Positions 1 to 64,000 of a stretch of DNA of 64,000 bases are shown in pieces (the first letter of the stretch is position 1; each line of letters opens with the position of its first letter). Made by a program: the position numbers and the translations under genes. The notes beneath the pieces were generated by a model that worked only from the letters and a program-made list of their open reading frames with translations, was not told where the DNA came from and did not search any database. The DNA is from Colwellia sp. Arc7-635 (GTDB taxonomy: Bacteria; Pseudomonadota; Gammaproteobacteria; Enterobacterales; Alteromonadaceae): contig NZ_CP034660.1 of the NCBI RefSeq assembly GCF_003971255.1, positions 4,526,001-4,590,000 of the forward strand, in the 5' to 3' direction.

Positions 1-1242
1 GATATGGTACCGCAGAAAAATGCTGATACTGCCCATGATTTTCTTAACGATCCTATCAAGCCTTATATTATTACTGAAGCAGATGGCGACTGGGTAACAG
101 CTGAAGGTACAACATTAGGTGCCGATAACGGCATCGGCTTATCATCTGCGCTAGCCGTATTAGCCAGTAATGATATTGTCCATGGCCCATTAGAAGTTTT
201 AGTCACTATTGACGAAGAAGCTGGCATGACCGGTGCTTTTGGTCTTGAAGCCGGCTGGTTGGAAGGTGATTTGCTGATCAACACCGATTCAGAGCAAGAA
301 GGTGAAGTATACATGGGTTGCGCTGGTGGCATCGATGGTGAAGCCACTTTCGCGATTAAAAACGAAGACGTTGCTGATGATGTTGAGTCATTTAACCTTT
401 CTATCTCTGGTCTTAAAGGCGGTCATTCAGGTGTTGATATTCACACTGGTCGCGCTAATGCCAATAAATTGCTTGTACGTTTTTTACTAGAAGCTAGCAA
501 CGAATTAGACTTACGTTTAACAGAGTTAAATGGCGGTAGTTTACGTAATGCCATTCCACGAGAAGCTGATGCAAGCTTTGTAATCAGCAGTTCAAAAGTT
601 CCAGCATTAAAAGCCAAACTCGCCGAATATCTCAGCACGATTCGCCAATCATTGAGTGTAATTGAAACAGATATCGAGATGCTGTTGATTTCTCCTGAAA
701 CCTTTGAAGAATGTTGGACAAAGAGCACCCAAAGCACGATTTTACGTGCACTTAGTGCTTGCCCTAACGGCGTTTTACGCATGAGTGATGACATTGAAGG
801 CATTGTTGAAACTTCATTAAACTTAGGCGTTATACGCAGTAAAGGAAATAAGTTTGTCGCTATGACGTTAATTCGTAGCTTGCATGACGATGGTCGCTCA
901 GATGCGCAAACGATGGTGCAATCAGTATTTGACTTAGCTGGTGCAGACGTTAAGTTTTCAGGTGCTTATCCTGGTTGGAAACCTGATACCAGTTCAGCAT
1001 TAATGCAAACAGTGCGTGATACCTATCAAGAGCTATTTGGTAAAGTGCCTGAGATTATGGTTATTCATGCAGGTCTTGAATGTGGTTTATTTAAAACCGC
1101 TTATCCTCATTGGGATATGGTGTCATTTGGCCCTACCATCAAGTTTCCACATTCTCCTGATGAAAAAGTTCAAATAGCGACCGTTGAGCAATATTGGCAA
1201 CTATTGTTAGCCGTATTAGCTAACATTCCAGAGCAGTCATAA
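1..1242 (+). CDS. pepD: Aminoacyl-histidine dipeptidase PepD (5' end outside window)
   Basis: Cytosolic M20-family zinc dipeptidase that cleaves Xaa-His dipeptides such as carnosine. The frame is open from base 1, whose codon is Asp, followed by MVPQK; this fits the family GHxDMV site, so about 70 N-terminal residues are missing (family length about 485, here 413 residues). Visible metal and catalytic motifs include GADNGIG, DEEAGMTG, NTDSE, the late HAGLECG, and FPHSPDE with the C-terminal metal His. A strong hairpin directly after the stop closes the transcript. The M20 assignment is secure, and the PepD subfamily rests on the HAGLECG and FPHSPDE motifs. Confidence 0.93.
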   Translation, partial: DMVPQKNADTAHDFLNDPIKPYIITEADGDWVTAEGTTLGADNGIGLSSALAVLASNDIVHGPLEVLVTIDEEAGMTGAFGLEAGWLEGDLLINTDSEQEGEVYMGCAGGIDGEATFAIKNEDVADDVESFNLSISGLKGGHSGVDIHTGRANANKLLVRFLLEASNELDLRLTELNGGSLRNAIPREADASFVISSSKVPALKAKLAEYLSTIRQSLSVIETDIEMLLISPETFEECWTKSTQSTILRALSACPNGVLRMSDDIEGIVETSLNLGVIRSKGNKFVAMTLIRSLHDDGRSDAQTMVQSVFDLAGADVKFSGAYPGWKPDTSSALMQTVRDTYQELFGKVPEIMVIHAGLECGLFKTAYPHWDMVSFGPTIKFPHSPDEKVQIATVEQYWQLLLAVLANIPEQS

Positions 1243-1247
1243 ATTGC

Positions 1248-1281
1248 CTTGTCGCGTGATATTTTCATATCGCGCGACAAG
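1248..1281 (+). terminator. Hairpin after pepD
   Basis: CTTGTCGCG pairs with CGCGACAAG, continues through a T.G pair and GATAT/ATATC, and closes on a TTTC loop, giving a 15-bp stem. It starts 5 bases after the pepD stop. The downstream tract is T-rich but interrupted, so this is a probable rather than certain intrinsic terminator. Confidence 0.7.
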
Positions 1282-1400
1282 TCACTTGTTCTTTCAGTTG
1301 CAATAAACTACTTTTAGATCAACCTTAGCCTAAAGTCTAATAAACAATTAACCTTAATGCTCCTAAACTATCATTGGGGTTTTATATAGGAAACAATGAC

Positions 1401-2060
1401 ATGATTCAGCCAGAAAAAATTATAATAGCTGACGATCACCCACTATTCAGACAAGCACTATTGGGCACTTTAAGGTTAAAACTAACGCAAACACAATGGT
1501 TAGAAGCACAAACCATTGCAGAATTAGAACAGCAACTTCGCGACAATAACGACAGCGATTTACTCTTACTTGATTTACATATTCCTGGCGCACATGGTTT
1601 TAACACCTTAATTCATGTTCGTAATCACTTTCCACAAATACCTGTTGTAGTGGTATCAGCTCATGAAGATCATGAAACCATACATAAATCTATGGGTTAC
1701 GGCGCTTCAGGTTTTATTCCAAAATCAACGCCAGTCGAAGATATTTACAATGCGATTCAACAGGTACTATTAGGTAATATTTGGACACCGGAAGCGTACA
1801 GTGAGTCTGCACCTATGCAAGACAATAACGATATAGCAGAACGTGTGGCTAGCTTGACCCAGCAACAGTATCGAATTTTGATGATGTTTGCTCAAGGTAT
1901 GCTAAACAAACAAATTGCTTATGATTTAAATGTGTCAGAGGCGACTATTAAGGCGCATGCTACAGCCATCTTTCGTAAACTTGATGTGCGCAACCGTACA
2001 CAAGCCGTTATTGTTATTTCTCAACTCGATATTGCTGAAGTACAACTACAAGGCAGTTAA
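1401..2060 (+). CDS. crbR: LuxR/NarL-family response regulator, CrbR-like
   Basis: Two-component response regulator of 219 residues. The receiver domain (about 5-125) has the acidic pair in ADDHPLF, the phospho-acceptor Asp58 in LLLLDLHIPG and the Lys of IPKSTP. The LuxR-type helix-turn-helix (about 150-215) shows QQYRILMMFAQGMLNKQIA and the recognition helix VSEATIKAH. I start at ATG 1401 behind AGGAAA rather than at the upstream TTG at 1374. It converges on a symporter-fused hybrid kinase. In Vibrio and Shewanella the equivalent pair CrbS/CrbR activates acetyl-CoA synthetase; that role here is inferred from architecture and the nearby symporter. Confidence 0.85.
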   Translation: MIQPEKIIIADDHPLFRQALLGTLRLKLTQTQWLEAQTIAELEQQLRDNNDSDLLLLDLHIPGAHGFNTLIHVRNHFPQIPVVVVSAHEDHETIHKSMGYGASGFIPKSTPVEDIYNAIQQVLLGNIWTPEAYSESAPMQDNNDIAERVASLTQQQYRILMMFAQGMLNKQIAYDLNVSEATIKAHATAIFRKLDVRNRTQAVIVISQLDIAEVQLQGS

Positions 2061-2079
2061 CACCGACTAAATAACTTAA

Positions 2080-2120
2080 CTCTACTTAGCTCACATTTAC
2101 TTAAGCTAAGTGAGTTTTTT
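2080..2120 (+). terminator. Intrinsic terminator of the crbR-like gene
   Basis: ACTTAGC pairs with GCTAAGT and the stem extends by CTC/GAG around a bulged T; six T follow immediately. It lies 19 bases after the crbR stop and just before the 3' end of the convergent kinase gene. Confidence 0.75.
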
Positions 2121-2128
2121 ACTCGTTG

Positions 2129-5100
2129 TTATTGTAAATATTTGGCTTGTAATTTTTTCGTTAACATCGCGCTCATCATGGCTCTAAGCGCTGCGGGCTT
2201 AACCAGTTTACGCATAAAGTTAATATCCGCCGCCAAAGTCTTTTCTTCTAGATCACTATCTGTTGTTGCGGTAATTAAAATCGCAGGTACGTAATGACGA
2301 CTTAACTCTCTTAATTCTGCAATTAACGCAATACCATTAAAATCAGCATCTAACTGATAATCAACCAATAGTATTTCGATCTCGTCTTTATGATCGCTAT
2401 AAATTGACAATGCCTGATGATACGAGCCTGCGGCTAATACATTACAGTCCCAAGCTGATAACAGCTCGACCATACCACTGAGCACGGCAGGATCATTATC
2501 AATACACATAACGGTAACATCACTTAAACCCAACTTAATGACAGGTTTTTTCTGTGTAATTTCTACTTGTGCCTCTGCTCTTTCTACCCCAACAACAAAC
2601 TTACAACCTTTACCCACTTCTGAATACAAGGATAAGCTGTGATCCAGTAATTGCGCTAAGCTTTGCGTTATATTTAAGCCTAAACCCAAACCACCTGCTG
2701 ACGCGCTTTGCTGGTTGTCTAATTGAGTGAATTGCTCAAACACCATTTCTTGTTTCTCTGCTGGAATACCTGGGCCATTATCTAGTACTTGGATATCGAC
2801 CGTAGAGTCTTTCATACGAGCACCTAGCACAACCTTGCCTGGACTGGCATAGCGAAAGGCGTTACCGATTAAATTTTGTAATATTCGACGTAATAAATTG
2901 CGATCAGAGCGCAACCATAATGAATTTCGCTGTACATGAAACTCAACATTAAGTTCAGCAGCGCTGGCTGAAAACTCTTTGGCAAGGTCGTTAAATAACG
3001 ATTTAACAGAGAAATTACTGATATTAGGCTTGATATTGCCACTTTCGATACGAGCAATTTCCGCTAAATCAGCAACAAGATCATTCGCCACTTTTAGTGA
3101 GTGATCAATATTGTCGACCTGACGTTGTTGAGTTGCGGTCAAATTTCCTTGACTAGCTAAGGCTGAAGTAAACAACCGTGCTGCTTCTAATGGTTGCATC
3201 AAGTCATGGCTACAGGCTTTTAAATACAAGCTTTTCTTTACATGTGCTTGCTCTGCTTTTTCACGCGCTAATGCTAAGGCATCGTTGGTTTGTTCTAATT
3301 TTTGTGTTCGTTCAAGTACCCGAGTTTCCAAATCAACGTTTGCTTCTATTAGCCCTCTCTCCGCTTGACGATAAGCCGTGATATCTGAAAAAAGCATGAC
3401 GAAGCCGCCACCCGGTAAAGGATTACCTTCAATGCGTATCACGCGGCCATCACTGTGCTCGCGTTCTGAGCTATGCGGACTACCATTGCGTAAATGCGCT
3501 AAGCGTTTGTTCACTTGTTGGTTAACTTTGCCAATACCACATAAGCCGCGTAATACGTTATAACGAATCAAATCACTGATCGGACTACCTTGATAGATAA
3601 GCTCACTAGGATAGTCAAATAAATCGACGTATTTTTTATTCCAGGCGACAAGATTCAACTCACTATCCACAATCGAAATTCCTTCACCGGCATTTTCTAT
3701 TGCGCTTTGCAGTAAGTCTTGGCTGTATTGCTGGCGTTGGCTTGACGCCTCTTCAACCAGTACAGCAATTTCATCAAGCGCAATATCTCGGCCTTCTAAC
3801 GCTGAAGATAACACTAACCGAGCAGACGACGCCCCCATCACACTGGCCAAAGTATTTTCTGTTTGCTGTAATAGTTTCTGGTTATAGGCGACATTGCTCA
3901 TTTGCGATTTAATCGTTGAACGCTGAAATTGCGCAAAACTAACGCTCGCTTTTTGCTCTCCAACAAAGCGTGACACTAGTAACTCTAGCTCTTGATAGTT
4001 TATTTGCTTATTACGCTGCTGTTGTAATGCTTTAGGCGCTTGATATTCCATAAACAAAGAAGCCTGCATACGCTCTTGCACACTTTGACGACTAACATGA
4101 GAAAGCAACCACATAGCGACAATATTGGCCGACAACGACACTAAACTTGCCATCGAATTCGCTGGTAAAAAACTGCCTTCAAAAGGATTCGGGTACAGAC
4201 CAAACTGTGGAATAAAGTTAAGTAGTAGCCAAGTACCAAAGCCGATGACAATACCACCATAAACGGCAGTTAAAGTGGCTCGTCGCCAATAAAAGGCAGC
4301 AACCAATGCCGGTGTTAATTGCGCAAAGGCACCAAAGGCAATTTCACCGAGTGAACTTAACGCGTCAGGTGAGGCCAGGAGAAATACGCCATAACCCAAT
4401 AAAATAACAAATAAGACTAATATTTTTCGAATGGTCAGCAGTCGTAAGCGAAAGTTATCGTAATCGGTGTGATGGTGCTTGTTGGCTTTATATAGCCAAG
4501 GAAAAACAATCTCATTACTGAGCATGGTACTTAAAGCAATAGAAGAGATAATCACCATTGAACTGGCAGCTGATATCGCCCCTAAAAAGGTTAATAATGT
4601 TAACCAAGGCTGCTGTTGATACCAAGGAAGAAAGAGTACATAAGCATCAGACGGAACATTTTCACCAAGCAATAAATGCCCAGCTAAACCTAAAGGCACG
4701 GCGAAAATAGCGAAAATCAGCAAGTAAATAGGAAAGATTCGACGACTAAGCCAAGTGTCTTTCTCATCTTTAAGCTCAACCACCATAACCTGAAATTGCC
4801 TTGGCAGTGACAAAAAAGCCGCCATGGTGATAATCAACATAGCGAACATTGACATCACATTAGGAAAATTAAGTTGTTGCTCAAGATGCAAAGTCGTAGA
4901 CGAGCGTTGCCAAATATCCATTGGCGAATCAAAAAGTACGTAAGTAACAAAAATACCGACAGCCAAAAAGGCAAATAACTTCACTAATGATTCAAAGGCT
5001 ATGGCGAGCATAACACCGGGGTGACGTTCGGTAACATCAATATTACGAACACCAAAAATAATGGTAAAGCCAGCGAGCACTAAACTAACAATTAAGCCAA

Positions 5101-5566
5101 AGTGCCAATTCGACAAACTTTGCTCAGCCTGTAACTGTTGAAAAGTATAAACAATGGCTTTCAGCTGCAAAGCGATATAAGGCATAGTGCCAATCAGTGC
5201 GACGATAGTGACTAAAATTGCAAGGCTATGCGACTTACCAAAACGAGCCGCCAATAAGTCTGCAATCGAGGTCAAATTTAGCTTTAAACTGACCCGAATA
5301 ATACGTTGAATAAAAGGCCAAGCGAAGGTGAACAGTAGTATGGGCCCGAGGTATATAGGCAAGTGAGAAATAAAATTATTTGATGCTTGTCCTGTCGTAC
5401 CTAAAAAACTCCACGACGTACAATAAACCCCTAGCGTTAACGCATAAATTATCGCTTGGCTTTTACGCAATAATTTATGGCGATATTTATCTCCAATATA
5501 GGCAATAACAAACAGCAAACCTATATAAGCAAAACTTAAGCCTGCTAACTGCCAATTTGGAAACAT
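2129..5566 (-). CDS. crbS: Hybrid histidine kinase with N-terminal sodium:solute symporter domain, CrbS-like
   Basis: Inner-membrane sensor of 1145 residues. Residues 1 to about 490 form a PutP-like sodium/solute symporter domain with about 13 hydrophobic segments. A linker and a PAS domain (about 620-730, NAGEGISIVDSELNLVAWN) follow. The kinase core has the phospho-acceptor His787 in ACSHDLMQP, an N box (LIGNAFRYA) and G boxes (DNGPGIP, GGLGLGLNI). A C-terminal receiver carries Asp1069 in LLVDYQLD. Family relatives are CrbS and CbrA. The symporter part may sense or carry a small carboxylate; this is inferred. The convergent crbR-like gene is the likely partner. The kinase core, PAS and receiver are intact by motif. 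Confidence 0.88.
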   Translation of the reverse strand: MFPNWQLAGLSFAYIGLLFVIAYIGDKYRHKLLRKSQAIIYALTLGVYCTSWSFLGTTGQASNNFISHLPIYLGPILLFTFAWPFIQRIIRVSLKLNLTSIADLLAARFGKSHSLAILVTIVALIGTMPYIALQLKAIVYTFQQLQAEQSLSNWHFGLIVSLVLAGFTIIFGVRNIDVTERHPGVMLAIAFESLVKLFAFLAVGIFVTYVLFDSPMDIWQRSSTTLHLEQQLNFPNVMSMFAMLIITMAAFLSLPRQFQVMVVELKDEKDTWLSRRIFPIYLLIFAIFAVPLGLAGHLLLGENVPSDAYVLFLPWYQQQPWLTLLTFLGAISAASSMVIISSIALSTMLSNEIVFPWLYKANKHHHTDYDNFRLRLLTIRKILVLFVILLGYGVFLLASPDALSSLGEIAFGAFAQLTPALVAAFYWRRATLTAVYGGIVIGFGTWLLLNFIPQFGLYPNPFEGSFLPANSMASLVSLSANIVAMWLLSHVSRQSVQERMQASLFMEYQAPKALQQQRNKQINYQELELLVSRFVGEQKASVSFAQFQRSTIKSQMSNVAYNQKLLQQTENTLASVMGASSARLVLSSALEGRDIALDEIAVLVEEASSQRQQYSQDLLQSAIENAGEGISIVDSELNLVAWNKKYVDLFDYPSELIYQGSPISDLIRYNVLRGLCGIGKVNQQVNKRLAHLRNGSPHSSEREHSDGRVIRIEGNPLPGGGFVMLFSDITAYRQAERGLIEANVDLETRVLERTQKLEQTNDALALAREKAEQAHVKKSLYLKACSHDLMQPLEAARLFTSALASQGNLTATQQRQVDNIDHSLKVANDLVADLAEIARIESGNIKPNISNFSVKSLFNDLAKEFSASAAELNVEFHVQRNSLWLRSDRNLLRRILQNLIGNAFRYASPGKVVLGARMKDSTVDIQVLDNGPGIPAEKQEMVFEQFTQLDNQQSASAGGLGLGLNITQSLAQLLDHSLSLYSEVGKGCKFVVGVERAEAQVEITQKKPVIKLGLSDVTVMCIDNDPAVLSGMVELLSAWDCNVLAAGSYHQALSIYSDHKDEIEILLVDYQLDADFNGIALIAELRELSRHYVPAILITATTDSDLEEKTLAADINFMRKLVKPAALRAMMSAMLTKKLQAKYLQ

Positions 5567-5714
5567 ACAATTTCTCTATTTTTATTCTTATTGATCGGTA
5601 AGGGTGATTTCATCCCTAAGATAGCAAGCTAGCCAGATGAATGAAAATTTCCAAGCCTATACTTTAGTCGCAATACGTCAAATTCAAATGATAGCGGTAC
5701 TACTCATCGCCTAT

Positions 5715-5740
5715 TCATTGCCTAGTCATTGCCTAGTCAT
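5715..5740. repeat. Short tandem repeat in the kinase upstream region
   Basis: TCATTGCCTAG occurs twice in tandem and is followed by a third partial TCAT. It lies about 150 bases upstream of the crbS-like start, in the 252-base gap between that gene and the chemoreceptor gene. A regulator site is possible, but the repeat may have no function. Confidence 0.5.
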
Positions 5741-5818
5741 AGACAATACGCTCAATAGTGTGGCTTCATCAATATTGAACGTAAAGTCATTAACATCTCA
5801 GTTCTTACCGGTAAGTGT

Positions 5819-7741
5819 TTAGCTTTTTTCAGCTTTAAATTGGACAATGAGATTATCTAAATTTTCAGCTAATTGATTAAGAACATTAGCATTATCGACT
5901 ATTTCCTGCACATTATTCATATTAATTTTAGCAACATCAGTGATATTACTCATATTATTATTAATGTCAGTAATGGTAAATGCTTGTTCTTCAGTTGCAG
6001 TGGCAACCAAATGATTTGAATCAAGTATTTGCTCAGTCAAAGTAAGACTAACTTGCAAAATATCTTCTGCTTTGGCAATTGACTGAGTGGTACTCGCAGA
6101 TTGCTCAATAATTTGTGTGATCTCTTTTGAGGCCGTCGAAGAAGTTTCTTTCAATATCTTCATTATCGCTTGAATTTCAGCCGTAGATTCGACCGTTTTA
6201 CTCGCTAATGTTCTAACTTCATCCGCAACAACTGAGAATCCTCGGCCATGTTCGCCAGCACGCGCCGCTTCGATAGCTGCGTTTAAAGCCAACAAATTAG
6301 TTTGATCCGAAATCGTTTGAATAACCGCTAACGCTCCCGCAATTGTTTCGCTGTTAGTTGCCAAGGTATTAATAACATCAGAAACATCATGTATTTTCTC
6401 ACCTAACTCTTCAACTTCCAACTTAGCGCTATGAATAACCTGATTTATCGAATCATTATTTTCTTTAATATTACTTGCGATATCAGAGGCTTGAATAGCA
6501 TTCTGTGCTACATCAGATACTGTTTCACTGATTTGACTTAACGCGGTAGAAATATGATGAGAGTTTTCATCATTACTGACTGAGCTAGCAATAGTTTCGT
6601 TGGCTTTGTTCTGCAATGTTTCAGCCGTTTGCTTGAGGGTTAAAGTCTCATGTGAAACCTGTAAAAATACGTCTTCAAGCTTAGTAATAAATTGATTATA
6701 GCCATGCGCAACATTGACTAATTCTTGTTGACCGCTTTCCGGTATCCGATAAGAAATATCAGCTTTACCTTGACCAAGTTTAAGGAATAATTCAGCCAAT
6801 AAATCAATGGGACGAGTGATAGACTTGGCAATTAACAATGCAACAAAAATAGCGATAATGATGACTAGCAAAGACCATGTGATCATCTGTACATTAGTAT
6901 CATTTAATGATGCAAAAACCTCAGCTTGTGGCACTTGCACCACCACATACCATTGTGCGCTAGGAATAAAGCTTGCAGCAACAAAAACATCAGCTTTGTC
7001 GTCTTGTGCTTCTTCAAGACTAAATGCCGATTTATTCAGCATAGTATTGGTAATGTTTTTTGAATAAATACTATCAATTGACTTGCCAACCAATGATTTA
7101 TCTTTATGGAGTTGAATAATACCTTCATCATTAACTAAATAAACAAAGCCGGTCTTTTCAAGTGTAAAGCGATTTAATAAATTGACGATATCTTCAAAAG
7201 ATTTTGCGATCCCGGCTAATCCTTTACCGTTTACCTCCTGATAATTCACAAACAAATCAATTTTATCTGAATCTGGATAAGCATAAATACTGACGGAGCT
7301 CGCTTTGCCGCTTTCACGATAAGCGAAAAACCAGCCATCAACATTATCGTTATTTAGTTGTCGAAGATAGCCTTCTTGATTCCAATAATGACCTGACTGG
7401 CGATCGGCAAAAGAAGTTTTACTTAAATTATGACTTGCTGAAATAGCCCTTAGTTTCGCCAACAAATGCGCTTCGCCCTCAGCTGAACGCCCTTGAGCAA
7501 ACCAGTCCTGTATAAACGGGTCAGTGGCAATTTGTTGAGCAATAATGCGCATGGTTGAAATTTCTTTATCTATTTCACCATTAATTTGTTTAATCGTATT
7601 TGGCAGTTCTTTATTGAGCATTCTGTCTTCAATAATACTACGAGCACTCCACTGACTTAGCGCCCCCACTAAACTAGCGGTTAACAATACAAAGAGAATA
7701 AGTGCGAGTGTTACTTTTTGCTTAATAGAAATGTTGGTCAT
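5819..7741 (-). CDS. Methyl-accepting chemotaxis protein with periplasmic double-Cache domain
   Basis: Transmembrane chemoreceptor of 640 residues. TM1 lies at about 10-30, then a double-Cache-like ligand-binding region (about 35-280, with WFFAYRESG and [11 protein letters not shown]), TM2 at about 283-303, a HAMP segment, and a cytoplasmic signalling rod. The hairpin tip is the highly conserved [20 protein letters not shown], which contacts CheA/CheW. There is no C-terminal CheR-docking pentapeptide. The ligand is unknown; double-Cache receptors commonly bind amino acids or organic acids, and the carbon-sensing neighbourhood would fit an organic acid, but that is speculation. It is a single-gene unit. 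Confidence 0.92.
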
Positions 7742-7849
7742 TAATATTGGTCACGTTAAACATTTGATATAGATGTTGTTATTCTAAATAAAATGTTCCG
7801 CGATAGGAAGATAATGTACATAACATGATAAATGAAGGGCCATGATATC

Positions 7850-7892
7850 GTATACGTCGCTTAAAAAAGCTTGATTATAAGCGAGCGTATAC
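7850..7892. other. Interrupted hairpin between chemoreceptor and unknown gene
   Basis: GTATACG pairs with CGTATAC and CGCTTA with TAAGCG, with small internal mismatches and a 14-nt loop. No T tract follows on either strand, so it is not a standard terminator. It lies about 110 bases upstream of the chemoreceptor start. Confidence 0.5.
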
Positions 7893-7955
7893 AAAATCAA
7901 AAAATAATGTGGTTATAAAATGGTCGGTTAACGTTTGCTAGCCTGAAGCCCCAAA

Positions 7956-8396
7956 CTACTTAAGGGTTTCACTATAAAATTCCGCAATATATTGGCCGCC
8001 TTTGATGTTAGCAATAATACGTAACTTTTGTTTATCACCTTGACCTTCAATATTTTTGCGCAATGGCGTTGAACTTTGCCAATAGTATGGACTATCAATC
8101 ATACCTAGGGGATAAGCGCTTGCTTCGTTGTTTTTATCAACTAAAAAAAATGTTGCACTATCGAGCGGAAAAGTAGCATTTAAGGTAGTAGTGCCCGCTT
8201 TGTCGTAAATATTTACTTCAAACTTCCCTGATTTTAAAATACATTTTTCATTGATCACATCACAATGGCCAAAAGGTACCATGTTAAACACTCTTGATTT
8301 ATCTGCTTTGTTTTCAAGATAAAAATCTGATGCTATGTAGCCACCCAAAATAAGAAACGGTGCCACCATTAAAGCTATTTTCGTATGACGGTTCAT
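7956..8396 (-). CDS. Small membrane-anchored protein of unknown function
   Basis: 146-residue protein with an N-terminal signal anchor (about residues 5-25, IALMVAPFLILGGYIASDFY) and a soluble, presumably periplasmic remainder. Two Cys (FGHCDVINEKC) could form a disulphide. The C-terminal part is rich in beta-type sequence (KLRIIANIKGGQYIAEF). I start at ATG 8396 because AGAGG is 6 bases upstream; the ATG at 8402 abuts the same motif. No family was recognised. It lies downstream of the symporter gene on the same strand but is separated from it by a terminator, so it is probably its own unit. Confidence 0.75.
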   Translation of the reverse strand: MNRHTKIALMVAPFLILGGYIASDFYLENKADKSRVFNMVPFGHCDVINEKCILKSGKFEVNIYDKAGTTTLNATFPLDSATFFLVDKNNEASAYPLGMIDSPYYWQSSTPLRKNIEGQGDKQKLRIIANIKGGQYIAEFYSETLK

Positions 8397-8510
8397 GATC
8401 ATCCTCTTTTTCTTTAGTATTCAAATTTAAAGTTCATGCGACAGCGCTGCATCCGGCAACCACTGTTATTACTATTAATTTACTTTTATCTGTCCTCAAT
8501 CATAAAAATT

Positions 8511-8533
8511 AAAGGCTCCACAGTGGAGCCTTT
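8511..8533 (-). terminator. Intrinsic terminator of the symporter genes
   Basis: AAAGGCTCC pairs with GGAGCCTTT around ACAGT, a 9-bp perfect stem. In the minus direction a TTTAATTTTT stretch follows. It sits 22 bases after the symporter stop and could also work on the plus strand. Confidence 0.8.
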
Positions 8534-8555
8534 ATCAAGTTAGTTTCAACACATA

Positions 8556-10295
8556 TTAATGATCATGTGCTGCAGAAACGCCACCATGTGGTGTACGGAA
8601 GTTTTCAACTAACTGTTGGATATGAGCAGGAGCTGGACCAGTAAATCTCAGTACCGTAAATGCTACGGCAAAGTTAACTACTGCGCCTACAGAGCCAAAG
8701 GCATTTGGTGAGATACCAAAGAACCAGTTAGGACCCATATCACCTAAGAATGACGTACCAGGAATGAACATAATACCTTTGTGTTGGAACACATAAAGCA
8801 TAGTAACACCGATACCTGAACACATACCCCATACGGCTGCAGTGCCACTCATTTTCTTAGCGAATATACCCATCATTAATGCAGGGAATATTGACGATGC
8901 TGCTAAACCAAAGGCTAGCGCAACCGTTCCTGCGGCAAAACCAGGCGGATTTAAACCAAGCCAACCTGCCACTAGTACCGATATTGTCATCACAACACGA
9001 CCTGCTAGTAACTCATTTTTCTCAGTTAAATCAGGAGTTAGTATACCTTTCATTAAATCATGAGAAATAGAGGATGAAATTGCTAATAACAAACCGGCTG
9101 CAGTAGACAGTGCGGCAGCTAAGCCACCAGCCGCTACTAGCGCAATAACCCAGTTTGGTAAGTTTGCAATTGCAGGGTTAGCCAATACCATAATGTCACG
9201 GTCAACTTTCACCATTTCATTAGTAGTTTTATCAGCATTATACTGTACTTTACCATCGCCATTTTTGTCTTCAAATTGTAATAAACCTGTTTTCTCCCAA
9301 TCTTTAAACCATTGAGGACGCTCAGCATATTCCATATTTTGGCCTGCTGCAGGTTCAATAGTATTCATTAAGTTCAAACGAGCCATTGCGCCAACTGCTG
9401 GAGCAACTGTGTACAATAATGCGATAAATACTAACGCATAACCTGCTGACTGACGTGCTGCTTTCACTGAAGGAACCGTGAAGAAGCGCATAATAACGTG
9501 AGGTAAACCAGCTGTACCAATCATTAATGACAAGGTATAAGCGAACATATTAACTGTACCGCCCATGTTATCAGTGGTGTACTCTTTAAAACCAAGATCG
9601 GTTACTACCATGTCTAACTTATCAAGTAAGTAAACACCGCTGCCATCCGCTAGAGTAGAACCTAAACCTAATTGTGGAATTGGATTACCCGTTAACTGTA
9701 GTGAAATAAATACTGCTGGAATAGTGTAAGCAAAAATTAGTACACAATACTGAGCGATTTGCGTGTAAGTAATACCTTTCATACCACCAAGTACAGCATA
9801 AACCCAAACAACGAACATACCGATGTAAAGACCTAAATCATAATCAACTTCTAGGAAGCGAGAGAAAGCAACACCCACACCTTTCATTTGACCGATGATA
9901 TACGTTAATGAAGCCATAATTAAACAAACAACAGCAACAACACGTGCAGTTTTTGAATAGTAACGGTCAAAAATAAATTCAGGTACCGTAAACTTACCGT
10001 GCTTACGCATATATGGGGCTAACAGCATGGCTAATAGTACATAGCCACCGGTCCAACCCATTAGGAATACAGAGCCCCCGTATCCTAAAAAGGAAATCAT
10101 ACCGGCCATTGAAATAAATGACGCTGCGCTCATCCAATCGGCACCAATTGCCATACCATTTTGTAGTGGTGTAACACCACCACCAGCAACATAAAATTCA
10201 CTGGTTGAACCTGCACGTGCCCACCAGGCAATACCGAAATAAACGGCGAAAGAACCGAATACAGCAATGTATGTATAGAGTTTTAACTCATCCAT
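8556..10295 (-). CDS. Sodium:solute symporter, VC_2705/ActP-like
   Basis: Inner-membrane transporter of 579 residues with about 13 membrane segments, of the SSS family in the subfamily that pairs with a DUF4212 small subunit. Conserved stretches include GGGVTPLQNGMAIGADWMSAASF in pieces near residues 37-60, the DRYYSK segment after TM3, and the sodium-site helix AAALSTAAGLLLAISSSISHD near 390-410. A hydrophilic Asp/Asn-rich insertion (FEDKNGDGKVQYNADKT) lies between membrane segments near residue 345. The upstream DUF4212 gene abuts it, so the two are translationally linked. Acetate or another short-chain carboxylate is the likely substrate, inferred from ActP relatives and the CrbS/R-like genes nearby. 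Confidence 0.88.
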   Translation of the reverse strand: MDELKLYTYIAVFGSFAVYFGIAWWARAGSTSEFYVAGGGVTPLQNGMAIGADWMSAASFISMAGMISFLGYGGSVFLMGWTGGYVLLAMLLAPYMRKHGKFTVPEFIFDRYYSKTARVVAVVCLIMASLTYIIGQMKGVGVAFSRFLEVDYDLGLYIGMFVVWVYAVLGGMKGITYTQIAQYCVLIFAYTIPAVFISLQLTGNPIPQLGLGSTLADGSGVYLLDKLDMVVTDLGFKEYTTDNMGGTVNMFAYTLSLMIGTAGLPHVIMRFFTVPSVKAARQSAGYALVFIALLYTVAPAVGAMARLNLMNTIEPAAGQNMEYAERPQWFKDWEKTGLLQFEDKNGDGKVQYNADKTTNEMVKVDRDIMVLANPAIANLPNWVIALVAAGGLAAALSTAAGLLLAISSSISHDLMKGILTPDLTEKNELLAGRVVMTISVLVAGWLGLNPPGFAAGTVALAFGLAASSIFPALMMGIFAKKMSGTAAVWGMCSGIGVTMLYVFQHKGIMFIPGTSFLGDMGPNWFFGISPNAFGSVGAVVNFAVAFTVLRFTGPAPAHIQQLVENFRTPHGGVSAAHDH

Positions 10296-10549
10296 TATGA
10301 TTCCTCCACATTATATTTTTTATCAAGGTCGTTCATTTTTTTGGTATACCAAAAAACTAAGCCGACAAAGGTGTAAATTGAACCTTGTTGTGCAAACCAG
10401 AAACCTAGTTTGTAACCACCTAGACGTATTTCATTCAATGGCTCAACAAGAAGCAAGCCAAAACCAAATGAAACCACGAACCAAATAGCAAGACTTATAA
10501 ATATTAGGCGCAGATTCTCTGACCAATATGTTTTATTACCTTCCATCAT
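10295..10549 (-). CDS. DUF4212 small subunit of the sodium symporter
   Basis: 84-residue protein with two membrane helices (about 14-34 and 50-68) separated by the family segment LGGYKLGFWFAQQGSIYTF. DUF4212 proteins are encoded directly upstream of VC_2705-type symporters and are thought to be an accessory subunit. The stop overlaps the symporter start by one base. An AGGAGAG-like ribosome site lies just upstream of the start. The role as a subunit is family knowledge; nothing more specific can be read from the sequence. Confidence 0.9.
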   Translation of the reverse strand: MMEGNKTYWSENLRLIFISLAIWFVVSFGFGLLLVEPLNEIRLGGYKLGFWFAQQGSIYTFVGLVFWYTKKMNDLDKKYNVEES

Positions 10550-10832
10550 TCTCTCCTAGCAATTATTCCTATTAAAGCTATTTAGCTTCATAGGCACAGC
10601 GTTTTATGATTTTTATACGCTTTCACCTGTTATATAGAGTGTTTAACTATTAATTCGATCTGCTGACAGAGCCAAACTTGGATAAACGAATACTTAATCT
10701 ACTCTAGGCTACACACTAGCAATCTTTTTTCGGCACTCCTATTAAACTTTAGTCTAGAACTCACGTTAAATAGTTGACTTAAGTGACGTAATTCCCCTAA
10801 ATACAGAGAGTATAATCACTTGAGATATTGCC

Positions 10833-12683
10833 ATGGACTCAGCACTAACCGAAATCAGCGAATTTATACAAGCGATTCCGCCAATGGATTTATTGCCGAG
10901 CAATATCATTGAACAAGTCGTTAAAGAAATCAGTATTTGTTATGTGCGCAGAGGCCAGTCGCTACCGCCACAAGGCGTTACTCAAGAGAACCTCTACATT
11001 TTGCGTAAAGGTGCTTTAAGCTATTTTAATGAAGATAATGAGCTACTAGGTAAGTATGGCGAAGGTGATATTTGTACCGATTTTTGTTGCTCCAATGATC
11101 ACGACAATCCGCTTAAAGCAAAAGTCACCACTGATGAAGATACCCTTTTATATAGCGTCAGCTACGACAGCTTTCATCAGCTGGCGAGTGAATATCCTGA
11201 TGTTATGGCCTTTTTTCAGCAAAGTTCTGAACAACGGCTCAATAAAAAAATGCTACAAGTTAATGAAGATGCAATTTTAAATTCTTCACTATTAAATAGT
11301 CCTATCGCCAATTTTTACCATAGCCCAGTCGTTACGGTAAGTCCTGATACCACCATTCAGCAAGCGGCAGTTTTGATGACCGAACAAAGCTTTTCTTGTT
11401 TAGTTATTGTAGAAAATGACAAACCATTAGGTATAGTTACTGACAAAGATATTCGTCGCCGTTGTGTCGCTCAAGGACTAGCAATAGATCAACCTGTTAG
11501 CAGCATTATGACTGACGACATGGCCACCATCGATATTAAAAGCACGGCCTACGATGCTTTGATGATGATGACACAAAAACATATTCATCACCTACCCGTC
11601 ACGGCAAGCAGCCAACTCAAAGGCATGGTGACCGTAACTGATTTAATGAATAACGAAGGACAAAATGCCGTTAACATTACCAGTGTTATTCATAAAGCCA
11701 CATCGGTCAGCGAACTAGCCGAAATCAGTAGTATGATCCCAAAACTGCAAATTCGTATGGCGAAACTGGGCACTACCGCTGATCATGTTGGCAAAAGCAT
11801 TAGTGCCATCACCATGGCTTTCACCATTCGTTTAATTGAAATGGCGGAAAAATTATTAGGCCCACCACCAGTACCTTATGCTTGGCTAGCGGCAGGCTCA
11901 CAAGCACGACAAGAACAATTCGCTCATTCAGATCAAGACAATGCGCTGATCATCTCCAACGACATGCAGCCGCAACACAGTTATTGGTTTAAAGACCTTG
12001 CCACTTTTGTTTCCGATGGCTTAGCGGCTTGTGGCTTTATTTATTGCCCTGGAAATGTCATGGCGACCAATCCTAAATGGTGCCAAACACAAAAAACATG
12101 GTCACATTATTTTGCTAAATGGATTAACACACCAGAGCCATTAGCATTAATGCATTGCAGTATTTTCTTCGATTTAACGACAGTTTATGGCGATAGCAGT
12201 TTACTTGAGCAAGTTCGAGTAAATATGTTGAAAGCCACGCAACGTAGCACACTGTTTATTGCACACTTATCGCGTAACGCTTTAAATTTGAGACCGCCAC
12301 TTGGCTTTTTCCGTGACTTTGTCCTAATTCAAGATGGTGAAAACAAAGCAACCCTCGATTTAAAACATAACGGTATTGCGCCAATAGTCGATCTTGCGCG
12401 CATTTATGCGCTATCTGAAGGCATTTCATCGGTAAATACCATAGAACGCCTAAAGCAAGCAGCAGGAACTCCTTCATTAACCAAATCGTCGGCAGCCAAC
12501 CTTATTGACGCTTATGAATTTTTAAGCATGCTGCGCATGATGCACCAAGCCAACAAATTACAACAAGGCCAGCAACCCAATAATTATTTATCACCGAAAG
12601 AAATTTCCAAACTCGAGCGTGAACACTTAAAAGATGCCTTTAAAGTGATTAAAACCATGCAAGACAGCCGTCAATCAACTTAG
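10833..12683 (+). CDS. Cyclic-nucleotide-binding/CBS/DUF294 nucleotidyltransferase-like protein
   Basis: Cytosolic signalling protein of 616 residues. A cNMP-binding-like domain spans about 15-140, a CBS pair about 165-285 (GIVTDKDIRRR, HHLPVT, GMVTVTDL), and a DUF294 putative nucleotidyltransferase domain plus helical C-terminal domain from about 310. The latter shows GSQARQEQFAHSDQDNAL, the GSxxRxExxxxSDxD pattern of the GlnD-like fold. Genes of this type commonly sit divergent from VC_2705-type symporters together with a 3'-5' exonuclease, as here. The substrate is unknown. Adenine nucleotide sensing by CBS is a family-based guess. Confidence 0.87.
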   Translation: MDSALTEISEFIQAIPPMDLLPSNIIEQVVKEISICYVRRGQSLPPQGVTQENLYILRKGALSYFNEDNELLGKYGEGDICTDFCCSNDHDNPLKAKVTTDEDTLLYSVSYDSFHQLASEYPDVMAFFQQSSEQRLNKKMLQVNEDAILNSSLLNSPIANFYHSPVVTVSPDTTIQQAAVLMTEQSFSCLVIVENDKPLGIVTDKDIRRRCVAQGLAIDQPVSSIMTDDMATIDIKSTAYDALMMMTQKHIHHLPVTASSQLKGMVTVTDLMNNEGQNAVNITSVIHKATSVSELAEISSMIPKLQIRMAKLGTTADHVGKSISAITMAFTIRLIEMAEKLLGPPPVPYAWLAAGSQARQEQFAHSDQDNALIISNDMQPQHSYWFKDLATFVSDGLAACGFIYCPGNVMATNPKWCQTQKTWSHYFAKWINTPEPLALMHCSIFFDLTTVYGDSSLLEQVRVNMLKATQRSTLFIAHLSRNALNLRPPLGFFRDFVLIQDGENKATLDLKHNGIAPIVDLARIYALSEGISSVNTIERLKQAAGTPSLTKSSAANLIDAYEFLSMLRMMHQANKLQQGQQPNNYLSPKEISKLEREHLKDAFKVIKTMQDSRQST

Positions 12684-12701
12684 TAGCGGTAGCCATTTAT
12701 C

Positions 12702-13397
12702 ATGTTTAATAATCCCCTAACTCACTGGCTAATCGGCTATGAAGCACAACGTAAGCGCATGCTAATAAAAGCGCCTGCGGGGCCATTACGCGACTTTCTT
12801 AGCGTGCCTTTTCCTGCGCTTTATACGCCGTTTGATCAAATCCCCATTTTAGCAGTAGACTTTGAAACAACTGGGCTAGACGCCATAGAAGATAAATTAC
12901 TTAGTGTTGGCTGCGTAGAATTAAATCATAATCAAATTATGCTCGGTAGTAGTTATCACGAAATTATTCAAACCGAAGGTAGCTTGAAAGCCGACAACGT
13001 GACAATTCACCAAATTACAGATGATCAAAAAGATCAAGGTAAGTCATTAGCTGAAGTGGTAGAACAGTTACTTAAAAGACTCGCTGGCAAGGTGATGTTA
13101 GTGCATTTTGCCCGTATTGAACGACAGTTTTTACGACAAGCTTGCCTTGAACTCTATGGTATGGCACCACCATTTCCGATAATAGATACCTTAGTGGTCG
13201 CTAAAAAACGCCTAGATAAAAGAGATGTTGCCTATGACCCTTCTGAATTAAGACTTTCAGCATTGCGAACAACATATGGTTTTCCTGAGCACTACGCACA
13301 CAATGCACTAAATGATGCCATCGCAACAGCTGAATTACTTTTAGCCCAAACCAGTGAGCGAGGAGAAAATATATCCTTACAGCAATTAATTTTATAA
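12702..13397 (+). CDS. DnaQ-like 3'-5' exonuclease
   Basis: 231-residue DEDDh exonuclease. The fold motifs are AVDFETTGLD (Exo I, Asp and Glu), the Exo II region around VMLVHFARIERQFL, and the terminal HNALNDAIATAEL (His and Asp of Exo III). It resembles the PolC/DnaQ epsilon-type nucleases but has a distinct roughly 45-residue N-terminal extension. It starts 18 bases after the CBS/DUF294 gene, so the two are almost certainly cotranscribed. The biological target is not known; a role in nucleotide or small-nucleic-acid turnover is as likely as DNA proofreading. Confidence 0.88.
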   Translation: MFNNPLTHWLIGYEAQRKRMLIKAPAGPLRDFLSVPFPALYTPFDQIPILAVDFETTGLDAIEDKLLSVGCVELNHNQIMLGSSYHEIIQTEGSLKADNVTIHQITDDQKDQGKSLAEVVEQLLKRLAGKVMLVHFARIERQFLRQACLELYGMAPPFPIIDTLVVAKKRLDKRDVAYDPSELRLSALRTTYGFPEHYAHNALNDAIATAELLLAQTSERGENISLQQLIL

Positions 13398-13543
13398 TGT
13401 TAATAGCAGCGAAAAAAACCATAAATATTGGTACTAGATAAAATAGCTAAAGTAAACAACGACTTTACATTCACCCGCTAAGCTATTAGATTAACAGCAC
13501 TGAAAATGGAATAACAAATAATTAACATTTAGGATGTATTCGT

Positions 13544-14626
13544 ATGTTGGCTGCCTGCAAAAATATTATAATAATAGTCCTACTTTTATTATTAGCATCC
13601 TGCTCATCGGCAGAATACAAAGAAGCGCTTCGCGCATACGAATCAGCTAAATCAAGCCAAAACATCCAACAACTAACAGCCGCGTTAAGCACCTTAGCAA
13701 GGTTAGCTCCCGACGAATATCAAGTTGAATTTGTTAAAACAAAAAAAGCAAAAATCTTGCTTGAACAAGCACAAAGTTACCAAGCTAAAAATAATAATTA
13801 TGCTGCTTATTTAGCAAGTCACCAGTCATATCGTAGCATCCCAAACCAAGCAGCAAAAGACATACTAGTCAGCACTGGCGATACGCTATCCCCTTTATTA
13901 CAAGCAAAAAACAGCATCGACCATTCATTTGAATATCGACCAAAGCAGCTGACAAAACTATTTGAAAAATACCGTGTATTACCTGTTGATGAGTGGGACT
14001 TAATTGAAGTTAACAGCTCTGTAACAAAGCTAAGTAAAGCGATTAAAGAACTACAAAAAGCGCATGAATTGGTAATACCTAATATTAGCGAACTTGAAGT
14101 AGCGTTATTACAAACCGTGATAGCAGAGCAAATTATTATCGTCAGTAAAGCACGCGATTATTTTTCAAATCTAGCGCTTTATCACAGCGCTGAAGTATTA
14201 AAAGCGTTAAATATTGAACTGAGCAATGAGAGCAGCACATTACTGTCTTTGGTTCGAACAAAGTTCGCTAAAAAATCTATGGAGCCATCATTTTTAAAGG
14301 CGAACAGTCATTTTTTACCCTTTCAAGGATTAATAGAGAATATGTCCTTAGCTGCTAATTTAAGCAAAAAGGATATACATGCAGATTGGTACGAAAACTG
14401 GATAAACATTGTCAACGCAACGCTAGAGCCTAGCGATAATTTTGAAAATTATCCTATCAAGAAAAGCTATAGAAATAAGCAACTTGATGTTTATTTAAAT
14501 AAGAACAGAATTAGTATTCCTATATTAAGCGAAGCCTATAGTGATAAAAGCGCATTGTATAAAAACTTGCCTACAATCGTTTCGCTAACCGAAAAGTTAC
14601 AGTTAGATAAAGCATTACTAATATAA
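13544..14626 (+). CDS. Predicted lipoprotein of unknown function
   Basis: 360-residue protein with a lipoprotein signal: a hydrophobic run (IIIIVLLLLLASC) ending in LASC, which places the lipidated Cys near residue 19. The mature part is mostly helical by appearance, rich in Lys, Ala, Leu and Gln, and resembles repeated helix pairs (YKEALRAYESAKSS, AKILLEQAQSYQAK, YAAYLASHQSY), perhaps TPR-like near its start. No catalytic motif was seen. The gene stands alone; it is preceded by a 146-base gap and followed by no strong terminator. The outer or inner membrane location depends on sorting signals that I cannot decide. No family was recognised. Confidence 0.75.
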   Translation: MLAACKNIIIIVLLLLLASCSSAEYKEALRAYESAKSSQNIQQLTAALSTLARLAPDEYQVEFVKTKKAKILLEQAQSYQAKNNNYAAYLASHQSYRSIPNQAAKDILVSTGDTLSPLLQAKNSIDHSFEYRPKQLTKLFEKYRVLPVDEWDLIEVNSSVTKLSKAIKELQKAHELVIPNISELEVALLQTVIAEQIIIVSKARDYFSNLALYHSAEVLKALNIELSNESSTLLSLVRTKFAKKSMEPSFLKANSHFLPFQGLIENMSLAANLSKKDIHADWYENWINIVNATLEPSDNFENYPIKKSYRNKQLDVYLNKNRISIPILSEAYSDKSALYKNLPTIVSLTEKLQLDKALLI

Positions 14627-14779
14627 AACTAGGCTGAGGTTATATTTTCACCCAAAAGCCTAAACAAGAGATCAGATGGTAATCATAGAGCAATTATTTC
14701 ATTCAAATGTAGAAAATAACTTGGTCTTGGGCGAAACTATGAGACAATTCACTCTGCAATCACACATCAATGGTCCATT

Positions 14780-15016
14780 ATGAAACTTTTAGTTCGCAAT
14801 CTTTCTCGTTCGACAACGGAACAAGAACTCCGTATTTTATTTTCTGCTCATGGCACTGTCGCTGAATGTAGCTTAGTTTTAGACCAAGCAACGGCTAAAT
14901 CAAAAGGGTTTGCTTTTGTTGAAATGCCTAATGAAAAAGAAGCTAAATTAGCGCTAGCTAGCCTGCATGAAACTAAACTTTCTAATAATAAAATTCGCGT
15001 AAAAATAGCGCAATAA
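14780..15016 (+). CDS. RRM-domain RNA-binding protein
   Basis: 78-residue single RNA-recognition-motif protein. RNP2 is LLVRNL (residues 3-8) and RNP1 is KGFAFVEM (about 42-49), with the usual aromatic residues partly kept. It has no Gly-rich tail. Small bacterial RRM proteins of this type are often cold-inducible and bind RNA; the function here is inferred from the fold only. A good terminator follows. Confidence 0.9.
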   Translation: MKLLVRNLSRSTTEQELRILFSAHGTVAECSLVLDQATAKSKGFAFVEMPNEKEAKLALASLHETKLSNNKIRVKIAQ

Positions 15017-15050
15017 TATTGGCAAAATATTAGCCCAATATTGAAAATTA

Positions 15051-15075
15051 AAGTCAGCATCATGCTGGCTTTTTT
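15051..15075 (+). terminator. Intrinsic terminator of the RRM gene
   Basis: AAGTCAGCA pairs with TGCTGGCTT (one T.G pair) around a TCA loop, then a run of T to 15075. Confidence 0.85.
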
Positions 15076-15334
15076 GTTTAAAGCGAAAAAGTAAGTCGCT
15101 TCGTTAGTCAAATTTCGATTACTGTTCAACAATAAAAACAAATCACCTAAAGCGCTTGTTAGCTATTATTTTGTCTGCTCTAAATTGTCAATAAACAACA
15201 TAATGCGTTACTTGCTAAGCATCATTAAACTCTTCGTAACCCTAGCGGTACCAGTGCAATTACATCTATTTGTTTCACAAATGTAATACTTTGTAAAGTT
15301 CAGCCAATTAAGTTTATTCTCGAATGCATTTAAT

Positions 15335-15356
15335 TTAGAATGATCGTTCATTCTAA
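15335..15356. promoter_or_regulatory. Candidate operator before the RND efflux operon
   Basis: Perfect 9-4-9 palindrome TTAGAATGA-TCGT-TCATTCTAA, ending 30 bases before the adaptor ATG. Its size and symmetry are typical of TetR/AcrR-family operators, and a TetR gene follows the operon. The binding assignment is inferred. The rest of the 370-base gap holds the RRM terminator and AT-rich sequence without other clear signals. Confidence 0.7.
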
Positions 15357-15386
15357 GCTTTAAACTTTAAATTAAAGGTATTTAAC

Positions 15387-16565
15387 ATGTTGCGTTCCCG
15401 CATCGCTTTATTAGTATTATCAACCCTTGTCGCCTCTATTGCTTTAACTGGTTGCGATCTGGCCGCTGAGCAGTCGCAAGTTTCAGCGCCTCGAGCAATG
15501 CCTGTCGGTGTGGTGACATTAAAAAGCCAAGCGCTTACTCTCAAAAAAGAATTACCTGGACGTATTAACGCATTCCAAATCGCTGAAATTCGCCCTCAAG
15601 TAAGCGGTATTGTACAAGCGCGTTTATTTACTGAAGGCAAACAAGTTGAACAAGGCCAAGCGCTTTATCAAATCAACCCTGCCACATTTAAAGCAGAATT
15701 GGCGGCAAGCGAAGCTGCTGTTGCAAAAGCACAAGCCAGTATTGCAAGCACTAAAGCTAAAGCGGCTCGCTTTAGTGAGCTACTTAAAATTAAAGCAGTA
15801 AGTCAGCAAGATTTTGATGAAGCAGATGCCACCTACAAACAAGCAAATGCAGAGTTACTGACCGCTAAAGCCCAGTTGCAATCCGCACAAATTAACCTTG
15901 ATTATAGCCATGTCTCGTCACCTATAAGTGGACAAATCAGTAAATCAAGCGTCACAGTCGGTGCTTTAGTGAGTGCGAATCAAAGTACGGCGCTTGCAAC
16001 GGTAACCCAACTTGATCCTATCTATGTCGATTTAACACAATCAAGCAATGAATTAACAAGACTTAAAAAAGCGATTGCCTCAGGTGCATTGACCGTTGAC
16101 TCAACAAGCCAAACAGACGTTGAACTTATCATGGAAGATGGCTCAATTTATCCTCATAAAGGCACATTACAATTTTCTGAAGTAACCGTAGATCCAAGCA
16201 CTGGCTCGGTCACACTTCGCGCTAAATTTCCCAATCCTGAAAAGTTATTATTACCAGGCATGTATGCCCGCGCTTCGATCATTGAAGGTGTAAAAGCCGA
16301 CGCAGTCTTAGTGCCACAACGTGGTGTAAGCAGAAATAGCAAAGGCGAGCCAACAGCAATGGTTGTCAGTAAAGATAACAAAGTTGAAAGCCGTGTTTTA
16401 ACGGTTGATAGAACAGTAGGCTCGAATTGGTTAGTAACTAGTGGATTAGCTGATGGCGATAAATTAATTGTAGAAGGTTTACAAAAAATACGTCCTGGTG
16501 CCCCAGTTGTTGCATCTGAAGTTGGTTCACCTGCTGCAGCATCTTCTGCAAATAAAGCGCAATAA
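15387..16565 (+). CDS. RND efflux periplasmic adaptor (AcrA/MexA type), lipoprotein
   Basis: Membrane-fusion protein of 392 residues that links the inner-membrane pump to the outer-membrane channel. A lipoprotein signal ends in LTGC (Cys near 23). The lipoyl half-motifs (IRPQVSGIVQARLFTEGKQV and SSPISGQISKSSV) flank a coiled-coil hairpin (about 95-165), followed by beta-barrel and membrane-proximal regions (LLPGMYARASI; LVPQRGVSR). It is the first gene of the operon, 12 bases before the pump gene. It is likely repressed by the downstream TetR protein through the palindrome at 15335. Confidence 0.93.
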   Translation: MLRSRIALLVLSTLVASIALTGCDLAAEQSQVSAPRAMPVGVVTLKSQALTLKKELPGRINAFQIAEIRPQVSGIVQARLFTEGKQVEQGQALYQINPATFKAELAASEAAVAKAQASIASTKAKAARFSELLKIKAVSQQDFDEADATYKQANAELLTAKAQLQSAQINLDYSHVSSPISGQISKSSVTVGALVSANQSTALATVTQLDPIYVDLTQSSNELTRLKKAIASGALTVDSTSQTDVELIMEDGSIYPHKGTLQFSEVTVDPSTGSVTLRAKFPNPEKLLLPGMYARASIIEGVKADAVLVPQRGVSRNSKGEPTAMVVSKDNKVESRVLTVDRTVGSNWLVTSGLADGDKLIVEGLQKIRPGAPVVASEVGSPAAASSANKAQ

Positions 16566-16577
16566 CGGAGAATTGTA

Positions 16578-19500
16578 ATGTCACGATTTTTTATCGATAG
16601 ACCTATTTTTGCATGGGTACTTGCTATCGTAGTGATGCTTGCGGGTATTTTAGCTATTCAAAATTTGCCTATTGCACAGTATCCATCGATCGCACCACCT
16701 GCTGTTAGCATTACAGCAACTTATCCAGGCGCTTCGGCACGTACACTTGAAGACACTGTAACACAGGTTATTGAACAAAAAATGAAAGGCCTTGATGGCT
16801 TGCTCTATATGTCGTCAACGTCTGAGTCTAGTGGTTCTGCTACATTGACACTTTCATTTAGTGCCGACACTGACCCTGATATTGCTCAGGTTCAGGTGCA
16901 AAACAAATTGGCAACAGCGACACCATTACTACCAGAAGCGGTACAAAGACAAGGTGTTGTGGTAGCTAAGTCAGCTCGAAACTTTTTAATGGTTTACGCT
17001 TTTGTGTCAAAAGATGGCAGCATGAGCAATATTGATATTGGTGATTATGTTTCATCTAATGTACAAGATATTGTCTCGCGCGTAGAAGGTGTAGGTGAAG
17101 TACAATTGTTTGGCTCGCAATATGCCATGCGTATTTGGTTAGACCCAGCAAAACTTCAAAGCTATAAACTAACACCAGCCGATATTAGTGCCTCTATATC
17201 AGAACAAAATGCCCAAGTATCTGCCGGTCAATTAGGCGGCATGCCCTCTATTGCTGGCCAGCAACTTAACGCGACAGTAACAGCACAAAGCCGATTACAA
17301 ACACCTGAGCAATTTGAAGAAATTTTAGTTAAAACCAATAGCGATGGCTCTGTTGTTCGCCTTAAAGACGTAGCAAGTGTCGAACTTGGTGGTGAAAGCT
17401 ACCGTGTAGTTGCTCGTTATGACGGTCAGCCGGCATCAGGTATCGGTATTAAGCTCGCCAGTGGTGCAAACGCACTTGATACTGCTGATGGTGTAAAAGC
17501 AGTTATCAATGAACTTAAGCAGTTCTTTCCTGAAGGATTAGAAGCAGTTGTTCCTTACGACACAACGCCTTTTGTTTCTTTATCAATAGAAAAAGTTATT
17601 CACACCTTAATTGAAGCTGTTGTTTTAGTATTTATTGTTATGTATCTATTTTTACAAAACTTCCGCGCAACACTGATCCCAACCATTGCAGTGCCTGTGG
17701 TACTACTGGGCACGTTTGGTATCCTTTATACTTTTGGTTATTCAATCAACACGTTGACCATGTTTGCGATGGTATTGGCTATCGGTTTATTAGTTGATGA
17801 TGCCATCGTTGTGGTAGAGAACGTAGAACGACTGATGACCGAAGAAAAGTTATCGGCGGTTGAAGCAACACGCAAATCAATGGATGAAATAAAAGGTGCC
17901 TTAGTTGGTATCGCTATGGTGCTTTCAGCAGTATTTATTCCAATGGCATTTTTCAGTGGTTCTACCGGTATTATCTACCGCCAGTTTTCGATTACGTTGG
18001 TCTCTGCGATGGGGCTTTCGGTATTAGTTGCGCTTATTTTAACGCCAGCACTTTGTGCTTCATTATTAAAACCAAGCCATGTACACGACAACAGCTCATT
18101 AATTGGTAAATTCTTCTCTGGCTTTAACCGGGGTTTTGATAAAACTAACGCTGGTGCGCAAGGCTTTGTTAGCCGAATGATCAAACATTCTAAGCGTTAT
18201 TTGCTTATTTATGCTGTGATTGTTGGTGGTATGGTTTACGTGTTTTCAAACTTACCTACTGCATTTTTACCTGATGAAGACCAAGGTATTTTGTTCAACC
18301 AAGTTTCATTACCTGCAGGCTCTACAACACAACAAACCTTAGAAGTTGTGAAGAAAGTAGAAAACCACTTCTTGAACGATCAATCTGAAGCCGTTAATGG
18401 TATTTTCACGGTCACAGGGTTTAGTTTCGCCGGTTCAGGTCAAAACTCAGCGATTGCCTTTGTTAACCTTAAACATTGGGATGAACGCCAACGTGACGAC
18501 TTATCAGTGCAAGGTGTTGCAGGCAAAGCGATGGGATATTTTTCGACCATAAAAGAAGCCTTTGTTTTTGCTTTCCCGCCGCCAGCAATTATGGAATTAG
18601 GTACGGCAAACGGCTTTAATATATTTCTACAAGACCGTGTTGGTCTTGGTCATGACGCACTGCTAGCTGCTAGAAACCAGTTATTAGGCTTGGCAAGTCA
18701 AAGTCCAATATTAGCGGGTGTACGTCCTAATGGCCAAGAAGACATGCCAGAGCTGCAACTTGATACTGACTTAGCGAAGGCTGAAGCACTTGGCGTTTCG
18801 CAAAGTGATATTAACAGCACGCTTTCAACAGCATGGGGTAGTAGCTACGTAAATGACTTTATTGACCGTGGTCGCGTGAAAAAAGTATACATGCAAGGTG
18901 ACGCACAATCTCGCATGGTGCCAGAAGACTTAAACAAGTGGTATGTACGTAATAAAAATGGCGACATGGTACCTTTCTCGGCATTTGCTAGTGCATACTG
19001 GACCTACGGTTCACCACGCCTAGAGCGTTATAATGGCTTCTCAGCAATGGAAGTTCAAGGTAGCGCTGCACCCGGTTATAGTACGGGTCAAGCAATGGAT
19101 GAAATGGAGCGTTTAGTTAAACAACTACCAAATGGTATTTCATCTGAGTGGACAGGTATCTCGTTCCAAGAGCGTTCAAGTAGTGGGCAAGCTCCATTAC
19201 TTTATGGTCTTTCATTACTGTTTGTATTCTTATGTTTAGCAGCATTATATGAAAGCTGGTCAGTTCCGTTCGCTATCATGTTAATTGTGCCTTTAGGTAT
19301 ATTTGGTGCCATTATGGCGGCTTTGGCTGGTGGTTTATCAAACGATATTTACTTACAAGTAGGCTTGTTGACCACCATAGGTTTGGCCTCTAAAAACGCG
19401 GTATTAATTGTTGAATTTGCTATTCATAAAATGGATGAAGGCTTAAGCCTAGTTGACGCTGCCGTCGCTGCCGTACGTCTTCGTTTACGTCCAATTTTAA

Positions 19501-19712
19501 TGACCTCTCTGGCATTTATCTCTGGTGTTTTACCCTTAGCTATTGCCTCAAGTGCTGGCTCGGGTGCGCAAAATGCCTTAGGTATTTCAATCATCGGCGG
19601 TACGCTTGCTTCATCAATTTTGGTGGTCGTGTTTGTTCCAATGTTTTTTGTACTAGTACGCCGTATCTTCCCTGGTAAAGCTAAAGATTCTATCAAGGAG
19701 AGCGCAGAATGA
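16578..19712 (+). CDS. RND multidrug efflux permease (AcrB/MexB, HAE-1 family)
   Basis: Proton-driven inner-membrane pump of 1044 residues with two sets of six membrane helices and two large periplasmic loops. The proton relay is present: the Asp pair in [13 protein letters not shown] (TM4) and the Lys in [13 protein letters not shown] (TM10). N-terminal [17 protein letters not shown] is typical of HAE-1 pumps, whose usual length is 1030-1050. Substrates are expected to be hydrophobic or amphiphilic drugs, bile-like compounds or metabolites. Its stop overlaps the next gene's start by 4 bases (ATGA), implying translational coupling. Confidence 0.95.
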
Positions 19713-21169
19713 ACTTAAAAAATAGTCCTTTGCAAGCCGGTAGCTTCCACAAACGCCAGCTTAAAACACTAACATTAAGTGCTATTACATTAGTTGTTTT
19801 GAGTGCGTGTCAATTAGCGCCAGAGCAAAACAAACTTGCACTACCCGTACCTGATGCTTATGCATCAGGTACTAATCAAGCACAAGTTGCGCCACTAAAA
19901 TGGCAAGAATTTTTTAACGACAAAAGCTTGCAAGCATTAATTTCACAAAGTCTTGAGCATAATAAAGATCTACAAATTGCCGTACTTAATGTTCAGCGTG
20001 TACGTGGTCTTTATCAGATTGAAGACTCTACGTTATATCCATCGTTAGATTTTAATGGTTCGGGCAGTCGCCAACGTTTGCCTGCGGATTTATCAGCAGG
20101 AAATAGCGCGACAATAAGCTCTCAATATAGCGCAACGGTGGGCATAACCTCCTACGAGCTTGATATTTGGGATAAGGTACGTAATCAATCGGCACAAGCC
20201 TTACAAACCTTATATTCTACTGAGCTTAGCCAATACAGCACGCAAGTATCTTTAGTCGCTGAACTGGCGAATGCTTGGCTTAATTATGCTGCCGATCAGC
20301 AGCTATTAGCACTTTCTAGAGAAACCTTAAAGTCTCAGCAAGCCTCTTTATCGCTAACACAAAAAAGCTTTGATTTAGGCGCAGCCTCAAAAATTACGCT
20401 TGAACAACTTAAAAGCACCGTGGCGACAGCAAAAATTGATATCGCAAAATATAAGCGCTTATTAAAACGTGACAAAAATGCCTTAGACTTACTTGTCGGT
20501 AAAACAGTCGCGAGTGATTTTCTACCAAGTAAATCATTGCAATCATTGCTTACCTTACCAACGATACCGGTTGGTTTGCCGTCTGACTTATTAACACAAC
20601 GTCCAGACATTAAAGCAGCAGAACACCAATTATTAGCAGCAAATGCCAATATTGGTATTGCGCGTGCCGCTTTTTATCCAAGCATTAGCTTAACGGCAAA
20701 TGCCGGCTCAGCTTCAAGTGAATTAAGCGGTTTATTTGATTCAGGCTCTGGTAGTTGGAGTTTTGTACCTTCAATTAACTTACCCATTTTTAATATGGGC
20801 CGTAATCAAGCAGATTTAGATGTTGCGCAAGCTGAACAAGAAATTGCGGTAGTCACTTATCAGCAAAAAATTCAGCAAGCATTTCGCGAAGTAGCTGATG
20901 TATTGGCCGACAGAGAAGGTTATCAAGAACAATTAACCGCACTTGATATGTTATTACAAAGTCGTCAATCAACATTCGATTTATCACAAGCACGTTATAA
21001 CAACGGTGTTGACAGCTACTTGCAAGTACTTGATGCACAAAGAACTTGGTACAGCGCTCAACAGCAAAACATTGTTGGCCAACAAGCCTTACTCGCTAGT
21101 CAAATTAGCCTGTATAAAGTGCTTGGTGGCGGCTGGGAACAAAACACCAGTACCCGTCAGACTAAGTAA
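19709..21169 (+). CDS. Outer-membrane efflux factor (TolC/OprM, NodT family), lipoprotein
   Basis: 486-residue outer-membrane channel completing the tripartite pump. The lipoprotein signal ends in LSAC (Cys near 34), after an N-terminal region of about 20 polar residues that is longer than usual. Two OEP repeats show the expected pattern, such as [21 protein letters not shown] and the [23 protein letters not shown] stretch in pieces near 300-325, and [19 protein letters not shown] near 440. It overlaps the pump gene by 4 bases. A strong hairpin follows at 21172. Confidence 0.93.
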
Positions 21170-21171
21170 TA

Positions 21172-21207
21172 TTAACCGCTGTGCAATATATTTTGCACAG
21201 CGGTTAA
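21172..21207 (+). terminator. Strong hairpin after the efflux operon
   Basis: TTAACCGCTGTGCAA pairs perfectly with TTGCACAGCGGTTAA (15 bp) around a TATATT loop, starting 2 bases after the outer-membrane factor stop. There is no T tract after it, so it may stabilise the 3' end or attenuate rather than fully terminate. Confidence 0.65.
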
Positions 21208-21288
21208 ATACCGTAACAGTTTAAAATAGGTGTTAATTATTAGTTAGATACATTAAAAGTGTATTAACATTTAACAAAGCACCTGTTG

Positions 21289-21306
21289 TCGAATCGCTAG
21301 ATTCGA
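21289..21306. promoter_or_regulatory. Candidate operator before the TetR regulator gene
   Basis: Perfect 7-4-7 palindrome TCGAATC-GCTA-GATTCGA, ending 14 bases before the TetR ATG at 21321 and next to the GGAG ribosome site. Autoregulation is likely by analogy to AcrR. GAAT/ATTC half-sites are shared with the palindrome at 15335, but their spacing is 2 bases shorter, so the same regulator may not bind both. Confidence 0.6.
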
Positions 21307-21320
21307 TAATGGAGTTTCAT

Positions 21321-21941
21321 ATGAAAACCAAAAGACATACCGACCCTGCCATTGCGCAAGCACGCAGAGATCAAGTACTTAGCGCTGCAGCTGATTGCTT
21401 TCGCCGTAAAGGTTATCACGGTGCAGGCATGGCTGAGATATCTCGAACAGCAGGCATGAGCGCAGGCCATATTTACAATTATTTCGACAGTAAAGAAGCG
21501 ATTATAGAAAGCATTATCGAAAAAGATATGGAAGAAATGTTCTCTATCTTTCAGCAATTTGAAGATCACCCCAGCGACGTGTTAACTGCACTTCTCGACG
21601 GCTTAAACATTGGTGTGCAAAGGCACATGGATACAGGCTCGTGTGTTGTTGATCTAGATATGATGGCTGAAGCCGGAAGAAATCATAAAGTTGCAACGCT
21701 AATGCGCGAAGCCGACACGCAAGCAAGAAATCGTATGAGACAACTTTTAACAAGCGAAAGAAGCGTATTAAAGGATAATTCTGAACAAGAGCTTGAAAGC
21801 CGTATAAATGTTATTTTTTCAGTGATGGCCGGATTATTACTAAGAAAAGTACTTTACCCAGAGCTAACAGAAGAAACCGTATTAATCGCCCTTCGCCCAG
21901 CAATGAAAACATTACTTATGCCTTTTGAGCCACAAAGCTAA
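21321..21941 (+). CDS. TetR/AcrR-family transcriptional regulator
   Basis: 206-residue repressor. The N-terminal helix-turn-helix has the family signature AADCFRRKGYHGAGMAEISR followed by TAGMSAGHIYNYFDSKEAI (about residues 22-60). The C-terminal part is a ligand-binding helical domain. I chose ATG 21321 because GGAG is 7 bases upstream; the ATG at 21309 overlaps that site. It lies directly after the efflux operon and probably represses it, responding to pump substrates. The gap after it (21942-22260) is AT-rich and I see no gene or clear signal in it. Confidence 0.9.
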   Translation: MKTKRHTDPAIAQARRDQVLSAAADCFRRKGYHGAGMAEISRTAGMSAGHIYNYFDSKEAIIESIIEKDMEEMFSIFQQFEDHPSDVLTALLDGLNIGVQRHMDTGSCVVDLDMMAEAGRNHKVATLMREADTQARNRMRQLLTSERSVLKDNSEQELESRINVIFSVMAGLLLRKVLYPELTEETVLIALRPAMKTLLMPFEPQS

Positions 21942-22260
21942 TATGGCGATAACGTTGGCCATAGTGATAGCATAATGCAACCAATGTCGGGAGTTCAGCA
22001 ACAAGTTTGGTTATGAGCCCGACAGCAGAGCTGAATTGCATTGGCTTTAAGTTATTTGAATGCGACTAAGTTGCCTTGAATCATTGTATTTGGACATGAG
22101 ACTTCTCACCTTTAGTTCCATTTTGGTGTCTGTTTTATCGGGGAAGATCAAATGAGGAACTTTCTTTATTTTTTGGGGTATATACAGCAAATAATCGCAC
22201 TCACTTAAGGTAAGCACTAGTAATAATATGATTAACGACCTATAACGCTATTTTTACCAA

Positions 22261-22734
22261 TTACTTCTCATACTCTATTGCACTGACATACCAAAACTTT
22301 TCTCCTGCAGGTGTTTTAACCACAACTTCATCATCTACTTCTTTTTTTAAACATGCCCGTGAAATAGGCGAGTCAATTGAGGAGTAGTCATTACGGCCAT
22401 AAATTTCTTCTGGGCCAACAATACGAAATTTTAATGTTTCGTTGTCGTCATTCTCTAAACTTACCCAAGCGCCAAAAAACACTCTTCCTTCTTGCTGCGG
22501 ACCGTAATCAACAATAGTTAGGTCTTCAAGTATTTTTCGTAGGTAGCGCACTCGACGGTCAATTTCACGCAAGCGCTTCTTGTTATATTGATAGTCTGCG
22601 TTTTCACTTCGGTCGCCTAAACTTGCTGCCCACGATACTTTACGCGTGGTTTCAGGGCGATCTTCTCGCCAAAGTTTATTTAGCTCTTGTTGTAGTAAAA
22701 CATAACCCGGTCGGGTAATTAATTTTGTTTTCAT
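22261..22734 (-). CDS. greB: Transcription elongation factor GreB
   Basis: 157-residue cleavage factor that binds the RNA polymerase secondary channel and stimulates removal of backtracked RNA. Sequence matches the GreB family throughout: LNKLWREDRPE, the coiled-coil tip ASLGDRSENADYQYNKKRLRE with the acidic residues that act at the catalytic centre, and IDSPISRACLKKEV in the C-terminal globular domain. I start at ATG 22734 (MKTKLITRPGYVLL), which matches the family N-terminus; the 24-residue upstream extension is not family-like. Confidence 0.96.
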   Translation of the reverse strand: MKTKLITRPGYVLLQQELNKLWREDRPETTRKVSWAASLGDRSENADYQYNKKRLREIDRRVRYLRKILEDLTIVDYGPQQEGRVFFGAWVSLENDDNETLKFRIVGPEEIYGRNDYSSIDSPISRACLKKEVDDEVVVKTPAGEKFWYVSAIEYEK

Positions 22735-22868
22735 AAGTGACACTGTCAATTCGGTAAGTCGTGATAAATATGCTGTTTTCAGCAACGAATGGGTAAAATT
22801 TAACACTAATTGCTATTTTTTAGTAGAACGAAACGATGGCTTTTCGGTAAGCGTGATATTCAGAAATG

Positions 22869-22897
22869 AAAAATACCGCGACGTGCGCGGTATTTTT
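22869..22897 (-). terminator. Terminator after the OmpA-like lipoprotein gene
   Basis: AAAAATACCGCG pairs perfectly with CGCGGTATTTTT around a 5-nt loop, giving A and T tracts on both sides. It is bidirectional by shape and separates the OmpA-like gene from greB. Confidence 0.88.
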
Positions 22898-22940
22898 AAT
22901 ATTTTGCCATTACGCTAGCAAGCGTATTGCACCAGTGTTG

Positions 22941-23570
22941 TTAGTCTTGATTAGGAATAATTTGAATTTCAACTCGACGATTTAACGCACGGCCATTAGC
23001 ACTTGTGTTATCAGCAACGGCTCTAGACTCACCGTAACCTACCGTTTTTAAGCGGCTAGCAATAATGTCTTGATTAGTTAAATATTGTTTAACACTGTTA
23101 GCGCGTTGTTCAGATAAGTTTTGATTAAATTGCGCTGCACCTTGGCTATCCGTGTGACCTTCGATGCTTAATAAAGTTTTTTCATACTTGTTTAATACGC
23201 GAGCAATATCGTCCAACGTGCCATAAAACCCTGAAGTAATATATGCTTGGCCAGTAGCAAAAGTGATATTAGCTGGCATGATCAAACGTAAATTGTCACC
23301 TTCGCGTACTACTTCAATACCTGAGCCTGATAATTCATCACGAAACTCTTGTTCTTGCTTGTCCATGTAGTCGCCAATCGCAACGCCCGCAAGAGCACCA
23401 ATAGCAGCGCCCCAAACCGCACGTTTATTTTTATGATTACTAGTAGATTTACCTAATACGGCTCCAGTGATAGCGCCAATAGCAGCACCTTTTTCTTTAT
23501 TGGTGCTTGCGCAACCAGTGAATGCTAATGAGAGAACAACGAGACTAAGAATGGCTTTTTTTGATTGCAT
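22941..23570 (-). CDS. OmpA-family lipoprotein with glycine-zipper region
   Basis: 209-residue outer-membrane lipoprotein, similar in layout to YiaD. The signal peptide ends in FTGC (Cys near 19). A glycine-zipper segment (about 27-70, GAAIGAITGAVLGK and GAAIGALAGVAIGD) precedes a C-terminal OmpA domain (about 95-205) with the peptidoglycan-binding pattern IEGHTDSQGAAQFNQNLSEQ then RANSVKQYL. It likely anchors the outer membrane to peptidoglycan. ATG 23570 is preferred over 23600 because AAGG lies upstream and the signal peptide then begins normally. Confidence 0.93.
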   Translation of the reverse strand: MQSKKAILSLVVLSLAFTGCASTNKEKGAAIGAITGAVLGKSTSNHKNKRAVWGAAIGALAGVAIGDYMDKQEQEFRDELSGSGIEVVREGDNLRLIMPANITFATGQAYITSGFYGTLDDIARVLNKYEKTLLSIEGHTDSQGAAQFNQNLSEQRANSVKQYLTNQDIIASRLKTVGYGESRAVADNTSANGRALNRRVEIQIIPNQD

Positions 23571-23765
23571 AAATAAGACCTTAAAGAAAAATAATACCAA
23601 CGGGCATAACTTGTGTTCATCATACCAAGAGCAAGATGAATGGTAGGTGAACGGAGCAAGCGCTATTGTATCAACTAAGCACCTTAAGGTAATAGCAAGT
23701 TAGTTGATTCGTTAGTTATTTTTAAAAGTTATAATAATTTTTGAACTACATTTTCAGTTAGATAT

Positions 23766-23794
23766 AAAAACACCACGACAAGCGTGGTGTTTTT
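23766..23794 (-). terminator. Terminator of the M16 peptidase gene
   Basis: AAAAACACCACG pairs perfectly with CGTGGTGTTTTT around ACAAG. It lies about 95 bases after the peptidase stop; the rest of the 23571-23887 gap is AT-rich and shows no gene. Confidence 0.88.
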
Positions 23795-23887
23795 GAAGTA
23801 ATAAGTTCGAATGTCACTCTTTCACATCAATGCGACGAAATGACAATATCCATTAACTTAAACCTTTACTTAAGTTGTTAATAGCGA

Positions 23888-26776
23888 TTATTCAAAAACT
23901 GAATCAATGGCAATGACTTCAACATTTTTGCTTGGCAGTGTCAGTTTATAGCTTTCGATAATTTTATCGGTTGCCAATAATTCAGCAGGTTTCTCTGAGT
24001 TATATTTCAACGGTGACACTTGTTCTGACAACAAACGTTTTTTCATGTCTTCGCCATCGCCCGAGATAAATACATATTGAATATCATCAGTTTGTAAATT
24101 CTCTTTAATCACGCGATTAACATCTGCCAACGATAACTTGGCAAATTTTCCACGAACATATTGCACAAATTCATCAGTTTTATAAAACTCACTATCTAGC
24201 GCATAACCTAATTGTTGGTCTTGGCTTGCCACTAATTGCGGCGCATAGTTAGTTAAATAATTACGTGTTGCTTGGAAGTCTTTTTCGCTCATGCCATTAG
24301 CAATTAGCTTGTCCAATTCGTATAACGCAGCACGTGTCGCAAAGTGAGCGTCGTTATTTGAACGTAATGGGCGCAACCATACTTGGAATATCTGGCTAGA
24401 ACGACCTAAGTTAGCATCTGGCTTGGTTTGGAACATGCCACGAGGGAAGTATTCAATATAAGAATAATCACCGTAGTTCATGCCGCGTTCTTGACGAATT
24501 TGTTGATACAAGTAGCTGTTTGAGCTTCTGTGCTCGCCAAAGTACGAACGTACTAGCCATAACGCGGCCCAGTCTTCATCGCTGCGAATAGTATCGATAG
24601 GAAAACCAAATGACACGGCGGTTGATTCTGCGTTCTTTTCTACAATAGTGGCATGATGACCTTTTAATACTGGCGCTTTCGCAATAGATAAGCGTTTTTC
24701 ATCACCCGCTGGTAACGCGGCTAAATCAGTCATTAATCGAGATTTTAAAGCGCTTGGCATGGCACCCGTAATACCTAAATGTAACTTAGCTTGTGTTAGT
24801 TGCGCAGCATAGAAAGCTTTAACATCAGCTAGAGTAATAGCATCTAAGTCAGATAAATCACCGCTGTTGAAGTTGCCGTAGGCATGATCTTGGTAAAGTT
24901 CACTGTAAAGCACTTCTTTACCCAACTCTTCATCGTTAGAAGATTTTAGGCCTGACTTAATGCCGTCGATTAACTCTTTTTTCAGACGTTTAAAGTCGTC
25001 TTCACGCCAGCCTGGATTAAGTAACTGATCGCTGATCAACTGATACCATTGTGTCGCGTTATCTTTATGCACACGACCAGTAAATGACATCATTTCTTTA
25101 TCAAGTTGTGAAGAGAATCGACCAGCTAATGGATATAAGCCTTGCTGAATTTCTTTATAAGTACGCGTTGCTGAACCACCTTGGGTTAACATGCGCGCCA
25201 TTAATGCTGCTACGCCTTTTTTCCCTGCTGGATCGGCTGCTGCACCGGTATAAAACAAAAAGTTCACGTCAATCAACGGTGAGTCATTGGTTTTATCTAG
25301 TACGGCAAACTTTGCTACGCGCGGCTGAGCTTTTTTCGTCTTGATTTGGGCAACAGCGGCGTTCAAATCAACTTCTTGTTCAAAGCCGGCAACTTTATCT
25401 AATGCTGATAACGTTACGGTTGTGCGGTTTTGGTCAATAAAATATTTATTAGCAATAACTTGAATGTCTTCAGCTGTAATATTGTCAAAACTGTTGTACA
25501 GGTAATTAATCGTTTCAGGGTCACGATCAAAATGCATGTAGCTGGCGAGTGTTGAAGCAATAGATTCTGATGAATCTAAACCATTGACAAAGCTATACTT
25601 TAGGTTAGATTTTAAGTTATCAAGCTTTTCAGCTGACACAAGTTCTGTACGTATTTGTGCGTAAGTACGATTAACGGCATCGCGCACTGTCGCTAAATCT
25701 TTTTCTTCGTTCACTTTAATAAAAACGTGACGTAAACCCGCATCTTTAGTTTCAGGATTGTAGTTAAACATTTGGCTTGCTAGCTGTTTGTCTACCACTA
25801 ACTCTTGATACAGAGCAGAATTGTTTGAGAAATAGAGTTCAGAGATTAAATCTAAAGCCGCACGGTCTTTCTTTTTCGGCTGCCAATCTGCACCTTTGTA
25901 CGATACTAATAACCAATGGCCCGGTAAGCCGTCAAATTTTTCATGGACGTATTTTGCTGCTTGTTGTGCTGGCTCTGGTGCAATTTCGTTAACAAAATCA
26001 CCTTTTTCCCAGCTACCCCAATGCTTTTCTACCATCGCCATTGTCGCTTCTGGCTCAACATCACCAACAATCACTAAAGACACATATTCAGGCTTATAAA
26101 ACTGTTTGAAAAACTTTTCACCGTACGCAATTTGCTCAGGCATAGCTTCTACATCTTCAAAAAAGCCCATAGTGGTGTGCTTGTAAGTATGCGTATCAAA
26201 AGCTTCTTTACGCACAGCAGCAAGTAGTTTTCGTACTGGGCTAGCGTTATTCTTTAAGTATTCGCCTTTTACCGTTAATGCTTCAGTTTTAAATTGTGCG
26301 TCGGTATAGCTTAAGTTTTTAAAGTGATCAGCTTGAATTTCTAGCACTTTATCTAAGTTATCTTTAGAGAAATCTAAATGATAATTCGTGTAATCGTTCG
26401 TGGTGTAAGCACCGTTATCAACGCCGGCATTTTTAAATAAATCAGCATAAACGTCTTGCGGAAATTTTTCTGAGCCTTTAAACATCATATGTTCAAAGAA
26501 GTGTGCAAAGCCCGTGCGGCCAACTTCGTTTTCATCACGAGAGCCTACTGATACTGGAATTTGTACAGAAACTAAGTCAGGGTAATCAGTTTTTACAATC
26601 AGTACACGTAAGCCGTTTTCTAATTCTTTAAACACGTAGTTTTGGCTAAATACTTTATTGCTATTAGTGGCAACAGCAGCGCTTTGTGCGGTTGAATTTT
26701 CATTAGTTTGGGTGGCAACACAAGCCGAGAGGGTAAAGCTGGCAACGATGGCCGCTGCTAAATATTTAATTTTCAT
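23888..26776 (-). CDS. M16-family zinc metallopeptidase, predicted lipoprotein
   Basis: 962-residue two-half inverzincin-type peptidase. The signal peptide ends in LSAC (Cys near 19), so it is probably lipid-anchored in the periplasm. The active half carries the inverted zinc motif HxxEH as FAHFFEHMMFKG (about residues 91-102) with the downstream Glu in TVKGEYLKN. The second half (from about 500) has the related fold (GVAALMARMLTQGG) but no HxxEH, as in pitrilysin-type enzymes. Members degrade peptides in the envelope. It is a single gene with its own terminator. Confidence 0.93.
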   Translation of the reverse strand: MKIKYLAAAIVASFTLSACVATQTNENSTAQSAAVATNSNKVFSQNYVFKELENGLRVLIVKTDYPDLVSVQIPVSVGSRDENEVGRTGFAHFFEHMMFKGSEKFPQDVYADLFKNAGVDNGAYTTNDYTNYHLDFSKDNLDKVLEIQADHFKNLSYTDAQFKTEALTVKGEYLKNNASPVRKLLAAVRKEAFDTHTYKHTTMGFFEDVEAMPEQIAYGEKFFKQFYKPEYVSLVIVGDVEPEATMAMVEKHWGSWEKGDFVNEIAPEPAQQAAKYVHEKFDGLPGHWLLVSYKGADWQPKKKDRAALDLISELYFSNNSALYQELVVDKQLASQMFNYNPETKDAGLRHVFIKVNEEKDLATVRDAVNRTYAQIRTELVSAEKLDNLKSNLKYSFVNGLDSSESIASTLASYMHFDRDPETINYLYNSFDNITAEDIQVIANKYFIDQNRTTVTLSALDKVAGFEQEVDLNAAVAQIKTKKAQPRVAKFAVLDKTNDSPLIDVNFLFYTGAAADPAGKKGVAALMARMLTQGGSATRTYKEIQQGLYPLAGRFSSQLDKEMMSFTGRVHKDNATQWYQLISDQLLNPGWREDDFKRLKKELIDGIKSGLKSSNDEELGKEVLYSELYQDHAYGNFNSGDLSDLDAITLADVKAFYAAQLTQAKLHLGITGAMPSALKSRLMTDLAALPAGDEKRLSIAKAPVLKGHHATIVEKNAESTAVSFGFPIDTIRSDEDWAALWLVRSYFGEHRSSNSYLYQQIRQERGMNYGDYSYIEYFPRGMFQTKPDANLGRSSQIFQVWLRPLRSNNDAHFATRAALYELDKLIANGMSEKDFQATRNYLTNYAPQLVASQDQQLGYALDSEFYKTDEFVQYVRGKFAKLSLADVNRVIKENLQTDDIQYVFISGDGEDMKKRLLSEQVSPLKYNSEKPAELLATDKIIESYKLTLPSKNVEVIAIDSVFE

Positions 26777-26946
26777 TGTCGATCCCTTTATTGGTATGCT
26801 GCTATCTTATGAAATTGGCAATAATTTTTCACTATTTTAACCATTAATTTACATATTGTTTTGTAACAGAATAGCTACAACAAACGTGTGAGCATCAGTA
26901 ATTCGGCATAAACGATTACGCATTGGCAACTAAGGTAAGGTTTCGT

Positions 26947-27774
26947 ATGAATAATAATTTTAAGGGCAAAACGGTCATCATTACTGGTGCATCGGCCGGT
27001 GTTGGTGCCGCAGTAGCCAGAACTTTCGCTCATTTAGGAGCAAATTTAGTGCTAGTTGCTCGAGGACAAAGTGCGTTAGATAAAATCACTGATGAACTGA
27101 AACCGATAACATCGGTCATCAATATTGCGATGGATATTAATGACCCTGTCGCCAATGAAACTCTACTCGAAAAAGCAGCACAACAGTTTGGCTCTGTTGA
27201 TGTTTTAATCAATAATGCCGGTTTTCATCAACGCGGAGATGTAGAAAATAACCAAGCAAACGATTTAGCACAAATGGTCGATGTGAATTTACGTGCCCCT
27301 ATTCAGTTAGCTTGTTTAATGCTGCCATGTTTACGTAAAGAAGGTGGTGGCGCGATAGTTAATGTTGGCTCTTTGGCCGGCAGAACACCATTACAAGGTG
27401 CTGCAACTTATGCTGCAACAAAAGCGGGTTTGCGAGCATTTACTTATTCTTTAGCTGATGAACTCAGAGATAGTGGTATCTATATTGGTTTAGTCTCACC
27501 AGGACCTATTGATACTGGCTTTATCATGTCAGAAATTGATCAGGTGGAAGATATTGTTTTCTCACAACCAATGAGCAGTGCCCAGCAAGTAGCTGACGCT
27601 ATTGTCAGTATTGCACGCGGAGAAGAGACAGAAATATCGTTACCTAGAGCAAGTGGCTGGTTAACAACAATATCTTACTTATTTCCGACATTAAGAAGAG
27701 CATTACGACCAGCCCTTTATAACAAAGGTCGTAAGGCAAAGCTGCAATATAAACGACGTAATAGCGAATCGTAA
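26947..27774 (+). CDS. SDR-family NAD(P)-dependent oxidoreductase
   Basis: 275-residue classical short-chain dehydrogenase. The nucleotide-binding motif TGASAGVGAAVA lies at about residues 13-24, NNAG at about 90-93, the catalytic Ser in NVGSLAGRTP, and the YAATK (YxxxK) pair. Position GPIDTGF follows the active site. The C-terminal 35 residues are basic and may associate with membrane, as in sterol- or lipid-type SDRs. ATG 26947 follows AAGGTAAGG; the upstream TTG extension at 26923 is not needed. The substrate is unknown. Confidence 0.9.
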   Translation: MNNNFKGKTVIITGASAGVGAAVARTFAHLGANLVLVARGQSALDKITDELKPITSVINIAMDINDPVANETLLEKAAQQFGSVDVLINNAGFHQRGDVENNQANDLAQMVDVNLRAPIQLACLMLPCLRKEGGGAIVNVGSLAGRTPLQGAATYAATKAGLRAFTYSLADELRDSGIYIGLVSPGPIDTGFIMSEIDQVEDIVFSQPMSSAQQVADAIVSIARGEETEISLPRASGWLTTISYLFPTLRRALRPALYNKGRKAKLQYKRRNSES

Positions 27775-27876
27775 CAACAAGCGCTGATTCTAATTTAACG
27801 GGCTGGCTGAGCGTGGCATTAAAATCGGTAAAACAGAAAATAACATAGCTTCTTTATTTTCTGTTTTAACTTTATA

Positions 27877-28142
27877 TATACCCAAACCACTTGAATATGC
27901 AGTTTCAGAGCTAAGCTAGGAAATCAGGTCAAGGCGCAGCACGAAGACAATGGTTATTCCCTTATCAAGTGCTGCAACGCGGAGCTGGTTTTCTAGCTTA
28001 TCTCCCTTCGGGCAAGGCGAGAAAGGGTCATCTCCGGCGTTATTGATTTCGACAATGGAACAACCACTCTCTTCAATCAATGCCTTGGTGCTAACCCTTT
28101 CTCGACTTGCTGAATCCTGCATCTTCAAGTGGCTTGGGTATA
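27877..28142 (-). repeat. 266-bp MITE-like repeat, copy 1
   Basis: Element bounded by inverted ends (TATACCCAA...CACTTGAA at each side, about 23 of 24 bases matching), placed 102 bases after the SDR stop and before the convergent cyclophilin gene. It is about 95% identical (12 differences, no gaps) to the inverted copy at 46571-46836. TA is duplicated at each border if the element is read as TACCC...GGGTA, a pattern of IS630/Tc1-type insertions. It holds no transposase. Overlapping short open frames on both strands carry mostly amino-acid-changing differences between copies, so they are probably not genes. Confidence 0.85.
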
Positions 28143-28205
28143 AGCGCACCGACAATATCTAGTCGTTTTGTTAGCTGTTACTTGCTCGTCACTAACTATT
28201 TGCTA

Positions 28206-29129
28206 CTAGCTTTTTATACGCGTTAGTACGGGCGTTTGGCAAACATCCAGCACCGGAGGTGGCTTTTTAAAGAAAAATGCATGTTCTCGTTTGATACGAT
28301 CGGCTAATTTTATAGCAAATAATTTACTTTCAGTATTTTTTACCTCTAGCTGAATTTGCTCAGCAGCAGGCACATCAGCCATCATTTGCATCGATACTAT
28401 TGGCGTATGTTCACTATTTTTCACTGCTGCTTCCCCTTCAATAGTGGCCGTGCGTGTGATTGCTTGTACATGGTTCATACCATAGATGACCCGACCAAAT
28501 ATACTCATAATACGATCGAGATACCTTGGTGCTTGGCCGTTCGTGATATAAAAGTGACTAGACGCCGAATCAGCCTCATTACCACGCGCCATTGCAATAA
28601 CGCCTGGGCAATGGGTTAACCATGCGCTTTTTTCACTGGCATTGTGAGCCAATGCAAAGCCATCTTTAAAACCAGTTTGCTCAGCAAATAAGTCATTATT
28701 TTGCACTAAGGTAAATGTCCAATCTTTGTCTGTTGGCCATTCACCTTCAAGCGCTAACAAAGGTACTGCACGATCAGCAGCACTACCATCTTCAGGCCCG
28801 GCTTGGGCGACAAAGCCATCGATAACACGGTAAAATTTATTACCATCATAATGCCCTGCTTTGGTTAAACGCATAAATTGTTCAACATGCTTGGGCGAAA
28901 ATTGCGGCGCGAGCTCAATAACCACTTTGCCGTGCGGTAGGGTTAGCATTACCATATTATTTATATCAACCGTTCGCCATTCGTCTTTGTTTTTAATGGC
29001 ATTCTCAGCAGCAACCTGTGCCATTATTTTTTCTTGCACACTTTGCTCGGCTTTTACGGTACTACTTAAGGTTAAACTTAAGATACTAACCATTGATACT
29101 AGGCTTAAAAATAGCTTTCGGCGTGTCAT
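28206..29129 (-). CDS. Cyclophilin-type peptidyl-prolyl isomerase, exported
   Basis: 307-residue predicted periplasmic cyclophilin. An N-terminal signal peptide (about 1-27) is followed by the cyclophilin core: NMVMLTLPHGKVVIELAP, then FYRVIDGFVAQAGPEDGS with the catalytic Arg and aromatic residues, ADSASSHFYITNGQAPRYLD, and FGRVIYGM. The core has an insertion (about 130-170) relative to small PpiA/PpiB proteins and a C-terminal extension of about 60 residues. It catalyses proline cis-trans isomerisation in folding envelope proteins. It stands alone on the minus strand. Confidence 0.92.
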   Translation of the reverse strand: MTRRKLFLSLVSMVSILSLTLSSTVKAEQSVQEKIMAQVAAENAIKNKDEWRTVDINNMVMLTLPHGKVVIELAPQFSPKHVEQFMRLTKAGHYDGNKFYRVIDGFVAQAGPEDGSAADRAVPLLALEGEWPTDKDWTFTLVQNNDLFAEQTGFKDGFALAHNASEKSAWLTHCPGVIAMARGNEADSASSHFYITNGQAPRYLDRIMSIFGRVIYGMNHVQAITRTATIEGEAAVKNSEHTPIVSMQMMADVPAAEQIQLEVKNTESKLFAIKLADRIKREHAFFFKKPPPVLDVCQTPVLTRIKS

Positions 29130-29331
29130 AAAATCCCTTTCTTATTATTTTTATTAGTCATTAATTTCATCTTATCTAGCCACCAGTAAACCAGAACATA
29201 GTTTTTGGCGCTAGCTTTTTATCTATATTGGAGCAACTAAAGACACATCATTTCAATAATGAGTTATTGGCGTTAACACAAGCAATTGCTACCATAACGC
29301 CATTGAATACTAATTACTTTACGGAGTTTTT

Positions 29332-30042
29332 GTGAATAAAAGCTTTATCACCAATTTTTTAGCGCTAACCGCCATTGTTGTCGGTTATATTCTCGCGAAT
29401 AACATTGTTTTTACCATAGGTTTATTTGCGTTGTCAGGCGCGATAACTAACTGGTTAGCCATACATATGCTATTTGAACGCGTGCCATTTTTATACGGTT
29501 CTGGGGTTATTCCCGCTCGCTTTGAAGACTTTAAAATAGCCATTCGCGCCTTAATGATGGAGCAATTTTTTACTGAAGAAAATATCGATCGCTTTCTCGC
29601 GGGTAGCGATAACCCTGCCGCGGTTATTGACCTAGCTCCGGTCATCAATAAGGTCGACTTGTCGCCTGCTTTTGACAATTTAGTTAGCGTAGTTGAACAG
29701 TCTTCTTTTGGTGGCATGCTAGCAATGGTTGGTGGCACGGAGGCACTACAACCTATGCGTGAACCTTTTATTGAAAAAATGCGCGCCTCGGTTATTGAGA
29801 TCAGCCAAAGTGACGAGTTTAATGCCATTCTTCGAGCAGAGCTTGAACAACCTAGCATTATGGCTGGCATGCGCGACAAAGTTAGCGATATTATTGAAAA
29901 ACGTCTGAATGAACTAACACCGCAATTAGTCAAAGAAATCGTGCAAAAAATGATACACGAACATTTAGGCTGGTTGGTGGTTTGGGGCGGCGTTTTCGGT
30001 GGCATTATTGGTTTTGTTGCGGCAATGACCACTCAGTCTTAA
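29332..30042 (+). CDS. DUF445-family membrane protein
   Basis: 236-residue protein with an N-terminal hydrophobic pair (about 5-50, including NWLAIHMLFERVPFLYGSGV, the DUF445 signature) and a C-terminal membrane helix (about 210-232, WGGVFGGIIGFVAAM). The middle is soluble and helical. It starts with GTG behind ACGGAG. DUF445 is widespread in bacteria and uncharacterised in detail; no catalytic residues can be named. A strong terminator follows. Confidence 0.9.
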   Translation: MNKSFITNFLALTAIVVGYILANNIVFTIGLFALSGAITNWLAIHMLFERVPFLYGSGVIPARFEDFKIAIRALMMEQFFTEENIDRFLAGSDNPAAVIDLAPVINKVDLSPAFDNLVSVVEQSSFGGMLAMVGGTEALQPMREPFIEKMRASVIEISQSDEFNAILRAELEQPSIMAGMRDKVSDIIEKRLNELTPQLVKEIVQKMIHEHLGWLVVWGGVFGGIIGFVAAMTTQS

Positions 30043-30054
30043 GTTTTAAAGTTC

Positions 30055-30092
30055 AACGCGCTCAAAGTGACTCTTTCAGCGCGTTATTATTT
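30055..30092 (+). terminator. Intrinsic terminator of the DUF445 gene
   Basis: AACGCGCT pairs with AGCGCGTT and AAAG with CTTT inside it, with one C.C mismatch and a TGACT loop; TTATTATTT follows. Confidence 0.85.
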
Positions 30093-30253
30093 CAATGCTA
30101 ATATCGCCAATAACAGAAACCTTTCAGATAAATAACCTTATATTGATTTTAGAGCACACAACGCGCTAAAAGTTAATGTTTATCAACAAGTCTGCTACTA
30201 CATTTTTTCCAGTTAAAAGCCTTCTCATCATCACGAAATACCTAAAAGGTGAT

Positions 30254-30267
30254 GGTAAAACTTTACC
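30254..30267. promoter_or_regulatory. Palindrome upstream of the aminotransferase gene
   Basis: GGTAAA-AC-TTTACC, inside the longer symmetric-looking stretch AAGGTGATGG...ACCTT, about 175 bases before the start codon. It resembles a regulator site but not TyrR, whose half-sites are 6 bases apart. The gap 30093-30440 otherwise shows only AT-rich sequence with possible promoters. Confidence 0.4.
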
Positions 30268-30440
30268 TTGAAAACCTTGCGCTGTAGGTGAAATTTTCCT
30301 TGGTGATTTATTTAACTTTTATGCTTTAATTTTCGCCTTATTGTCGTTATGCTAGCTCTTTAATAACAGGGACTATTCTAGCGACATCACACTGATGTTA
30401 AATCGCTAACTCCCTCTCTTCGTAAAAGGTAAACCCAAAA

Positions 30441-31628
30441 ATGTTTGGTAGCTTAACGGCGTTGCCTGCCGATCCTATTTTAGGCTTGTTGGCTAAATAT
30501 CGTGAAGATGTAAATCCTCATAAAATCGACTTAGGCGTTGGTGTATACAAAAATGAAGCAGGCCACACCGCTGTTTTAGATTGTGTAAAAGCCGCAGAAA
30601 AACATCGACTCGATACCGAAGATACCAAAGTTTACATTGGCCCAACCGGTTCACCGCTATTTAATGAAGAAATGAGTAAATTAGTTTTTGGTCCTCACAA
30701 AGTGTTGATTGAAAATCGTGCTCGTACCATTTCAACACCAGGTGGCACAGGGGCATTACGTGTCGCTGCTGAATTTATCAATTCATGCAAAGCTGGCACA
30801 ACAATTTGGGTAAGTAACCCAACTTGGGCAAACCACACCGGTTTATTCCAAGCTGCCGGCTTAACGGTTAAAACCTACCCTTATTACGATTACGAGAACA
30901 AAACGCTTGATTTTGATGGCATGCTTGCGGCATTAAAAGAAGTAAAAGCTGATGATGCTGTATTACTTCATGCTTGTTGTCATAACCCAAGTGGTATGGA
31001 TTTAAATAAAGAACAATGGCAACAAGTTGCAGAAGTAGCGAAAGACATTGGCTTTTTACCACTCGTTGACATGGCTTACCAAGGCTTTGGTGAAGGCTTA
31101 GATGACGACGCTTACGGTTTACGTTTAATGGCTGATAGCGTTAAAGAAATGATCGTTTGTAGCTCTTGCTCGAAAAACTTTGGCTTATACCGTGAACGTA
31201 TTGGCGCTTGTACTATTATTGGTGAAAGCTCGCACAGTGTTGATGTCGCCAATTCAGTATTATTAACCGTGGTACGTTGCATCTATTCAATGCCGCCAGC
31301 TCATGGTGCTGCGATAGTTGAAACAATTTTGCATTCTGACGAATTACGCGCTCAATGGCACGGTGAATTGAAAGAAATGCGTGATCGTATTAATGGTAAC
31401 CGTCAGCTACTTGTCGATAAACTTATCGAAAATGGCGTAACGCGCGATTTCAGCTTTATTCCGCGTCAAAAAGGCATGTTCTCGTTCTTAGGCATAACTC
31501 CTGAACAAGTACAGCAATTACAAGACGAATACAGCATTTATATGGTCGGTTCAAGCCGTATGAGTATTGCCGGTATTGCTAACCGTAACGTTGATTACTT
31601 AGCGCGCTCAATAGCTAAAGTTTTATAA
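30441..31628 (+). CDS. Aromatic amino acid / aspartate aminotransferase (class I, AspC/TyrB type)
   Basis: 395-residue PLP enzyme that moves amino groups between aspartate or aromatic amino acids and 2-oxoglutarate. It matches the AspC/TyrB family from end to end: MFGSLTALPADPILGL, VGVYKNEAGHTAVLDCVK, WVSNPTWANHTGLF, HACCHNPSGMDL, the PLP-Lys in SSCSKNFGLYRERIGA, and RMSIAGI near the C-terminus with the carboxylate-binding Arg. Length is normal. Distinguishing AspC from TyrB by eye is not reliable. It is monocistronic. Confidence 0.93.
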   Translation: MFGSLTALPADPILGLLAKYREDVNPHKIDLGVGVYKNEAGHTAVLDCVKAAEKHRLDTEDTKVYIGPTGSPLFNEEMSKLVFGPHKVLIENRARTISTPGGTGALRVAAEFINSCKAGTTIWVSNPTWANHTGLFQAAGLTVKTYPYYDYENKTLDFDGMLAALKEVKADDAVLLHACCHNPSGMDLNKEQWQQVAEVAKDIGFLPLVDMAYQGFGEGLDDDAYGLRLMADSVKEMIVCSSCSKNFGLYRERIGACTIIGESSHSVDVANSVLLTVVRCIYSMPPAHGAAIVETILHSDELRAQWHGELKEMRDRINGNRQLLVDKLIENGVTRDFSFIPRQKGMFSFLGITPEQVQQLQDEYSIYMVGSSRMSIAGIANRNVDYLARSIAKVL

Positions 31629-31664
31629 ACTAAAAAGTTTTACAAATACGTTACTAAAGAAATA

Positions 31665-31707
31665 TAGATTATTAGATTGGTGCATAAAGCAGTGATCTAA
31701 TAATCTA
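31665..31707 (+). other. AT-rich hairpin after the aminotransferase gene
   Basis: TAGATTATTAGAT pairs perfectly with ATCTAATAATCTA (13 bp) around a 17-nt loop, 36 bases after the stop. No T run follows, so termination is uncertain; it may protect the 3' end. The remaining gap to 32155 holds three TGTTCAA copies and no gene that I can support. Confidence 0.5.
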
Positions 31708-31914
31708 CAACACTACCCCTCTCGTTTCATCAAGCTTATAACTTTAATAAGCACCCAGCTCACTCACGTTATTACCTTAGTAAAAATCAACACACTCATG
31801 ACGATTTATAGCGATTCTGTTGAATCGAGTCTTAGTTATTTTTGTCTTAGATAGGCTTAGTAACAGGGGTTTTATCTGACCTGAATGATTTAGCCGCACA
31901 CCAAGTGTAATGTT

Positions 31915-31935
31915 TGTTCAATGTTCAATGTTCAA
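31915..31935. repeat. Three tandem copies of TGTTCAA
   Basis: TGTTCAA is repeated three times, followed by a partial fourth (TGTTT). It lies about 220 bases before the giant sensor gene. It may be a simple slippage repeat or a regulator array. Confidence 0.6.
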
Positions 31936-32155
31936 TGTTTAAAAATAATAAACCCGCCAAAACTCCTTCTTTTCGATGGGATGATTATCTTGGCTTGGAA
32001 CCAAAACGCCTTTATCTGTAGTACGACAGTAGACTATTTATTGAACTCTTTTGTACTAGTGATTAATCAAGGACTATAATAAAATCGTACGCGGTTTAAC
32101 TTAGATCACTAACATTTGAATATAATGTAAATATAGCAAGGTTAATGTAATATAA

Positions 32156-35100
32156 ATGGTTAATTTTCAAGGATATACATTCGTCAAGGAGCAGCAAGAT
32201 ATTTCAAGCTCTATAAAATTATTTATTGTAAAAAATGATACAGGGCAATTTTTTTTAGTTAAGCGATTAAAAAAAAACAATAATCCTCAATCATTTACCC
32301 GCTTTAAAAAATTTTTAGACTTCCAATATAAGCTAGCAATAGAATCATTAGTGGCCGCTATCGAATGCCATGACGAACGGCAATATTATTATGCTGTATT
32401 TCCTTTTACTGAACAGACTAAATCATTAACCGAACTGTCGTTAGCCTCCCTTCCATTGAGTGATAAGTTGCAAGTTGCGATTAATATTTGTCAGTTTTAT
32501 GCGCAACTACATCAACTAGGTTTTATTGTTAACAATATTTGCCCTGATACCCTTTATATTGATGAAAACCTGCAACCACGAATATACGATTTAAACTTTG
32601 CGACAAAAATTTCTGTGCTCTACAAAAAAACAGTGAATACTGGAGTTGAACGACAATATTTAAGTACTCTCTCTCCTGAAGCCAGTGGTCGTATGAATCG
32701 GGCGATTGAAGTCTACTCCGACTTTTATGCTATTGGCGCTTGTTTATTTAACTTATTTACTGGCCGATTGCCGTTTATATACACCGATGAAATGGAACTA
32801 GTGCATGCGCATATTGCCAAAATCCCTCGTCTTGCTAGCGAATACAATCCCGATGTACCAGAAGCAATTTCTAATATACTTGCACGATTATTAGAAAAAG
32901 AACCGCATCAACGTTATCAAACCACGCTAGGTATAAAAGCTGACTTTCTACAGTGTGCTAGCGACTTCAAAAAATTCAATAATATTTCATTATTTCCTTT
33001 GGGCAGAAACGATTTCAGTAATAAGCTAATTTTTTCTTCCGCTATTTTTGGTCGAGATAAAGAACTACAAATTTTATTGCAGGCTTTTCAATATGTTGAA
33101 CAACAAAAACGCAGTCAAATCTGTGTCATTAGTGGCTGCTCTGGCGTGGGCAAATCTAGGCTGATTAGAGAATTACATCGACCTATTATCGAAAAACAAG
33201 GTTATTGCATTTCAGGAAAATATGAACAATACGGTAAACCTACGGCTTATTTTTCGTTGATTCAAGCGGTTACCGATCTTGTCGAACAGCTATTAGGTGA
33301 AAGCGAGGACAGTTTAGCTAGTTGGAGAAATGTTTTTCAGGTGGCATTGCAAGGCAATGGTCAGTTATTGATAGAACTTGTTCCTGAGCTTGCGTTGATC
33401 ATTGGTATGCAACCCATACCTGTCGAACTACCGGTAGAAGAGGCTCGTCATCGCTTTAATTCAACATTGCATAATTTTTTACAAGCAATAGGACAGCAAA
33501 ATAGAATAGTTTCGATCTTTCTTGATGATATGCAATGGGCAGATATTGCCACAATTAACCTATTACGACACCTTATCGACTCGAATGACAGTACCAATAT
33601 CTTGTTAACACTCGCTTACAGAGACAATGAGATCAATGCCATACATCCATTGAACGCGCTGTTAGAGGATATAAAGCAAGCCTCAACACTTAATAGTTAC
33701 ATTCATTTATTACCCTTGGATTCTGATGCAATCGGACAATTCATTTCCGCATCATTATCTTTAGCATTAGAAAAAACCCAAGCGTTGACAGAAATCATTA
33801 TTGCAAAAACAGCGGGTAATCCATTCTTTATTATAGAATTTATTAAATCTTTGAATGAACAAGGCATATTAACCAAGAATAAAAATAATCAATGGCATTG
33901 GGATCAAGAGCTAACCCATACCATGGCAGCAACCGATAATGTTATTGAGTTAATGGCGCTACGATTGACCCATGTTTCAAAGCAAGGGCAAAATATATTA
34001 CACCATGCCGCATGTATCGGTAGCATAGTCACGATTGAGCTCTTAGCCGAAGTCGTTGGGGCGAGCCATAAAGCGATAGAGCGAGAATTACGGCCATTAA
34101 TCACCGATGGTTTATTAATCGCTTATTCTCAAGGTCAGCAAGTTGATGTATTAGAAAGAATTAAATTCTCCCATGACAAAATTCAACAAGCGGCTTATTT
34201 ACTGAATAATCCGACGCCAAAATCACTTATTCATTACAAAGTAGCGCAGTATTATTTATCAGACGTCAGCTCGATGACGATGAAAAACGCTCCAATTGAA
34301 AGTAACGTTTTTGATTACATAGAGCATCTAAATTTAGCTTCATCTTTATATCTTGAACAAGACAATCAAATTTTATTAGCTTATTTCAATAAAGTCGCGG
34401 GTCAAAAATCATTAGAAAAAAACGACTACAATAGTGCGTTGTATTACTTTGAACAGGCTGAAAACTATTTAAATCTGCAGCACTGGCAGCAAGACTACGA
34501 CTTATGTTTAGACATTGCATTAGGTAAAGCCACCGTACTGTATTTCACGCAAGATCATCATCAAGGTAATTTACATTTTAAGTTACATAGTGAGCTGATC
34601 AGCGAAATTATTGATCAGGCTAAATTTGCAAAAATTCAAATTTTGTCATTCATTGCTCAAAACGAAATGCAAAAAGCTTTTGATCTCGGTATATCGACAT
34701 TACAAAAAATCGACATATCACTACCTAAAGCGTTCGAAATGCCAAATTACTTATCGGTAGAACAGTATTACCAAAATGATAAAATTGCTGATGTTGTTAA
34801 TTTACCGACAATGACTAACAAGCGCCAATTATTGGCCTTAGATATTTTGAACGCTATCCAAACACCGGCATATTTATTAAGCACCCTAGAGTATATGCGT
34901 ATAGGGCAAGTATCGCTTGAACTGTGTTTAACTAATGGCTTGTCAGCCTTAAGTGCTAAAGTTTTTGTAATACATGGCTTATTACTCTGCGGCGTATTCA
35001 GCCGTTTCAAGGAAGGTCTAGCCTTTGCTAAATTAGCGGCAAAGGTCAATCGACTTTATCCTTCAGAAAACATTTATGTGGAAATAGAATTCGCCCACAA

Positions 35101-38100
35101 TGTTTCAATATCTCACTGGACGTCGCCGCTACGTTCGACCTTAAAACCATTAGAACAAAATTTTTATTCTGGCGTTGAGTGCGGCAGTATTGAATACGCT
35201 TTTCACTCGGCTTTGTTTCACAGTATGCACAGCTTATTTTGTGGTGAAGGTCTCGCCTTATGTCATAATGTATTTGCCCGCCATGCTGATGTAATGAAAA
35301 CAAAAAAACACGATTACCAACGCACTATGATGCAAGTATGGCAACAGCTTATTAGCAACCTACAGCATGAAAATAGTGATGTTGACAATCTACAAGGCCA
35401 ATATTTTAATGAAGCATTACAGCTGCCTATATTGATTGAAACGGGTAACGTTACTACGCTATTCACTTATCATTTAGCACGTATGATGCAAGCCTATCTA
35501 TTTAACGATATCAGTCAAGCTTACGCACAAATGCAACGAGCGCAGCAATACCATAACTCTGTTGTTTCTTTATATCACTTTGGTGAATTTCATTTTTATG
35601 CGGCGCTCATTCGTGCTCAGCATTGTCGTTATCAAGAGTCTAATTTTCAACTAGATTGTTGCCATGAAGATATTGCACAAATAAATGCTAGCCTTGAATT
35701 AATCGAGCAGTGGAGTACTAGCGCTCCGGAGAATTATCTCCATAAAGCAAAGTTGATCCGCGCTGAATTACAGTTTTTATTAAAAGACAGCGCAGCATGG
35801 CTGCATTATGATCAAGCCATTGAACTGGCAGAACAACATTCGGCTAATCATCATTTAGCACTTGCCAATGAACTCGCCGGCAGTTATTGGCTAGCGGCTA
35901 ATAAAAAATCATTAGCGCGAGATTACTATCAACAAGCGGTTAGAGATTATCGAAAATGGGGAGCAAATCATAAAGCACAACAGATACTGCAGTTACGCCA
36001 AACACTACTAGCTGTACCGGCTAGTGAACATGACAACCTGCCTAGCTATCAAAAGCACAATACAGCACAGGTGCTTGATCTTGCTTCGGTACTAAAGGCG
36101 TCAGAGACCTTAAGTGGTGAAGTGGATTTAACCGCATTCCTGCATCGTATGATGGTCATTATTATTGAAAACGCGGGAGCACAAAATGGCGCTTTGTTAC
36201 TACAAAGCGATGGCATTTTAAATGTCGAAATTGCCCTATCTCGCGACGGTATTGCCAATACCGAACAACAACTGCCTTATTCTATTATCAATTTTGTTTC
36301 TCGCACTCGTAAAGCGCAAGTTTTAACTAACATAAGTCTGCAGGCACAGTTTTTTTCTGATCCTTATTTTAAAAATCAACAGCCAAAGTCCATTATCTGC
36401 ATTCCAAGTATCGTAAAAGGAAATTTACAGGGCATTGTTTATCTTGAACATTATGATATTGAAGGTGCTTTTAGCGATGAACGAGTTAATATTTTGCAAC
36501 TGCTTGCAGATCAAACCGCGATTTCATTTGATAATGCCAAACTATATCAGCAAGTATTACGTTACAGTCGCAATCTTGAAAATCAAATTCATGAACGAAC
36601 AAAAGAGTTGGCGGCAGAAAAAATCAAAGCAGAGCAAGCAAACCAGGCTAAATCTAATTTCTTAGCAAACATGAGTCACGAAATTAGAACGCCTATGAAC
36701 GCTGTTATTGGTTTGAGTCAATTAGCCTTACGCACCAACCTGTCATTAACTCAACAAGATTACCTTGAAAAAATACAAGACTCGTCTAAGTCGCTGTTAG
36801 GTTTAATTAATGACATTTTGGACTTTTCAAAAATAGAAGCACAGAAATTAACCTTAGAAAGCATTCAGTTTTCTTTACCCGAAATTCTGCAACGCGTAGT
36901 CAATGTTTGTGCCTTTAAAGTACATCAAAAAAGTGTCGAGTTCGTTATCGATATAGCACCTGACGTGCCAAAAATATTGATTGGTGATCCATTACGTTTA
37001 CAGCAAGTGATCATAAACTTAGCAAATAATGCCGTGAAATTTACTCAGTCGGGATCTATTCACCTTTGCATTAAAAAACTGCGAGAAGACAGCCAAACGA
37101 GCTTACTAAGATTTTCGGTACGCGATACCGGCATAGGCATGAGCGAAGAACAGCAACAAGGGTTATTTCAGTCATTTACACAAGCAGATGATTCTGTGAC
37201 TCGCAAGTACGGTGGTACCGGTTTAGGTTTAGCCATTAGTAAACAGTTAACCGAGCTCATGGGCGGGGAAATAACACTCACCAGTAAATTAAACGTGGGA
37301 TCAACCTTTAGTTTTACTGCAATCTTTGAGCATGCAAAGCAAGTCATCGATACCCTGCCAACCGTTAACCACCAAATGCTAACTAACTTAAAAGTTTTAG
37401 TTGCTGATGATATTGAAATTGCTAGAAAAGTTTTGATAGAAACGTTAGCCAACTTAGAGATTTCCGCCTACGGTGTAACCAATGGTGAACAAGCACTTGA
37501 GGCGTTATTATCTGCGGAAAGAGATGGCGTTCCTTATGATGTTGTCTTGATGGATTGGAAAATGCCCAAAATGGACGGTATTGAGACCACAAAGAAAATT
37601 CGCGCACAAGCGAAAAGGCAATATCCGAGTATTTTAATGGTTTCGGCTTACGACAAAGGCGAAGCGCAAACACTAGCCCTAGCTGCTGATATTGATGAGT
37701 TTATTGAAAAGCCAATAAATCAATCTGCACTAGTGGATGCCATGATTAAGCTATTAAGTAAAAAAAGCGAAGAAGTTGCATTAGATTATGCCCCTTTGGT
37801 ACTCGATATACCTGATTTATGTGCCTATAAAGTTTTGTTAGTTGAAGATAATCTGATTAACCAACAAGTTGCTAAAGAATTTTTAGCGGATACAGGTATT
37901 AGCATTGAGTGTGCAGAAAATGGTTTAATTGCTTTAGAAATGGTCGCCACAGAAGCCTTCGACTTAGTGTTGATGGATATTCAAATGCCTGAAATGGACG
38001 GCTTAACGGCAACCAAAGAAATTCGCCAAACATTACAATTACAAGATTTACCCATTATTGCCATGACCGCACATGCCATGGCTGGCGATGTAGAAAAAAG

Positions 38101-38851
38101 TATTATTGCTGGCATGAATCAGCATTTAACTAAACCCATTGAGCCCGGGTTATTATACAAAACTCTCAGCCTATATTTGGAAAAGCCCAATAAAGGTTTA
38201 CACGATCAATCAACTATCCCTGTGAGCTCTAATAACACCAAGCAAACATTAGCGACCTTGCGCCAGGAAACTGTTTTAGCCGTTGACGAAGCAATAAAAA
38301 GACTACAAGGTAAAGAGGTGCTCTATGCTGAGTTGATTCATGATTTTTGGTCGAAATATCAAACGCTGTCACAACAAATGGTGCAAGCTTACAAATCAGG
38401 ACAAGCTGAGTGCTTGTATCGCTATGCTCATTCATTAAAATCAACGGCTCAGTATATTGGAGCTTACGAGTTGACTGCTTCTGCCAGTGCACTCGAAAAT
38501 GAAATTCATCATCAAGGGTTGTATATCGAATTAAAACTAAATGAAGTGGCTACCTGTTTAGATTTTATTATCGCGCAGCTCAATCGTATTTATCATCATG
38601 CTACCTCGACTAACATTAAGCAAAAACTTGATGTTAAAGGTGCAAAAAAGATTATAAAAAATCTAATGCCCTGCTTAATTTCAGCTAATATACAAGCAGA
38701 AGAAATCGTTGGAAAATTAATGAAAATAGGCTACGAAACACCCTATCAACAACAGATAAAATCCATACAAGACATGGTCAACGATTTCGAGTTTGATGAT
38801 GCATTGGCTGAATTATTAATCTTAGAGCAAACAATAATCGACGCCAAGTAG
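32156..38851 (+). CDS. Giant signalling protein: kinase-like, AAA-type ATPase, GAF, histidine kinase, two receivers, Hpt
   Basis: 2231-residue cytosolic sensor of the multi-domain serine/threonine-kinase/ATPase/histidine-kinase family. Order: kinase-like domain (about 5-275); AAA-type ATPase with Walker A GCSGVGKS (327-334) and Walker B LDD (456-458); helical TPR-like region (about 690-1300); GAF (about 1310-1470); histidine kinase with His1508 in [10 protein letters not shown] box and G boxes; receiver 1 with Asp1800; receiver 2 with Asp1941; Hpt with His2092 in [10 protein letters not shown]. The kinase-like domain keeps Lys36 but has Asn127 in place of the catalytic Asp, Thr132 in place of the metal Asn, and Asp-Leu-Asn (145-147) instead of DFG. 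It is probably a pseudokinase. The 25-base gap before the receiver-GGDEF gene suggests an operon and a phosphorelay ending in cyclic-di-GMP. The input signal is unknown. Confidence 0.9.
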
Positions 38852-38876
38852 CTAACTCTCGACAAAGGAAGTAACA

Positions 38877-39854
38877 ATGCAACCGTTCAACAAGGAAGAA
38901 CGCCGTCGTACCAGCGAGAAAAATTATACAATACTGTGTATAGATGACGAAAGTGTCAACCTGAAAGTATTAGCATCCATCTTCAAAGATCATTACAACG
39001 TGGTCGCGTGTAAGAGTGCTAAGCAAGGTTTTCAACACGCTTTACAAGAAAGTCCTGATATTATTTTACTTGACGTATTAATGCCTGATGAAAATGGTTT
39101 TGAGCTCATGGAAAAGCTAAAAAAACATCCAAAATTATCACAAACGCCGGTAATTTTTATTACCGGCTTACAAGATGTTGAAGACGAAGAGAAGGGCCTA
39201 ATGCTGGGGGCTTGCGATTATATTCAAAAACCGTTTAATTACGGTATTGTTCGCGCTCGCGTTAACACTCATTTAGAAATTATTCGTCAACGCAATTTAT
39301 TAGAAAAATTTGCCTTATTCGACAGTTTAACTGAGTTGCCTAATCGCCGAAAATGGCAGCAAGACAGCGTCAACCATTGGCGTTCAGCTATTGAAACTAA
39401 AAGCCCCGTAGTTTACGGCATTATCGATGTCGACTATTTTAAAAAATACAATGATCATTACGGCCACCAGCAAGGTGATTTGGTACTACGAAAAGTGGCT
39501 AATATAATCAGAAGAAGCTTATATCACTATGGTGGTGCTATTTTTCGCTGCGGTGGGGAAGAGTTTTATTTTTATTTTTCGATTGGCAACGACTACAAGG
39601 CAAATAATATACTAACGGCTTGTTTAAACAGTGTTACTGAACTCGCTATTCCACATGAGGCGATTGACAACAATAGTTACGTATCCGTCAGTATTGGCGC
39701 AGTGGAAGTCATTCCTAATGAAAAAACATCGATAGAACAAACAATGCAACAAGCAGACGAACAATTGTATCTCATTAAAAAAGGCACTCGCAACGCAGTT
39801 AGCCTTCTAGAATTAACGCAAACCGCGCAAAGCACTTCGCTTGACACGGTTTAA
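38877..39854 (+). CDS. Response regulator with GGDEF domain (diguanylate cyclase)
   Basis: 325-residue cytosolic cyclase. The receiver (about 18-135) has CIDDES and the phospho-acceptor Asp in ILLDVLMPDENG, with the Lys of IQKPFN. The GGDEF domain (about 155-310) has the active-site motif as GGEEF in FRCGGEEFYF, and DVDYFKKYNDHYGHQQGD for substrate and metal. No RxxD inhibitory site is seen 5 residues before GGEEF, so product inhibition may be weak. It follows the giant sensor at 25 bases and probably takes phosphate from its Hpt domain; this is inferred from adjacency. Confidence 0.93.
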   Translation: MQPFNKEERRRTSEKNYTILCIDDESVNLKVLASIFKDHYNVVACKSAKQGFQHALQESPDIILLDVLMPDENGFELMEKLKKHPKLSQTPVIFITGLQDVEDEEKGLMLGACDYIQKPFNYGIVRARVNTHLEIIRQRNLLEKFALFDSLTELPNRRKWQQDSVNHWRSAIETKSPVVYGIIDVDYFKKYNDHYGHQQGDLVLRKVANIIRRSLYHYGGAIFRCGGEEFYFYFSIGNDYKANNILTACLNSVTELAIPHEAIDNNSYVSVSIGAVEVIPNEKTSIEQTMQQADEQLYLIKKGTRNAVSLLELTQTAQSTSLDTV

Positions 39855-39961
39855 TTTAGATAAAAAACATCAAGCTTTGTGCGGATAAATGAATGGGAAA
39901 AGTACCAAAGTTTAGGTATAGTGCGCGCCATTAATATTGACTCCGCCATCAAGGATAAACT

Positions 39962-40585
39962 GTGACAATTAAAGGCAACCTTTTCATTCTATCTGCTCCT
40001 AGTGGCGCAGGTAAATCGAGCTTAATCACCGCTTTACTTAAGCAGGTATCGCCGAGATCTATGCAAGTTTCTGTTTCTCATACCACGCGCAACCCTCGTC
40101 CCGGTGAAAATCATGGTGAACACTATCACTTTGTCACCAAAGACCAGTTTAAGCATTCGATTACCCAGAAGCATTTCTATGAATATGCAGAAGTATTTGG
40201 TAATTTTTATGGCACCAGTGAAGTTGCAATAGATCAACAGCTTGCCCAAGGAATTGACGTTTTTCTTGATATTGATTGGCAAGGTGCACAACAAGTGAGA
40301 ATGAAAAAGCCTGACGTAACAACAATATTTATTAGTCCGCCTTCAAAGCAAGAATTAGAAAACCGTTTACGTGGTCGCGGTCAAGACAGTGAAGAAGTTA
40401 TCCAACAAAGAATGGCTCAAGCTCAAGCCGAATGTTCGCATTACCATGAGTTTGATTACATCATCATCAATGATAATTTTGAACAAGCATTGGCAGATCT
40501 AACCACTGTTGTACAAAGCCAACGCTTAAAGTGCAGCCAACAAGTCAGCGCACATCACAATATATTTGCACAATTATTAGCGTAG
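39962..40585 (+). CDS. gmk: Guanylate kinase
   Basis: 207-residue enzyme converting GMP and ATP to GDP and ADP. P-loop [11 protein letters not shown] lies near residues 11-21, then [13 protein letters not shown] and GEHYHFV for GMP binding, and [15 protein letters not shown] start is supported by AAGGATAAAC upstream and by family alignment. It begins the gmk-rpoZ-spoT block; purine nucleotide supply and the stringent-response enzymes are grouped here as in other gammaproteobacteria. Confidence 0.97.
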
Positions 40586-40660
40586 AGCGCTTGCTTACTT
40601 AGGTGTGGATCAAGTAAACTACGCCACTATTTTATAAATTCTAATTGTTGGAGTGACCAA

Positions 40661-40936
40661 ATGGCTCGCGTAACTGTTGAAGATGCCGTAAATAAAGTCG
40701 GTAATCGTTTTGACTTGGTGTTAATTGCATCTCGTCGTGCTCGTCAAATTGCTACGGGCGGTAAAGAACCATTGGTTGAACCTGAAAATGACAAGCCAAC
40801 AGTAATTGCTTTACGTGAAATCGAAGCTGGTCTTATTACTACTGAAGTAATGGACAGTTCAGATAAGCACGAAAAAGTAAAACAAGATTCTGAAGAATTA
40901 GATGCTATTGCTGCAATTGTTGGTGGTAACCAATAA
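40661..40936 (+). CDS. rpoZ: RNA polymerase omega subunit
   Basis: 91-residue subunit, with [20 protein letters not shown] at the N-terminus and [12 protein letters not shown] as the family signature. Omega assists assembly of the beta-prime subunit and in gammaproteobacteria forms part of a ppGpp site. It is followed by a strong terminator that separates most transcripts from spoT. Confidence 0.98.
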
Positions 40937-40970
40937 TTTTCGCTAACCTTTAACGTTAGTCGCAATACTG

Positions 40971-41010
40971 AAAACGCGTAAATTACATCACTGTGATTTA
41001 CGCGTTTTTT
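40971..41010 (+). terminator. Intrinsic terminator of rpoZ
   Basis: AAAACGCGTAAAT pairs perfectly with ATTTACGCGTTTT and continues inside with TACA/TGTG around TCAC, about 17 bp in total, then extra T residues. The spoT start is 131 bases further, so spoT likely has its own promoter. Confidence 0.92.
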
Positions 41011-41141
41011 CTTTTCTGCTCATTTTTTTAGCAAATTGATAACAAAAATCTATTCTAGTACGCTTAAACATTGGCATAGCGGCAAAATAATCGTATTCTA
41101 ATCTTTCAATAAACTCTAAATCATCATCAAGGAATTACTGG

Positions 41142-43250
41142 GTGTATCTCTTTGAACCACTAAAAGAACATGTCTCAAGTTATCTGTCAAAAGTACAGAT
41201 CGACCTGTTAAAGCAGGCCTATATTGTCGCGCGTGAAGCACACGATGGCCAAATGCGCTCCAGTGGTGAACCCTATATTACCCATCCGGTAGCTGTTGCA
41301 CTTAATCTCGCGAAAATGCATTTAGATCACGAGACTTTAATGGCAGCCTTACTACATGACGTGATTGAAGATACCGCAACAACGAAAGATGAGCTCGCCG
41401 AATTGTTTGGCCATACTGTAGCTGAGCTGGTTGAAGGCGTCAGTAAACTCGACAAGTTAAAATTTGATAATAAAGAAGAAATGCAAGCGGAAAACTTCCG
41501 TAAAATGATCTTAGCCATGGTGCAAGACATTCGCGTTATCTTAATTAAACTGGCTGATCGAACCCATAACATGCGTACTTTGGGCTCATTAAGACCAGAT
41601 AAGCGTCGACGTATTGCGCGCGAAACCCTTGAGATTTATGCCCCTATTGCTAACCGTCTTGGTATTCATGATGTAAAAAATGAACTCGAAGTTCTAGGTT
41701 TTGAAGCACTTTACCCTATGCGTGCACGGGCATTAAAGTCAGCCGTAAAACAGGCTCGAGGAAATCGTAAAGAAATTATCAATAACATTCAAAGTGAAGT
41801 CACTCGTCGCCTAGCTGAGAGTGGTATTACAGCACAAGTTATCGGCCGAGAAAAACATCTTTATTCTATCTATCGAAAAATGCAAAACAAAGAATTAATG
41901 TTCAACGAAGTCATGGACATCTACGCATTTAGAATTATTGTTGGCGATAAAATTGATGATTGCTATCGTGCTTTAGGCGCTGCCCATAACTTATTTAAAC
42001 CGATTGAATCACGTTTTAAAGATTATATTGCCATTCCTAAAACCAACGGTTATCAGTCGTTACATACCTCATTAATTGGTCCGCATGGCATTCCCGTTGA
42101 AATTCAGATCCGTACGAATGATATGGATCAAATGGCGGATAAAGGTGTTGCAGCCCATTGGCTATATAAACAAGATGGCGAAGACAACGGTACAACAGCA
42201 CAAATGAAAGCACGCCGTTGGATGCAAAGTTTATTAGAATTGCAACAAAGTGCCGGTAGCTCATTTGAGTTTATCGAAAATGTGAAATCAGATCTTTTTC
42301 CAGAAGAAATTTACGTTTTCACGCCTGATGGTCGTATTATTGAATTGCCAATGGGAGCAACTGCTGTCGATTTCGCTTATGCTGTTCATACCGATGTTGG
42401 TAATTCATGTGTTGGCGTAAAAGTCGATCGTAAACCATTCCCTTTTAGTCAACCATTGGATTCAGGTCAAACCATTGAGGTTGTTACGTCAAGCGCGGCA
42501 AGACCTAACGCGACGTGGCTGAACTTTGTTGTCACCTCAAAAGCACGTTTGCAAATTCGTACTTATTTGCGTTCACAAGAAAAAACAGAATCATTAGCCT
42601 TAGGTCGACGTTTACTTAGTCATGCCTTAGGTACCACTAAGCTAGAAGATATTGTTGAAGAAAAACTGATGCAGGTGGTGAAAGACACCGGTAACAAAAC
42701 CATTGAAGAGCTACTGATCAATATTGGCTTAGGCAATGCCTTAAGTATCGGTATTGCTAAACGCTTGAAAGATGAATTTACTGAAGAGTCAGATCTACAA
42801 CAGAGTACGACTAAAGCCAAAATGCCAATTAAAGGTACTGAAGGCATGATGGTAAGCTATGGTAAGTGTTGTCGACCTATTCCTGGTGATTCTATTTTGG
42901 CCTATCTAAGCCCTGGTAAGGGACTAATGGTCCATCAGCATGGTTGTAGAAATAACAAAGGTCATGAGCAAGGTAGCCTTTTTCCAGTGAAATGGGATAC
43001 CGATATTGATCGTGACTTTATTGCCAAACTACGTATTGAGATTATGAATCACAAAGGTGCGCTTGCCGCATTAACTAATGTTGTGGCTCGTTGTGGCTCA
43101 AATGTTCACACCCTCAACTCTGGTGAAAAAGATTCTGGACTGTATCTTATTGATATGGAAATTACCTGTCGCAATCGAGTTCACCTTGCCGACATTATTC
43201 GCAAAATTAAAGTGATGATCGACGTTCAACGCGTTGTTCGTAACAAATAA
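41142..43250 (+). CDS. spoT: Bifunctional (p)ppGpp synthetase/hydrolase SpoT
   Basis: 702-residue stringent-response enzyme with GTG start and the family N-terminus. The hydrolase HD domain has HPVAVA and the metal motif LLHDVIEDT (about 66-80). The synthetase has YRKMQNKELMFNEVMDIYAFR and the Gln/Glu pair in VEIQIRTNDMDQMADKGVAAHW. TGS (about 385-445, EEIYVFTPDGRIIELP) and the zinc-finger/ACT C-terminus follow (SYGKCCRPIPGD, HQHGCRN). Length and domains match E. coli SpoT. It degrades and under some stresses makes (p)ppGpp. Confidence 0.97.
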   Translation: MYLFEPLKEHVSSYLSKVQIDLLKQAYIVAREAHDGQMRSSGEPYITHPVAVALNLAKMHLDHETLMAALLHDVIEDTATTKDELAELFGHTVAELVEGVSKLDKLKFDNKEEMQAENFRKMILAMVQDIRVILIKLADRTHNMRTLGSLRPDKRRRIARETLEIYAPIANRLGIHDVKNELEVLGFEALYPMRARALKSAVKQARGNRKEIINNIQSEVTRRLAESGITAQVIGREKHLYSIYRKMQNKELMFNEVMDIYAFRIIVGDKIDDCYRALGAAHNLFKPIESRFKDYIAIPKTNGYQSLHTSLIGPHGIPVEIQIRTNDMDQMADKGVAAHWLYKQDGEDNGTTAQMKARRWMQSLLELQQSAGSSFEFIENVKSDLFPEEIYVFTPDGRIIELPMGATAVDFAYAVHTDVGNSCVGVKVDRKPFPFSQPLDSGQTIEVVTSSAARPNATWLNFVVTSKARLQIRTYLRSQEKTESLALGRRLLSHALGTTKLEDIVEEKLMQVVKDTGNKTIEELLINIGLGNALSIGIAKRLKDEFTEESDLQQSTTKAKMPIKGTEGMMVSYGKCCRPIPGDSILAYLSPGKGLMVHQHGCRNNKGHEQGSLFPVKWDTDIDRDFIAKLRIEIMNHKGALAALTNVVARCGSNVHTLNSGEKDSGLYLIDMEITCRNRVHLADIIRKIKVMIDVQRVVRNK

Positions 43251-43268
43251 CATCATTTAGGAAAGACT

Positions 43269-43658
43269 ATGAAAACCATTATCAGTACAGACAACGCACC
43301 GAGTGCAATTGGTACTTATAGCCAAGCCGTTAAAGTTAATAATACGGTTTATTTATCAGGCCAAATTCCTTTAGTTCCTGAAACTATGGAAGTTATCTCT
43401 GAAGATTTTACTGAGCAAACTCAACAAGTATTTAAGAATCTAGTCGCGGTATGTGAAGCGGCTGGTGGCAATATTAATGACATAGTAAAAGTGAATATAT
43501 TTTTACAAGACTTGACTAATTTTGCGACAGTAAACGAAATTATGAGTCAGTATTTTCAACAGCCATATCCAGCAAGAGCCGCAGTGCAAGTAGCAAGATT
43601 ACCAAAAGATGTTGCTATCGAAATTGACGGCATTATGGAATTACCAAACTACAGCTAA
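43269..43658 (+). CDS. ridA: RidA-family reactive enamine/imine deaminase
   Basis: 129-residue YjgF/RidA trimer subunit. The catalytic Arg lies in [15 protein letters not shown] and the conserved N-terminal stretch is [23 protein letters not shown] (in pieces). It hydrolyses reactive 2-aminoacrylate/enamine intermediates formed by PLP enzymes such as threonine dehydratase. It starts 18 bases after spoT with AGGAAAG as ribosome site, so it is cotranscribed. IlvA, the main source of its substrate, is encoded elsewhere in this window. Confidence 0.95.
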
Positions 43659-43681
43659 TACTGAGTAGTAACATTTTTATC

Positions 43682-43703
43682 GGTAAGTTGTTAAAGACTT
43701 ACC
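43682..43703 (+). other. Small hairpin between ridA and trmH
   Basis: GGTAAGT pairs with ACTTACC around an 8-nt loop in the 73-base gap. Without a T tract it is more likely an mRNA structure than a full terminator. Confidence 0.4.
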
Positions 43704-43731
43704 AAAATTCAACCAACTTTAGAACGCTTAT

Positions 43732-44439
43732 ATGACGCCCGATAGACTACAACGAATTAACAATATGTTAGATCAACGCCAACCTGATTTAACGGTATGT
43801 ATGGAGGGTGTACACAAAACCCATAATTTAGCAGCCGTTGTGCGTACAGCTGATGCTGTGGGTGTGAGCGACGTGCATGCGGTATGGAAAAATGAAACCA
43901 TGCGCCTTTCCGGTGGTAGCGCTGCAGGTAGTCAAAATTGGATAGATGTTCACGATTACAGTAAGACCGAAGACGCCATCAATGAATTAAAGAAACAAGG
44001 CATGCAAGTGCTAGTAACAAACTTATCAGATACCGCCGTCGATTTTCGTGAAATTGATTATACTAAACCAACAGCCATTATTCTTGGCCAAGAAAAGTTT
44101 GGTGCATCTGAAAAAGCACTTGAAATGGCCGACCAAGATATCGTTATTCCCATGGTTGGCATGGTGCAGTCATTAAATGTTTCTGTCGCTTGTTCTGTAG
44201 TATTGTATGAAGCTCAACGCCAGCGCCAAGCAGCAGGTTTATATCAACAAGCCCGAATAAGCCATGCTCGTCGTCAGCGTATATTATTTGAAGGTGGCCA
44301 CCCTATTTTTGCCAGTGCTTGTCAGCGAAAAGGACTACCTTATCCAGAAATCGATGAATTAGGTGAAATTGTTGCATCAGAGCAATGGTGGCAACAAATG
44401 CAAATGACCCAAAGTGCTTGGAACGATAGTAAGCAATAA
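43732..44439 (+). CDS. trmH: tRNA (guanosine-18-2'-O)-methyltransferase TrmH
   Basis: 235-residue SPOUT-family enzyme that methylates the ribose of G18 in tRNA using SAM. The three knot motifs are visible: NLAAVVRTADAVGV (motif 1 with Arg), AIILGQEKFGAS (motif 2) and GMVQSLNVSVACSVVLYE (motif 3). N- and C-terminal helical extensions match the E. coli protein. It lies between ridA and recG, keeping the spoT-trmH-recG order. Confidence 0.96.
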   Translation: MTPDRLQRINNMLDQRQPDLTVCMEGVHKTHNLAAVVRTADAVGVSDVHAVWKNETMRLSGGSAAGSQNWIDVHDYSKTEDAINELKKQGMQVLVTNLSDTAVDFREIDYTKPTAIILGQEKFGASEKALEMADQDIVIPMVGMVQSLNVSVACSVVLYEAQRQRQAAGLYQQARISHARRQRILFEGGHPIFASACQRKGLPYPEIDELGEIVASEQWWQQMQMTQSAWNDSKQ

Positions 44440-44469
44440 ATTTCAACTTTACCTGCGGTACCTCGCCAA

Positions 44470-46557
44470 ATGGAAGCATTAACTAATTTAGCCCGAGTTC
44501 CTGTCACCACATTAAAAGGTGTTGGGCCGGGTATGGCGAGTAAGTTGGAAAAAATCGGTTTAGTGTCAGTGCAAGATTTGCTCTTTCATTTACCGCTGCG
44601 CTACGAAGACCGTACACGTATTACTGATGTTCGTGCTCTTATGCCTGGTATGTACACTAATATCATTGGTGAGGTCACGCAAAACGAGATAGTCCAAGGT
44701 AAGCGCAGAATGATGCTAGTCACCATCAACGATGGTACCGGTAGTATTAATTTACGTTTTTTTCACTTTTCTGCCAGTCAAAAAAATAGCCTTGCTGTAG
44801 GTCTTAATATTCGCTGTTATGGCGAAGTTAATCGCGGTATGCGCGGTTATGAAATGGTACATCCTGAGTACAAAGCTCTTGAACAGGATCAGCCACTAAG
44901 TCCCGCTGAGGAAACGTTAACACCGGTTTATTCAACCACTGATGGCTTACGTCAAATTTCATTACGTAATCTCACTGAACAAGCACTTAATCGTTTACAA
45001 CGTGGCCAAGTTGAAGAGTTACTCCCTGCTGATATAAGCCAATTTCAATATAGTTTAGCTGAGGCACTAGCCCTGATTCACCGTCCACCACCAGACACTT
45101 CTGTGGTGTTAATGGAAGAAGGTAAACACCCAGCTCAACTCAGACTAATCAAAGAAGAACTACTAGCGCACAACCTCAGCATGTTAAAATTACGTGCGTC
45201 GAGCGATCACCATCCCGCCGTTTCTTTAGCCATAGACGAAGCACTTGAGAAAAAATTCTTAGCGAGTCTTCCGTTTTCACCAACCGGTGCACAAGCAAGA
45301 GTGACTAAAGAAATCCGCCAAGACCTACTCAAACACATGCCAATGATGCGCTTAGTTCAAGGCGACGTTGGCTCAGGTAAAACATTGGTCGCAGCCTTAG
45401 CGGCACTCTCTGCTCTAGGCCAAGGCTTTCAGGTCGCTTTAATGGCACCAACAGAAATACTTGCTGAACAACATGCGATTAATTTTAAAAAGTGGTTCGA
45501 ACCACTGAATATTTCTGTTGGCTGGTTGGTTGGAAAAACTAAAGCAAAAGCGAGAAGGCAGGCATTAGAAGCTATCGCCAATGGTGATATGCAGATGGTA
45601 ATTGGTACACACGCCTTGTTTCAAGAACAGGTAATATTTAACAAATTAGCACTGATTGTGATTGATGAGCAGCATAAGTTTGGTGTTCATCAACGTTTAT
45701 CGTTACGTGAAAAAGGCGCATGGCAGGGAAATTATCCACACCAGTTAATTATGACCGCCACACCTATTCCTCGTACATTAGCCATGACCGCTTATGCAGA
45801 TTTAGATACTTCAGTTATTGACGAATTACCACCTGGTCGAACACCGATTACCACCATTGCCTTGCCAGACTCTCGTCGTGACGATGTCGTTGAACGTATT
45901 CGACAAGGCTGTACTAATGACAATCGTCAAGCCTATTGGGTTTGTACGCTGATTGAAGAGTCCGAAGTATTACAATGCCAAGCGGCAGAAGATACGGCGG
46001 TCTATTTGCAGGCGCAATTATCTGAGCTAAAAATTGGCTTAGTACACGGTCGTATGAAAGCCGACGAAAAACAGGCAGTAATGGAACGCTTTAAACTCGG
46101 CGAGCTCGACCTATTAGTAGCAACAACCGTAATAGAAGTAGGTGTAGACGTACCTAATTCAAGCTTAATGGTGATTGAAAACCCTGAACGCTTGGGGCTA
46201 GCGCAATTGCACCAACTTCGCGGCCGTGTTGGTCGTGGTTCAGTCGCTTCTCATTGTGTACTAATGTACAAAGCTCCTTTAACGAAAACAGCAACTAAAC
46301 GCCTGAATGTCCTTAGAGAAAGCAACGATGGCTTTGTCATCGCGCAAAAAGATCTTGAAATTAGGGGGCCTGGGGAGTTGTTAGGCACTAAACAAACAGG
46401 TCTTGCTGACCTAAAAATTGCCGACCTCCAACGAGATGCTCATTTAATTCCTGAAGTACAGCAACATGCTCGCCTGATATGGCAAAAATACCCCGAAAAA
46501 GCTAATGCACTCATTGATCGCTGGCTAGCAAATCGTGAAAAATATTCGAATGCTTAA
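44470..46557 (+). CDS. recG: ATP-dependent DNA helicase RecG
   Basis: 695-residue branch-migration helicase that remodels stalled forks and Holliday junctions. The N-terminal wedge/OB domain (about 1-160) is followed by Walker A GDVGSGKT (about residue 297), the DEQH box in VIDEQHKFGVHQR, MTATPIPRT (motif III), and motif VI QLRGRVGRG. A family-conserved C-terminal stretch (GPGELLGTKQTGL) is present. It is the last gene of the block; a 266-bp repeat begins 13 bases after it. Confidence 0.97.
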   Translation: MEALTNLARVPVTTLKGVGPGMASKLEKIGLVSVQDLLFHLPLRYEDRTRITDVRALMPGMYTNIIGEVTQNEIVQGKRRMMLVTINDGTGSINLRFFHFSASQKNSLAVGLNIRCYGEVNRGMRGYEMVHPEYKALEQDQPLSPAEETLTPVYSTTDGLRQISLRNLTEQALNRLQRGQVEELLPADISQFQYSLAEALALIHRPPPDTSVVLMEEGKHPAQLRLIKEELLAHNLSMLKLRASSDHHPAVSLAIDEALEKKFLASLPFSPTGAQARVTKEIRQDLLKHMPMMRLVQGDVGSGKTLVAALAALSALGQGFQVALMAPTEILAEQHAINFKKWFEPLNISVGWLVGKTKAKARRQALEAIANGDMQMVIGTHALFQEQVIFNKLALIVIDEQHKFGVHQRLSLREKGAWQGNYPHQLIMTATPIPRTLAMTAYADLDTSVIDELPPGRTPITTIALPDSRRDDVVERIRQGCTNDNRQAYWVCTLIEESEVLQCQAAEDTAVYLQAQLSELKIGLVHGRMKADEKQAVMERFKLGELDLLVATTVIEVGVDVPNSSLMVIENPERLGLAQLHQLRGRVGRGSVASHCVLMYKAPLTKTATKRLNVLRESNDGFVIAQKDLEIRGPGELLGTKQTGLADLKIADLQRDAHLIPEVQQHARLIWQKYPEKANALIDRWLANREKYSNA

Positions 46558-46570
46558 TATTGGCCAAAGA

Positions 46571-46836
46571 TATACCCAAGCCACTTGAAGATGCAGGATT
46601 GTGCAAGTCGAGAAAGGGTTAACACCAAGGCATTGATTGAAGGGAATGGTTGTTCCATTGTCGAAATCAATAACGCCGGAGATGACCCTTTATCGCCTTG
46701 CCCGAAGGGAGCTAAGCTAGAAAACCAGCTCCGCGTTACAGCACTTGATAAGGGAATAACCATTGTCTTCGTGCTGCGCCTTGATCTGATGTCCTAGCTT
46801 AGCTCTGAAACGGCATCTTCAAGTGGTTTGGGTATA
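46571..46836 (+). repeat. 266-bp MITE-like repeat, copy 2 (inverted)
   Basis: Same length as copy 1 at 27877-28142, with 12 substitutions and no gaps when one copy is reverse-complemented. Ends match as inverted repeats of about 24 bases and TA lies at both borders. It starts 13 bases after recG and could therefore affect recG transcript ends. Copies with the same ends but inverted orientation can recombine to invert the 18.4 kb between them. No transposase is present. The rest of the gap to 46988 shows no gene. Confidence 0.85.
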
Positions 46837-46988
46837 GCCATAAACTTAACTAAAAATCCGCGAGTACTCACTGTTTTAGCACTTATTTTCAATGACAAGG
46901 CCGCTATTACTTACCTGCTTGATCTCAAGTGTTAATTAATCTTATAAAATGGGGTAAACTAGTAATAACTTTAGTTAATAGCGAAACC

Positions 46989-47780
46989 ATGATGTCAGCA
47001 CACGATCAAAATCATCAAGTTAACAACGATAATAGTGACGAAAATACGACTCACTTTGGCTTTCAAACTGTCGAAAAAAATGAAAAAGAGTCGAAAGTTG
47101 CTAGTGTTTTTCATTCGGTCGCTCAGCAATACGATGTGATGAATGACTTGATGTCATTTGGTATTCATCGATTATGGAAACGTTTTACTATCGATGCCAG
47201 TGGCGTTCGCCCCGGCAACAAAGTATTAGATTTAGCTGGTGGCACAGGCGACTTAACAGCAAAGTTTTCACAACTTGTTGGCCGTGAAGGTAAAGTTATA
47301 TTAGCCGATATCAATAGCTCGATGCTTAATGTTGGTCGCGATAAATTACGCGACCGCGGACTAGTACAGAATATTGAATACGTACAAGCCAATGCACAGT
47401 ATTTACCATTCGAAGATAATACTTTTGATATTATCACCATAGCTTTTGGCTTAAGAAACGTTACCGATAAAGATATGGCACTGCGTTCGATGTATCGTGT
47501 GTTAAAGCCGGGTGGACGTTTACTGGTATTAGAGTTTTCTAAACCAGAGCATGAGCTAGTTAACAAAGCCTATGATTTCTATTCTTTTAACATTTTGCCT
47601 AAGATGGGTGAATTGGTGGCAAAAGATGGTGAAAGTTATCAGTATTTAGCAGAGTCTATTCGTATGCATCCTGATCAAGAAACCTTGAAAAGTATGATGG
47701 ACGCAGCAGGCTTTGAACAAACCAGTTTTAAAAACTTAACCGGTGGTGTGGTTGCATTGCACAAAGGTTATAAATTTTAA
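46989..47780 (+). CDS. ubiE: Ubiquinone/menaquinone C-methyltransferase UbiE
   Basis: 263-residue SAM-dependent enzyme methylating the benzoquinol ring. Family motifs: [20 protein letters not shown], the SAM loop [35 protein letters not shown] and [22 protein letters not shown] (partial). A 25-residue polar N-terminal tail precedes the family core. The ATG at 46989 (or 46992) is more likely than GTG 46929, but ribosome-site support is weak. It is first in ubiE-ubiJ-ubiB. Confidence 0.95.
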
Positions 47781-47784
47781 CCCG

Positions 47785-48426
47785 ATGCGCGATCCTATCA
47801 GCCAGCAACTCATGTTTGCTCAGACCTTAAGTGCCATACTCGAAACCGTTATTAATCAGTTTATGCGCTATAACTTACATGGCACTCTGGCTTTAAAGCC
47901 TTTGTCTGGGAAAACATTAACGGTAAAGCTTACGGAATTACCCTTTCCATTAAGCTTTACGATAAGTAATGAAAAAATTCATGTCAGCACCAATGATGAA
48001 CACAACGATTGCTGTTTAATTACCAGTATCAGTACATTGATTGAGTTGAATGAGGAACAGCAACTCACTGATTTAATTAAAAATGATAAATTAGATTTGC
48101 AAGGTGATTTAAGAGTGGCTCAACGCTTTGCCAATATAGCCGAAACTCTCGATATTGATTGGCAAAGTGAGTTAGCAAAACGTATTGGTGATATACCTAC
48201 CTACAAATTAGGGCAACTAGGCCGTAAGCTATTAAATAAGCTAAAATTTGCCAGCAGTCAGATCCAAGCTGACGCCAGTGAATGGCTAATACACGAGAAA
48301 CGCTTGGTCGTAACGGCAGCAGAATTAGATTTTTTCAATCAAGATGTTGCAGCCATAGAGCAAAAAACTTCAGTTTTAAAACAACGTATTGAGACATTAA
48401 TTGCTCAACAAAATACATTATCATAA
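47785..48426 (+). CDS. ubiJ: Ubiquinone biosynthesis accessory factor UbiJ
   Basis: 213-residue SCP2-domain protein that, with UbiK, binds lipid intermediates in the soluble ubiquinone-synthesis complex. The N-terminal SCP2-like domain (about 20-125) and C-terminal helical/coiled-coil segment (about 175-213) fit the family. I start at ATG 47785, 4 bases after the ubiE stop; an upstream start at 47743 would overlap ubiE by 38 bases. Assignment rests on its fold pattern and its position between ubiE and ubiB. Confidence 0.9.
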   Translation: MRDPISQQLMFAQTLSAILETVINQFMRYNLHGTLALKPLSGKTLTVKLTELPFPLSFTISNEKIHVSTNDEHNDCCLITSISTLIELNEEQQLTDLIKNDKLDLQGDLRVAQRFANIAETLDIDWQSELAKRIGDIPTYKLGQLGRKLLNKLKFASSQIQADASEWLIHEKRLVVTAAELDFFNQDVAAIEQKTSVLKQRIETLIAQQNTLS

Positions 48427-48435
48427 GGCCATACT

Positions 48436-50001
48436 GTGAGTAGTAAACGTTTATACACAATAGTAAAAACTTTTCTTCAGTTTGGGCTTGATGAGATTTT
48501 ACCGAAAAAATACTTACCTTGGTACGTAAAAATCGCTCGCAACTGTTTATTTTGGTTACGTAATAAACATAGCGATAAAACCCAAGCACAACGTTTTCGA
48601 TTAGCGATAGAATCATTAGGGCCGGTATTTGTAAAGTTCGGACAAATGCTATCAACTCGTCGAGATTTACTTCCTGATGACTTTGCTAGAGAGCTCGCTT
48701 TATTGCAAGATAAGGTGCCTGCATTTTCCGGCGAAGAAGCCGAGAAAATAATTATAGCGGCTATTGGCGCAGAGCTTTTTACTGAGCAATTTAAAGACTT
48801 CGAACTAACGCCATTAGCATCGGCTTCTATAGCGCAGGTGCATACGGCAACGATGTTACAGCCAAATGGCGAACAAGAAGTTGTGTTAAAAGTGTTACGA
48901 CCAAACATTGAAAAAACTATTTTAGCTGATATTGATGTCATGTCGGTATTTGCCAAAATTGTTGCTCGTTGGTTACCCGACGGAAAACGCTTACGGCCTG
49001 TTGAAGTTGTTGGTGAATACAAAAAAACCATCATAGAAGAATTAGATTTAAACCGTGAGGCGAGTAATGCCATTCAGCTAAAACGTAATTTTAGCCAAGG
49101 GCATGATAGCGATAACGTACTCTACGTACCTGAAGTTTATAGCGAATACTGTTCAAAAAACGTAATGGTAATGGAGCGAATTTACGGTATTGGCGTTGGC
49201 GAGATTGAGACTTTACAAGCAAAAAATGTCGATATGAAACTACTTGCAGAACGTGGCGTAGAGGTATTTTTTACCCAAGTGTTCCGTGATAGCTTTTTTC
49301 ATGCAGATATGCACCCTGGTAATGTTTTTGTTGATGCGACTACGCCGGCTGATCCTACATGGATTGCCATTGATTGCGGTATTGTCGGCACTTTAAACCG
49401 TGAAGACAAACGCTATTTAGCGGAAAATTTTGTCGCCTTTTTCAATCGTGATTACCGTAAAGTTGCCCAACTACATGTCGATTCAGGCTGGGTACCCAGC
49501 AACACTAGCGTCGATGAATTTGAATTTGCTATTCGTACCGTTTGCGAACCAATATTCAACAAGCCGCTATCGGAAATATCTTTTGGCCAAGTATTAGTTA
49601 ATCTTTTTAACACCGCACGTCGTTTTAATATGGAAGTGCAACCACAGCTGGTTTTACTACAAAAAACATTACTCTACATTGAAGGTTTAGGCCGTCAACT
49701 CTACCCTGCCTTAGATCTTTGGCAAACAGCCAAACCGTTTTTAGAAAACTGGGTTAAAGAACAAATGGGCGTTAAGGCCGTTTTTAATAAGATAAAAGAC
49801 AACTTGCCTTTTTGGAATGAAAAACTGCCTGAAATTCCTGATTTAGTCTACGATTACTTAAAAACCAATCGCGAAGCACAACGCCAGCAACTAGTGGCAT
49901 TGCAACAAATGCAACTACAGCAGCAACAAAACAACAAGCAAAAAACAATACTGATCGTTATCGCTACGCTCGCCATTTGCTTGACCATTAGCTTTACTTA
50001 A
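48436..50001 (+). CDS. ubiB: Ubiquinone biosynthesis kinase-like ATPase UbiB
   Basis: 521-residue ABC1/ADCK-family protein that uses ATP to support late steps of ubiquinone synthesis. The KxGQ signature ([12 protein letters not shown]), the Ala-rich loop ([11 protein letters not shown]), the Lys in VVLKVLRP, the catalytic [13 protein letters not shown] and the IAIDCGIVG metal site are all present. A C-terminal hydrophobic segment (about 500-518) anchors it to the membrane after a Gln-rich linker. GTG start matches the family N-terminus; spacing to ubiJ is 9 bases. Confidence 0.96.
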
Positions 50002-50015
50002 TAGCATTAACAATA

Positions 50016-50031
50016 GGGGCTAAAAAGCCCC
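50016..50031 (+). terminator. Short GC hairpin after ubiB
   Basis: GGGGCT pairs with AGCCCC around AAAA, 14 bases after the ubiB stop. There is no T tract, so it may be a weak terminator. Confidence 0.45.
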
Positions 50032-50087
50032 ACTCTTAACGTTAGATATTAAGTAATAAAAAACAGATAAATTCAACAGGAAAAAAC

Positions 50088-50567
50088 ATGACTAACAACG
50101 AAGTTTTACATCATATTCGTTATATATTTGATTTGAATAATGACCAAACAGCGGCTATTTTTCAGCTTGCCGAATGTCCAAAAAAGGATGATGAAATTAA
50201 CGATTTTTTACGTAAAAATGGTGAAACTTCATTTACACGTATAGCTGACAACGTACTTGCAAGCTTTTTAGACGGCTTAATCATCGAATGTCGTGGTGCA
50301 AAAGAAGGCGCACAAGCTCAGTTAGACCAAGCCGTAAATAACAACATTGTCTTTAACAAAGTAAAAATCGCATTGGCTTTAAAAGCCGAAGATATTATTA
50401 CTTTACTTGAGTCTGCAGAGTTAACATTAAGCAAGCATGAGCTTAGTGCTTTTTTCCGTAAACCTGATCACAAACATTTTCGTGTCTGTAATGATGATAC
50501 ATTGTTGAAATTCTTTAATGGCTTACACTTAAAAAATCGACAAGAAGTTAAAGAAATAAAAGAATAG
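50088..50567 (+). CDS. DUF1456-family protein (YehS-like)
   Basis: 159-residue cytosolic protein made of two copies of the DUF1456 unit. Each unit ends in a conserved pattern, LDGLIIECRGAKEG in the first and FFRKPDHKHFRVCNDDTLLKFFNGLHL in the second (in pieces). The central INNNIVL-like segment (VNNNIVFNKVKIALALKAEDI) is typical of YehS. Function is unknown. It lies downstream of ubiB after a possible terminator, with its own start behind AGGAAAA. Confidence 0.9.
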   Translation: MTNNEVLHHIRYIFDLNNDQTAAIFQLAECPKKDDEINDFLRKNGETSFTRIADNVLASFLDGLIIECRGAKEGAQAQLDQAVNNNIVFNKVKIALALKAEDIITLLESAELTLSKHELSAFFRKPDHKHFRVCNDDTLLKFFNGLHLKNRQEVKEIKE

Positions 50568-50576
50568 TATCGACTC

Positions 50577-50629
50577 ATAGCCAAGCGACTTCTAACGCAT
50601 AATTTAATTCGTAGAAATGGCTTGGCTAT
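50577..50629. repeat. Palindromic element after the DUF1456 gene
   Basis: ATAGCCAAGC pairs with GCTTGGCTAT, and TTCTAACG partly with CGTAGAA inside, around an AT-rich loop. The outer arms resemble the ends of the 266-bp repeats (TATACCCAAGCC), so it may be a short relative, or a REP-like unit. It carries no T tract. Confidence 0.55.
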
Positions 50630-50799
50630 AGCAAAATAGATTAACTTTAGTACCTTACCTTTTAGTCCTGAAACATCACATAAACACCAAGCTTAAGTAA
50701 ATATTATCTATTAATAAACTAAGGAAAACGTCAGGTTAGTTTACGTTATCGTACCCTTACGTTATATTATTGGTAATAAAAACTTAACACTGTGATTAA

Positions 50800-51567
50800 A
50801 TGTCGGTTATAAAAACAATAACTTTATCCACAATATCTTTATCGCTTTATTTATGTTGCGTAGTGCTTAGTCATGCCCAAGAAAAACCTCTACTATTTCT
50901 GACGGAGGAATTACCGCCTTATCATTTTATTGACAGCCAAGGTGAAGTCGCTGGCGCTTTCGTTGAGATAATACAAGCCACGCTTGTGCAGGCCAATCTA
51001 TCTGGAAAAATTGAAATTCAGCCTCTGGCACGAACTTTTAAAGCAACTAAAAACCAAAGTAATACTTTTATGCTGTCGCTATTAAAAACACCTAATCGCG
51101 TAGACGATTTTCAATGGGTAGGGCAAATATATGAAAGCTATGCTGTGCTTGTTGGACTAGAGAGCAGGCCAGAGATAGAGTTAGCAACACTAGAAAGTGC
51201 TAAACCCTACATGATAGGGACTGTACGAGGCTATCACTCAGAGTACTTTCTACGTGAAAATGGCTATGTAGAGAATGAAAACTTGTCGTTAAGCGTCACG
51301 AGTAAACACTTATGGGCTATGCTTTTTAATAAACGCATAGATTTGGTATTAACCAATTACATGGCCTTAGACCGAGATATCAAAAAAGCGGGCTTTGACG
51401 CCGCTAATATCAAGCCTTATCTATCATTACCTAATTTCCCTAATAAACTACATATAGCAACGGGGTTAACAACCCCTGCAGTCACAGTAGAAAAATTATC
51501 TGTCGCCTTGTCTGAAATTAAAAAATCGGGTCTTTATCAGAATATCTTAACTAAATATAATTTATAA
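50800..51567 (+). CDS. Periplasmic solute-binding protein (SBP_bac_3 type)
   Basis: 255-residue exported protein with a signal peptide (about 1-27, cleaved after SHA) and the type-3 binding-protein fold: LFLTEELPPYHFIDSQGEVAGAFVEIIQ (in pieces), LARTFKATK, and a second lobe with KRIDLVLTNYMALDR. Such proteins bind amino acids or related polar solutes. No permease or ATPase gene is near, so it may work as an orphan sensor or with a distant transporter. It converges with a membrane diguanylate cyclase gene. Confidence 0.85.
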   Translation: MSVIKTITLSTISLSLYLCCVVLSHAQEKPLLFLTEELPPYHFIDSQGEVAGAFVEIIQATLVQANLSGKIEIQPLARTFKATKNQSNTFMLSLLKTPNRVDDFQWVGQIYESYAVLVGLESRPEIELATLESAKPYMIGTVRGYHSEYFLRENGYVENENLSLSVTSKHLWAMLFNKRIDLVLTNYMALDRDIKKAGFDAANIKPYLSLPNFPNKLHIATGLTTPAVTVEKLSVALSEIKKSGLYQNILTKYNL

Positions 51568-51626
51568 AAGATCAGTATTATAAAAGTATATATTGTTGAT
51601 ATATCAGACTTTTGCTAGAGCATCTT

Positions 51627-52598
51627 CTATTGAACCATGGCTGACATAACCTTATTTCGCCCGGCATCTTTTGCCTTGTAGAGTGCAGCGTCGGCACGGG
51701 CGATCCATGCCTCAGCGGTTTCACCGACACGATATTGCGCCACACCAATTGATATAGTGATTTTAAGATCATTAACATATTTATGCTGCGCCACTAATAA
51801 CCTTAGTTTTTCTGCAACAATCAACGCTGCGGCCAAATCGACTTTCAGCGGTACAATAACGAACTCTTCGCCACCATAACGAAATAAGGCATCTAATGCT
51901 CTAGTATTACTTCTTAGCACTTGAGTTACCTCCACAAGTACCTGATCACCTACCGCATGGCCATGCTGATCATTAACGCGCTTAAATAGGTCCAAATCAA
52001 GTAAAAGTAAGGAAACATCCGAGGCTTGTCGTTGCTGATCAGCAAGAATCTCTGAAAGCTTAATATTCAACGCTCGACGATTGCCACTCAACGTTAGCGG
52101 ATCAATTGTTGCTAATAGGGCAAGTTTTTCATTAGTTTTACGGTAATTACTGAATATCGTATAGGAAAAAATAGTGGTTAGTAATAAAGACATTACAATG
52201 GTAAAAAAATTGATATGACTTAGCGTTGATGAAATATGTAGAGCGATTAATGTAATGGCAATCAAGCAAATAACACCTGCGATACGTTCAGGTAAGGTGT
52301 AATAGAAAGCGATAATGGCAGGATATAGCCAATACAAATGTGATTGACCTCTTATCGACACAGCCAAAACAATAGCAATCACTAAAAAGATGGCTAAGAT
52401 CATTTTTGCAGTGGCTATTTTTCTCGTTTTATAGACAAAGACAAAAAATATGCCTAAGGCTAGAATGATTAAAGCATCGACGAAGGCAACAATCACATCT
52501 CCATCAATATAACGATAGTAGACAAAAGGAGAAATGATGATAGCTGATATAGCGCTTAATATTAGCAACATTATTTCTGATTGCGTCCGTTTCACCAT
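51627..52598 (-). CDS. Membrane-bound diguanylate cyclase (GGDEF)
   Basis: 323-residue inner-membrane cyclase with six hydrophobic segments (about residues 8-30, 34-55, 63-79, 86-100, 107-127, 133-153) followed by a GGDEF domain (about 165-320). The active motif is RYGGEEFVIVP, and RALD sits 5 residues before it, giving a complete RxxD inhibitory site. DLDLFKRVNDQHGHAVGD carries metal and substrate residues. The membrane sensor part belongs to no family that I recognise. It makes cyclic-di-GMP. Confidence 0.92.
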   Translation of the reverse strand: MVKRTQSEIMLLILSAISAIIISPFVYYRYIDGDVIVAFVDALIILALGIFFVFVYKTRKIATAKMILAIFLVIAIVLAVSIRGQSHLYWLYPAIIAFYYTLPERIAGVICLIAITLIALHISSTLSHINFFTIVMSLLLTTIFSYTIFSNYRKTNEKLALLATIDPLTLSGNRRALNIKLSEILADQQRQASDVSLLLLDLDLFKRVNDQHGHAVGDQVLVEVTQVLRSNTRALDALFRYGGEEFVIVPLKVDLAAALIVAEKLRLLVAQHKYVNDLKITISIGVAQYRVGETAEAWIARADAALYKAKDAGRNKVMSAMVQ

Positions 52599-52699
52599 TA
52601 TCTCTTCCCTTACTAAAAGTCATTTAAACCAATGTTTACTGTTTAAATATTAGTCGACAATAAAGAAAAGATTAACTTATCATTCACTGCAATAATCAA

Positions 52700-52741
52700 A
52701 TCATCTTAAAAACCACTACCGCTCGTAATTTTTAAGATGAT
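52700..52741 (-). terminator. Hairpin after rep
   Basis: ATCATCTTAAAAA pairs perfectly with TTTTTAAGATGAT (13 bp) around a 16-nt loop, about 80 bases after the rep stop. The T run lies inside the stem arm, as in many bidirectional terminators. Confidence 0.55.
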
Positions 52742-52818
52742 CAGGACAACTAGCGACGTAATGTTAGTGAAATCCACTCGGTATTACAGTTGATATTGAG
52801 GTCAAAAAAATAATAATA

Positions 52819-54837
52819 TTAATTTTTATTTTTTAACATCTCACGTAAATTAGCTACACCCATTTTTGCTGTTGCTTGCTTTTTTTCTATGCTTTGCTTG
52901 GTTTGGGTTAGCTCCCAACTTAAATCATCTTGTGGCAATTCATGTAAAAAACGACTGGCTTCAGTTCTTGATACTTCACCGTACTGACGTCGTTCACGAG
53001 CATAAGTGAAAATTAGCTCTTTCTGAGCACGTGTAATGCCTACATAAGCTAAGCGACGCTCTTCTTCCACATTACCTTCATCCATACTCGTTTGGTGCGG
53101 TAAAATACCTTCTTCCATACCGATAAGGAAAACATAAGGAAACTCGAGACCTTTCGATGCATGTAAAGTCATTAGCTGTACTTGGTCAGTTTCTTCTTCA
53201 TCTTCGTTACGCTCCATCATGTCACGTAGCGTCAATCGAGTAACCACTTGTGCTAAGGTCATCGGTTCTTCGTCGTCATCACCCTCTAGCATTTGCGTGA
53301 CCCAACTAAATAATTGCGTGACGTTTTTCATGCGCATTTCAGCGGCTTTTGCACTCGGAGAGGTATCGTATAACCAATCTTCGTAGTTAATTTCACGCAC
53401 CATAGCGCGTAACACAGCTGAGGTATCACCACGCTCGGCATGATCTGCTGTTTCAACTAACCAGCGGGTAAATCGTTGTACACTGACCAAACCACGTCCG
53501 GTAAGATGCTGTTCTAAACCTAATTCAAAACTTGCCGCGAACATGCTAATTTGGCGCATGTTGGCATAACTGCCCAATTTTTCTAGTGTGGTTGGGCCGA
53601 TTTCTCTACGTGGTACATTCACGATACGAAGAAAGCCATTATCATCGTCAGGATTAACTAATACCCGTAAAAACGCCATCATATCTTTAATTTCTGAACG
53701 CGAAAAAAACGAAGTGCCACCATTAATTTTATAAGGAATTCTGTTGGTCATTAGAGCTTTTTCAAGTAATCTCGACTGGTGATTACCTCGGTACAAAATG
53801 GCATAATCTTTAAATTTACTTTTATTTAAAAAGCGATGACCAATCAGTTCTCCCACCACGCGTTCAACTTCATGCTCTTCATTTTTAGTTTGTAAAACAC
53901 GCAGCTCCACACCGTAATTAAGCTCACTAAACAAGGCTTTATCATAAACGTGGGGGTTGTTCGCGATTAGGATATTGGCACACTTTAAAATGCGGCCACT
54001 AGAGCGATAGTTTTGCTCAAGCTTAATCAACTTAAGGTTTGGGTAGTCTTGTCCTAATAACACTAAGTTTTGAGGCTTAGCGCCACGCCAGGAATAGATC
54101 GACTGATCATCGTCACCTACCACTGTAAGTAAACCTTGTTCGCCAGTGATCTGCTTAACGAGTTCGTATTGGCTAGCATTGGTATCTTGATACTCATCGA
54201 CTAACATATATTGAATTTTTTTCTGCCATCGCGCACGTACTTCGGGGAAATTACGCATCAGCAATGTCGGAATTAAAATTAAATCATCAAAATCTAAGGC
54301 GTTATACGCTTTCATATGCTTTTGATACATGCCATAAAACTCAGCATACTGTTGAGCATCGGCATCACTAGCATGTTTCATCGCGTCATCAGGCAATAAT
54401 AATTCATTTTTCCAACTAGAAATCATCATTTGTAGTTTACTTAATAAATCTTTATCCCCTTCCAACTCATCCTGTGTAAGCTCTTTCAATAACGCTAAGC
54501 TGTCTTGGTCATCAAACAAAGTAAAGCCTGGTTTATAACCTAACGTTTTTAGTTCTTTACGAATGATGTCCAAACCTAAAGAGTGAAACGTACAAACTGT
54601 TAAGCCCCGTGTCAGAGACTTATCCATCATTTTAACGACACGTTCTTTCATTTCACGAGCGGCTTTGTTGGTAAAAGTAACCGCCGCAATATTTTTGGCT
54701 TTATAGCCACAGTTTTGAATTAAATACGCTATTTTCTGACAAATAACCCCAGTTTTACCACTGCCAGCTCCTGCTAAGACCAAGCAAGGGCCATCAACAT
54801 ATTTTTTTGCTTCATTTTGACCTGGGTTTAATTTCAT
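52819..54837 (-). CDS. rep: ATP-dependent DNA helicase Rep
   Basis: 672-residue superfamily 1A 3'-5' helicase that assists replication forks past protein barriers. It starts [14 protein letters not shown] at ATG 54837, matching the family N-terminus; a 21-residue longer frame to 54900 is not family-like. Motifs: Walker [23 protein letters not shown] (motif Ia), VDEYQDTN (motif II), [13 protein letters not shown] (motif III), LEQNYRSS (motif IV) and VYITRAQ-type [15 protein letters not shown] (motif VI). The C-terminal tail ends in LREMLKNKN. Confidence 0.96.
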
Positions 54838-55021
54838 CGCTGCGTTTAACTCAATTGATGGATATGAAAATCGGCCGTCGATTTTACCTGCTTTTATCAC
54901 AAGACTACATCAACTTTCAGCATCTAGGGCAATTTCTTCTCAGCTTTAACGAAGATATCATTATCAATAGCGCTTGGATTGGTTACAATAACGCCATCGC
55001 TTATCAATTAAGAGCATTGAA

Positions 55022-55273
55022 ATGATTAACGCTAAAAAAATAGAAGAAATAGCTAAACAAGTCACTGATTCAATCCCCGCTGGATTAAAAGACTTCGCTA
55101 ATGAAATGGAAGATAAAACTAAGGTTGTTTTACAGCGCAAGCTGTCACAATTAGACGTGGTTACCCGTGAAGAGTTTGATGTACAAACACAAGTATTAAT
55201 CAAAACACGAGCTAAGTTGAGCGATCTTGAAGCGAAAGTTGCAGCATTAGAAGCTAAATTGCTAACGCCTTAA
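55022..55273 (+). CDS. ubiK: Ubiquinone biosynthesis accessory factor UbiK (YqiC, BMFP family)
   Basis: 83-residue protein. The N-terminal amphipathic region (KIEEIAKQVTDSIPAGLKDF) binds membrane, and the C-terminal coiled coil (about 45-80, LVKTRAKLSDLEAKVAALEAKL-like) mediates trimer formation. UbiK partners UbiJ in the soluble ubiquinone complex; UbiJ is encoded about 7 kb upstream in this window. It is divergent from rep. A small frame upstream ends in an ATGA overlap with its start (see findings). Confidence 0.93.
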   Translation: MINAKKIEEIAKQVTDSIPAGLKDFANEMEDKTKVVLQRKLSQLDVVTREEFDVQTQVLIKTRAKLSDLEAKVAALEAKLLTP

Positions 55274-55280
55274 AAGCATT

Positions 55281-55343
55281 TCAGGCCTTAAGATATCTCT
55301 GTTCAACTTATAACAAGCAGTTTCAGAGATGATAAAGGCCTGA
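55281..55343. terminator. Long hairpin between convergent ubiK and DUF418 gene
   Basis: TCAGGCCTT pairs with AAGGCCTGA, and ATCTCTG with CAGAGAT inside, separated by small bulges and closed by a 22-nt loop. It sits between converging genes and may serve both transcripts. Confidence 0.55.
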
Positions 55344-55356
55344 CATTAAGATGTCT

Positions 55357-56889
55357 TTATAATTTTCGCATCGTTTGTATTTTCTTATAAGACAAACAAC
55401 GCCACAACCACTCTAAGGGTCCAAAGGCATAATGATTTAGCCACCAGCGCGAAAACTGCAGTTGGAAGATAATAATCGCCAAAACGATTAGCATTTGTGG
55501 TGCCCTTGATATTCCACCAAAATAGCCGCCCGCATAACCATAGAAAATAGAACTTAAGATAACAGAGTGCATTATGTAATTGGTTAATGCCATTCTGCCC
55601 ATCGGAGCAAACATCGCAAAGCGTTTACGCCATTTTTCATCGCTGAGTAAGTACATGATTAAGCCAAAATAACCTGCACTCATCACTAACTGACCTACGT
55701 AATACAACCCTTCTCCGACGACTTGCAATATAACGACTTGATTCGACACGGGATGCTGAGCCACCAATAATCCACTGGTTTCTATCACCAAGCCCAAACC
55801 AATACCAAGCCATGCTGTAATATTAAAAGCACGACTATGCTGTTGATAATTTTGCATAATGCCGCTGGAGACTAACCAGTAACCTAAAATAAATATCGGC
55901 ACGAGCACGGTAAGTGAAAAAGGTATAATGAACATCAACATAAATAAGGCAAAATCAAAGCGAAACTCAGTCGCTTGCCAGTAACTGCCTTGTGTAAAAG
56001 CTGTATTTTCCGCGATTTCATCAGCACGAATATCCTGCTGTTGCTCGATGATAGCTTGCGCCTGCATTTCTATAATTGCGGCTGAGTACTGTGCAATGGA
56101 TGCTTCAATATCTTCCTCGGCAAGATCATCGGTTGCAATGCCCATTAAATTATTCGCTACTTTATTCTCTGGCCCTCCGTTCGCAGCTTCAGCAAGTTTA
56201 TCTGTTATTGATTCAGCGTTATTTTTGTTCGCCAAATTAATGGTATCGACCCGCTCAGTGACTTTTATTTCCTCATGCCATTGTTCTAGCAAGGCATCAT
56301 TATCATGGCTTACCCCAAAGCCAATCGCACTGACGATGCTGATCATTATCGGTACTGACAACCACACGATAGCTAACTTAAAAAACGACTTAGGATTATC
56401 ATATTGAGCGAAACTGGGCTTTTTAAGTAACGTTACCCAGGCCAATAATAGTAAACCTGCAACACCATAACTTTGTAAAATATCTCCGCCCCATAAGAAA
56501 ATCATATGCAACAGACCGAAAACAATTAAGGCAATCATACGACGTGAAAACCAAGCGCCAAAAGGCCGTTCAGCCTCCTTAGCTCGGATCAGCATAACGG
56601 CAAAACCCATACCAAATAATAGTGAAAATAGCGTATAAAACTTACCTTCAACAAAACAACGTATCAGCCAACCTACGGCATGATCTAAGCCACTTAAACT
56701 TGTATCTTGGCTACCTAAACTAGAAATAGCGCGGTTAAACCACTCTATGTTCATCAGTAGAATACCAATTAATGCTAAGCCTCTAAGAATGTCCATAGCG
56801 ACAAGTCGTTGCTTAATCGTGATGGGGGTTAGATTTTTAATCTCAGGGTTAGGAGCTGAATTTTGTAAATCAGAGGACAAATCTGACAT
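55357..56889 (-). CDS. DUF418-family membrane protein (YeiB-like)
   Basis: 510-residue inner-membrane protein with about 9-10 hydrophobic segments. The N-terminal signature MDILRGLALIGILLMNIEWF (about 32-51) and the C-terminal DUF418 region (about 340-500, with MGRMALTNYIMHSVI and FSRWWLNHYAFGPLEWLWR) identify the family. A polar Ala/Glu/Asp-rich insertion (about 200-300) lies between membrane segments, longer than usual. The biochemical role of DUF418 is not established. It is separated from the ilv operon by a strong terminator. Confidence 0.9.
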   Translation of the reverse strand: MSDLSSDLQNSAPNPEIKNLTPITIKQRLVAMDILRGLALIGILLMNIEWFNRAISSLGSQDTSLSGLDHAVGWLIRCFVEGKFYTLFSLLFGMGFAVMLIRAKEAERPFGAWFSRRMIALIVFGLLHMIFLWGGDILQSYGVAGLLLLAWVTLLKKPSFAQYDNPKSFFKLAIVWLSVPIMISIVSAIGFGVSHDNDALLEQWHEEIKVTERVDTINLANKNNAESITDKLAEAANGGPENKVANNLMGIATDDLAEEDIEASIAQYSAAIIEMQAQAIIEQQQDIRADEIAENTAFTQGSYWQATEFRFDFALFMLMFIIPFSLTVLVPIFILGYWLVSSGIMQNYQQHSRAFNITAWLGIGLGLVIETSGLLVAQHPVSNQVVILQVVGEGLYYVGQLVMSAGYFGLIMYLLSDEKWRKRFAMFAPMGRMALTNYIMHSVILSSIFYGYAGGYFGGISRAPQMLIVLAIIIFQLQFSRWWLNHYAFGPLEWLWRCLSYKKIQTMRKL

Positions 56890-56971
56890 AAAACATCCTT
56901 TTATTATAATTTTCTATTTAACGTTCTACTTAGCGTTTCTGCTTCGCGACATAAAGATAAAGCATTTCATA

Positions 56972-56998
56972 AAAAAAGCAGCTTAAAGCTGCTTTTTT
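56972..56998 (-). terminator. Terminator of the ilv operon
   Basis: AAAAAAGCAGC pairs perfectly with GCTGCTTTTTT around TTAAA, lying 18 bases after the ilvA stop in the minus direction, with A/T tracts on both sides. Confidence 0.92.
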
Positions 56999-57016
56999 AT
57001 AACAAAATATTAACAT

Positions 57017-58594
57017 TTAGGTCAGGAAGGTTTGATAAGCCTTATTAGCCGTTTCTTCTTGCCACTCATAGCCTAAAGCTTCGAGATGGCTGAAAAAATC
57101 CTTTTCCTGCGCTGGTTTGACTTCAAAGCCAGCTAACACTTGGCCAAACGCAGCACCATGGTTTCGATAATGAAATAAAGTAATATTCCAATGTTCACCA
57201 AGGGTATCTAAAAACTTTTCCAATGCGCCTGGGTATTCTGGAAATTGAAAGCGAAAAATACGTTCCTGTGCTGATAATTCGTTTTTACCGCCGATCATGT
57301 ATCTAACGTGCAGCTTTGCCAATTCATTTTCGGTAAAATCAGTTAACTCATAATTCTGCTGTTGCAAACTTTCGGTTAACTGCTCTCGATCATTAGCTTC
57401 ACCACCGAGTCGAACGCCAACAAAAATGTTAGCTTTCGCTGATGATGACATCTCATTTTTATCAGCATAGCGGTAATTAAATTCGGTGATCACTCGACCC
57501 GAAAGAGCATGACAAAACTTTCTAAAGCTGCCTTTTTCTTCTGGAATTTTAACCGCGTAAACCGCTTCTTTTTGTTCGCCTAACTCACAACGCTCAGAAA
57601 TATAACGTAAGGTATGAAAGTTCATATTCGCGCCAGAAAGAATAGCAACCAATGACTCATCACCTTGACTAGTCTGACAATACTTTTGTAGCCCTGCTAG
57701 TGATAGTGCCCCGGCAGGTTCAGAAATCACCCGAGTTTGCTCAAAAATATCTTTTATCGACGCACAAATTTCATCAGTAGATACGGTGATAACTTCATCA
57801 CAATAGTGTTTGATCAAATCAAACGTGTGTTCACCAATACGCTTAACCGCCACGCCGTCAGCAAATAATCCCACTTGTGCTAAATCAACTGGTTTTCCTG
57901 CGCTTAATGCTGCTTTTAAACAAGCAGAATCTTCAGCTTCAACGCCGATAACCTTAATATTTGGCTGTAGTTGCTTTAAATACACCGCTATACCGGCCAA
58001 TAGACCACCGCCACCAACAGGCACAAAAACCACATCAATATTAGGGCGCTGCTGTAATAGTTCTTTAGCTACGGTGCCTTGACCCGCAATAACATCAGGG
58101 TCATCAAAAGGATGAATCAAGGTTTTATGTTCAGCGTTAGCGTATTCCACAGAAGCTTGCTGCGCTTCATTAAAGCTTTTACCCACTAAGCGCACTTCTG
58201 CACCATAACGTCTGACGTTATCTACTTTTATATCGGGCGTGGTGATTGGCATAACTATCGTGGCTTTGATACCTAGCTTATGTGCTGCCAATGCCAACCC
58301 TTGCGCATGATTACCCGCTGAGGCGGCCATGACGCCATGTAAACATTGCTGCTCTGACAAGTTAATTAATTTATTGTAAGCGCCGCGCAATTTAAAAGAA
58401 TGCACGGGTTGCTGGTCTTCGCGTTTAAGGAATATTTGATTACCTAAACGAGCAGATAATTTAGTTAAAGGCGTTAAGTCTGATTCAATGGCAACATCAT
58501 AAACCGGTGCTAATAGTATTCTTCGCAAGTAATCAAGTGCTTGTTCTTGCGTTGCTTTAGCAAGCACTAAGGCTTGCTGTTCAGCTTCAGTCAT
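57017..58594 (-). CDS. ilvA: Threonine ammonia-lyase, biosynthetic (IlvA)
   Basis: 525-residue PLP enzyme converting threonine to 2-oxobutanoate, first committed step of isoleucine synthesis. The PLP-Lys lies in VHSFKLRGAYNK, and the phosphate loop is GGGGLLAG. Two ACT-like regulatory domains occupy about 335-520 (SFRKFCHALSG and ERIFRFQFPEYPGALEKFL), as in the isoleucine-inhibited enzyme. Start is at ATG 58594 behind CGGAGAAATATA. The distance from the corrected ilvD stop is 12 bases, so it is the last gene of the operon. Confidence 0.96.
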   Translation of the reverse strand: MTEAEQQALVLAKATQEQALDYLRRILLAPVYDVAIESDLTPLTKLSARLGNQIFLKREDQQPVHSFKLRGAYNKLINLSEQQCLHGVMAASAGNHAQGLALAAHKLGIKATIVMPITTPDIKVDNVRRYGAEVRLVGKSFNEAQQASVEYANAEHKTLIHPFDDPDVIAGQGTVAKELLQQRPNIDVVFVPVGGGGLLAGIAVYLKQLQPNIKVIGVEAEDSACLKAALSAGKPVDLAQVGLFADGVAVKRIGEHTFDLIKHYCDEVITVSTDEICASIKDIFEQTRVISEPAGALSLAGLQKYCQTSQGDESLVAILSGANMNFHTLRYISERCELGEQKEAVYAVKIPEEKGSFRKFCHALSGRVITEFNYRYADKNEMSSSAKANIFVGVRLGGEANDREQLTESLQQQNYELTDFTENELAKLHVRYMIGGKNELSAQERIFRFQFPEYPGALEKFLDTLGEHWNITLFHYRNHGAAFGQVLAGFEVKPAQEKDFFSHLEALGYEWQEETANKAYQTFLT

Positions 58595-58606
58595 TATATT
58601 TCTCCG

Positions 58607-60462
58607 TTACTCGATGCCATCAAGTAAGTCACGGTTACGCACAGCACCTTTGTCAGCGCTCGTTGCTAACATTGCATAGTTTTTAAGTGCATAGCTGATA
58701 GGTCGTACACGATCAAGGGCTTCCAAGCTTGTTTGCCTTTCGCATCCATTGCTACGCGGCGCGCTGCAAGTTCTTCTGCCGATACTTGTAGGGTTATTTC
58801 ACGCGTAGGAATATCAATATGAATGATATCGCCTTGTTCTACGAGTGCAATAGTACCGCCATCAGCCGCTTCGGGAGAGACATGACCAATAGATAAACCT
58901 GAAGTACCACCAGAGAAACGACCATCAGTGAGCAAAGCACATGCTTTACCTAAGCCCATAGATTTTAAGTAAGTGGTTGGGTAAAGCATTTCTTGCATAC
59001 CTGGTCCACCTTTAGGCCCTTCATAACGAATAACCACGACTTCGCCTGCCACAACTTTTTTATCTAAAATACCCGCGACCGCAGCGTCTTGGCTTTCAAA
59101 AATATGCGCAGGGCCAGTAAAGACTAAATTATCATCAGAAACGCCCGCCGTTTTAACCACACAACCGTCTACAGCAATATTACCTGAAAGTACTGCTAAA
59201 CCACCTTCGGTTGAGAAAGCATGCTCAAGACTACGAATACAGCCATTAGCTCTGTCATCGTCCAAGGTGTCCCAACGACAATCTTGGCTAAACGCTTTAG
59301 TAGTGCGAATTCCAGCAGGGCCTGCACGGTAGAACTTTTTCACATCTTCATCATCAGTAACTTTAATATCGTACTTGGCAATAACATCAGCGAGTGTAGT
59401 ACCAAAAATATTGGGTACATCGGTATGTAATAAACCGGCACGTGATAATTCACCTAGAATAGCGATGACACCACCAGCGCGATGTACATCTTCCATATGG
59501 TACTTAGGCGTTGATGGCGCAACTTTACAGAGCTGCGGTACAATACGCGATAGTTTATCCATGTCTTCCATGGTGTAATCTATTTCAGCTTCTTGTGCGG
59601 TAGCCAATAAATGCAAAATAGTATTCGTTGAGCCACCCATGGCAATATCCAAACACATCGCATTGTGTAAAGCTTCTTTGCTTGCAATATTACGAGGAAG
59701 TGCCGATTCGTCATTATCTTGATAATAACGTTTAGTCAGCGCGACTATTTGTTTACCTGCATCTAAAAACAACTGCTCTCTATCAGCATGAGTGGCCAAC
59801 ATAGAGCCATTACCCGGCAGAGCTAAGCCCAATGCTTCGGCTAAACAGTTCATCGAGTTTGCGGTAAACATTCCCGAACATGAACCACACGTTGGACAAG
59901 CAGAACGTTCAACTTGATCCGATTGTGCATCAGACACTTTAGGATCAGCGCCTTGGATCATGGCATCCACTAAATCAAGTTTGATAATTTGATCAGAAAG
60001 CTTAGTTTTACCGGCCTCCATTGGGCCACCAGAAACAAAAATAACCGGAATATTTAAGCGCATTGCCGCCATTAACATACCAGGGGTAATTTTATCGCAG
60101 TTAGAAATACAGACCATGGCATCAGCACAATGGGCGTTAACCATATATTCAACAGAGTCCGCGATTAAGTCACGAGAAGGCAAACTGTAAAGCATGCCAC
60201 TGTGACCCATGGCAATACCATCATCTACTGCGATAGTATTAAACTCTTTTGCGACACCACCGGCTTCTTCAATGGCGCCAGCAACTAGTTGACCCATATC
60301 TTTTAAATGCACATGACCCGGTACAAACTGAGTAAATGAGTTAACTACAGCAATAATGGGTTTACCAAAATCGCCATCTGTCATACCTGTTGCACGCCAG
60401 AGCGCACGAGCGCCCGCCATATTTCGGCCTTGAGTAGAAGTTGCTGAGCGTAATTTTGGCAT
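58607..60462 (-). CDS. ilvD: Dihydroxy-acid dehydratase IlvD with 3'-end frameshift
   Basis: Iron-sulphur enzyme for the third step of valine/isoleucine synthesis. The frame from ATG 60462 encodes typical Ilv[21 protein letters not shown], the Cys of [13 protein letters not shown] and [11 protein letters not shown], and GGPGMQEML. It runs into an early stop at 58666 after 598 residues, ending [14 protein letters not shown], which is unlike the family. One base missing near 58711-58720 restores [17 protein letters not shown] and a natural stop at 58607-58609 (618 residues, E. coli 616). Either a real mutation or a sequencing error; if real, the enzyme loses its conserved C-terminus. Confidence 0.9.
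58711..58720 (-). other. Apparent one-base deletion in ilvD
   Basis: In the coding direction the sequence reads AAG CCC TTG ATC; inserting one base after CCC (AAG CCC TT- GAT CGT) puts the rest in the frame of the family. The remaining 34 or so codons are intact and end in TAA at 58607. No long homopolymer is present here. Confidence 0.8.
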
Positions 60463-60734
60463 GACAAAGTTCCTAAGTACGTTGAAATCATTATTAATTG
60501 TGGGCTGAGTTATTTTGAAAAAATACTAACTGGCTATGCTTTTACAATGTATTTTTACTACATTATAAAAATGTTTTTTGAAAATATGTTTTAAAAATAA
60601 TGCGGTACTCACTACATTGTTTACCGCTAATCTAATTTACTGTTAATACAGCTAAATTTAGCGCCAGAAGCACGTCACTTATAACGATAAGTCGCACTTC
60701 CAACGATAATTTAGCGAAAAGGCATGATCAAGAC

Positions 60735-61661
60735 CTATAAAACTGGGTCTAACCAACCTTCTGGTACAGTAGTAGTACCATCAAAAATACCAAAAAAGGC
60801 ACCTTGAATAGCTTCAGTAATCGGGCCACGAGAACCCGTACCAACGACAATGCCGTCTACCGATTTCACCGGAACAACTTCCGTCGCGGTACCACACATG
60901 AAAAACTCGTCGGCTAGGTATAAAGATTCGCGAGAAATTGGCTCTTCACGTACTTCGTAACCTAATTGCTTAGCAAGGAAGAACACAGTATCACGAGTCA
61001 AACCTTGGAGAATTGAAGCGGTACCTGGTGGCGTATAAAGTACACCTTTACGAATTAAAAATAAGTTCTGACCAGCGCCTTCACTCACCATATTATTAAT
61101 ATCTAAAGCCACACCTTCTGCATAGCCATGACGAGCGGCTTCAGTAGAAATTAGTTGTGAAGACAAGTAGTTACCACCAGCTTTTGCTGCTGTTGGCATG
61201 GTGTTTGGAGCAAGTCTGTTCCAGCTCGATACACCGACTTCAACGCCGTTTTCAATAGCATCAGCACCTAAATATGCTTCCCAGCTAAATGCTGCGATCA
61301 TCACATCGGCTACTGCATCGATTGGTGGACGAAGTCCCATTCCAATATCACCTAAAAATGCCAATGGACGTAAATAGGCTGATTTTAAATTATTTTTTGC
61401 TACCGCATCTTTACACGCTTGAACCACTTCAGCTTCGGTAAAAGGAATGTTCATACGATATATTTTTGCCGATTCAAATAAGCGCTTAATGTGCTCTTCT
61501 AAACGGAAAATACATGTACCTTTATGGGTATTGTAAGCACGGATACCTTCAAATACTGAAGAACCATAATGTAGCGCGTGACTCATTACGTGTACTGTAG
61601 CGTTCTGCCACGGCATGAGTTCACCGTTAAACCAAATTAGTTCTGCATTAACTTTAGCCAT
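60735..61661 (-). CDS. ilvE: Branched-chain amino acid aminotransferase IlvE
   Basis: 308-residue fold-type IV PLP enzyme that makes valine, leucine and isoleucine from their 2-oxo acids. The PLP-Lys is in AAKAGGNYLSSQL, other family motifs are HALHYGSSVFEGIRAY, EGAGQNLFLIRKG, GLTRDTV and FMCGTATEVVPV. Length is usual. The 272-base gap to ilvD (60463-60734) is AT-rich with a small 6-bp hairpin (ACTTAT/ATAAGT near 60677-60692) and no gene; an internal promoter for ilvDA is possible. Confidence 0.96.
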   Translation of the reverse strand: MAKVNAELIWFNGELMPWQNATVHVMSHALHYGSSVFEGIRAYNTHKGTCIFRLEEHIKRLFESAKIYRMNIPFTEAEVVQACKDAVAKNNLKSAYLRPLAFLGDIGMGLRPPIDAVADVMIAAFSWEAYLGADAIENGVEVGVSSWNRLAPNTMPTAAKAGGNYLSSQLISTEAARHGYAEGVALDINNMVSEGAGQNLFLIRKGVLYTPPGTASILQGLTRDTVFFLAKQLGYEVREEPISRESLYLADEFFMCGTATEVVPVKSVDGIVVGTGSRGPITEAIQGAFFGIFDGTTTVPEGWLDPVL

Positions 61662-61765
61662 TTTTATTCCTAAATTTTGATTTTATCTCAATCAAATAAT
61701 GCCGAATTTATCTGCATTTTCTGATGTGATTTTTATTACTTGTTGTCGTAGGTTTTAACCCAGCA

Positions 61766-62023
61766 TTATGCGTTGCACTGCTGTGATGCGCTATTGTCTA
61801 CCGTGACTTCTTTGATGTCGATCAGTTTATTAATTTGATCGACTAAAAGTTCAATCGGGCGCTCACTTCTGACCAATAATTCTATCGTGCCGATACTCGT
61901 ACCTGTATTCACTCTCGCGTTTATACCGCTGATTAAAAAGCCACGATAACGAGCCACTTGTAGAATGCGCTCAAGTACCACCTGCTTATCGTCCGCTTTG
62001 ATCATTAATTGATAGTTATTCAT
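61766..62023 (-). CDS. ilvM: Acetolactate synthase II small subunit IlvM
   Basis: 85-residue ACT-domain regulatory subunit of acetolactate synthase II. The ACT pattern is NYQLMIKADDKQVVLERILQ (residues about 2-21) then RGFLISGINAR. Its start overlaps the ilvG stop by one base, so translation is coupled, as in E. coli ilvGM. It ends in a short Gln/Cys-containing tail. Confidence 0.94.
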   Translation of the reverse strand: MNNYQLMIKADDKQVVLERILQVARYRGFLISGINARVNTGTSIGTIELLVRSERPIELLVDQINKLIDIKEVTVDNSASQQCNA

Positions 62024-63687
62024 TAAGTGCTCTCCATCATTTTATCGTTCGCGGTATTCGGTGGCACTAGTGGCCAAACATTGTCTTGTGCATCAATTTT
62101 AACTTGTAGTAGGTAAGGTCCATCATGTTCAAGCATTTCTTCAATGGCAGCACTAACTTCCGACTTATTAGTAATTAATTTTGCTTTAATATCAAAAGCA
62201 TTCGCTAACATGACAAAATCAGGGTTATCAGCTAAGTCGGTCTCACTTAAGCGCCCATTAAAAAACAGGTCTTGCCATTGACGCACCATGCCAAGCTTAG
62301 CGTTATCAATAAGGACTATTTTTACGGGTAATTGAAAGCGCTTAATCGTTGAAAGCTCTTGCACGTTCATCATAAATGAACCATCCCCCGAGACTGCAAT
62401 AACGCAGTCGGTTGGGCGGCTCACTTGTGCGCCAACAGCCGCCGGCACACCAAAGCCCATAGTCCCCATGCCACCACTGGTTAAAAAGTTGCTTGGATCA
62501 TCAAATAACATATGCTGTGCAGCCCACATTTGATGCTGACCAACATCAGTTGTTACGCAGGTATTTTTTGGCATATTATCGCTAATTTCTTTTAATACTG
62601 CGGGGGCAAAAATGGTCTCGCCTGGATGGTTATAATCCCATGCAAAATCCGTTTTCATGCCCTGACATTTTTCTTGCCACGGCCCGATAGATAATGGGAT
62701 AGCTAAAGCCGGTAAATTAACCTTTAAATCACCTAATATTGCAGCGTCAGCAACGCGGCGTTTATTTATTTCTGCAGTATCAATATCAAAGTGAATGACT
62801 TTTGCGTGTGGAGCAAATTCATTTAGTTTGCCGGTCACTCGGTCATCAAAACGCGCACCGACTGCAATTAATAAATCACACTCTTGTACCGCTAAGTTTG
62901 CTGCTTTAGTACCGTGCATACCAAGCATGCCTAAATAATTTTCATCTTCGGGGTTCACTGCGCCCAAGCCTTTAAGGGTAGACACACTCGGCACACCTGT
63001 GATTTCAGCAAAAGATCTTAATTCATCAATGGCATTAGCCATACCAACACCACCACCAACATATAAAATTGGCTGTTTCGCTTGATTAAGTAATGCAATG
63101 GCACTACCAACATTAGCCGGTGGCAGCTTCACTTTATTCTCTAGATTAACTAAATCATCTAAGCAACCGTTGACTTCTGCTAGTTGAATATCTTTAGGAA
63201 TATCAACTAGTACCGGTCCTTGCCTACCTTCAAGCGCAATGGCAAAGGCTTCATGTAAAACTTGAGCTAAATCATTAATATCAGTCACTTGAAAAGAGTG
63301 TTTAGTACACGCCAGCGATAAACCAAAAATGTCTATTTCTTGGAAAGCATCAGAGCCCATCGACGCAGTCGCTACTTGTCCTGTTATAGCAACAACAGGA
63401 ATAGAGTCAGCTAACGCATCAGCAAGGCCTGTGATCAAATTAGTTGCACCTGGCCCTGATGTTGCTAAACAAACACCTACTTTACCCGATGCTCTGGCGT
63501 AACCTACAGCAGAAAAAGCAGCACCTTGCTCATGGCGACATAAAAAGTGTTCAACATCACTATCGTATAACGCATCGTAGATTGGCATTATTGCCCCACC
63601 TGGGTAGCCAAAAACATGTTCAACGCCATGCTGCTCTAGCACGTTAAATAATAAGCCGCCGCCGGTTAATTTTTTATCAGTTGTCAT
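62023..63687 (-). CDS. ilvG: Acetolactate synthase II large subunit IlvG
   Basis: 554-residue ThDP- and FAD-dependent enzyme that condenses pyruvate with pyruvate or 2-oxobutanoate. N-terminal [20 protein letters not shown], the catalytic Glu in [21 protein letters not shown] for FAD, and the ThDP motif [17 protein letters not shown] with the later [10 protein letters not shown] are present. Length suits IlvG rather than IlvB/IlvI. It is first structural gene of the operon, with an attenuator about 140 bases upstream. The gene is full length, unlike the frameshifted ilvG of E. coli K-12. Confidence 0.96.
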
Positions 63688-63827
63688 GTGTTTATTTTAC
63701 TTTTAAATTACAGTTTATTCATTAAGCATTCACTTTTATTAGAATGGTTAACTGTTTTTGTAATTTAGTCAGTATTCTCCCAAAGATAGATAATGCGCAT
63801 TGCGCTATTTAAATAGTTTATATAACG

Positions 63828-63861
63828 ACAAACCCCCGGTCCTTTCGGAGCGGGGGTTTGT
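63828..63861 (-). terminator. ilv attenuator terminator hairpin
   Basis: ACAAACCCCCG pairs perfectly with CGGGGGTTTGT (11 bp), continued by TCC/GGA around a GAAA-type tetraloop across one mismatch. It lies between the leader peptide and ilvG. The tract after it in the minus direction is only moderately T-rich. Its upstream arm can pair instead with the end of the leader peptide region (see findings), as expected of an attenuator. Confidence 0.88.
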
Positions 63862-63897
63862 TATTTTAAGATTTTTTAATTTTCTTTAGCTCAACAA

Positions 63898-63966
63898 TTA
63901 CCCCCGCGACGATTTAATAATCACCACGACGAGAATTTTAATAATCATTAAGCTATAATTTTGCAT
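63898..63966 (-). CDS. ilvL: ilvGMEDA operon leader peptide
   Basis: 22-codon frame starting at ATG 63966 and ending at TAA 63898-63900. Residues 8-17 read I-I-K-I-L-V-V-V-I-I, so nine of ten are Ile, Leu or Val, the end products of the operon. The stop codon lies about 37 bases before the attenuator stem, and the last codons overlap the antiterminator arm. This is the standard arrangement of a translation-coupled attenuator. The ribosome site is weak. Neither translation nor promoter is shown by the sequence alone; the promoter probably extends beyond the window end. Confidence 0.85.
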   Translation of the reverse strand: MQNYSLMIIKILVVVIIKSSRG

Positions 63967-64000
63967 ATTTAATAGTATTTTCTGTAAGTTTATAAATTTA

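Follow-up and report, generated by a model that had tools for sequence, protein, structure and literature searches.

A conserved hybrid sensor kinase and receiver-GGDEF gene pair in Colwellia as a candidate two-gene cyclic-di-GMP signalling unit

Two adjoining genes of Colwellia sp. Arc7-635 are situated in the window analysed here, the window being the whole stretch of 64,000 nucleotides. The first gene encodes a very large hybrid kinase with its own receivers and a histidine phosphotransfer (Hpt) domain and the second a small receiver-GGDEF protein. The pair is real and conserved, and we consider it likely that its products, made of parts known in kind, work in one pathway as a two-gene cyclic-di-GMP (c-di-GMP) signalling unit.

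The gene pair and its domains

The features of the locus, in positions of the window, are these.

32156..38851, + strand: hybrid sensor kinase, 2231 aa (ORF call, Pfam, motifs, locus typing)
32228..32926, + strand: protein-kinase-like domain, residues 25-257 (Pfam PF00069 Pkinase, 49.3 bits)
33044..33604, + strand: AAA_16 ATPase, residues 297-483 (Pfam PF13191, E 3.1e-30)
34373..36055, + strand: helical region, residues ~740-1300 (secondary structure of a low-confidence model, up to residue 1200)
36125..36526, + strand: GAF domain, residues 1324-1457 (Pfam)
36647..37318, + strand: HisKA, residues 1498-1562, and HATPase_c, residues 1610-1721 (Pfam; His1508 codon 36677-36679)
37391..37741, + strand: receiver 1, Response_reg (Pfam; Asp1800 codon 37553-37555)
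37832..38164, + strand: receiver 2, Response_reg (Pfam; Asp1941 codon 37976-37978)
38330..38506, + strand: Hpt, residues 2059-2117 (Pfam; His2092 codon 38429-38431)
38877..39854, + strand: receiver-GGDEF protein, 325 aa (Asp66, GGEEF, no RxxD inhibition site)

From the N to the C terminus the 2231-aa protein is thus laid out as kinase-like domain, AAA_16, helical region, GAF, HisKA-HATPase, first receiver, second receiver, Hpt and a helical tail, and the Pfam domains of both proteins all score above the curated cut-offs. The ORF coordinates give lengths of 2231 and 325 aa and a gap of 25 bases, on the same strand, and so bear out the size of the first protein and the gap stated in an earlier note on this DNA. 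The AAA, GAF, histidine kinase, two receiver and Hpt domains named in that note were recovered by Pfam, as was its receiver-GGDEF neighbour (Response_reg 19-128, GGDEF 146-306), but the N-terminal protein-kinase-like domain was missing from its list. The helical region, described there as 'TPR-like', has no Pfam match and appears only as helices at residues ~740-1200 of a low-confidence model (mean pLDDT 54 for residues 1-1200, a poor prediction); it may be TPR-like. No strongly hydrophobic stretch was found in the 2231-aa protein, the top 19-residue hydropathy mean being 1.87, and a periplasmic sensor domain gave no Pfam match; two membrane kinases of the same genome reach means of 2.94 and 3.08.

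No coding-strand terminator-like site was found between the kinase and cyclase genes. Terminator-like matches exceeded those in shuffled sequence (16 versus 7.1) and promoter-like matches were not above the shuffles (28 versus 31.1). The purine-rich stretch 5' of the cyclase start would be a ribosome site.

Phosphotransfer residues and the partner cyclase

Relatives of the sensor half (residues 1-1315, at E 1e-30) were found in at least 22 of 394 order-sample genomes, at least 60 of 295 family-sample genomes and at least 19 of 369 class-sample genomes, the window's own being counted each time; these are lower bounds, the two best candidates per genome having been scored. The typed set comprises 95 loci including the window, in 97 rows (L230 and L231 have two reading frames each), of which 41 are relay loci with the arrangement HK-REC-REC-Hpt and 54 are non-relay. 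It takes in all but 7 of 64 family-sample matches (contig ends truncate several of the 7, though not G498 or G473, and some of those truncated are probably relay kin), all but 1 of 23 order-sample matches and all but 6 of 26 non-window class-sample matches, and the models used for domain typing, built from the window's own family, miss divergent kinases.

The residues His1508, Asp1800, Asp1941 and His2092, proposed earlier as the phosphotransfer sites, each lie within the expected motif on inspection and were correctly placed. In the alignment, columns 1508, 1751, 1752, 1800, 1852, 1898, 1941, 1993 and 2092 are invariant in all 41 relay proteins. The signature of a multistep phosphorelay (His-Asp-His-Asp with acidic pockets and Lys) is present on the kinase side in 41 of 41 and on the cyclase side in 39 of 39. 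A structure predicted for the C-terminal 230 residues (mean pLDDT 70) displays a confident helical bundle round His2092 followed by a helical tail; Hpt structures were among its Foldseek matches, none of which reached E 0.001. The suggestion that the two receivers and the Hpt domain are additions to a plainer layout is supported.

The protein at 38877..39854 is by its domains and GG[DE]EF motif (here GGEEF) a receiver-GGDEF cyclase, with predicted activity, and Asp66 takes the phosphoacceptor position. By phmmer it matches PleD chains at E 6.2e-34 and other receiver-GGDEF chains at 6.4e-33 to 4.3e-29. Its receiver and GGDEF domains are common to it and to PleD, WspR and DgcR (we take structures 6zx* to be DgcR and 3bre to be WspR), but unlike that comparison group it is without the RxxD inhibition site. 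Of the 40 partner cyclases of the relay loci, 19 have this site and 21, the window's included, lack it. The acidic pair, Asp66, Thr96 and Lys118 are kept in all 39 partners aligned (L173 left out), and 38 of 40 retain GG[DE]EF. The spacing from KP to DxLT is 31 in all 40, 7 shorter than in the PleD alignment, and fits the heptad rule as given in PMC8041772. In the account of the same source, switching by phosphorylation is described for receiver-GGDEF cyclases and RxxD serves product inhibition. The partner cyclases of L186 and L188 have a degenerate active site, SGQEF, suggesting that the output of the unit need not always be synthesis. The kinase-like motifs of the L186 and L188 sensors are likewise far from consensus.

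The pathway that we infer, in its phosphotransfer steps, its direction of control, its ligand and the inactivity of its kinase domain, runs as follows. A soluble sensor composed of pseudokinase, AAA_16 ATPase, helical scaffold and GAF would read a cytoplasmic cue and set the activity of the histidine kinase. Phosphate would then move from His1508 to a receiver aspartate (1800 or 1941), from this aspartate to His2092 of the Hpt domain, and from His2092 to Asp66 of the neighbouring receiver-GGDEF protein, where phosphorylation would switch the cyclase on (or off). What was observed here and underlies this pathway is the domain make-up of both proteins, the invariance of the phosphotransfer residues, the conservation of the pairing and the existence of related forms with a fused GGDEF. 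The unit could also mainly lower c-di-GMP, with the sensor acting by default as a phosphatase on the cyclase receiver and the signal stopping synthesis. Hybrid kinases can run phosphate backwards, and the sequence does not fix the direction of control, and one may therefore entertain this reading, which we find possible and on the whole doubtful.

Conservation of the pair

Within the genus, the kinase was found in 12 of 16 other genomes at 62-74% identity over residues 1-1315, a set that leaves out a partial match in G049 and matches to the kinase domain only. The cyclase was found in the same 12 at 72-82% identity, with 37 candidates scored in most genomes and the counts again being lower bounds. 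The gene 3' of the pair is presumably gmk, and the names aminotransferase, methylase-like and HD-GYP are likewise presumed for genes in this analysis. The order of kinase, cyclase and gmk is identical in all 12 carriers, and the spacing between kinase and cyclase varies from a 17-base overlap to 92 bases. Named relatives at nine loci, with 62-73% identity over residues 1-1320, belong to Cognaticolwellia and Colwellia (cultured or metagenome-assembled).

The other four same-genus genomes have no kinase match and no intact cyclase at the site; 37 cyclase candidates were scored in each, and a distant second copy may exist. In them gmk is found close to the aminotransferase gene, which in the window is a neighbour of the pair. 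At the site of the pair nothing is found in three; the fourth has a frame-shifted cyclase remnant near gmk (L094, 2480-2853), from which it follows that a cyclase was formerly present there and then lost. The genome of L094 would thus once have possessed the whole kinase-cyclase pair.

Beyond the genus, the 41 relay loci are spread over 12 genera and two families. A receiver-GGDEF gene is the next gene in 37 of them and lies within the cluster in 40. In three loci of one genus (L173, L174 and L175) a methylase-like gene and a second kinase-REC-Hpt gene are inserted before the receiver-GGDEF gene. The cores of these second kinases fall inside the relay family in the tree, and the two kinases may share one cyclase. 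L190 has a full relay and no adjoining cyclase, and L191, the other copy in the same genome, has one. Among the 54 non-relay loci, of which L241 and L201 had fewer than 100 bases available downstream, L247 alone has a gene for a REC-GGDEF-bearing protein (849 aa) next downstream. The window is part of a single contig of 4.74 Mb, over which the genome contains 59 GGDEF matches (two genes being split in two pieces), and set against this number 37 adjoining cyclases in 41 loci are more than chance. The earlier note had staked its reading on conserved adjacency in relatives, and the two genes are found side by side both in the 12 of 16 same-genus genomes and in the 37 relay loci.

The gmk gene follows the pair in 19 of 41 relay loci, the window included, spanning 3 of the 12 genera, and was not found within the fetched stretch in the other 22. 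The downstream surroundings therefore change while the pair stays. This observation bears on the possibility that the relay works with the adjoining cyclase not as its main target, the Hpt domain feeding another regulator and adjacency reflecting shared expression only. Hybrid kinases with an Hpt domain can serve several receivers, and L190 has no cyclase beside it. The 37 of 41 adjacency kept over 12 genera despite changing downstream neighbours, and the absent or broken cyclase in the same four genomes that have no kinase, speak against such an arrangement, which we judge improbable. With regard to an exclusive pathway to the neighbouring cyclase, the 7 Hpt matches beyond the window's (8 in all) and the 59 GGDEF matches of the genome leave room for cross-talk.

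The sensor half and related systems

In the kinase-like domain of the window, VNN replaces the expected HRD and DLN the expected DFG, and all 13 same-genus copies read VNN there. The domain is probably a pseudokinase, predicted to be inactive. In L177 and L178, both relay proteins, Asp stands in the HRD column without His and without Asn. On the sensor tree three changes are required to account for the relay label, giving about three independent origins, and the loss of HxD therefore amounts to some three independent cases and is not significant by itself; with kinship allowed for, a sign test of relay against HxD loss (3 independent pairs) was not significant. The reading of this domain as an active Ser/Thr kinase, implied for the cyanobacterial relatives by the name 'dual kinase', may draw on the Pkinase match, on Lys36 and Asp145 being retained in the window, on the Asp of L177 and L178 and on the small number of independent origins, but is very unlikely given that HxD occurs in 0 of 41 relay proteins versus 42 of 56 others (two cyanobacterial sequences included) and that Lys36, Asp127, Asn132 and Asp145 stand together in none of the relay proteins versus 30 of the 56. 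The motifs of the AAA_16 domain are preserved: all 13 same-genus copies have both Walker A (GxxGxGKS) and Walker B (FLDD), and of the 41 relay proteins every one has Walker A and 40 have the Walker B Asp-Asp.

The ten best plasmid matches to residues 1-1315 by tblastn are all cyanobacterial, with 29-33% identity over 90-100% of the query. The HstK-type dual kinases of cyanobacteria (cbSTKIII), whose make-up is given as STK, GAF and HisKA (PMC2176072), resemble the window's protein in that a single polypeptide unites a kinase-like domain, an ATPase region, a GAF domain and a histidine kinase. HxD is present in the two cyanobacterial sequences compared but not in the window, and relative to the HstK type the window kinase adds two receivers and Hpt, followed by the cyclase gene. 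With neither HxD nor DFG found in it, we file it as a cbSTKIII relative with a putative pseudokinase, not as a dual kinase.

Related sensor modules lead to other outputs. Of the 54 non-relay loci, 28 encode the module joined directly to a GGDEF domain, and Pfam confirmed GGDEF in all five fused proteins submitted (L189, L185, L132, L134 and L081). These relatives, as judged from their domains, would link the sensor type to c-di-GMP independently and provide the best independent support for the proposed output. Downstream of L081 and L198, both of them sensors with a GGDEF domain of their own, another GGDEF protein that lacks a receiver is encoded, at distances of 303 and 325 bases. Some related sensors end as histidine kinases without Hpt; Pfam places HATPase_c at the end of L230 and L237, for which typing with the family models had given GAF only. 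In L236 the module ends instead, by Pfam, in an adenylate/guanylate cyclase domain. Such HATPase_c and adenylate/guanylate cyclase endings imply that c-di-GMP is not the only output of this sensor type.

In the trees the L190 sensor half clusters with the GGDEF-fused L189, while the L190 kinase core is placed, with moderate support, close to the relay family. In AU tests on 42 of 97 rows, based on a quick LG+G4 tree and on groups chosen after the first tree had been seen, a place for the L190 sensor in the relay clade was rejected (p 0.0002 when all 19 relay rows were kept together, 0.0005 when L191 was omitted). A sensor swap had also been considered for L191, which FastTree had set apart, and was dropped as a relay-clade sensor is not rejected for it (AU p 0.24, L190 left out). 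Sensor halves thus appear to be still recombining, L190 by these trees being a relay half joined to a sensor half of the GGDEF-fused type.

One may speculate, tentatively, that these proteins constitute a modular family of c-di-GMP sensors, in which a soluble pseudokinase-ATPase-GAF module acts through a fused GGDEF domain or, in one lineage, through a four-step relay between the sensor and a separate cyclase, the kinase domain being kept as a dead regulator that reads a ligand or nucleotide. That the fused form is ancestral to the relay form is a guess, the trees being unrooted.

To the earlier note the pair had looked, of all parts of the window, most like an undescribed regulatory system. 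In kind, a hybrid kinase with Hpt beside a receiver-GGDEF gene is known, and it recurs in the same genome. In L003 (1-4702; C1 4081885 on) an HK-REC-REC-Hpt protein with a membrane-type sensor lies 4 bases before a receiver-GGDEF gene; its Hpt is near the Pfam cut-off, at 20.9 bits (under) in one search and 24.9 (just over) in another. In L258 (1653-6004) of the same genome an MHYT-PAS-kinase-REC-Hpt protein lies 23 bases before a receiver-HD gene, presumably of the HD-GYP type, which by its family would have the opposing c-di-GMP activity. In the Borrelia Hk1-Rrp1 system, as reviewed in PMC4013479, a hybrid kinase with REC and Hpt adjoins a receiver-GGDEF gene and the activity of Rrp1 depends on its phosphorylation, although phosphorylation of Rrp1 by Hk1 lacked experimental proof according to that review. 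The likeness to the window's pair, a REC-Hpt hybrid kinase beside a receiver-GGDEF gene, is one of analogy, with no homology claimed. In the same account Hk1 senses through two periplasmic domains and has a single receiver, whereas the window kinase has another kind of sensor, two receivers and no periplasmic domain recognised by Pfam, and Rrp1 is the sole GGDEF protein of its organism while the window cyclase is one among 59 GGDEF matches. More generally, genes for HK-RR-Hpt proteins adjoin RR genes 10 to 50 times above expectation in most prokaryotic species that have them, as stated in the census of PMC4558063. A Clostridium thermocellum protein of 1826 aa with kinase, 6 TPR and GGDEF (PMC1262709) has a Ser/Thr-kinase-type domain and helical repeats fused to GGDEF and, compared by description only, is perhaps of the same kind as the 28 fused forms; in contrast to the window kinase, the passage on it names no relay. 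No published description of this particular kinase-cyclase pair was found in the literature searched, which lay outside most subscription journals, and no relative was found in a scan of viral contigs. Within the reach of these searches, both halves are of known kinds, and what is new is the combination, the apparently dead kinase domain and the conservation.

For a part of the large and poorly understood sensors of the kinase-AAA-GAF type, the pair provides a testable output, c-di-GMP, which would be reached in two ways, through a cyclase fused to the sensor or through a relay that ends at a neighbouring one. Among the related loci a single sensor type occurs both with a phosphorelay and without it, which allows a natural comparison. 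The pair further suggests that bacteria have conserved a pseudokinase within a sensor of the histidine-kinase type.
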